The notes under the pieces: generated by a model
What the model was told of the DNA's origin: nothing
Seen by the model: only the letters and a program-made list of their open reading frames with translations
The model's database searches: none
Virus record (IMG/VR): IMGVR_UViG_3300028025_000998
Coordinates: 1-27,046 of that record
Length of the DNA stretch: 27,046 bases
DNA from: a virus
Reading direction: 5' to 3' (one strand)
Part shown: positions 1 to 27,046 of the stretch, piece by piece
Layout: each line of letters starts with the position of its first letter
Numbering within the stretch: the first letter of the stretch is position 1
Position numbers and translations under genes: made by a program

Positions 1-167
1 ACATTGGTTATATCCATCTCTGACACCATGTCTTCAAAAGCATCGCTAGTAGACTCACCGCCGCTAATCATACCCAAAGACTTGCTTGGATAGCCTAGCT
101 TTGTGCTTGGTGCGTGCATCCATCTAGCCCAATCATCTAAAATCTGTTTAAGCCTATCTATGTGCAT
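1..167 (-). CDS. N-terminal fragment of putative Q-like late regulator (runs off window)
   Basis: An open frame starts at an ATG at 167 and continues without a stop to the window edge, giving 55 residues of the N-terminus. It begins MHIDRLKQILDDWARWM and continues with a LGYPSKSLGM stretch. A leading helix with a W-x2-W pattern followed by a 'LGYPS' segment is, from memory, typical of phage antitermination/late-regulator proteins of the Q type. The start lies 14 nt inside the end of the upstream winged-HTH gene, so translation is probably coupled. Its position, last after a NinB/DUF1364 region, matches the place of Q in lambdoid phages. The family call is an inference from position and a short stretch. 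The catalytic or DNA-binding part is outside the window. Confidence 0.45.
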   Translation of the reverse strand, partial: MHIDRLKQILDDWARWMHAPSTKLGYPSKSLGMISGGESTSDAFEDMVSEMDITN

Positions 168-501
168 TAGCTTCCTCTTCAGTGTGAATATAAATGCCTT
201 TGATCCTGTCGCTAAAGTCTGGCATAGGGTGAAATATGTTTTGTAATAAATTAACTTTAGGTTTAAAGTATCTGTATATTTTCTTTTGTCCCTGTTGTTC
301 ACGTTCTGTCGAATTTAACATGCCTAAATTTTTCATGTTTAATACAATGTATTGAATCTTTCTGTGCTCCATACCAATTTCTTCAGATAACTCTGCAATG
401 GTTAAAGATTTATCACCTAACGCATCTAAAATTAAATTACGCATTTTTTCTATATGAACTAAACGACCTTTAACATTATATTCTCTAACTTTAGCTTCCA
501 T
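154..501 (-). CDS. Winged-helix DNA-binding protein
   Basis: This 115-aa protein has a central helix-turn-helix: residues about 30-58 read as LTIAELSEEIGMEHRKIQY followed by a recognition-like helix and 'NLGML', the usual end of the third helix. A short hairpin (KKIYRYFK) then resembles a wing. The start is supported by AAGGA 6-7 nt upstream. It lies between the nuclease-like gene and the Q-like fragment at the end of the left early arm, so a role in transcriptional control of the phage or host is plausible. The target and exact family are unknown. The helix-wing order is clear, but this fold is common and says little about specific function. Confidence 0.6.
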   Translation of the reverse strand: MEAKVREYNVKGRLVHIEKMRNLILDALGDKSLTIAELSEEIGMEHRKIQYIVLNMKNLGMLNSTEREQQGQKKIYRYFKPKVNLLQNIFHPMPDFSDRIKGIYIHTEEEANAHR

Positions 502-509
502 ATTTTTCC

Positions 510-824
510 TTATGATACATCCATCACTTTACATTCCCACTTCCTGCCAGTCTTGACCCACCCATGAATATGTATTTTCATACCACTCTTACGAACCGTT
601 CCTACATACTCACTATCTGCAATCTTATGAGCCCTTGCTGACATGTTGCTAGCAGATGTAGTTTGAACTGCAAGTATCTCACCATCTTTAATAGCAAGCA
701 AATCTATAAAGCCAAACATGTCCTGCCTTATTTTTGCAAAAGCGTTCCATCGTTCTGTAATAGCTACAAGGTATCCATCTGCTCTTAACTTCTTAAGGCT
801 TAACTGCGTTGGGCTTGTCGCCAT
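510..824 (-). CDS. Small nuclease-like protein (VRR-NUC / PD-(D/E)xK-type fold, variant active site)
   Basis: The protein is 104 aa from the internal ATG at 824. A longer form from 857 is open but has no good SD site and would overlap the upstream gene by 65 nt. The protein begins MATSPTQLSLKKLRADGY, then ERWN-FAKIRQDMFGFIDLLAI and EILAVQTT. The pattern of a helical start, 'D-FGFIDLLAI' and a following strand matches small phage proteins with a Holliday-resolvase-like or VRR-NUC-like core. The Asp of 'FIDLLAI' would be the metal ligand, but the usual E-x-K on the next strand reads 'AVQTT' here. It may therefore be a divergent or inactive nuclease. It overlaps the 66-aa upstream gene by 32 nt. 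Function is inferred from fold pattern and from sitting in a nin-like region. Confidence 0.5.
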   Translation of the reverse strand: MATSPTQLSLKKLRADGYLVAITERWNAFAKIRQDMFGFIDLLAIKDGEILAVQTTSASNMSARAHKIADSEYVGTVRKSGMKIHIHGWVKTGRKWECKVMDVS

Positions 825-993
825 CAAATTGACTTTCGTTAGGTTTAGATATGCCATCTATAAAACGTTTTTCTACTTCACCTGTAGACTTGTTTAATTC
901 GTATTCGTAATTTTTTTTAAATATTTTATTCCAGTTGTCTTCTGCTTCTTGTTCAGAAATTAACAATGGTCTTCTTCCAGAACCTTTACCCAA
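793..993 (-). CDS. Conserved small phage protein starting MGKGSGRRP, TTG start
   Basis: This 66-aa basic/acidic protein begins MGKGSGRRPLLISEQEAEDN, then WNKIFKK, and ends in a charged tail. Short phage proteins with a 'GKGS-RRP…W-KIF' start are familiar from nin-like and replication regions, but I know no assigned function. The start codon is TTG (993-991), preceded by GAGGGG at about 9 nt, and it overlaps the end of the DUF1364 gene by 8 nt. The sequence is hydrophilic and shows no membrane segment or metal motif. The reading frame and context are convincing; the role is unknown. Confidence 0.6.
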   Translation of the reverse strand: MGKGSGRRPLLISEQEAEDNWNKIFKKNYEYELNKSTGEVEKRFIDGISKPNESQFDGDKPNAVKP

Positions 994-1276
994 TTTTAAT
1001 TACCCCTCTATCAAATAACCAACCCACAGTTTTACGATGAGCCTGCTCCCATGCTTCAATTCTTTCTGCTCTGTCTAACTCTTTGTTGTTGTCTATCATA
1101 TCATGACATTGATAACAAAGACTAGCGATTCTATAATCATGAGCCTTGATGCCTGTGCCTTTACCATCACGCTGTTGATTAGAATGACCTGCACAAACTG
1201 TTCCGTCTTGTCTGCCACACATAGCACAAGGAAACTCACGAACCGCTTCTAACAATTTCTTGCTACGATAATTCAT
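986..1276 (-). CDS. DUF1364 / YbcO-type zinc-binding nuclease-like protein
   Basis: From the ATG at 1276 the protein has 96 aa and begins MNYRSKKLLEAVREFPC, the usual start of DUF1364 proteins. Cysteine and histidine residues are placed as C17-x2-C20, H31, H46 and C54-x2-C57-H58, around 'CAGHSNQQRDGKG' and 'IKAHDYRIASLC'. This looks like an HNH-type treble-clef zinc site. E. coli YbcO of prophage DLP12 belongs to this family and lies in a nin-like region, like this gene. An in-frame upstream ATG at 1321 would add a hydrophobic 15-residue leader, but that stretch is better explained by the small membrane ORF in another frame at 1263-1361. It probably acts on recombination or replication intermediates; this is inferred from the family. 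Confidence 0.75.
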   Translation of the reverse strand: MNYRSKKLLEAVREFPCAMCGRQDGTVCAGHSNQQRDGKGTGIKAHDYRIASLCYQCHDMIDNNKELDRAERIEAWEQAHRKTVGWLFDRGVIKIG

Positions 1277-1361
1277 AAAAATACTTAATGAGTTTAGCAA
1301 CACCACCAATAAACCATACAATGCAAAATATAACTATGCCATCGATAATTGGCTGTCTCAT
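1263..1361 (-). CDS. 32-aa single-pass membrane peptide
   Basis: A complete ORF of 32 codons ends at TAG (1265-1263). Its ATG overlaps the stop of the NinB-like gene as ATGA (1361-1358), and a GGAG lies about 10 nt upstream. It begins MRQPIIDGIVIFCIVWFIGG and ends in a positively charged segment KLIKYFYELS, the pattern of one transmembrane helix with a basic cytoplasmic end. Its own 3' end covers the 14 nt that include the DUF1364 start at 1276, so the three genes form a coupled chain. No family is recognised. The perfect fit between two genes is the main support for its being real. Confidence 0.6.
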   Translation of the reverse strand: MRQPIIDGIVIFCIVWFIGGVAKLIKYFYELS

Positions 1362-1723
1362 AATTCCCAACTCCAACCAAGAGTAGAAGCCCAACGTTCA
1401 CAGTTTTCTTGATACTCTGTCATTTCTTTTGTAGTGAGTTTTGTTGTTGACTTAACCAACTCCACAGGATTGCCAGCTATCTCTGTTTGGTAGCGAAGAA
1501 ACTTATAGCCTAACAACTCATGAACTGTGCTAGGATCTTCACCAATGTAATTAGCAATTGACCCATATAGCGACCACAGCCTTTCATTCTGTTCAAGTGA
1601 CCTTACAACTTTTTCTTCACTAATATTCACACGCCACCTTTTAGTTAAATCAAGAGCTTTGATTTTTGTTATCAAGTTTTCGTAATTGTACTTCGTCAAA
1701 ACGAACCGAATCATATTTTTCAT
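1358..1723 (-). CDS. ninB: NinB-like recombination protein
   Basis: This 121-aa protein carries the hallmarks of the NinB (Orf) family of lambda: a short N-terminal beta start (MIRFVLTKYNYENLITKIKA), then RSLEQNERLW near residue 62, 'VHELLGYKFLRY', a Ser/Thr-rich loop 'STTKLTTKEMTEY', and the closing helix ending WASTLGWSW. Lambda NinB binds single-stranded DNA and can replace host RecFOR in phage recombination. The start is preceded by AAAGGATGGG, a good SD site; an ATG three codons downstream is also possible. Its 5' end overlaps a 59-aa ORF, and its stop overlaps the next start as ATGA. Length matches family members. Function is inferred from the family. Confidence 0.75.
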   Translation of the reverse strand: MKNMIRFVLTKYNYENLITKIKALDLTKRWRVNISEEKVVRSLEQNERLWSLYGSIANYIGEDPSTVHELLGYKFLRYQTEIAGNPVELVKSTTKLTTKEMTEYQENCERWASTLGWSWEL

Positions 1724-1829
1724 CCCATCCTTTAGATTTAAAAGTTACACCTTCTTTAGATGTTGCTTTGTATGTAGCATCTTCACCATACAACTTTTGA
1801 ACATATTTTATAAATTCATTTATGGTCAT
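1650..1829 (-). CDS. 59-aa hypothetical protein filling the helicase-ninB gap
   Basis: This ORF starts with an ATG overlapping the helicase stop as ATGA (1829-1826), with AAGGAAAG about 5 nt upstream, and ends at TGA (1652-1650). The product begins MTINEFIKYVQKLYGEDA and is hydrophilic, with a 'SKGWDEKYDSV' segment. It explains the 102 bp that would otherwise be non-coding, but its last 74 nt overlap the ninB-like gene in a different frame. That is unusually long for this genome. It may be a real small gene whose end was extended into ninB, or ninB may have gained an earlier start. No family is recognised. Confidence 0.55.
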   Translation of the reverse strand: MTINEFIKYVQKLYGEDATYKATSKEGVTFKSKGWDEKYDSVRFDEVQLRKLDNKNQSS

Positions 1830-2740
1830 GGTCTTTCCTTGTAACTTAAACCTTTTTTATCAAACCAAAAATTCCACTTACCTTCTACAGGATAATTACG
1901 TTGCTTTTGTAAATATACTACGCAATCTGGAATACCTTTTAAATCTTCTGCTGTCTTGTCACCTGTTTCAATATCATACTCTTTCTTCTTATTGCGGAAC
2001 ACACAAATTATGTTATCACATAAATTGCGAATATGCGAGCTGCCTAAAATATGAGTAGCATCTGGAACTACGTTTTCATCTGCCATCTTACGAGTATGTG
2101 CCACCAAGAATACATGTACGTTTAAATCACGACACGTTGTAGCAAGTCTGTCTATAAAAAGCTTTTGTCTTTCATAATTGTCTTCAGAAATATCTGACAT
2201 CTTCATAAGAGAATCAATCACAAACACTTCTACACCTAGAACATGCTTACCCCAATACAATGTAGCAATCATATCTTCTGATGTAGTAGAGCCTGTTTGG
2301 TCATAAAGATATAACTTTTCTTTAGCTCGATCACAAAACTTAATTATAAACTCATCTGTAGGTTCTGATGATTTTAATGTTTGTTGCACCATACGAGCAA
2401 GAGTTAATACAGGTCTCATTTCTAAAGAAGCAATCAGACATTTAGTATCTTGTTTCATTAAAGATAAAATAATTTGAGACAACCACATACTCTTACCATG
2501 CCCTGACACTCCTGTCAAGACAGTTAGTTCAGCAGGTCTTATTTTAAAGTCATCTTCCGTTTTAACGAAGCCCAACGATTTGCCAGAGTGTATTTCAGAA
2601 TTAAAATATCGAACAACCGAGTCAGTAAAAACATCCGTACTCTTAACAAGAAATTCTGCATTTGCATGTTCACCTTTATAATATTCATTTATAATTTCCT
2701 TATTGACTGTTAATTTTTCTAATGCGTCACCTATATTCAT
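1826..2740 (-). CDS. DnaB-like replicative helicase, RecA-fold ATPase
   Basis: The 304-aa protein has a Walker A motif GVSGHGKS at residues 77-84, 'IASLEM' near 103-108 with the catalytic-type Glu, Walker B VFVID at 172-176, and a sensor-like strand 'FLVAHTRK' at about 211-218. A 'GSSHIRNLCDNIICVFR' segment corresponds to the DnaB/Twinkle C-terminal arginine-finger region. It lacks a primase domain and a full DnaB N-terminal domain, so it is a short helicase of the T7 gp4 C-terminal/Twinkle type. It should unwind the phage replication fork. It follows the initiator gene with ATGA overlap (2740-2737). Motifs are directly visible; helicase activity is inferred from the family. Confidence 0.88.
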   Translation of the reverse strand: MNIGDALEKLTVNKEIINEYYKGEHANAEFLVKSTDVFTDSVVRYFNSEIHSGKSLGFVKTEDDFKIRPAELTVLTGVSGHGKSMWLSQIILSLMKQDTKCLIASLEMRPVLTLARMVQQTLKSSEPTDEFIIKFCDRAKEKLYLYDQTGSTTSEDMIATLYWGKHVLGVEVFVIDSLMKMSDISEDNYERQKLFIDRLATTCRDLNVHVFLVAHTRKMADENVVPDATHILGSSHIRNLCDNIICVFRNKKKEYDIETGDKTAEDLKGIPDCVVYLQKQRNYPVEGKWNFWFDKKGLSYKERP

Positions 2741-3348
2741 TTAGCACCATCCCATACATTCCTAACTTTTTGCAATTCATCTTCCCATCTTTCTTGATTA
2801 ATATAAGTTAGTGGTGCGGGGTTAAATCCTTCTTTCCATGATTTAGTTTTACTCATTTCTTTTACATGGTAAATAATCTTGTCAGCAATTTTATCCAAAC
2901 CCTTGCTACCCCATTTTTCCATACAAGGTTTTTTACCTACTTTTCTATTGGCTGGATACTCTTTCCAAAAATCTTCAAATCGCACAATAGATATTATCTT
3001 ATCTTCTCTTATCTTATCTGGGGCATCCAATGGGCATACAATGTCTAGACTTTCGGTAGACAAAGGGCAGAGCCAGTCTTGTAAAGTTTCTAAAGCATTG
3101 ATTACATAGTCTTTATCTTTACGCAATCTAAATGCTATAATATCAACATTAGGTAACTTACCTTCATCTTGACTAGCTAAACACCATAGTTCAAAAAGTG
3201 TTGACTTTTGATCAGAAGTTAGTTTAAACCAATCTAAATTATTTAAAACATCTCTACCATAAATTTTAAACCAAGTCATTTCTTTACGATATTTTGGATT
3301 AGAAACATTGTATAAATTAAACTTTTCCCAGTTTTTAATTTTATACAT
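2737..3348 (-). CDS. Replication initiator / helicase-loader-like protein
   Basis: From the ATG at 3348 the protein has 203 aa and begins MYKIKNWEKFNLYNVSNPKY. The longer forms from 3381, 3366 or 3357 run into the upstream gene and are less likely; the chosen start is preceded by GGGGAAA. The N-terminal half looks like a small winged-helix DNA-binding domain ('FKLTSDQKSTLFELWCLASQ … DYVINALETL'). The C-terminal part begins FEDFWKEYPANRKVGKK and ends with 'NPAPLTYINQERWEDEL', a segment found near the end of many phage O-like and DnaD-like replication proteins. It is directly upstream of the helicase gene (ATGA overlap), as lambda O is upstream of P. Origin binding and helicase loading are inferences from order and this tail. 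Confidence 0.7.
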   Translation of the reverse strand: MYKIKNWEKFNLYNVSNPKYRKEMTWFKIYGRDVLNNLDWFKLTSDQKSTLFELWCLASQDEGKLPNVDIIAFRLRKDKDYVINALETLQDWLCPLSTESLDIVCPLDAPDKIREDKIISIVRFEDFWKEYPANRKVGKKPCMEKWGSKGLDKIADKIIYHVKEMSKTKSWKEGFNPAPLTYINQERWEDELQKVRNVWDGAK

Positions 3349-3511
3349 TTTCCCCATCCAATCCATTTTGAATAGCCTCATAAATAGCTGACAATTCTAC
3401 CTCTGTAAGTTCTAAACCACCATCGTTAAGATGTCCATCTGCTAATTCTAAAATAGTATGAACTTTAATTAATGCGTATTTTGCCGCTAATAATGCTTCT
3501 CTTGTCTTCAT
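3341..3511 (-). CDS. 56-aa acidic hypothetical protein
   Basis: The ATG at 3511 is preceded by CAGGGAGAATAAT, a strong SD site with good spacing, so it is preferred over an in-frame ATG at 3550 that lies inside the Cro-like gene. The protein begins MKTREALLAAKYALIKVHTI and appears as two or three amphipathic helices, ending LSAIYEAIQNGLDGENV. It is separated by 1 nt from the stop of the Cro-like gene and overlaps the initiator gene by 8 nt. It holds the place of cII in a lambdoid arm, but I see no helix-turn-helix and do not assign that function. Confidence 0.65.
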   Translation of the reverse strand: MKTREALLAAKYALIKVHTILELADGHLNDGGLELTEVELSAIYEAIQNGLDGENV

Positions 3512-3512
3512 A

Positions 3513-3698
3513 TTATTCTCCCTGTACAGCTGGTTGTTGTTTATTTGCAATAATATCTTTTATCTGATATGCACGCAACTCTGGAATAGGTTTATCTAAA
3601 TTTTTAGACCAATGCTGAACAGCTTGTCTTGTTAACCCTAATGCTTTTGCCATTTGGTACTTTGTTTTAAAATATGAAACAGCCTCTTGATACGTCAT
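3513..3698 (-). CDS. Cro/YdaS-like helix-turn-helix repressor
   Basis: The 61-aa protein begins MTYQEAVSYFKTKYQMAKAL and has a helix-turn-helix at about residues 15-32 (AKALGLTRQAVQHWSK). 'IPELRAYQIKDII' follows, the conserved ending of Cro/YdaS-type phage regulators. AAGGAGATAAAA precedes the start. It is the first gene of the left early arm, 29 nt after the -10 element of the leftward promoter, and most likely controls both promoters of the adjacent divergent region. No CI-type repressor, integrase or excisionase is seen in the window, so it may be the only regulator of this switch visible here. Function is inferred from family and position. Confidence 0.82.
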   Translation of the reverse strand: MTYQEAVSYFKTKYQMAKALGLTRQAVQHWSKNLDKPIPELRAYQIKDIIANKQQPAVQGE

Positions 3699-3726
3699 TT
3701 TTATCTCCTTTATTTAACGTAAAGCG

Positions 3727-3755
3727 ATATTAACATGTATAAAAATTATAGTCAA
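3727..3755 (-). promoter_or_regulatory. Leftward early promoter
   Basis: On the minus strand a -35 TTGACT (3755-3750) is followed by a 17-nt spacer and -10 TAATAT (3732-3727). Transcription would begin near 3720, just before the SD site of the Cro-like gene. The elements are close to the sigma70 consensus. Activity is inferred. Confidence 0.65.
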
Positions 3756-3798
3756 CTAATATAAAAGTCGGATAAATACCCCCCTATTAAAATACTTG

Positions 3799-3827
3799 TT
3801 GACATAAAAATTGACTAGGAGTATAGT
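3799..3827 (+). promoter_or_regulatory. Rightward early promoter, near-perfect sigma70 consensus
   Basis: TTGACA at 3799-3804, a spacer of exactly 17 nt, and TATAGT at 3822-3827 form a near-consensus promoter (11 of 12 bases). A start near 3834 leaves an 18-nt leader holding the AGGAG site of the 43-aa gene at 3852. It should drive the recombination arm. A second TTGACTA (3811-3817) lies within the spacer and could be an operator half-site. Confidence 0.8.
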
Positions 3828-3851
3828 GGCTGTTCTAGTTTAGGAGTGGAT

Positions 3852-3983
3852 ATGAAGGTAGATAGATTTATGCGTATTATCACTAATGACAGGCTACAAA
3901 AAAAGTTTACACAAAAGTTCTATTATGTGGTAAAGTGGTTTTTAGTAATATTTTGGGGATATTTTTTATGGCACATTCTTTAA
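3852..3983 (+). CDS. 43-aa membrane peptide, first gene of rightward arm
   Basis: A complete ORF starts with ATG at 3852, with AGGAG 5 nt upstream, and ends at TAA 3981-3983. A basic N-terminus (MKVDRFMRIITNDRLQKKF) is followed by a hydrophobic aromatic stretch WFLVIFWGYFLWHIL that runs to the end, so it looks like a tail-anchored single-pass membrane peptide. It is the first product of the strong rightward promoter. Phage genes in this place often encode host-takeover or superinfection functions, but no family is recognised. It overlaps the next ORF by 16 nt. Confidence 0.6.
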   Translation: MKVDRFMRIITNDRLQKKFTQKFYYVVKWFLVIFWGYFLWHIL

Positions 3984-4147
3984 AACATATATCAGTTATT
4001 CTTGCTGATCTTGTAAAAGAGCTTAAAGAAGATAACGACAAATGGGAGATAGCAAATGAGTCAAAGACAGCATTACGACCAAGTGATGATGGAGCAACAC
4101 CAGAAGGAAGTATTAGAGACGTTAAATTATGTAACAGGGGAGAATAA
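3968..4147 (+). CDS. 59-aa hypothetical protein upstream of ERF
   Basis: The ATG at 3968 has GGGGAT about 7 nt upstream. The product begins MAHSLKHISVILADLVKEL and then KEDNDKWEIANES, a convincing helical start. Beyond about residue 31 the same DNA can also be read in the ERF frame from an ATG at 4056 (MSQRQHYDQVMMEQHQ), and that frame reads more like protein. The end of this gene may therefore be an overprinted or eroded region. The longer in-frame form starting at 3935 has no good SD site and was not chosen. Function unknown. Confidence 0.5.
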   Translation: MAHSLKHISVILADLVKELKEDNDKWEIANESKTALRPSDDGATPEGSIRDVKLCNRGE

Positions 4148-4148
4148 G

Positions 4149-4568
4149 ATGGGAGTTTATAAAAAGTTAATGCAAGCAAGATTAAAGTTACACAGCACAG
4201 AACTTAAAAAGTCTGGTCTGAATAAATTTGCTGGATACAAATATTTTGAGTTAGGTGATTTTATTCCTGCCATTCAAAAGATATTTGCAGAGCTAGAATT
4301 GTGTGGCATTATTTCATACGGTAAAGAACTTGCAACACTTACTATTACAGATATGTCAGATGGTTCACAAGTTTACATTACAAGCCCTATGTCAACTGCT
4401 GCTTTAAAAGGTTGCCATGAGGTGCAAAATTTGGGGGCGGTTGAGACTTACATTCGCAGATATTTATGGGTGACAGCCCTTGAGATTCTTGAGTCTGATG
4501 CTGTAGACGCTAGTGCTGGTTCTGCAACTATCAGAGTTAAAGATACTAAAGCAGAGGACTTTATCTAA
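4149..4568 (+). CDS. erf: ERF-family single-strand annealing protein
   Basis: From the ATG at 4149 the protein has 139 aa. It opens MGVYKKLMQARLKLHSTELK and then KSGLNKFAGYKYFELGDF, the signature of the ERF family, and ends with an acidic tail KAEDFI. ERF proteins pair complementary single strands in phage recombination, as Erf does in P22. GGGGAG lies about 7 nt upstream. An in-frame ATG at 4056, also with GGGAG upstream, would add 31 residues; family members usually begin at 'M-x-YKKL', so 4149 is preferred. The stop overlaps the exonuclease start (TAATG), a normal pairing of annealase and exonuclease. Confidence 0.88.
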   Translation: MGVYKKLMQARLKLHSTELKKSGLNKFAGYKYFELGDFIPAIQKIFAELELCGIISYGKELATLTITDMSDGSQVYITSPMSTAALKGCHEVQNLGAVETYIRRYLWVTALEILESDAVDASAGSATIRVKDTKAEDFI

Positions 4569-5170
4569 TGGAACAGCGTTCAGAAGAGTGGTTTCAAGCA
4601 CGACTAGGCAAGGTTACAGCTAGTCGTGTGGCTGATGTCCTAGCAAAGATTAAGTCTGGTGAATCTGCTTCTAGACGTAACTACAAGATTCAGCTAGTAA
4701 GCGAAAGGCTTACAGGTGAAAGGCAAGAAACATATGTGAACCAAGCAATGCAAGATGGAATTGACAGGGAATTTTATGCTAGGGAAAGATATGTGCAACA
4801 ATTCGGGGAAGTGGAAGAAGTAGGATTCATTAAGCATCCTACTTTGGAAGCTGGTGCTAGTCCAGATGGTATGGTGGGCGAAGATGGTATTCTTGAAATC
4901 AAATGTCCTATGGGAAGTACACATACAGAAACATTGATGACTCAAGATATTCCAAGTAAGTACATACCGCAAGTGCAATTTCAGCTTTTGGTGACGGGTC
5001 GTAAATGGTGTGATTTTGTTAGCTATAACCCAATGTTTCCAGAGCATTTACAGTTGTTCGTAAAGCGTGTGGAAGCAGACCATGTCTACCAAAAAGAGTT
5101 AGAGTCAGAAGTAAAGAAGTTTTTAGATGAAGTAGATGATGTAATCAATAAACTAAAGGAAATCAAATGA
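4568..5170 (+). CDS. YqaJ / lambda-exonuclease-family 5'-3' exonuclease
   Basis: The 200-aa protein begins MEQRSEEWFQARLGKVTASR, the typical YqaJ start. It has 'ARERYVQQFG' with E73, SPDGMVG with D100, and ILEIKCP with E110 and K112, together forming the D-x(n)-E-x-K metal site of the lambda Exo fold. Then come 'KYIPQVQFQLLVTG' and 'CDFVSYNP', also usual. It should resect duplex DNA to give 3' single strands for the ERF protein encoded just upstream (1-nt overlap). The acidic C-terminal helix overlaps the next start as ATGA. Residues are visible and the family is well known, so the assignment is secure. Confidence 0.92.
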   Translation: MEQRSEEWFQARLGKVTASRVADVLAKIKSGESASRRNYKIQLVSERLTGERQETYVNQAMQDGIDREFYARERYVQQFGEVEEVGFIKHPTLEAGASPDGMVGEDGILEIKCPMGSTHTETLMTQDIPSKYIPQVQFQLLVTGRKWCDFVSYNPMFPEHLQLFVKRVEADHVYQKELESEVKKFLDEVDDVINKLKEIK

Positions 5171-5379
5171 GACTAACAGAGGAGCAAAGACTAAAACTTA
5201 TGATGGCTTCTAGCGGTTTAACGCCTAGAAAGTTTTGGGATTTAGGTGAAGAAGGACAATCACCGTATATGGAAAAATTAAATGCAGTTATAGATGAGTT
5301 AGTAGAAACTAATCCAGACGCATTTAGAGGTTCAGTAGTAAAAAGGCATTACACTAGACGTAAAAATGCAGTTAGATAA
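5167..5379 (+). CDS. 70-aa hypothetical protein in recombination operon
   Basis: The start overlaps the exonuclease stop as ATGA (5167-5170). The protein begins MRLTEEQRLKLMMASSGLTP, is helical, and ends in a basic tail VVKRHYTRRKNAVR that could bind nucleic acid. No domain is recognised. Lying between the exonuclease and the SSB-like gene suggests an accessory role in recombination or replication, but this is context only. Confidence 0.65.
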   Translation: MRLTEEQRLKLMMASSGLTPRKFWDLGEEGQSPYMEKLNAVIDELVETNPDAFRGSVVKRHYTRRKNAVR

Positions 5380-5394
5380 CTTAAGGAGAAAAGC

Positions 5395-5631
5395 ATGGCA
5401 GAACAAAAGTACGATAACACTAACACCTTTACATTGTTTAAGAACGATCAAGGTGATAACCCAAAGAAGCCAAACTACACAGGCATTGCAAACGTAGATG
5501 GTATTGAGTTTAGAATTGCTGGTTGGATTCGTGAAGGAAAAAACGGTAAGTTTATTTCTGGAACGGTACAACTAAAAGATGGTGATGTGAAGCCTAAACA
5601 GGCAGAGGTAGATGAGGATGTTCCTTTTTAG
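5395..5631 (+). CDS. Small SSB-like protein with acidic DEDVPF tail
   Basis: The 78-aa protein has AAGGAG 7 nt before its start. It begins MAEQKYDNTNTFTLFKND, continues with 'YTGIANVDGIEFRIAGWIREGKNGKF', a run of short beta strands with aromatic and Gly-Lys turns, and ends EVDEDVPF. An acidic C-terminus ending in PF is the hallmark of bacterial SSB tails that recruit partner proteins. Proteins of this size and pattern are common next to phage annealase/exonuclease genes. A single-strand-binding role is inferred. It is the last gene before the pqqA-bearing gap. Confidence 0.65.
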   Translation: MAEQKYDNTNTFTLFKNDQGDNPKKPNYTGIANVDGIEFRIAGWIREGKNGKFISGTVQLKDGDVKPKQAEVDEDVPF

Positions 5632-5632
5632 G

Positions 5633-5653
5633 AACACCCTCTCTAAAGGTGTT
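5633..5653 (-). terminator. Weak hairpin overlapping the end of pqqA
   Basis: AACACC (5633-5638) pairs with GGTGTT (5648-5653) around a 9-nt loop. On the minus strand the stem begins within the pqqA stop codon; on the plus strand it begins 2 nt after the SSB-like gene. There is no clean U-run on either side, so at best it is a weak two-way terminator or RNA-stabilising hairpin. Confidence 0.35.
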
Positions 5654-5723
5654 ACTTGTTCATTACATACATTGTAACTTCAAAGCCGAAACGCATTTCA
5701 GCAGCTGCTGGTTTTGTCCACAT
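5652..5723 (-). CDS. pqqA: PqqA, precursor peptide of pyrroloquinoline quinone
   Basis: A complete 23-codon ORF on the minus strand runs from ATG 5723-5721 to TAA 5654-5652. The peptide starts MWTKPAAAEMR and ends FGFEVTMYVMNK. It has the same length as Klebsiella PqqA, with the conserved pair at the same positions: Glu15 and Tyr19 in the E-V-T-x-Y motif, plus W2, K4-P5, R11 and G13. PqqE with PqqD cross-links this Glu and Tyr; a protease, PqqB and PqqC then finish PQQ. AAGGA lies 7 nt before the start. The gene is opposite in direction to its neighbours and stands alone; no other pqq gene is in the window, so it must rely on host enzymes. Identity is secure from the motif; an effect on host methanol or alcohol oxidation is inference. 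Confidence 0.9.
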   Translation of the reverse strand: MWTKPAAAEMRFGFEVTMYVMNK

Positions 5724-5762
5724 GATTATGTCCTTAATAAGATGCAAGCCACATAGCTTGTA

Positions 5763-5796
5763 CTATTATTGTGAGCCATTACAGTAACAAAAGCAA
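5763..5796 (-). promoter_or_regulatory. Candidate pqqA promoter
   Basis: Upstream of pqqA on the minus strand two overlapping sigma70-like options exist: TTGTTA (5790-5785) with TAATAG (5768-5763) at a 16-nt spacing, or TTGCTT (5796-5791) with CACAAT (5773-5768) at 17 nt. Either would give a leader of about 30-45 nt, which would include all or most of a small CAAGC/GCTTG hairpin between 5744 and 5759. Both are weak matches. Confidence 0.35.
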
Positions 5797-5839
5797 CTGA
5801 TAAACATTTATATTACCCTAATGAAAATACGGAGACATT

Positions 5840-6202
5840 ATGGATTTTGATGACGATATAGTAGACTATGACGATAATAATAGACTTTCAGAACTACCAG
5901 AAGCTAAACTATTGATAGCAATGTTATACCAAACAATAGATGATGCTATGTACGTTCCTAAAAAGCATAAAAGAAATGCTACAGAAAGATCTGTAACAAC
6001 TTTGAAATCTAAAAATAAATTAGCTTTACGAGACAAGGTAGATGCTATACAATGGTTGTTTGATGATAACGATGTTTATGATTTATGTTGTGAGTTGGCT
6101 GGAATGAGCAAATACAACATCAGAGAGATGGTTATTAACAAAATAGGTGCAGATGTAATTATGCCTCTAGTTAGCGGATTCTATCAACCAAATGGACATT
6201 AA
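5840..6202 (+). CDS. 120-aa hypothetical phage protein, possible regulator
   Basis: The start has CGGAG 5 nt upstream. The N-terminus is strongly acidic (MDFDDDIVDYDDNN); then 'LSELPEAKLLIAMLYQTIDDAM' forms a helix, and near residues 70-97 comes KVDAIQWLFDDNDVYDLCCE and then LAGMSKYNI. The order of a leading helix, a 'D-x-W-L/F' segment and a 'CELAG-s-…-R' turn recalls a widespread class of small phage proteins with an HTH-like C-terminal part. I cannot name a function. It overlaps the following hydrolase gene by 11 nt. Confidence 0.65.
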   Translation: MDFDDDIVDYDDNNRLSELPEAKLLIAMLYQTIDDAMYVPKKHKRNATERSVTTLKSKNKLALRDKVDAIQWLFDDNDVYDLCCELAGMSKYNIREMVINKIGADVIMPLVSGFYQPNGH

Positions 6203-6572
6203 TGCTTTAGAGTTAGATATAGCGTGTTACGCTACAGCTGTTTACCATGAGGTAAATACTCGTTCACTAGAAGAAAAGGTAGGTGTTATAAATGTTATCC
6301 GTAATAGGTTACATTCTGGTCGCTGGGGTCATTCTGTATGCTCTGTCGTTTATGCTAATAATCAGTTTGCTGTGCAAGATCAGTCCCACAGTCCAGTTAA
6401 TGAAAAAGCGTATCTGGAGACTAAACTTTTGGTTATTGATACGATTGTTTATAATAAATATGCTAATCCAGTTGCAAATGCTTTGTATTTTCATGATGAC
6501 TCGATACCGCCAAAGAAAGCATGGTTTGGTAAAAAGAAAAAAACACATATAGGAAGGATGGTATTTTATTAA
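6192..6572 (+). CDS. SleB-type cell-wall hydrolase (Hydrolase_2)
   Basis: The 126-aa protein has the core of the SleB/CwlJ family: ATAVYHEVNTRSLEEKVGVI with the likely catalytic Glu20, VIRNRLHSGRWGHSVCSVVY, then 'NALYFHDDSIPP' and a final IGRMVFY. These proteins act as lytic transglycosylases on peptidoglycan. There is no signal peptide, so it would need a holin to reach the wall, or could be carried in the virion. It lies in the rightward, presumably early, arm and far from the main lysis-type cluster, which is unusual. The start overlaps the previous gene by 11 nt and the stop overlaps the next start (TAATG). Confidence 0.85.
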   Translation: MDINALELDIACYATAVYHEVNTRSLEEKVGVINVIRNRLHSGRWGHSVCSVVYANNQFAVQDQSHSPVNEKAYLETKLLVIDTIVYNKYANPVANALYFHDDSIPPKKAWFGKKKKTHIGRMVFY

Positions 6573-6802
6573 TGAAACCTTTAGCGTGGCTTGTAGAAGA
6601 GTTTGATAGCACAGGTAAACTTGTATGGTCTGGTCTTATGACTTCAGAACCTACAGAAATGTCATGGTTAAAAGACCTTAAATTAAAACTTCACAATGTC
6701 ACCATAACACCATTAATAGCAGATACCAAAAACATTGTAAGAGTAACTAATGTTAAAAAATATGATAGTAAAAGACTAACGGAGGCAAATGGTGGATTAT
6801 AA
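6572..6802 (+). CDS. 76-aa hypothetical protein
   Basis: The protein begins MKPLAWLVEEFDSTGKLVWS and reads as a compact beta-rich small protein with a 'LHNVTITPLIA' strand near the middle. Similar short phage proteins with an 'aWlve…G.l.ws' start are common beside small hydrolase genes, but have no known role. The start overlaps the hydrolase stop (TAATG), and the last 14 nt overlap the following 49-aa gene. Confidence 0.65.
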   Translation: MKPLAWLVEEFDSTGKLVWSGLMTSEPTEMSWLKDLKLKLHNVTITPLIADTKNIVRVTNVKKYDSKRLTEANGGL

Positions 6803-6938
6803 ACCACTCACGCAAGAACAAATAATTGATGCTTATAGTAAAGTTTTTCCAACTAGATATGAGCCAATGACAATAGATAGAATGATACAATTTGCAAGAA
6901 TAATTGAACAATTACATGGAGTTAAGTATGAAACCTAA
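6789..6938 (+). CDS. 49-aa conserved-type small phage protein
   Basis: This ORF lies between the 76-aa gene and the glycosyltransferase. It begins MVDYKPLTQEQIIDAYSKVF and ends MIQFARIIEQLHGVKYET. The 'FARxIExxHG' ending is a familiar feature of short phage proteins of unknown function. GGAGG lies 3 nt before the ATG and 6 nt before an adjacent GTG (6792), so either codon may be the true start. It overlaps the glycosyltransferase start by 11 nt. Confidence 0.7.
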   Translation: MVDYKPLTQEQIIDAYSKVFPTRYEPMTIDRMIQFARIIEQLHGVKYET

Positions 6939-7659
6939 TTTATTTATAGCAACACCAATGTATGGTGGTTTATGTTATGGCACTTATCTAGAGTCTATGC
7001 TTAAGCTACAGGCATGGCTTAATGCTAAAGACATAGACGCATACTTTTCATTTCTTTATAATGAAAGCCTTATTACTAGAGGTCGCAATACTTTAGTGAA
7101 TGATTTCTTAAAAGGTGATGCTACACACTTAATGTTTATTGATGCTGACATACAGTTTGAGGCACAACACTTATTAAAGATGATTGACTCTGACGTAGAG
7201 ATTATATGTGGCTTGTATCCTAAAAAAGAAATTAACTGGGGGGCGGTATCTTTTGCTATTGAAAAGAAAGTGCCACAGGATCAACTTAAATACTTTACTG
7301 GCGAGTATGTAGTAAATATGGTTGGCGATGTTGAGAAGCAACTTGTGCCATTAGATAAACCATTTGAGATTAAACATGGAGGTACTGGATTCATGTTAAT
7401 TAAGCGTGAGGTATTTGAAAAGCTAAAAGACAAATGTCCGTCTTATAAACATAATATGAATGATGTTAATGACAATTCAAATATGGGCGATAAGATTACA
7501 GAATACTTTACCACTAGCATTGATGACCAAAATCATTTATTAAGTGAGGATTATCACTTTTGTAAACTAGCTCGTGATAATGGCATTAAGGTTTGGGGTG
7601 CAGCATGGGCTCAACTAGGTCACACAGGTACTTATCAATTTAGTGGCAGGCTTGTATGA
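6928..7659 (+). CDS. GT-A-type glycosyltransferase
   Basis: From the ATG at 6928, with GGAG 6 nt upstream, the protein has 243 aa. A longer form from 6904 lies inside the preceding gene and is less likely. It starts MKPNLFIATPMYGGLCYGTY, then has RGRNTLVNDFL and MFIDADIQF with the D-A-D metal/nucleotide-sugar motif at residues 72-74. 'CGLYPKK', a 'HGGTGFMLIKREVF' segment and a closing 'SEDYHFCKLARDNGIKVW' are usual in phage GT-A enzymes. It should transfer a sugar to a glycan, protein or modified base; the acceptor is unknown. It is coupled by ATGA to an FkbM methyltransferase, pointing to a joint glycan modification. Confidence 0.8.
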   Translation: MKPNLFIATPMYGGLCYGTYLESMLKLQAWLNAKDIDAYFSFLYNESLITRGRNTLVNDFLKGDATHLMFIDADIQFEAQHLLKMIDSDVEIICGLYPKKEINWGAVSFAIEKKVPQDQLKYFTGEYVVNMVGDVEKQLVPLDKPFEIKHGGTGFMLIKREVFEKLKDKCPSYKHNMNDVNDNSNMGDKITEYFTTSIDDQNHLLSEDYHFCKLARDNGIKVWGAAWAQLGHTGTYQFSGRLV

Positions 7660-8246
7660 TTATTCCTAATAACATGATTAGCCATGTAGGTAAGATATTT
7701 CAAGGTGAGTATGCAATAGGCAAGGTAGATAACCCATATATTATTGATATAGGAGCTAATGTAGGGGGGTTTGCAGTTTGGGCACATGAATACTTTAAGA
7801 GCCCTAAAATTGATTGCTATGAGCCCATAAAGGCTAATTACGACCTATTGAGACAGAACATTGAAGGAACTGATATAGCTGTAAGAAAAGTAGCCATAGG
7901 TAAAGATGATGGTGAACGAATGATGTATTATGGTTTACATAATTGTGGTGAGGCAAGTATGTTTCAAGGTGAGGAGCAAAGAGCACAAGGTGAAATGGTT
8001 AAAGTTATGTCATCTAAACACTTGCCACAATGCGATATTATGAAGATAGATACAGAAGGTGCAGAGATTGAAATACTAGAAAACCTTGTGCATTTTCCTG
8101 ATATATTTTTAATAGAATTTCATAGTGCATACAATAGACGAAGAATAGATGAATTATTACTTGACTATACGCTAATAGAGTGTACAATGCGAGGATGGAA
8201 CTATGGAATACTTAAATATGTTAAATCTTCTTTAGTAGGAGTTTAA
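7656..8246 (+). CDS. FkbM-family SAM-dependent methyltransferase
   Basis: The 196-aa protein has the SAM-binding motif YIIDIGANVGGFAVWA near residues 28-43, an acidic 'CYEP' at the end of strand 2 (E56), and IMKIDTEGAEIEILENL near 128-144. These are the signatures of FkbM methyltransferases, which usually O-methylate sugars. The start overlaps the glycosyltransferase stop as ATGA (7656-7659), so the two are co-translated and may build a methylated glycan. Whether the target is host surface polysaccharide, virion protein or DNA cannot be told from sequence. Confidence 0.85.
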   Translation: MIIPNNMISHVGKIFQGEYAIGKVDNPYIIDIGANVGGFAVWAHEYFKSPKIDCYEPIKANYDLLRQNIEGTDIAVRKVAIGKDDGERMMYYGLHNCGEASMFQGEEQRAQGEMVKVMSSKHLPQCDIMKIDTEGAEIEILENLVHFPDIFLIEFHSAYNRRRIDELLLDYTLIECTMRGWNYGILKYVKSSLVGV

Positions 8247-8247
8247 A

Positions 8248-8496
8248 ATGGGAGCACCAAGAAATTATAATAGACAGTTGTGTGATGAAATACAAGCATT
8301 TATAGATTCACCATTATGTAGAACAAATACAGATGCTAGAAGACATTTTAAAATAAATAATGATAAGTTAAAAGAATTGCATGATAAAGGTCTTATTAAA
8401 TTGAAGGGTACGTTAAGTAAGAAAATGGTAGCACGAATGGGAAATGCAGCATATAGAATTAAAAAATCTTTAACAAAGGAGGCAGCACATGGATAA
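8248..8496 (+). CDS. Small basic HTH-like protein
   Basis: The 82-aa basic protein has GGAG 6 nt before its start. It begins MGAPRNYNRQLCDEIQAFID and has 'NTDARRHFKINNDKLKELHDKGLI', which reads like a helix-turn-helix of a small phage regulator, then a Lys/Arg-rich tail. DNA binding is plausible; the target is unknown. Its end overlaps the DUF3310 gene by 8 nt, and that gene's SD site lies in its last codons. Confidence 0.6.
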   Translation: MGAPRNYNRQLCDEIQAFIDSPLCRTNTDARRHFKINNDKLKELHDKGLIKLKGTLSKKMVARMGNAAYRIKKSLTKEAAHG

Positions 8497-8767
8497 TGTA
8501 AATCATCCAAAGCACTATTTGGTAGGTGGGTTAGAGGCAATAGACGTAATTAAAAGTCGTTTAACTAAAGAAGAGTTTATTGGTTATTTAAAAGGATCTA
8601 AATTAAAGTATGATTTAAGATACCCATTTAAGGGCAGACCAGAAGAGGATTTAGATAAATCTGAATGGTATAAAAATAAACTGGTAGAAGTGTTGCGTGA
8701 TGAAGAGGCTATTAATCCTCCAGAGATTACTGCACAGCTACAAAGAATTGAAATGATTGACGATTAG
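8489..8767 (+). CDS. DUF3310 protein (T7 gp1.7-like)
   Basis: The 92-aa protein begins MDNVNHPKHYLVGGLEAIDV and continues with 'EEFIGYLKGSKLKYDLRYPFKG' and 'EDLDKSEWYKNKLVEVL', the full signature of DUF3310. T7 gp1.7, a nucleoside/nucleotide kinase, contains this domain, but here only the short domain is present, so kinase activity is uncertain. A strong SD (AAGGAGG, 6 nt) precedes it. It is the last gene of the rightward arm and meets the minus-strand block head-on, with a 4-nt overlap. Confidence 0.85.
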   Translation: MDNVNHPKHYLVGGLEAIDVIKSRLTKEEFIGYLKGSKLKYDLRYPFKGRPEEDLDKSEWYKNKLVEVLRDEEAINPPEITAQLQRIEMIDD

Positions 8768-8931
8768 TCGTCTAGTTCTGGCACTTCTGAATAAACGGAA
8801 AGCCCATCACCGCTAATCTCGATGTGGCTTCCGTCATCTAGTACCAAAATAAGCACATCTTCACCATAGTAAGATTCTGCTTCTACTATCATTTTACCTA
8901 CGATATGCTCACATAATTTTTCTATATTCAT
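8764..8931 (-). CDS. 55-aa hypothetical protein at convergent junction
   Basis: The ATG at 8931 is preceded by AAGGAAAATT, a good SD site; longer in-frame forms run into the exonuclease gene. It begins MNIEKLCEHIVGKMIVEAES and has a beta-hairpin-like segment 'DVLILVLDDGSHIEISGDGL'. It is acidic. No family is recognised. It is the last minus-strand gene and its 3' end overlaps the DUF3310 gene on the other strand by 4 nt. Confidence 0.65.
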   Translation of the reverse strand: MNIEKLCEHIVGKMIVEAESYYGEDVLILVLDDGSHIEISGDGLSVYSEVPELDD

Positions 8932-8939
8932 AATTTTCC

Positions 8940-9677
8940 TTATATGCTGATAGCGGACTCTTTGGACAACTGTTCCGCTTTCGCTGCTCGACTCCATGTC
9001 CCACATTGCTGGCATTGAAACCTCTGATAATGTCTAGTTGTAGTAATAGCAGTACCACGCTTTTGTAATTTGCTAGAGCCGCAATTTGGACAACAAGCAT
9101 TTGCGGAATACGCATTATGATTAGGATGGTTTTTAATCCATGCTTTAAACTTATCATAAACTTTTTCTAACAACACAACATCGTTTTTATTGTACTCTTC
9201 CATAATTTTCCATGCCTTACGGTCATCATTCATACACTTGACCCATAAAGTATGTCCTTCATGTTCCGTCTTACTACCTAATCCTAAAGCCTGTGATACA
9301 TAGTCTAGTTTGTTAGAAACAAACCTAAACTGTCTTCTTGCTACTTGCAATAAATCTATCTGTTTGGAGGGTGCTGGAGGCGGCATACCAGAGAGTAAGA
9401 ACTCTTTGTGTAGTATAGGTATGTCAAACCTAGAACCGTTGTAGTGAACGATGGCATCAGCTTCGTCAAGAAGTTTATGCACAGAGTCTAACATTTTTTG
9501 TTTGCCAGATTTTTGAATAGAGTCAAACATAATTTTAGATTCACCGTACCACTTGGCTGCATAGCAAAGAGTGTAAGATGATTCTAGTAATTGGTTGATA
9601 GAGATGTTCTGATCAAAGATACCCCAGACATGAGCAGTATTTGGTGCTACTTCAATATCAATAAGTAAAATTTTCAT
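8940..9677 (-). CDS. DEDDy 3'-5' exonuclease with C-terminal zinc ribbon
   Basis: The 245-aa protein begins MKILLIDIEVAPNTAHVWGI with D7 and E9 (ExoI motif). 'IVHYNGSRFDIPIL' near 77-89 gives D85 (ExoII), and 'EYNKNDVVLLEKVY' gives Y162 and D166 (ExoIII, DEDDy type). This is an RNase-H-like/YprB-type exonuclease. At residues 196-225 two pairs of cysteines (C-P-N-C-G and C-Q-Q-C-G) form a zinc ribbon followed by a basic tail, probably for nucleic-acid binding. Without a polymerase gene here, it may serve in host DNA breakdown or repair. The weak SD before the start (AGAGA) suggests modest translation. Confidence 0.85.
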   Translation of the reverse strand: MKILLIDIEVAPNTAHVWGIFDQNISINQLLESSYTLCYAAKWYGESKIMFDSIQKSGKQKMLDSVHKLLDEADAIVHYNGSRFDIPILHKEFLLSGMPPPAPSKQIDLLQVARRQFRFVSNKLDYVSQALGLGSKTEHEGHTLWVKCMNDDRKAWKIMEEYNKNDVVLLEKVYDKFKAWIKNHPNHNAYSANACCPNCGSSKLQKRGTAITTTRHYQRFQCQQCGTWSRAAKAEQLSKESAISI

Positions 9678-9685
9678 AATAGTCT

Positions 9686-9793
9686 CTAGTGTTTAGATAA
9701 TCTATTATATACCATAAATGCTAATAAAAACAGTAATATATACTTCAAATGTTCAATAGCACAAAGAAAACTACAGATTAAATATTCTAACAT
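9686..9793 (-). CDS. 35-aa membrane peptide in lysis-type cluster
   Basis: This ORF starts with an ATG 7 nt inside the end of the DUF5675 gene and ends at TAG (9688-9686), 8 nt before the exonuclease start. It begins MLEYLICSFLCAIEHLKYIL and continues LFLLAFMVYNRLSKH, a hydrophobic helix with a basic end. It accounts for a gap of 109 bp. No SD site is seen, so it would depend on coupling with the upstream stop. A holin- or spanin-accessory role is possible from position only. Confidence 0.45.
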   Translation of the reverse strand: MLEYLICSFLCAIEHLKYILLFLLAFMVYNRLSKH

Positions 9794-10176
9794 ATTTTAA
9801 TAGTAGCTGTTTTAGCTTTCTTTAGTTTCTCAAAGAACTTGTTATATGCTATTTTAGAGTTACCTATAAAGTCTTTACCTGCCCATGTTGAGCCAAGTAA
9901 TATACATCCATCTGTATCTGCTGAAGTGTTGCCAGAGTGGATACGAACACCTGTAAAGTTAGGAACGTCTAGTATGTGTGGCATGTCCTGTTTAAAGCGT
10001 GCAGAAGCGTCTATAATGAGTTTATATTCACCAATAGGGATAGCAGTCTTGCCTAAAACTTTAGTGCCATTTCTAACTACGTCTTCTAACGTATAACATT
10101 CATATACACCGTCTACATACATCTTGCCTATTGTATGCGTGTCTTTAAATTCAAACCTTTTAACTTCAATTAACAT
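9787..10176 (-). CDS. DUF5675 protein, possible peptidoglycan-active lysis protein
   Basis: The 129-aa protein contains 'YTLEDVVRNGTKVLGKTAIPIGEY' in two halves of the DUF5675 signature, then PHILDVPNFTGVRIHSGNTS near residues 66-85 and 'DTDGCILLG' with C91. The His-x-Gly-Asn … Gly-Cys arrangement recalls the catalytic region of L,D-transpeptidase-like folds. DUF5675 genes are frequent in phage lysis clusters beside holins, as here. A role in cell-wall attack is inferred. The start has no strong SD and overlaps the upstream 52-aa membrane gene by 11 nt. Confidence 0.7.
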   Translation of the reverse strand: MLIEVKRFEFKDTHTIGKMYVDGVYECYTLEDVVRNGTKVLGKTAIPIGEYKLIIDASARFKQDMPHILDVPNFTGVRIHSGNTSADTDGCILLGSTWAGKDFIGNSKIAYNKFFEKLKKAKTATIKIC

Positions 10177-10324
10177 ATGAATTGATATATTCCAATACGT
10201 TTGTAAGTTTTTCCATTACTATCATAAAGGCTAAAGAAAATCCCATAGCTATAAATAATAAAGCAACAACAATTAATTTAAGAAAGGACAATCCAATAAA
10301 ATTCATTAAATTTAATACAATCAT
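10166..10324 (-). CDS. 52-aa membrane peptide between holin-like gene and DUF5675
   Basis: A complete ORF starts with an ATG that overlaps the holin-like gene stop as ATGA (10324-10321) and ends at TGA (10168-10166), 11 nt inside the DUF5675 gene. It begins MIVLNLMNFIGLSFLKLIVV and continues with a second hydrophobic run ALLFIAMGFSLAFMIVMEKL, so most of it would be buried in the membrane as one long or two short helices. It fills the only gap in the cluster exactly. An antiholin or accessory holin role fits the position but is not shown by any motif. Confidence 0.6.
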   Translation of the reverse strand: MIVLNLMNFIGLSFLKLIVVALLFIAMGFSLAFMIVMEKLTNVLEYINSYVN

Positions 10325-10710
10325 TTTTTAAGTGTTAAGTACATTCTTTCGCCAATAACAAAAGACATACAAGCTCCAGTCATGTCAAGGAATACTGCAA
10401 CTACAGTAGCACCCACAACATCTGGATTAAATACTACAATTGCTGTAAATATCATGATAGCACTAATAATGATGTATCTAAAGGATGCACGAAGGTTTAT
10501 AATCCATTTAGAAGGTTCACCATTAGGATTGTCAAGAGCAGCTAAAGACTGTAACTTTTCAGACTCGGCTTTCATTAACTCTATACGTTCTTTCATGTTT
10601 TGTGGCTGTCCACCAGCACCACCTGTAAACTTAGCTATAAGACCTCTAGCACCGTCAGCAAATGCAGGTACTAAAGCTGGTAAGATTAAAGATGCAATTG
10701 AACTAAACAT
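10321..10710 (-). CDS. Holin-like membrane protein (3TM GTA-holin type)
   Basis: The 129-aa protein begins MFSSIASLILPALVPAFADG with a hydrophobic first segment, then has a hydrophilic helix (QNMKERIELMKAESEKLQSL) and two further hydrophobic helices near residues 75-120 (IIISAIMIFTAIVVF and VVAVFLDMTGACMSFVIG). This arrangement matches the 3TM holin family first described in gene-transfer agents. A perfect AAAGGAG site precedes the start, which overlaps the previous stop (TAATG). It should form the lysis pore in the inner membrane; this is inferred from topology and context. Confidence 0.7.
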   Translation of the reverse strand: MFSSIASLILPALVPAFADGARGLIAKFTGGAGGQPQNMKERIELMKAESEKLQSLAALDNPNGEPSKWIINLRASFRYIIISAIMIFTAIVVFNPDVVGATVVAVFLDMTGACMSFVIGERMYLTLKK

Positions 10711-11069
10711 TAAAGCTCCTTTGGGTCAAAGCCATACATCTTGGCTACACGTTTTTGTAGTTTTAAGAATAAACCTTTATGGCTTGCATATTTTTCTGTT
10801 TTAGGTGAATCTAGATATACGCACATATGAATAATTTCATGACATAGAGTCATCATGACAGGATATAGATGAGAGTGACGTGCAGTAGATATAGTTATAA
10901 TATGAGGATCACCTTGTTCTGGCGGTTCATATTGTCCACATATAGTATCGTCATGCAATACTAAAAAGTCTACTTTAGATGCAGGTGGTAGTTTATATTC
11001 GTCAAATATAGGCATTTCTATCAGAGCTGAATATAGATTAGCTATATTGTTCTCTGTAATGAATGTCAT
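10710..11069 (-). CDS. SprT-like zinc metalloprotease-fold protein
   Basis: From the ATG at 11069 (ATGA overlap with the previous stop) the protein has 119 aa. It has a zinc-binding TLCHEIIHMCVY at residues 75-86, with H77, E78 and H81. 'ITISTARHSH' lies before it and a 'SHKGLFLKLQKRVAKMYGFD' segment after it supplies the usual third His. SprT-like domains of this length are common in phages. The role is unclear: cleavage of a host or virion protein, or DNA-linked protein removal as in Spartan. It lies in the lysis-type cluster, between two membrane-protein genes. Metal binding is well supported; the substrate is unknown. Confidence 0.8.
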   Translation of the reverse strand: MTFITENNIANLYSALIEMPIFDEYKLPPASKVDFLVLHDDTICGQYEPPEQGDPHIITISTARHSHLYPVMMTLCHEIIHMCVYLDSPKTEKYASHKGLFLKLQKRVAKMYGFDPKEL

Positions 11070-11275
11070 TTGCCTAACCAATGATTAGCTATAAATGTTA
11101 TAAAGCCACCGATAGCAGAAGCGATTGCCATACCTGCCCAGAAGCCACCTTTAGACTTGTTTGCAAGCTCTAGGAGTAATTTAATATCCACTTCTAAACT
11201 ATCTACTTTATGTTCTAAATTTTGTACTTGGGCAATAAGTTTGCCATACTGTATTGGGTCAATTTCGTTGCTCAT
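11066..11275 (-). CDS. Small coiled-coil plus transmembrane protein, lysis-associated
   Basis: The 69-aa protein starts MSNEIDPIQYGKLIAQVQNL and has a heptad-like segment 'LEHKVDSLEVDIKLLLELA', then one hydrophobic helix FWAGMAIASAIGGFITFIAN near the C-terminus. The N-terminal coil plus C-terminal transmembrane helix is the layout of XhlA-like and other small phage lysis proteins. AAAGG lies 7 nt upstream of the start. It is the first gene of the lysis-type group on this strand and is coupled to the SprT-like gene. Confidence 0.65.
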   Translation of the reverse strand: MSNEIDPIQYGKLIAQVQNLEHKVDSLEVDIKLLLELANKSKGGFWAGMAIASAIGGFITFIANHWLGK

Positions 11276-11285
11276 TAATAAACCT

Positions 11286-12908
11286 TTATCTTTGATTTTG
11301 ATACATCTTATCTAGTTGTTGTAAGTACAAATCTGGCTCTAATAAACTTTGAGCTTCTTGTACCTTCTTAAGTTGAACTCCTGCTTTAGCAGTTAAGTCA
11401 ATAGGTGTACCATATCTAGCTACCTTACCACCAGCTGTAGTTAATAACCCAGTAATTTTAGGAGATGTAATACCAATACCTAATGCTGTTGCAGGTGTTA
11501 ATCCAGCACCGCCAAATAAAACGTTAGCAATGCCAGCACCACCACCCAATGTACCAAGAAGATTTTTTGGTTCATAAGATTTCATTGAAGCACCAGCTAT
11601 TTCAGTTGATAAATCAATGCCAGTAGCTTTTTGCATTTTATCTGCAAGTGATAATTTAACACCAGTTTCATCACGAGTAGTTCTTAATAATTTTCTTAAT
11701 GCTGTTTCTTTAGATGCTCTGTTTCCACCAAGAAGACCTCTATCAATATCTCTAATAGTTTCAATAGCGTTTTCATAATCTGACATTGCTTTTTGATATT
11801 CTGGAACTTCTTTGACTAGATAATTTTTAACTCCATTACGAGTTGTATCTATAATCCTTTGTGCTTGAGTCATATTTGGATTTTCTGGATACACAGCATC
11901 TATTCTTTGTTTTAAAAAGTCTAGACCAGCTGCTGTATGAAGATTTGGTTTTGACTCCCAAGTATTAAGAATTTTTTCTACTTCATCAATAGCTGCTAAT
12001 TCTTTTTCACCAACACTTACTTGACCTCTGTATGTGATAGATCTTTTAGCATTATCAAAAGCCTCTCTAATTGGAGTAAAGTCTAATCTAGCTGGACTTG
12101 CAGCCCATCCAGTATCTGTAGTTTTAAATGGACTAGATTTTTTAGCTGTTGAATATTGAAGGTTTTTTTGTGCAATCATTTCTTGTAAACCAGCTTTTGC
12201 TTTATTCAATATATCTATTGATTCTGTTTTGCCTACAATTTGATTGATTGCTTTATCTACACCAGCTTTAGATGCTTCATATACTTTTTTGATTGTCTCA
12301 CCACCAACACCAGTTGTTAATCCTAGTACTGGAGGAAGACCAGCTTCCAATGCTTTGCCGCCAAGATATAATGGATCTGTAAATTTAGATAATTCTGAAA
12401 ATCCTACTGCAGGAGTAGTAACTTGTTTATCTGTAAATGGAATTTTTCCTGTAGCAGATGGAATTTTATATGGTACAGCTTTAGATGCAATACCAGCACC
12501 AGTAGATATATCAAGCAATGCTTCTACAGGTCTTTCTTGAGCATATTGTTTAAATGATTCTGCACTTTGGTATGGTGCTGCAAATGATCTAAACATTTCT
12601 TCTTGTCTAGATACTGGCATTTTTTCCAATACTTTTTCTGGCGAATACATTTGACCTAAACTTTTTCTTGCTGCTGCTTGTGCACCACCAGCAAGAGTTT
12701 CACCAGCTGCATAGCCAACTTGTGGTGCGTTAGTAATAACATTATAACCACCACGCAATATATCTAATAAGTTTTGAGGTATATTTGCACCAGCTTGTAA
12801 AAAAGAAAAGTCCGTTGGAACATCAGCTACAGCCCCTGCTTTTAAAGGACCTGCTGTAGTAACATCTGGAACTTTATTATTTGTTAACTTATATAAATCA
12901 TCAGCCAT
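11286..12908 (-). CDS. Large inner-virion / DNA-ejection-type protein
   Basis: The ATG at 12908 is favoured over the adjacent ATG at 12911 because AGGA then lies 6 nt away; the product has 540 aa. It has Ala/Gly-rich amphipathic stretches near the start and end (for example GYAAGETLAGGAQAAARKSL, and a glycine-rich hydrophobic segment 'GGGAGIANVLFGGAGLTPAT'), separated by long charged helices. No enzyme motif is seen. Proteins of this size and composition downstream of tail genes in podoviruses are typically internal or ejected proteins that help DNA cross the cell envelope. The assignment is by composition and order. Confidence 0.5.
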   Translation of the reverse strand: MADDLYKLTNNKVPDVTTAGPLKAGAVADVPTDFSFLQAGANIPQNLLDILRGGYNVITNAPQVGYAAGETLAGGAQAAARKSLGQMYSPEKVLEKMPVSRQEEMFRSFAAPYQSAESFKQYAQERPVEALLDISTGAGIASKAVPYKIPSATGKIPFTDKQVTTPAVGFSELSKFTDPLYLGGKALEAGLPPVLGLTTGVGGETIKKVYEASKAGVDKAINQIVGKTESIDILNKAKAGLQEMIAQKNLQYSTAKKSSPFKTTDTGWAASPARLDFTPIREAFDNAKRSITYRGQVSVGEKELAAIDEVEKILNTWESKPNLHTAAGLDFLKQRIDAVYPENPNMTQAQRIIDTTRNGVKNYLVKEVPEYQKAMSDYENAIETIRDIDRGLLGGNRASKETALRKLLRTTRDETGVKLSLADKMQKATGIDLSTEIAGASMKSYEPKNLLGTLGGGAGIANVLFGGAGLTPATALGIGITSPKITGLLTTAGGKVARYGTPIDLTAKAGVQLKKVQEAQSLLEPDLYLQQLDKMYQNQR

Positions 12909-12916
12909 CATTTATC

Positions 12917-14437
12917 CTAGAAATAATATAGTTCGTTATTCATAATATAATACTGTGCATTTGGATCTAATCCAGCAGCTTTAGCTGGGAAACGTTTTTT
13001 GATATATGGATTTGCACCAGAGTATACTTTTATTTCACCTTTATCTGTTTTTACTTTTGTTTCTAATGGTAAAAACTCTGATTTAGGAAATTGAAAATCA
13101 TTACCATAATCATTAGTATATCCTTGATTAATGTTAGCTTTAGCTGTTTGAATAGTTTGTAATAATTCAAGAACTACACGCTTTCCCTCTTCTGGTGGAA
13201 GACCTAATTTAATTTTATTTAGAGATGCAATAATTCTTTCACCTTCTTTTTCTGACAACTGACCAGTTCCAGCTGAACCTTGAGGTGATAATGCTTTGAG
13301 TGATTTTAACTCATTAACTAAAGCAGCACCTTCTGTACTTGTAATAAGATTATTAATCTTAAATGCAGCTGTGCCTTCAATACCAGCACGTTTTGTTGCT
13401 AAAGGTCCAAATGCATTATCAAAATCTTTATCAGTAATAATATCATAAACTGTTTTTTCAAATTTATTTAAACTGGTAAATGAGTCAGTTAATCTTTTTT
13501 GAATTTCACCTTGATTGTCTAATAATTGTTGTCTTGCTACAGGTGATACATTAGGTCTGTTTACAAAAGGAATATTAGATACTGTTTTTGCAGAAGGGGT
13601 TGGTGTAGTAGTAGTATTTGTTTGTGGTGCTTTTGTGCTGTTTACTGCAGGTTGAGTAACTTGATCTTGTTTTGTTGCTTGTGGTGCTTGTGTAACATCT
13701 TGTTGAGGAACAACTTGATTTGCTTGTGGCACATTTTGATTTTGTGCAGCTGATCTTTTTATTCTGTCAGCTTTAATTTGTGCAACAATAGCATCTGGAG
13801 ATGGTAATTTATCAAGAGGTATAATAGTTTGTTTTGCTTGAAACTCTGCTCTTGGAACAGCTAATTTTGCTCTTTCTGTTGATGAGAAATTGATCGCATC
13901 TTTTGCAACACGCAAATCCGCCATATCTTGTGCAGATGGGTTTTGAAAATTAATACCAAGTTCTTGCATAATATTAATATCTTGTTTATCAAATTCTGGA
14001 AGAGGTCTAAATCTTTGTTGTGTTTTTTGTAATCTCTCTAATGTACCTTTTGCATCAACAAAATAAGCATTAGCTAAATCTGGATTATTTTTAATTGCAT
14101 CCGCAAGACCAGCTTCAAATCTTTCTTTTTCTTTTAAATTATATTGACCTAATTTAAGGTCTTGCATCATTTTATTTAATTCACCAGTAGTCATGTAGTT
14201 TTTTAATGCAGTATCAACTGGAGCTTGTCTACCACCTACACCGCCAGTATATGCACCTAATATAGCCCCAAGTGGACCTTTATTATAATTTGATGCTAAA
14301 CCAGTAGCTACACCAATTCCAGTGCCTATTAATTGTTGTTGTCTTAGTTTTTCCTGTTCATCTGTTGTAAGCATGCCAGTAACTGGATTTTGTCTTGTTA
14401 AGAAAAAACTATCTAATAATCCTTGTATATCTGCCAT
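12917..14437 (-). CDS. Virion protein with Q/T-rich linker, likely internal
   Basis: The 506-aa protein starts MADIQGLLDSFFLTRQNPVT, has a glycine/alanine-rich membrane-like segment near residues 36-70 (GTGIGVATGLASNYNKGPLG), and helical regions up to about 225. A low-complexity linker rich in Gln, Thr, Pro and Asn follows (about 230-285), then a helical C-terminal domain. AGGATAACAAA precedes the start. It lies between two other Ala/Gly-rich virion-type genes. A role as an inner core or ejection protein is inferred from context; no catalytic motif is seen. Confidence 0.5.
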   Translation of the reverse strand: MADIQGLLDSFFLTRQNPVTGMLTTDEQEKLRQQQLIGTGIGVATGLASNYNKGPLGAILGAYTGGVGGRQAPVDTALKNYMTTGELNKMMQDLKLGQYNLKEKERFEAGLADAIKNNPDLANAYFVDAKGTLERLQKTQQRFRPLPEFDKQDINIMQELGINFQNPSAQDMADLRVAKDAINFSSTERAKLAVPRAEFQAKQTIIPLDKLPSPDAIVAQIKADRIKRSAAQNQNVPQANQVVPQQDVTQAPQATKQDQVTQPAVNSTKAPQTNTTTTPTPSAKTVSNIPFVNRPNVSPVARQQLLDNQGEIQKRLTDSFTSLNKFEKTVYDIITDKDFDNAFGPLATKRAGIEGTAAFKINNLITSTEGAALVNELKSLKALSPQGSAGTGQLSEKEGERIIASLNKIKLGLPPEEGKRVVLELLQTIQTAKANINQGYTNDYGNDFQFPKSEFLPLETKVKTDKGEIKVYSGANPYIKKRFPAKAAGLDPNAQYYIMNNELYYF

Positions 14438-14441
14438 TTTG

Positions 14442-15257
14442 TTATCCTATTAATGATTGGTAAAATTGACCAATTCTTCGTTCATCTTCGTCATTTAATC
14501 TTGCTTGTGATGCTATTTGACCTATTTTACCTTTAGCAACCTCTTCTCTTGATAATCCATAACTAGGGGCTGCTGCAATAACAGATGAAGGGTCAAATTG
14601 AGGTCTTTGAATAGGTTGAGCTCCTCTAGCAACAGCATCGTTTAATTCTTTTTGTTTATTTTGTTCAGTTTGAGCAGATAAACCTGAAAGAGTGTTAGCA
14701 CCGCCTAATAGTGTCATAGGGTTTTCTTTACCATACGAAAATGCACTTGAACCTAAATCAGAAATTCTTTCACCAAATGTTAGTGGTGTATCTACAGCAA
14801 GTCTTCTAGGGTCTATTGTTAATGGATTAATCTCTCCAAAACTGTTTACAGGTACGTTAGTATATGGTGCAATGTTTATACCTTGACCACCTGCTGGTAA
14901 ATTTGTACCGCCAAAATTAGTGCCTATATCTTTAAAGTTAATACTAGCACCGCCACCACCTGATACAGTTGTTGGAAGTGATGTATTAAATGCTTGATTC
15001 AATGCTACGTCATCTGCAACGTCTAATGCTAATGCAGGATTTACAGCTGTAGAGCCTAGCTGAACGCCAGCACCAGTAGCAGTTGGAGCAACAGATGACA
15101 AAAGACCACCTTCTGTAAAGCCACTACCAAAGCCACCAGCACCACCAAATGCACCACCTGTAGCACCACCAAGTAAAGCACCTGTAAATGGGCTTTTACC
15201 CATAGCTGCAGAGCTTATAGCACCTAAACCAGCACCAATTAATACAGCCTGTCCCAT
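14442..15257 (-). CDS. Glycine-rich virion-type protein
   Basis: The 271-aa protein begins MGQAVLIGAGLGAISSAAMG and is exceptionally rich in Gly and Ala in its first 60 residues, with a pattern able to form membrane-inserting helices. A short helical C-terminal part (SREEVAKGKIGQIASQARLN) follows. GGAAAGGT precedes the start. The composition and neighbourhood suggest an ejected or inner tail protein. No family is recognised. Confidence 0.5.
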   Translation of the reverse strand: MGQAVLIGAGLGAISSAAMGKSPFTGALLGGATGGAFGGAGGFGSGFTEGGLLSSVAPTATGAGVQLGSTAVNPALALDVADDVALNQAFNTSLPTTVSGGGGASINFKDIGTNFGGTNLPAGGQGINIAPYTNVPVNSFGEINPLTIDPRRLAVDTPLTFGERISDLGSSAFSYGKENPMTLLGGANTLSGLSAQTEQNKQKELNDAVARGAQPIQRPQFDPSSVIAAAPSYGLSREEVAKGKIGQIASQARLNDEDERRIGQFYQSLIG

Positions 15258-15258
15258 G

Positions 15259-16371
15259 TTAGACCTTTCCTGCTAAATAGCAGATTGGTTCAATAATAGC
15301 ACGATATAAACGACCTAGTGGGTCACGTTTTTTACCACGCATTTCTTTCCATAAGTCAGCAGTTCTATGTCTAGCAATATGTTCTGAAACTTTACGAACA
15401 AGTTTACGAGCAAATGTTTGTTTATCACTAAATGCAAATGCAACAACTGGCAAGAATAATTTATGGTATCCTTTTTCAATTGTTTTAGCATTAGGCATTG
15501 TAGCTGAATGTTGTAACCAGATAGCTTGACGGAATGAACCAAAGCCATAAGCCTCATTCATAGCTGTACATACTATCTTGCCACCAGATTGTGTAGTTGT
15601 AGATACTGAACCTGTAGGAGCACCATAAGCAGCACCAAGATAAGCAGATAGTTTTTGATATGGTTTATTTTGTTCAAAGTTAAATCTATCAATGTCAGCT
15701 TGTAATGCAGTTTTTTGGTAGTCTTCTTGAGTCTTACCTACATTCATTAATTGTTGAATGTCTTGGTAATCAGCAGCAGCCATGTTAGGTGCGTTAAATG
15801 CAGCTTGTTGTTGCAATGCACGTTCATTAGCATAGTTTTGTGCAGCCAATTCTCCATATTTGTTAGACAATGTATTAGCTAAAGTATTAGCAGCACGATT
15901 TTGAATGTCAGCAGATACACCAGATCCATAACGACCAGCTCTAGATGCACCAGATTGTGCAGCCATAATAGCATCATTATAGTTTTGTGTAGCACCTTGT
16001 GCAGCACCTTGCAAAGCCTGTGAAAAATAAGGATTACCAGCAGATAAAAATTCACCACCTACTGTAGCACCTTGTTGTTGCTGTGCTTGAGAAAGTAATG
16101 GGCTTCCTGCCATAGCACGATTTTGAGCAGCTTCTAATGCAGATTGTGTTTGTGCAGATGGTCCGATATAAGTTTGACCAGCATAGTACTCTGGAGTAGA
16201 TGTTTGGTAAAGATCTTTAGCTTGTTCAAGACCGTATTTAACAAATGGTCTAACAGTAGGGTCTAATTGATTTTGAGTTTGAGACGAACCACCACCACCT
16301 GAACCTCCGCCATAAAATGTAAATGACTCTACTAAACCTGTAAGCCAATTAGATAAATTCAGTAATTTCAT
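15259..16371 (-). CDS. Podovirus-type virion protein with Gln/Ala-rich helical body
   Basis: The 370-aa protein has a 'GGGSGGGGSSQTQNQLDP' linker near its start, then 'VRPFVKYGLEQAKDLYQTSTPEYYAG' and a long Ala/Gln-rich helical body. A distinct C-terminal domain begins with 'CTAMNEAYGFGSFRQAIWL' and ends 'PLGRLYRAIIEPICYLAGK'. This combination occurs in structural proteins of marine podoviruses near the tail genes. The exact place in the particle is unknown; tail-tip or internal roles are possible. AAGGAAAGAAAT precedes the start. Confidence 0.55.
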   Translation of the reverse strand: MKLLNLSNWLTGLVESFTFYGGGSGGGGSSQTQNQLDPTVRPFVKYGLEQAKDLYQTSTPEYYAGQTYIGPSAQTQSALEAAQNRAMAGSPLLSQAQQQQGATVGGEFLSAGNPYFSQALQGAAQGATQNYNDAIMAAQSGASRAGRYGSGVSADIQNRAANTLANTLSNKYGELAAQNYANERALQQQAAFNAPNMAAADYQDIQQLMNVGKTQEDYQKTALQADIDRFNFEQNKPYQKLSAYLGAAYGAPTGSVSTTTQSGGKIVCTAMNEAYGFGSFRQAIWLQHSATMPNAKTIEKGYHKLFLPVVAFAFSDKQTFARKLVRKVSEHIARHRTADLWKEMRGKKRDPLGRLYRAIIEPICYLAGKV

Positions 16372-16381
16372 ATTTCTTTCC

Positions 16382-16780
16382 TTAAAGTATAAATTCCCAT
16401 GTTTGAGGTTTAAATCCTAATTCTCTGGCTCTACGTTCCCATCCTTTTCTTTGTGAAGAGAATGTAACTCTAGACTTGCCGCCTTGTTTTGCTATTGCTT
16501 GTATTTCTTGCCATGCTTGTTGAAATAGTGTATTGTCGTTAATAGTAGACCATGAAGCCCATACATGAAGCGTACTTCCTATAGGTTGTAATACTACAAA
16601 GCCTACTGGCTTGTTATCTACTATGCCAATAAACAACATAGAACGATTTTCGTAGCAATCACAATAAACATCTTCTACAATCCATTCTGTGTGACCTTTT
16701 GCACGAACCAACTCAAGACCATGTTTAACATAATCCCAATGTGAACGTAACTGGTCTTTAGGTATGTAATGTAAAATCAC
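16382..16780 (-). CDS. GNAT-fold-like virion-associated protein, GTG start
   Basis: The 132-aa protein starts with GTG, which overlaps the upstream stop as GTGA (16780-16777). It contains 'IVDNKPVGFVVLQPIGSTLHVWASW' and a helix near 'LFQQAWQEIQAIAKQGG', followed by 'WERRARELGFKPQTWEFIL'. The succession of strands with the ending 'ELGFkp…' resembles the acetyltransferase fold, and T7 gp13-like proteins in the same place have a similar look. The acetyl-CoA loop is not clear, so it may have a structural rather than an enzymatic role. Confidence 0.5.
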   Translation of the reverse strand: MILHYIPKDQLRSHWDYVKHGLELVRAKGHTEWIVEDVYCDCYENRSMLFIGIVDNKPVGFVVLQPIGSTLHVWASWSTINDNTLFQQAWQEIQAIAKQGGKSRVTFSSQRKGWERRARELGFKPQTWEFIL

Positions 16781-17556
16781 GCTACTATAATATATCCGTA
16801 TGTTTTGTCTGCTGTATCGTTTGCAAAATGTTTTAGTGTTGCACTACCTTTAGCTCTAGCACTTACATATACGTTAGTAGATGCTGAAGGTGATACATAA
16901 TTCATAGTTGTAATAAGTGATGCTGTAGTAGGTCTAGTAGGGCTTGTTCCTGCTGGTAAAAATTTTAAGCTAATTGCTGTACTTGTTGCAGACCAATATA
17001 TTTCTATATAGTCATTTGCAGCAAGCTCTAAAAAGTAATTCCATCCAGCAATAATATGTCCTTGTACACCACCATGACTATTTGGTACAGAAATAAAGCC
17101 TGTAGAACCTGTAACATCTGTTCCATTTTTTCTTAACCATACGCTAACATCATGTAATTGACTGTCTGTATTTATAAACTGTCCAGACCATTGCAAATTA
17201 TATGTACCAGTATTTCTTACATTCATTCTTGAACTATCAGACAAATACACACCATTAGAATAGTCTGTAGTATCTAATGTCATTGCATAAGCAGTTGTCG
17301 TAGATGCTATAGTTTGGTCAGCTAAACTTTGAAACGCACCATAAGGAACAGCATCACTACCAGCAGCAGCACTAATAGGTGTTAATAATATTATACTATT
17401 ATAACCTATACGTTCATCATATATTGTGGTAGTAGTAGCATTTCCTGTAGCTAAAGTAACTTCGCCTGTATTGTTACTTTTGCCTTCTACAAGGTTATTT
17501 ACTACCTCTGAAATAACTCTTGGTTCATCCCCAGCAGGATTTAACTTACGATACAT
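16777..17556 (-). CDS. Beta-rich tail/appendage protein
   Basis: The 259-aa protein begins MYRKLNPAGDEPRVISEVVN, a start typical of short-tailed phage appendage proteins. Its main domain reads as a jelly-roll: 'TGTYNLQWSGQFINTDS', 'VSVWLRKNGTDVTGS', 'GWNYFLELAANDYIEIYWS', resembling C1q-like modules used in virion decoration and receptor binding. The start overlaps the tail-hub gene stop (TAATG). No enzyme motif. The role is inferred from fold pattern and place. Confidence 0.55.
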   Translation of the reverse strand: MYRKLNPAGDEPRVISEVVNNLVEGKSNNTGEVTLATGNATTTTIYDERIGYNSIILLTPISAAAGSDAVPYGAFQSLADQTIASTTTAYAMTLDTTDYSNGVYLSDSSRMNVRNTGTYNLQWSGQFINTDSQLHDVSVWLRKNGTDVTGSTGFISVPNSHGGVQGHIIAGWNYFLELAANDYIEIYWSATSTAISLKFLPAGTSPTRPTTASLITTMNYVSPSASTNVYVSARAKGSATLKHFANDTADKTYGYIIVA

Positions 17557-19625
17557 TATCTTTCACCTTGTGGCATAATGTCAGCATCTATACTGATAAT
17601 GTTACTCCATGCTCCAGTAGGTGTTAAACTAATTCTATGGTATCTTCCAGAGCTTCTAAATGAACATCTGCCTTCAGATGAAGCTGATACTGTAGAGCCA
17701 AAGTTAGCATCATCTTGCAATAGTCTACGAGATGATACAGCAACGTCATAAGAACCATCTTGAACCTGTGCTCTTACTAGGTTAATAATTGAATTATAAC
17801 CTTGTTCTATGTCGCCAATAACAACATTAGCATTGGAATTAGAGCCAGTAAATGACACAATTTTGTCACCACGAACACCAGCAAATAAGAATTTACCACC
17901 AGCCCAATACCTATCATCTAAAGATATGGGTAAGTTTTCTGTGCCATTAGCATTACTCATAGCACGATTAGCTGCAATTGATACAGCCATATCTACTGCA
18001 GTACCTGTTCCAGAACCTACTCCAGTAGCTGTGAATAATACTCCTACAGAGCTTTCAGCAGCACCGATTGACACAAAGTTTGTAGAGCCTACAGATGTAA
18101 TAGTATATTGCTTACCTACCACAAAAGAACCTGCTGTGACTTTATAGTTAGCATCAATGCCTTCTAATGTTGTTCCAGTAGTAGCAATAGGTGCAATGTA
18201 ATTAACATCTGTTTCACATATAGTCCATTTTTTAACTAAAAAGTTGTAAACTAAAAGTGAACGACCACCAAAGATGTTAGGATAATTCCATACAATTACT
18301 TTACGAACTGGATCAATTGCAGCACTTATAGTGTCAATATTACCAATATCTAAATTTGAATAAAATGTTCTGTCTACCTTGTCTAGTCCAATAGGTGTAA
18401 TCATTTGACCGTCACATGAGTAGAAACCGTCAGATGATAGGAAGTATGTAATGCCACCATATTGAGCAACTGAATTGCCCTCTATACAACCCAATCCACG
18501 AGATATTACATCAAACTGAAAGAAGAATGGTGATCCAACATACGACATACGAACAATGGCTTTTTCCATAAGAATCAGACCAAATTCACCACCTGTAATT
18601 CCATGTATATCACCGCCATCGCTGATTATTTGGAAGTCAGATTGTGATGCAGCACCGCTTGTCCATCTGGATTCATTGTTTAAATCTGACCATTGAACTT
18701 TATTAGAAACACCGCCAGCACCTGCAGCTACTACAAAGTCACGAATAATTGCTAAATATGTTGCAGATGGTGCAGATGATGTGTATACATGAACATCACC
18801 ACTTGTAGTGCCAGATGTGCCATGAGTAAATGTAAATGTATTATAGTTAATTACAGTTCCTGTATCTGCTACACTTGTAATAGGGCTAGCTGTTGTTTTT
18901 GAATATGTAAATGTAGTTGAAGTAACTGCAGTAATTACATAAGTGCCATTAACAGCAGTATTAGTTGTAGCTGCAACATTAACAGTATTACCTACAGAAT
19001 AGTTATGGGCTACACTTGTTGTAATAGTGACTACTGTTCCAGTTGCTGCAACATTACTGATAGTTTTATCAGAGTTTGTAATAGTAAATGCACCGCTAGT
19101 AGCAGTACCAGTTATAAATGCTATGTTATATTCTTGACCAACAATAAACCCATGTGGTGTTGGTGTTGTAACTGTAACAGTTGTACCAGAACGAATATAC
19201 GTTCCATCTACATATATACCTAAATCTTCAAAATTAGTACCACTACTTAAATTGAAATATTGGATAGGTGTTGATATATCATTATTTGTAGCTAAAACTG
19301 CATCACCAAATTGCACAAATTGCCATTTATCAGACCCAGCATAATCAGCCGAATTTAGCTTTGATACATCATTAAGCACTCCAGTAGTAGAATTTAATTG
19401 AAATAAAGTGCTATTAGAACTAGCAAATATATAATTAACATTTCCAAATTTAGCTGGAAATACATTATTAAGCGTACTACTAGCTGCGTCAGATATATCA
19501 ACTGATGTAGGAAATGGTATGTATCCAAGAGTGGCAGCAACTACGTTTGTAGCTTCTTGCATACTGTTTACAGTAGTTGGTTGGTCTGGCAACCATTCAG
19601 TTAATGGAAATCTTTGTGTTGGCAT
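17556..19625 (-). CDS. P22 gp10-like tail hub/stabilisation protein with inserted beta modules
   Basis: The 689-aa protein starts MPTQRFPLTEWLPDQPTTVN and continues with 'FPAKFGNVNYIFASSNSTLFQ' and 'KWQFVQFGDAVLATN', the pattern of P22 gp10/T7 gp12-type proteins that close the tail. 'WSDLNNESRW', 'ISRGLGCIEGNSVAQYGG' and 'FLSSDGFYSCDG' match further conserved parts of this family. Two insertions are visible: one or two 'aHg-y-svGn-v' beta modules near residues 155-260, and a 'TAGSFVVG…FTATGVG' module near 495-545 that recurs in the next gene. These may be surface-exposed domains. Tail attachment and sealing are inferred from the family. Confidence 0.65.
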   Translation of the reverse strand: MPTQRFPLTEWLPDQPTTVNSMQEATNVVAATLGYIPFPTSVDISDAASSTLNNVFPAKFGNVNYIFASSNSTLFQLNSTTGVLNDVSKLNSADYAGSDKWQFVQFGDAVLATNNDISTPIQYFNLSSGTNFEDLGIYVDGTYIRSGTTVTVTTPTPHGFIVGQEYNIAFITGTATSGAFTITNSDKTISNVAATGTVVTITTSVAHNYSVGNTVNVAATTNTAVNGTYVITAVTSTTFTYSKTTASPITSVADTGTVINYNTFTFTHGTSGTTSGDVHVYTSSAPSATYLAIIRDFVVAAGAGGVSNKVQWSDLNNESRWTSGAASQSDFQIISDGGDIHGITGGEFGLILMEKAIVRMSYVGSPFFFQFDVISRGLGCIEGNSVAQYGGITYFLSSDGFYSCDGQMITPIGLDKVDRTFYSNLDIGNIDTISAAIDPVRKVIVWNYPNIFGGRSLLVYNFLVKKWTICETDVNYIAPIATTGTTLEGIDANYKVTAGSFVVGKQYTITSVGSTNFVSIGAAESSVGVLFTATGVGSGTGTAVDMAVSIAANRAMSNANGTENLPISLDDRYWAGGKFLFAGVRGDKIVSFTGSNSNANVVIGDIEQGYNSIINLVRAQVQDGSYDVAVSSRRLLQDDANFGSTVSASSEGRCSFRSSGRYHRISLTPTGAWSNIISIDADIMPQGER

Positions 19626-19632
19626 ATTTTAA

Positions 19633-21081
19633 TTACTCAAAAGTAGCTACATTTACTATAGCAGAGCTTGCGGTAACTACTACAACTACTGAGTTTACGT
19701 CTTGTAAAAATCCTGAAGCAGCACTTACATATCCAGATGTTTGTGCTGTAACCAAAGTAGGAGCATTTACAGTCTCCATAGGTGTTGTAAAGTTAATAAC
19801 AAATGTTGTAAATGTTGTAGACGTTCTTGATACAAAAGCTACGTTTTTACCATAGTCAATAGCTTGTCTTTGTAATGTAACATTACCAATAGCTGTACCA
19901 TTAAAAGTACCTGTAGCTACAAAATTATTTGCATCTGTAACACTTGTAACTGTATATAAAGAGTCTGTAGCTATACCTGTTGTAAAATCTAGCCAAACTC
20001 TATGTCCTACAGATAATCCATGAGCAGTAGCAGCAACTGTTGCAGCATTTCCAGAATGAGTATATGTAGCACTTATGTTAGAAGAACCAGCAACTGCAGC
20101 ATTAAACTTTACAAATGCTCTGGCAGAATATGATGGTGCACTACCAGAAGCTGTAGACAATTTATCTGGTGTATACGATCCACTTGTCCAAGTATTTTCT
20201 GTAGCAGTTCCATCACCAGTACCTACTCCTGTAGCGGTAAATACAACACCTACAGTATTAGATGCAGCTCCAATTAAAGTAAAGTTTGTTGTGCCTACTG
20301 TTAAGATTGTATATTCTACGCCTACTACAAATGAGCCTGCTGTAATTGTTGAGCCTGTAGTAGACCTTAAAACATTACCTACTGTGCTTGGTGCAATTGT
20401 TGATAATGCACCTGTATTATTACCTACAACAAGTTTGTTTTTAGCAATAGATGTATTTCCAGTTCCACCTTTATTTACTGCTAATGTGCCTGTAACATTG
20501 TTTGTTAAACTAACATAAGATAAATCTAAAACTTTACCAGTTGTATCTGAAGTAGAAGCTACATCTGGTAATGATGAACCTGCTTGACTAAATGTAAATG
20601 TGTTAGCGTTTGCTACAGATAAAACTGTAGCTGTTGCAACGTTAAAAGATGAAATAGTACATCCAGTAATATTAACAACATCATTTACAGATAATGTATG
20701 GGCTGCACTTGTAGTAATAGTTGCAATATCTGTTGCTCTTGCTACTGTAGCTGTAGATACCAATGTAGCACCTGTGCCACCTTGAGCTACTGATAATGGT
20801 GTGGTTAATCCAGATAAAGATGTAATGTCAGAGTTAGCACCAGATGCTGCTGCACTTAATGCAGTTCTTGCTGTACTAGCAGTTGCTGACCCTGTACCGC
20901 CAGATGCAACAGGTAATGTATCACCACTTGTACCACCTTGCCAATTTTTTAATTGTGCCATTAGTGTACGAATGGCATTGTTTATACCAGATGGTGAACA
21001 ACCTTCATTGATATTAATATTGCTAATATCTGTATTATTAGCTGGGGTTGATGAATATTCACTAATTTTTGTTTTTGCCAT
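19633..21081 (-). CDS. Tail fibre / appendage protein
   Basis: The 482-aa protein starts MAKTKISEYSSTPANNTDIS and then NGI-type residues 'SGINNAIRTLMAQLKNWQ', the standard virion-attachment start of many phage tail fibres. 'VASGGTG' and 'VAQGGTGAT' repeats follow, then beta modules with 'AHGLSVGH' and the 'TAGSFVVG…FTATGVG' motif, and a beta-rich C-terminus likely to contact the host. GGGTAAAAA precedes the start. Host-recognition function is inferred. Confidence 0.7.
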   Translation of the reverse strand: MAKTKISEYSSTPANNTDISNININEGCSPSGINNAIRTLMAQLKNWQGGTSGDTLPVASGGTGSATASTARTALSAAASGANSDITSLSGLTTPLSVAQGGTGATLVSTATVARATDIATITTSAAHTLSVNDVVNITGCTISSFNVATATVLSVANANTFTFSQAGSSLPDVASTSDTTGKVLDLSYVSLTNNVTGTLAVNKGGTGNTSIAKNKLVVGNNTGALSTIAPSTVGNVLRSTTGSTITAGSFVVGVEYTILTVGTTNFTLIGAASNTVGVVFTATGVGTGDGTATENTWTSGSYTPDKLSTASGSAPSYSARAFVKFNAAVAGSSNISATYTHSGNAATVAATAHGLSVGHRVWLDFTTGIATDSLYTVTSVTDANNFVATGTFNGTAIGNVTLQRQAIDYGKNVAFVSRTSTTFTTFVINFTTPMETVNAPTLVTAQTSGYVSAASGFLQDVNSVVVVVTASSAIVNVATFE

Positions 21082-21084
21082 TTT

Positions 21085-21630
21085 TTACCCTTGTCTTAAC
21101 CATTCATTATTATTTGTTGATACACTTGTCCATGTATTTGAACTTGGTGATACATTGCTCCATGTTTCTGTTCCTGCTGATTGCGTATTCCAGTTATCAC
21201 CTAATCTTGTTCCTAAAGCTACAACATTAGCATTTGCATTTATAAATGAATTTGCTGAATATATAGCAACAGCATTTGCTGATACGTTTGCTAAAGTTGA
21301 TATGTCTGCTGTTGTGTCATATGTTATAACTGCGTTAGCTACAACTTCTGCTGTTCCATCTACAAATATTTGTTGGTCAAATATCCTACTACCTAAAGCA
21401 GTAATTTCTGCAGTTCCAGATATAGCACCTTGACCAAACTGTATTCTATAACCTAATGCAGTTACGTCTGCGTAAGCAGAAACACTAGCACTACCGTCTA
21501 CAAAAGATGGGTTAATTAATGTGCCATTTGCAGTTACAATGGCAGTTGCGTCAATTTGTGCTGCTGCTAGTAATATTTGTCCAGCTAAAGAACTAAATGG
21601 TACTTGAGATAATGCACTTATACCAAACAT
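21085..21630 (-). CDS. Repeat-rich beta-helical structural protein
   Basis: The 181-aa protein begins MFGISALSQVPFSSLAGQIL, a start used by small tail proteins of marine phages. It then shows 7-8 repeats of about 15-25 residues built on alternating small and hydrophobic residues, e.g. SVSAYADVTALGYRI, GTAEITALGSRI, GTAEVVANAVI, NANANVVALGTRLG. The ending 'ETWSNVSPSSNTWTSV' is a different short repeat. This suggests a beta-solenoid shaft. It lies between two fibre loci and is probably part of the tail appendage. Confidence 0.55.
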   Translation of the reverse strand: MFGISALSQVPFSSLAGQILLAAAQIDATAIVTANGTLINPSFVDGSASVSAYADVTALGYRIQFGQGAISGTAEITALGSRIFDQQIFVDGTAEVVANAVITYDTTADISTLANVSANAVAIYSANSFINANANVVALGTRLGDNWNTQSAGTETWSNVSPSSNTWTSVSTNNNEWLRQG

Positions 21631-21649
21631 ACTTAATTCCCTCTATAAT

Positions 21650-21931
21650 TTATTTCTTTGTTGCTGAAAATACGTTTACAAATACAGTACCATCTTCTAA
21701 CGCTTCAATTTCATGCCATTGATTAGCTAATAAATTAAAAGCACCACTATCTTTATTGATAACTCTTTCTTTATTTTCTAATCTTATAACGCATGACCCA
21801 TTGTGACAAATAGTAGCATGGCTGTATTGATGTTGGTGTCTAGGTATTCCAAAACCTTTACTTGCATGATACACATTAAGTTGTGCACCTTCATAAGTAA
21901 ATGTATGTTTTAGAGGTGCTGTTTGAACCAT
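21650..21931 (-). CDS. Small single-domain cupin protein
   Basis: The 93-aa protein has cupin motif 1 'FGIPRHQHQYSHATICHNGS' with H32, H34 and H38, and a second motif 'FNLLANQWHEIEALEDG' with H73, enough for a metal site. It is the size of a minimal cupin. Such proteins may be enzymes or structural folds; here it is in the fibre cluster, so it may be a virion part or may modify a glycan. The start overlaps the upstream gene's stop (TAATG). The cupin fold is well supported; the reaction is unknown. Confidence 0.75.
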   Translation of the reverse strand: MVQTAPLKHTFTYEGAQLNVYHASKGFGIPRHQHQYSHATICHNGSCVIRLENKERVINKDSGAFNLLANQWHEIEALEDGTVFVNVFSATKK

Positions 21932-22209
21932 TATAAAGTTTGAGTGCCAGTAGTTTCTGGCTGAACTGGAGCTGGCTGTTCTACATAAGAAGGACTAATA
22001 GTCCATGTTGTACCATCAAACATATATTTATTACCTTCCCAATCTTCAGGAGGTGTTACATTTTGATATACTTTACCATTTTCAGTATTAATATCTGCAA
22101 TAATTAATGTTACTGGATCTCCAATAATTGTTACATCATTTTGAATATTAATTACTTCAGTATCATCGTATAAATAACAAGAAGAACCATCTTTTGTAAT
22201 TGTTTGCAT
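21931..22209 (-). CDS. Small tail-fibre-assembly-like protein
   Basis: The 92-aa protein has 'VTPPEDWEGNKYMFDGTTWT' near residues 51-70, a motif common in short proteins encoded next to phage tail fibre genes, and a proline-rich tail (EQPAPVQPETTGTQTL). AAAGGAAATTAT precedes the start. A chaperone or fibre-cap role is inferred from its position directly after the large fibre gene. Confidence 0.55.
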   Translation of the reverse strand: MQTITKDGSSCYLYDDTEVINIQNDVTIIGDPVTLIIADINTENGKVYQNVTPPEDWEGNKYMFDGTTWTISPSYVEQPAPVQPETTGTQTL

Positions 22210-22219
22210 ATAATTTCCT

Positions 22220-25200
22220 TTAAAGTACTACAACTTGTGTATCTGTTAGTGCCCTAACAGCAAATCCAGTCGGTATTGAAGTGCTTCCTAGAGTGTTAGT
22301 ATTATCATAATAATAAGTAGTGGGAACAGGTAATCCTGTAAAACCAGCTACAATACTACCAGAGCCACTATAAGCAATATTTGCGGTTTGTCCTGTAGTA
22401 TAAGTTGCAGTAGGAACACCAATAGGAACTCCTAACTGTAAATTACTTGTGGCTGTAGTACTAATATTAATATATCCATATGATGTTTGACCACCGCCAC
22501 AGCCAAAATTTGGGTCAAAATATAAATTATTTGCAACACTAAGTAGAGTATTAGTTCCAAGTTTAAAAAGATGAGATTGAGAAGTACCAACAGAGTTAGA
22601 AGGAGCATTGTTAATTAAATAATAAGTATTAGATAAAGCAGAACTATATTTATATTGATGAAGAGAAGATTCGCATACTACACTTAGTACTGAACTAGTG
22701 GCATCGTAAAAAGCAGATGAAGCATATGAGCCAGAAGAAAAAGTAAGGTTAGCTGCAAAAGAAAGATTAGCTCCTGATAATGTATATTCTTTAGCTGTTA
22801 AACTAGCTCCTTGACCAGCAATAACTATATATCTTGACCTATTTGAATCCACAACAACAATATTTCTATATATAAGCTGAGGGTCGTTTATGATAACACT
22901 ACCAACTTGTACAGCCATACCTGTATCTACAGAAGTACCTAAAGTAACAGTAGTACCTGATACTGTTACCATATTAACTTTTAAATTACCTAAAGTATTT
23001 TGTCTATAAAGAACAATGTTTTTAGAGCTAAGGGCATCATATTCAATTTTTAAAGTACCTGCCTGATAATTACTTGATACAGGGGCAGTTATTACAGATT
23101 CTAATGTTACTGGAGTTCCAGCGGTTACTGTAGTACCTGATATAGTATAAACGTTTGCAGTTGGGTAGTTTGTAGTAGCTGCAATGTAAACTAAAACGTG
23201 TTTACCAGAAGCTACATCATAACTTGCATCAGTAACAACTCCATTAGTAGTACTAGCACTTAAAGTAATTGCCGTACCTAGTGTAGGTGTTGTGCCAGCT
23301 ACCGTTACTACACGAATAGCAATTTGTCCATTAGTTGCAGTACCGTAAGTTATTAACCATCTATCTAGTGCAACATCATAAGTAACTGTTTGAGCAAGCA
23401 TATTAGTTGAAGTTGCACTAGATATAGTAATAGATACAGGGGTTCCAAAAGTAATGCTAGTACCTGAAATTGTTCCAGCAGTTACGCTATAATTATTAGA
23501 TGAATTAGTTCTACTTAAAACTAGAATAGTAGTTCCAGCACTATTTATAGCACAATTAAGTGTGCTTTGAACACTAGGTGTATTAGGTCCAAACTGACCA
23601 CTTGTATAATTTAAAGCTGAGTTAGTGCCTGTCATTTGAATAACAGTGCCATCGCCTTGCCTCAATACAAGTTTACCTTGTGTAATTGTACCAGAGGATA
23701 TTGCTGTAACAGAGTTTCCGCCAGATGATAAAGTATTCCATGTTGGAGCAGCATTACCATTAGACGTTAATACTTGACCAGATGTACCGTAAGCTGTGCC
23801 AGATGAACCGAAAGATATGCCTCCAGAAGATGTAATACGCATAGCTTCTGTGCCACCTTCAGAGAAAGCTATGGTATCTGCTGCTGGAAACCACATACCT
23901 GTGTTAGTGTCATTTGACCTAGCAATAGAAGGTAGTGATGTTGTTCCTGCTGCAAAACCTGATTGAGAAGTAAATGTAGGTGATGCTATTTCTGGTGATG
24001 TATCAAGAACAAATTTAGTGCCAGAACCTGTTGAGTTTGTAACACCTGTTCCACCTAAAGATACAGGAATAGTAGCATTAAAATCTGTAAACCCATAATC
24101 CCAAGCTGCAGCAGTATTGACTGTTGCATTTGTACAAGTTACATGAGCTGTAACATTTGGTAAAACTGTAGCTACTGTAGCACCACTATTAGATTTTATT
24201 GTTAAATTGTTAGAAGAGTTATTAACAATGTGAAATGCCCAACCATTTTGTATAGTAGTATTTAATGGTAATCTAACATCTTCTGGTTGAGTTCCAGTAA
24301 AGTATTGATAGTATGTGCTTGAATTAGTTAAACTTGTTTGACCGTCAGATGTAGCAGTAGTTGTATAACCTTGTAAGTTAGCATTTGCTTGTGCTGCTGT
24401 AGTGGCATTAGTTCCACCATTAGCAATAGGTAAAGTACCTGTAACACCTGTACTTAATGGTAATCCTGTAGCATTTGTTAATGTTCCTGAAGATGGAGTG
24501 CCTAATACAGGAGTTGTTAAAGTTGGTGATGTTAAAGTTGGTGATGTTAAAGTCTTATTAGTAAGTGTTTGACTTCCAGTTAAAGTTGCAACTGTAGAAT
24601 CAATAGAAAATTGTGAGCCATTAAGTGTTAATCCTGTTCCTGCTGTATATGTACCAGCACCAGAGAATTGTGTAAAATTAACATTAGATGTACCAATAGT
24701 AGTTACTGGGTCTATAATTATCCAACCAGTATCATTATTAACTGTGCCATGCACTACAAAGAAAAATTCACCACCATTTAATTCTGTTGTAGTATCAGCA
24801 TCTGTAGCTCTAGTTAATACTGTTCCACCAGTAGCCCATGTATAAATACCATTATGAGCAGCATTAGTTTGATTTTTAACAAGAATACGTTCGCCATTAG
24901 ATAATGACCATCCGTCTAATGTTGTAAGTGCTGTGCCTAACGTAAGTGTAGCTCCTACACCAGATGTGCCATTGTCATATGTAACTGTTCCAGATAAAGC
25001 AGCAGTTGTAGCAGCAGATACTGCGTCATGCACATGAAGTCCTGTTACAGCAGCGTCTACATATTGCTTTGTAGCTACTTCTAATGATGCAGTTGGATTA
25101 GCAGTAACAGCAATAGAACCGCCTGTAATAGATACGTTATTACTATTTTGACTGGCAATAGTTCCAATAACGTCTGTAGTAACTGATTTATCAGCAGGAT

Positions 25201-25483
25201 ATGTAACAAATACATTTTTAGTTCCTGCACTTAATGTAACCTTTGTAGTTCCACCAGCAGAGGATGATAATACCGTATCACGAGATAAAGTAGTGCCAGA
25301 TGATGTATAAGTTCCTAGACCTACTTCCCATTCAGTTCCACCACTAATAACGTAATAACAAGTATTACCATTACCAATAGCAGAGAATGACTGAAATCCA
25401 GATACAGCACCAGCTAATGTAAGCGTGCCAGTACCTGTAGTTGTAGTAGTTTCTTGAACTCTATCTTTTAAGACTAGAGCCAT
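22220..25483 (-). CDS. Large tail fibre with C-terminal blade-like repeats
   Basis: The 1087-aa protein starts MALVLKDRVQETTTTTGTGT and has, in its N-terminal third, 'EVATKQYVDAAVTGLHVHDAV', a widely shared tail-fibre segment. Next come 'TLTGSQTLTNKTLTSPTLTS' shaft repeats and 'IANGGTNATTAAQANANLQG'. From about residue 650 to 1000 a unit of 55-60 residues recurs, each with a 'SGT-x-T-x-GTPV-t-l' hairpin and a preceding 'Y/I-d-x-a-x-d-r-w' strand; at least five copies suggest a beta-propeller head. AAGGATAAAAC precedes the start. It is the main candidate for host receptor binding. Confidence 0.75.
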   Translation of the reverse strand: MALVLKDRVQETTTTTGTGTLTLAGAVSGFQSFSAIGNGNTCYYVISGGTEWEVGLGTYTSSGTTLSRDTVLSSSAGGTTKVTLSAGTKNVFVTYPADKSVTTDVIGTIASQNSNNVSITGGSIAVTANPTASLEVATKQYVDAAVTGLHVHDAVSAATTAALSGTVTYDNGTSGVGATLTLGTALTTLDGWSLSNGERILVKNQTNAAHNGIYTWATGGTVLTRATDADTTTELNGGEFFFVVHGTVNNDTGWIIIDPVTTIGTSNVNFTQFSGAGTYTAGTGLTLNGSQFSIDSTVATLTGSQTLTNKTLTSPTLTSPTLTTPVLGTPSSGTLTNATGLPLSTGVTGTLPIANGGTNATTAAQANANLQGYTTTATSDGQTSLTNSSTYYQYFTGTQPEDVRLPLNTTIQNGWAFHIVNNSSNNLTIKSNSGATVATVLPNVTAHVTCTNATVNTAAAWDYGFTDFNATIPVSLGGTGVTNSTGSGTKFVLDTSPEIASPTFTSQSGFAAGTTSLPSIARSNDTNTGMWFPAADTIAFSEGGTEAMRITSSGGISFGSSGTAYGTSGQVLTSNGNAAPTWNTLSSGGNSVTAISSGTITQGKLVLRQGDGTVIQMTGTNSALNYTSGQFGPNTPSVQSTLNCAINSAGTTILVLSRTNSSNNYSVTAGTISGTSITFGTPVSITISSATSTNMLAQTVTYDVALDRWLITYGTATNGQIAIRVVTVAGTTPTLGTAITLSASTTNGVVTDASYDVASGKHVLVYIAATTNYPTANVYTISGTTVTAGTPVTLESVITAPVSSNYQAGTLKIEYDALSSKNIVLYRQNTLGNLKVNMVTVSGTTVTLGTSVDTGMAVQVGSVIINDPQLIYRNIVVVDSNRSRYIVIAGQGASLTAKEYTLSGANLSFAANLTFSSGSYASSAFYDATSSVLSVVCESSLHQYKYSSALSNTYYLINNAPSNSVGTSQSHLFKLGTNTLLSVANNLYFDPNFGCGGGQTSYGYINISTTATSNLQLGVPIGVPTATYTTGQTANIAYSGSGSIVAGFTGLPVPTTYYYDNTNTLGSTSIPTGFAVRALTDTQVVVL
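24516..24553 (-). repeat. 15-nt tandem repeat in fibre shaft
   Basis: The 15-nt unit GTTAAAGTTGGTGAT (plus-strand sense) occurs twice in full and once in part. In the minus-strand protein it encodes the repeated S-P-T-L-T steps of the shaft. Because the repeat is exact and in frame, slippage would lengthen or shorten the fibre without breaking it. Confidence 0.8.
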
Positions 25484-25492
25484 GTTTTATCC

Positions 25493-25879
25493 TTAAGCTA
25501 ATGTAACTGAAAGGTTGCCAGCTGAAATTTTAAATATATCACCAGTTGAAACTGTTTTAGATAGATCTAAAGCTGTATGATAAAGAAGATTTCCGCTTGT
25601 AGAAGCATCATAAATACCAATCCAACCTACTGTTCCCCATGAACCTGTAGCTGTTGGAAATGTAACGTCAGCAGAGTTTGTAGATACACCGTTAGAAGGT
25701 GCTCCCATTGTTACTGCTGTTCTAGCGTATGAACCACCAGACACTTCTGTACCTGTACCAGCATCTGTAGGGTCACTTGTAAATAATGCAACGTATGGTG
25801 CTGCTACTGCTGTAAATGCTGTGTTGCGTAGAGTTACGTTAATTAAAGCGTTCTCTAAATAGTTTGACATTTCTGACAT
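25493..25879 (-). CDS. Conserved phage tail/virion protein (SNYLENAL type)
   Basis: The 128-aa protein has AAGGAAAAATT upstream of its ATG. It reads MSEMSNYLENALINVTLRNT, then 'YVALFTSDPTDAGTGTEVSG', 'YARTAVTMGAPSNG', 'WIGIYDASTSGNLLYHTAL' and 'GDIFKISAGNLSVTLA'. This is a common small structural protein found in many tailed phages, generally encoded beside fibre genes and rich in beta strands. Its exact place in the particle is not settled. The family likeness is strong along the whole length. Confidence 0.75.
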   Translation of the reverse strand: MSEMSNYLENALINVTLRNTAFTAVAAPYVALFTSDPTDAGTGTEVSGGSYARTAVTMGAPSNGVSTNSADVTFPTATGSWGTVGWIGIYDASTSGNLLYHTALDLSKTVSTGDIFKISAGNLSVTLA

Positions 25880-25888
25880 AATTTTTCC

Positions 25889-26509
25889 TTATCGTGTTGC
25901 TAATGAAATTACCATTGGTGACGATGGTTGTTCACCAGCATCATCTGATATTGTTAATGAAGTTAAACCCTTATCATATAATGCAGCCCAAGTTTGTACT
26001 CTTGCATCATTCATCAAGTAAGGTTCTGCTTCACCTAAACTTGCATAAAGCAACAAGTCTGGGCAATTAGCTAAAAATATGTTAGATGAATTAGTTGAAC
26101 TTAAATATGTTGGTGCTGCGTAATAAATCATTTTAAGTGTATATGCTGAATCTGGAACTGGTGCAAATTGAAACTCTGATCCAGTAACTGTGTAATAGCT
26201 AGGCATTCCGCCAACTGTAACGTTAGTGTTTCTAAAAAAGTTACTTGGGTTTTGATATATAACTGTTTGAATTGGATTTGTTTCAATATGAATGTCACGC
26301 ATCTCTAAGAAATCACTAGGCAATTCTACTGTAGAGTCGCTTGCTGTAGTAGTTGTAGTAACTACTTTAATCATTTGTCGTAATCTTAAGTCACGTCTTA
26401 ATCTGTTTTCTGCTAATTGAATAAATAATGGGATTTGTGTTGTCAAATCTGTACGAGCCAAGTAGTCGGCTATCGTAGACTGCAGGTCTGTGTAGTTTGT
26501 TATTGCCAT
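25889..26509 (-). CDS. Head-to-tail adaptor-like protein
   Basis: The 206-aa protein starts MAITNYTDLQSTIADYLART and continues 'QIPLFIQLAENRLRRDLRLRQM', then 'VELPSDFLEMRDIHIE' and 'FQFAPVPDSAYTLKMIYYA' and ends with 'CPDLLLYASLGEAEPYLMND'. This series matches the adaptor proteins of short-tailed phages (P22 gp4 / SU10 / T7 gp11-like groups), which ring the portal and receive tail parts. Overlap with the preceding gene (TAATG) and closeness to the capsid end support this. Confidence 0.65.
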   Translation of the reverse strand: MAITNYTDLQSTIADYLARTDLTTQIPLFIQLAENRLRRDLRLRQMIKVVTTTTTASDSTVELPSDFLEMRDIHIETNPIQTVIYQNPSNFFRNTNVTVGGMPSYYTVTGSEFQFAPVPDSAYTLKMIYYAAPTYLSSTNSSNIFLANCPDLLLYASLGEAEPYLMNDARVQTWAALYDKGLTSLTISDDAGEQPSSPMVISLATR

Positions 26510-26817
26510 TATACTGTGCCTTCTCGTGTTCTAAACACTTTGTTATCTGGGTCATTAAGAAATTTTCTAAATGCTTTTTGGTCTATGACATGGAATCCAC
26601 GCACAATACCTCTTTTGTTTAATTCGTCAAAGACAGTCATAGGAATACTAGCTATCTTGTTATCAAATATATCATCACCCCAACGAGTGTGTTTATCTGT
26701 ATGTTTTCTTTGGTTGTAATTACTATCTATAATATCTGTAATGTCTTGTCTAGTTTCAATAACTAAACCACTATCAGTATCATGAACAACGCTTGTTCTA
26801 AATGTTATTGGTTTCAT
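26509..26817 (-). CDS. Hypothetical protein between capsid and adaptor genes
   Basis: The 102-aa charged protein begins MKPITFRTSVVHDTDSGLVI and has 'NKRGIVRGFHVIDQKAFRKF' near residues 67-86. It carries no membrane segment or enzyme motif. Lying immediately downstream of the capsid terminator and upstream of the adaptor gene points to a head-completion or connector role, but the family is not recognised. No strong SD is seen. Confidence 0.6.
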   Translation of the reverse strand: MKPITFRTSVVHDTDSGLVIETRQDITDIIDSNYNQRKHTDKHTRWGDDIFDNKIASIPMTVFDELNKRGIVRGFHVIDQKAFRKFLNDPDNKVFRTREGTV

Positions 26818-26830
26818 ATTAAAATGTCAC

Positions 26831-26875
26831 TATAAAAAGAATAACAGAGGTGTAGGCATGACCTATCACCTCTGC
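26831..26875 (-). terminator. Rho-independent terminator after capsid gene
   Basis: On the minus strand a 12-bp stem (arms 26845-26856 and 26862-26874, one bulged T) with a 5-nt loop is followed by the U-rich tract TTATTCTTTTTAT. It lies 35 nt after the capsid stop and before the next gene, so it probably limits read-through and sets a high capsid-to-tail ratio. Confidence 0.8.
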
Positions 26876-26909
26876 ACTCAATAATGGATAAAGTTCCATT
26901 AAACCTTTA

Positions 26910-27046
26910 TTACTCTGCCAAGTCAGCAATAATTGCGTGAGCAGCTTGATTTCTTACTTCTAGTGTGTATTCTACTAAAAGTTGAGTTACATCTGCGTCA
27001 CCAGATTTAGCCAATTCATTTGTTTGGAATGGGCGTAAATATGCAA
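26910..27046 (-). CDS. C-terminus of putative major capsid protein (runs off window)
   Basis: The last 44 codons are present, ending in a double stop TAATAA. They read AYLRPFQTNELAKSGDADVT, then QLLVEYTLEVRNQAAHAIIA and DLAE. The 'YLRPFQTNELAKtGD…LLVEYTLEV+N' ending is typical of major capsid proteins of podoviruses and several other marine phages. A strong terminator directly downstream agrees with a highly expressed gene. The protein start, and probably the scaffold and portal genes, lie beyond the right edge. Confidence 0.75.
   Translation of the reverse strand, partial: AYLRPFQTNELAKSGDADVTQLLVEYTLEVRNQAAHAIIADLAE

Follow-up and report, generated by a model that had tools for sequence, protein, structure and literature searches.

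The window analysed here, a 27,046-base IMG/VR contig, carries on its minus strand at 5652..5723 a small reading frame that is a genuine pqqA gene, probably one of a tailed Methylophilaceae phage and set up as a small unit of its own that supplies the substrate for synthesis of the cofactor PQQ. We observed its identity as PqqA, its conservation in related phages, purifying selection on its codons, invariance of the two residues that are cross-linked, the absence of PqqE from the pqqA-bearing viral records tested and an upstream promoter element in common with host pqqA. Together this suggests that viruses keep their hosts' methanol-oxidising enzyme supplied while they multiply, although expression of the gene and its effect on infection are inferred.

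The pqqA gene and its locus

The frame runs from an ATG to a TAA and encodes the 23-residue peptide MWTKPAAAEMRFGFEVTMYVMNK. This peptide covers the whole of the Pfam PqqA profile PF08042 (39.2 bits, E 3.5e-11, against a curated cut-off of 21.1 bits) and matches the NCBIfam equivalog model TIGR02107 over its full length (39.1 bits, cut-off 20 bits), so a search with the PqqA-family models upheld the identity that an earlier note on this DNA had proposed. That note had also placed the minus-strand frame of 23 codons exactly, with a good Shine-Dalgarno site, and had read residues R11, G13, E15, V16, T17, M18 and Y19 correctly. Glu15 and Tyr19, the pair that PqqE cross-links, are present and three residues apart. 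The Shine-Dalgarno sequence AAGGA (5731..5735, minus strand) lies 7 nt before the ATG and is kept across the alignment of relatives. On the other side, between the convergent pqqA and single-stranded DNA-binding protein (SSB) genes, there is a strong hairpin (5609..5645, minus strand; −22.9 kcal/mol, z −5.4) that forms a conserved block in the alignment. It lacks a T-run and is not a canonical terminator on the minus strand, but a shared terminator or an mRNA-stabilising structure is possible.

The gene fills a short gap between the convergent SSB gene (5395..5631, plus strand; PHROG 18154, E 3.5e-13) and a divergent gene of unknown function (5840..6202, plus strand) that has no PHROG or Pfam match. 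Around it is a phage recombination and lysis module made up of an Erf annealase, a YqaJ/RecE-like exonuclease (4568..5170, plus strand; PHROG 149, E 2.2e-42), the SSB and an endolysin/cell-wall hydrolase, and virion proteins are found further along the window. Phage genes therefore flank pqqA on both sides, which supports the phage context claimed previously and meets one criterion for an auxiliary metabolic gene (AMG), namely that a host metabolic gene lies within the virus genome rather than in host flank. The contig is probably a fragment, since the nearest named relative, MW202481, has 41,219 bases. Downstream of the lysis gene, at 6904-8246, a PHROG 1574 protein of unknown function is followed by an FkbM-type methyltransferase, and these two genes are possibly involved in modification of surface or virion glycans.

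Relatives were gathered through the neighbouring exonuclease, used as the anchor of the locus, so that pqqA itself played no part in their selection. This exonuclease has relatives on 313 stretches in IMG/VR, and we used the best 80 of the 313. Four of the 80 could not be tested because the contig ends before the pqqA position, and in all 76 testable relatives pqqA was found at the same place and on the same strand, opposite to the exonuclease. The earlier note had named a lack of homologs at this locus in related phages as grounds for refutation, and the reverse was found. Contamination with host DNA is ruled out by the phage genes on either side and this 76/76 synteny.

Among the 39 distinct DNA versions of pqqA in the locus relatives, pS was 0.40 and pN 0.042 (pN/pS 0.105), and differences from the window fell mostly at third codon positions (119, 29 and 251 at positions 1, 2 and 3, respectively). 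The ratio was 0.131 for 103 distinct versions from other viral contigs and 0.121 for host copies, but these two sets were found with a pqqA pattern, which biases pN downwards. These values satisfy a further AMG criterion, purifying selection within the virus, both at the locus (0.105) and for the other viral copies (0.13). The profile match, the pN/pS and the conserved coding at the locus exclude a chance open reading frame. Other reading frames over pqqA are broken in most relatives, with one antisense frame being stop-free over this short stretch. An antisense gene is annotated over pqqA in MW202481, and we rejected it as two of the three antisense frames are interrupted by stops in most relatives and the third is merely stop-free.

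Methylophages and their hosts

A tblastn search of 50,697 phage records with the 23-residue peptide, a check that had been suggested for it, gave matches in Venkman, P19250A, MEP301, MEP401, MEP402 and four Melnitz strains, which makes nine records of isolates infecting OM43 or LD28. The only further matches were the spring metagenome phage MW202481 and two contigs named 'Acinetobacter phage MD-2021a'. The one of these two contigs that we examined was discarded as a case of phage pqqA, being a bacterial pqqABCDE locus; CAKLQF020000010.1 holds the pqqABCDE operon together with fur and ppk, and at least this part of it looks like bacterial chromosome.

In the isolate regions examined, pqqA is either unannotated or overlapped by a hypothetical protein on the other strand, and it is never labelled PqqA. 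Phage pqqA goes unreported in the papers on Melnitz, Venkman, MEP301 and MEP401/402, and the Melnitz paper mentions PQQ solely as a medium supplement. P19250A has been stated to have none of the methylotrophy AMGs (PMC7678222), but our tblastn search contradicts this, as the phage in fact carries an unannotated pqqA. Judged from sequence, then, pqqA is near-universal among methylophages as far as the records found can tell, being in every cultured methylophage record that we found (nine). Outside this count, MEP431-434, phiMB624-A, HIM624-A and Venkman EXVC038S gave no match, and are either not in the collection or without the gene. The isolates with pqqA span unrelated groups, including the T4-like Melnitz, the Zobellviridae MEP401/402 and siphophages, and the pqqA locus differs among these groups, from which we infer more than one gain or exchange of the gene.

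The peptide signature EMRFGFEVTMY occurs almost exclusively in Methylophilaceae genomes. When a degenerate pattern for the subtype was run on genome contigs, nearly all loci were labelled Methylophilaceae or consistent with that family; one short contig was labelled Flavobacteriaceae, which is probably a binning error. The host of the window phage is inferred from this signature and from the related isolates, the closest of which infect OM43/LD28 methylotrophs, and both support the methylotroph host assumed in the earlier note.

We found pqqA in 100/100 sampled Methylophilaceae genomes, with 1 to 12 copies per genome (median 4) and at least two copies in 97. PqqE above the cut-off occurred about once per genome and was present in 99 of the 100, meaning that a PQQ pathway for processing phage PqqA is available in the inferred hosts. 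Several pqqA and a single set of the other pqq genes have been described for Methylophilaceae (PMC4109929). None of 50 pqqA-bearing viral records, many of which are fragments, encoded PqqE above the cut-off, and we conclude from this that the phage supplies only the consumable substrate. Since the host multiplies the consumed peptide alone, phage pqqA extends a host habit. A PQQ-dependent alcohol dehydrogenase was found in one of the 50, a 72,356-base IMG/VR contig that may be compared with a report from Lake Baikal. No pmoC was found in 40 other pqqA-bearing viral records, but the control genomes also gave no match, so little weight can be put on this absence.

The upstream region of pqqA

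Upstream of pqqA in the window we identified a probable −35 hexamer TTGCTT (5791..5796, minus strand), in which the TTG is nearly invariant among relatives, and a probable −10 hexamer CACAAT (5768..5773, minus strand) 17 nt after the conserved TTGCTT, which is weak (4/6). For pqqA, a generic promoter scan found no signal exceeding chance and did not return CACAAT, so the evidence for a promoter is drawn from comparing sequences and not from that scan.

The motif T[AC]ATG[AG]TTTT is present in 52% of the regions upstream of pqqA in hosts and in 42% of those in viruses, as opposed to 0.1-0.8% in controls (control windows and other gene starts in the same DNA). In hosts it is often the dyad TMATGA-NNN-TCATKA (TMATGATTTTMMTTAG), which has the appearance of a site bound by some as yet unidentified regulator of PQQ synthesis. 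Of the 32 host promoters with the forward motif, 26 have the element 60 nt from the −10; among 49 viral promoters, 31 have it at 37 nt, and isolate MEP301 has CATAAT at 37. Host and phage pqqA thus have an upstream promoter element in common, and its spacing to the −10 is fixed. In five host genomes many element-matching sites were upstream of pqqA, and one was upstream of pqqB in Methylophilus methylotrophus, while the remaining sites in these genomes, with one mismatch allowed, were at about the level of a reversed-pattern control.

The case is weaker for the window itself, where the lineage has the full motif in only 3 of 38. What the window has is TTTTCATTAG (5818..5827, minus strand), which corresponds to the right half of the dyad found upstream of host pqqA and fits the host spacing, since the start inferred for the dyad lies 60 nt upstream of the −10. 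Among the 34 distinct upstream regions of the lineage that have the half-site, 27 have it at the distance of the host layout. These 34 regions are related sequences, the motif was derived from the same set, and the half-site adjoins or overlaps the 5′ region of the plus-strand gene at 5840 and may be under constraint from that gene too; for these reasons we regard the element as suggestive only for the window. It is an even bet, in our view, that methylophages near-universally carry a substrate-only pqqA on a host-regulon promoter element and so stay under host control of methanol oxidation. If this is true, PQQ supply would be a general bottleneck of methylotroph infection.

Proposed role and related systems

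In PQQ synthesis, PqqE and PqqD cross-link a Glu and a Tyr of PqqA and the other Pqq enzymes then finish the cofactor. Because PqqA itself is converted into PQQ, one peptide is spent for each cofactor made. We propose that phage pqqA would be expressed as its own unit, opposite to its neighbours, from its own promoter and Shine-Dalgarno sequence and with the hairpin at its 3′ end. Host PqqE/PqqD would then cross-link Glu15 and Tyr19 of the phage peptide, and the remaining host Pqq enzymes would convert it to PQQ, one peptide per cofactor, to serve methanol dehydrogenase (XoxF/MxaF), the main energy enzyme of the host. The enzymes may outlast infection while the peptide is spent, in which case a gene for the substrate alone could sustain PQQ when host transcription falls. 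Demand for PQQ is plausible, because in one OM43 isolate xoxF is described as the top transcript at all times (PMC5120137).

That dosage of a consumed peptide could raise flux without any enzyme gene is an inference that fits the data, and transcription during infection, processing by host enzymes, conversion to PQQ, altered host metabolism and a benefit to the phage are likewise inferred. There are points against this proposal. The hosts are already multi-copy for pqqA, so that one more copy might add nothing as long as host transcription continues. Only limited gains are summarised for overexpression of the whole pqq operon (PMC9851590), and the engineering papers offer no evidence that PQQ output is limited by pqqA dosage alone. 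In the window, the weakness of the −10 and the overlap of the upstream half-site with the 5′ region of the divergent gene also count against it.

PqqA has to bind PqqD/PqqE, so it is conceivable that the phage peptide is a competing decoy or inhibitor, binding these proteins unconverted and shutting down PQQ synthesis or methanol oxidation. One would then expect the cross-linked residues to be lost, yet Glu15 and Tyr19 are invariant in 76/76 locus relatives, neither having been required by the search, and phage peptides are nearly identical to host PqqA. Scans of 2.9 million viral contigs found no case of the same PqqA motif in which codon 15 begins with a base other than G and none in which codon 19 begins with a base other than T, whereas the normal E/Y motif is in at least 120 viral contigs of the same collection. 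These two scans span most, but not all, substitutions and this PqqA subtype only. Overall, we consider a decoy very improbable. It is also possible to see pqqA as a neutral piece of host DNA that is retained because it aids recombination or serves as an attachment site, with the peptide being irrelevant, given that the closest host copy has 94% DNA identity over 69 nt. However, synonymous divergence is high for that (pS 0.40-0.57, with pN/pS about 0.1) and does not fit the pattern of an attachment core, the searches of window proteins identified no integrase, and unrelated phage groups retain pqqA at different loci, leaving this explanation barely credible.

The upstream element is strongly common to host pqqA and also precedes pqqB in Methylophilus methylotrophus, which would suit a role in titrating or recruiting a host pqq regulator with the peptide being secondary. 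More than half of viral pqqA lack the full motif and still keep the peptide, though, and selection on the coding sequence is strong, so we find little to sustain that account. Somewhat less remote, but still unlikely, is a second role of the peptide in infection besides PQQ supply; it might, for example, act as a signal or modulate a radical-SAM enzyme of the host. In favour of this is a metagenome study in which a RiPP family annotated as PqqA was co-expressed with defence systems (PMC11118758), but among annotated phage records pqqA is confined to phages of PQQ-using methylotrophs, and the phage sequence tracks host PqqA.

The reading that we prefer, supply of PQQ substrate by the phage, has precedents, and phage pqqA as such is already known. 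The Lake Baikal T4-like viral contig VP_266, with PqqA plus methanol dehydrogenase, was reported in 2020 (PMC7678222), and pqqA is listed among the viral genes of reservoir sediments (PMC13188868), which corrects the remark in the earlier note that its author knew of no well-described phage pqqA. VP_266 also has a methylotroph-phage PqqA, read there as boosting PQQ for methanol dehydrogenase, but it carries methanol dehydrogenase and other AMGs as well, whereas the small methylophages here are usually substrate-only. The orphan pqqA of host Methylophilaceae has the same 23-residue peptide, invariant residues, Shine-Dalgarno sequence and upstream promoter element, and pqqA is amplified there too without enzyme genes (PMC4109929). 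The phage copy differs in sitting among recombination and lysis genes and, in most phages, in having the element 37 nt from the −10 instead of the 60 of host pqqA. Cyanophage psbA is likewise a viral AMG, and pmoC is one in methanotroph phages (PMC7674155). Both resemble phage pqqA as viral copies of a host energy-metabolism component, but they encode protein subunits of the energy machinery, in contrast to a ribosomal peptide that is consumed for a cofactor.

We found no earlier report of near-universality in methylophages, of the copies missed in isolates, of the substrate-only pattern or of the common promoter element, with the caveat that the literature searched was incomplete and priority is unproven. 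Coastal seas and lakes harbour OM43 and LD28 methylotrophs in abundance, with methanol dehydrogenase among their top-expressed functions, and providing a consumed cofactor precursor instead of an enzyme would be a different viral route to push metabolism. At 72 bp, pqqA is skipped by standard annotation, and the phage papers either name different AMGs or report no AMG at all. Surveys of viral metabolism thus count too few of the tiny genes for precursor peptides. The gene could also serve as a host-range marker for methylotroph phages.

Viral contigs also hold other PqqA subtypes; the core is D-L-R in 39 of these contigs and a different one in 20 more. A D-L-R type pqqA lies near tail fibre and ribonucleotide reductase genes in a 372,016-base IMG/VR contig, and pqqA adjoins a T4-like DNA polymerase gene in viral contigs of 144 kb and 70 kb. 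Enterobacteria-type pqqA was found near the ends of two viral contigs, one of them with lambda-like tail genes, and may belong to host sequence flanking prophages that had inserted close to the gene.
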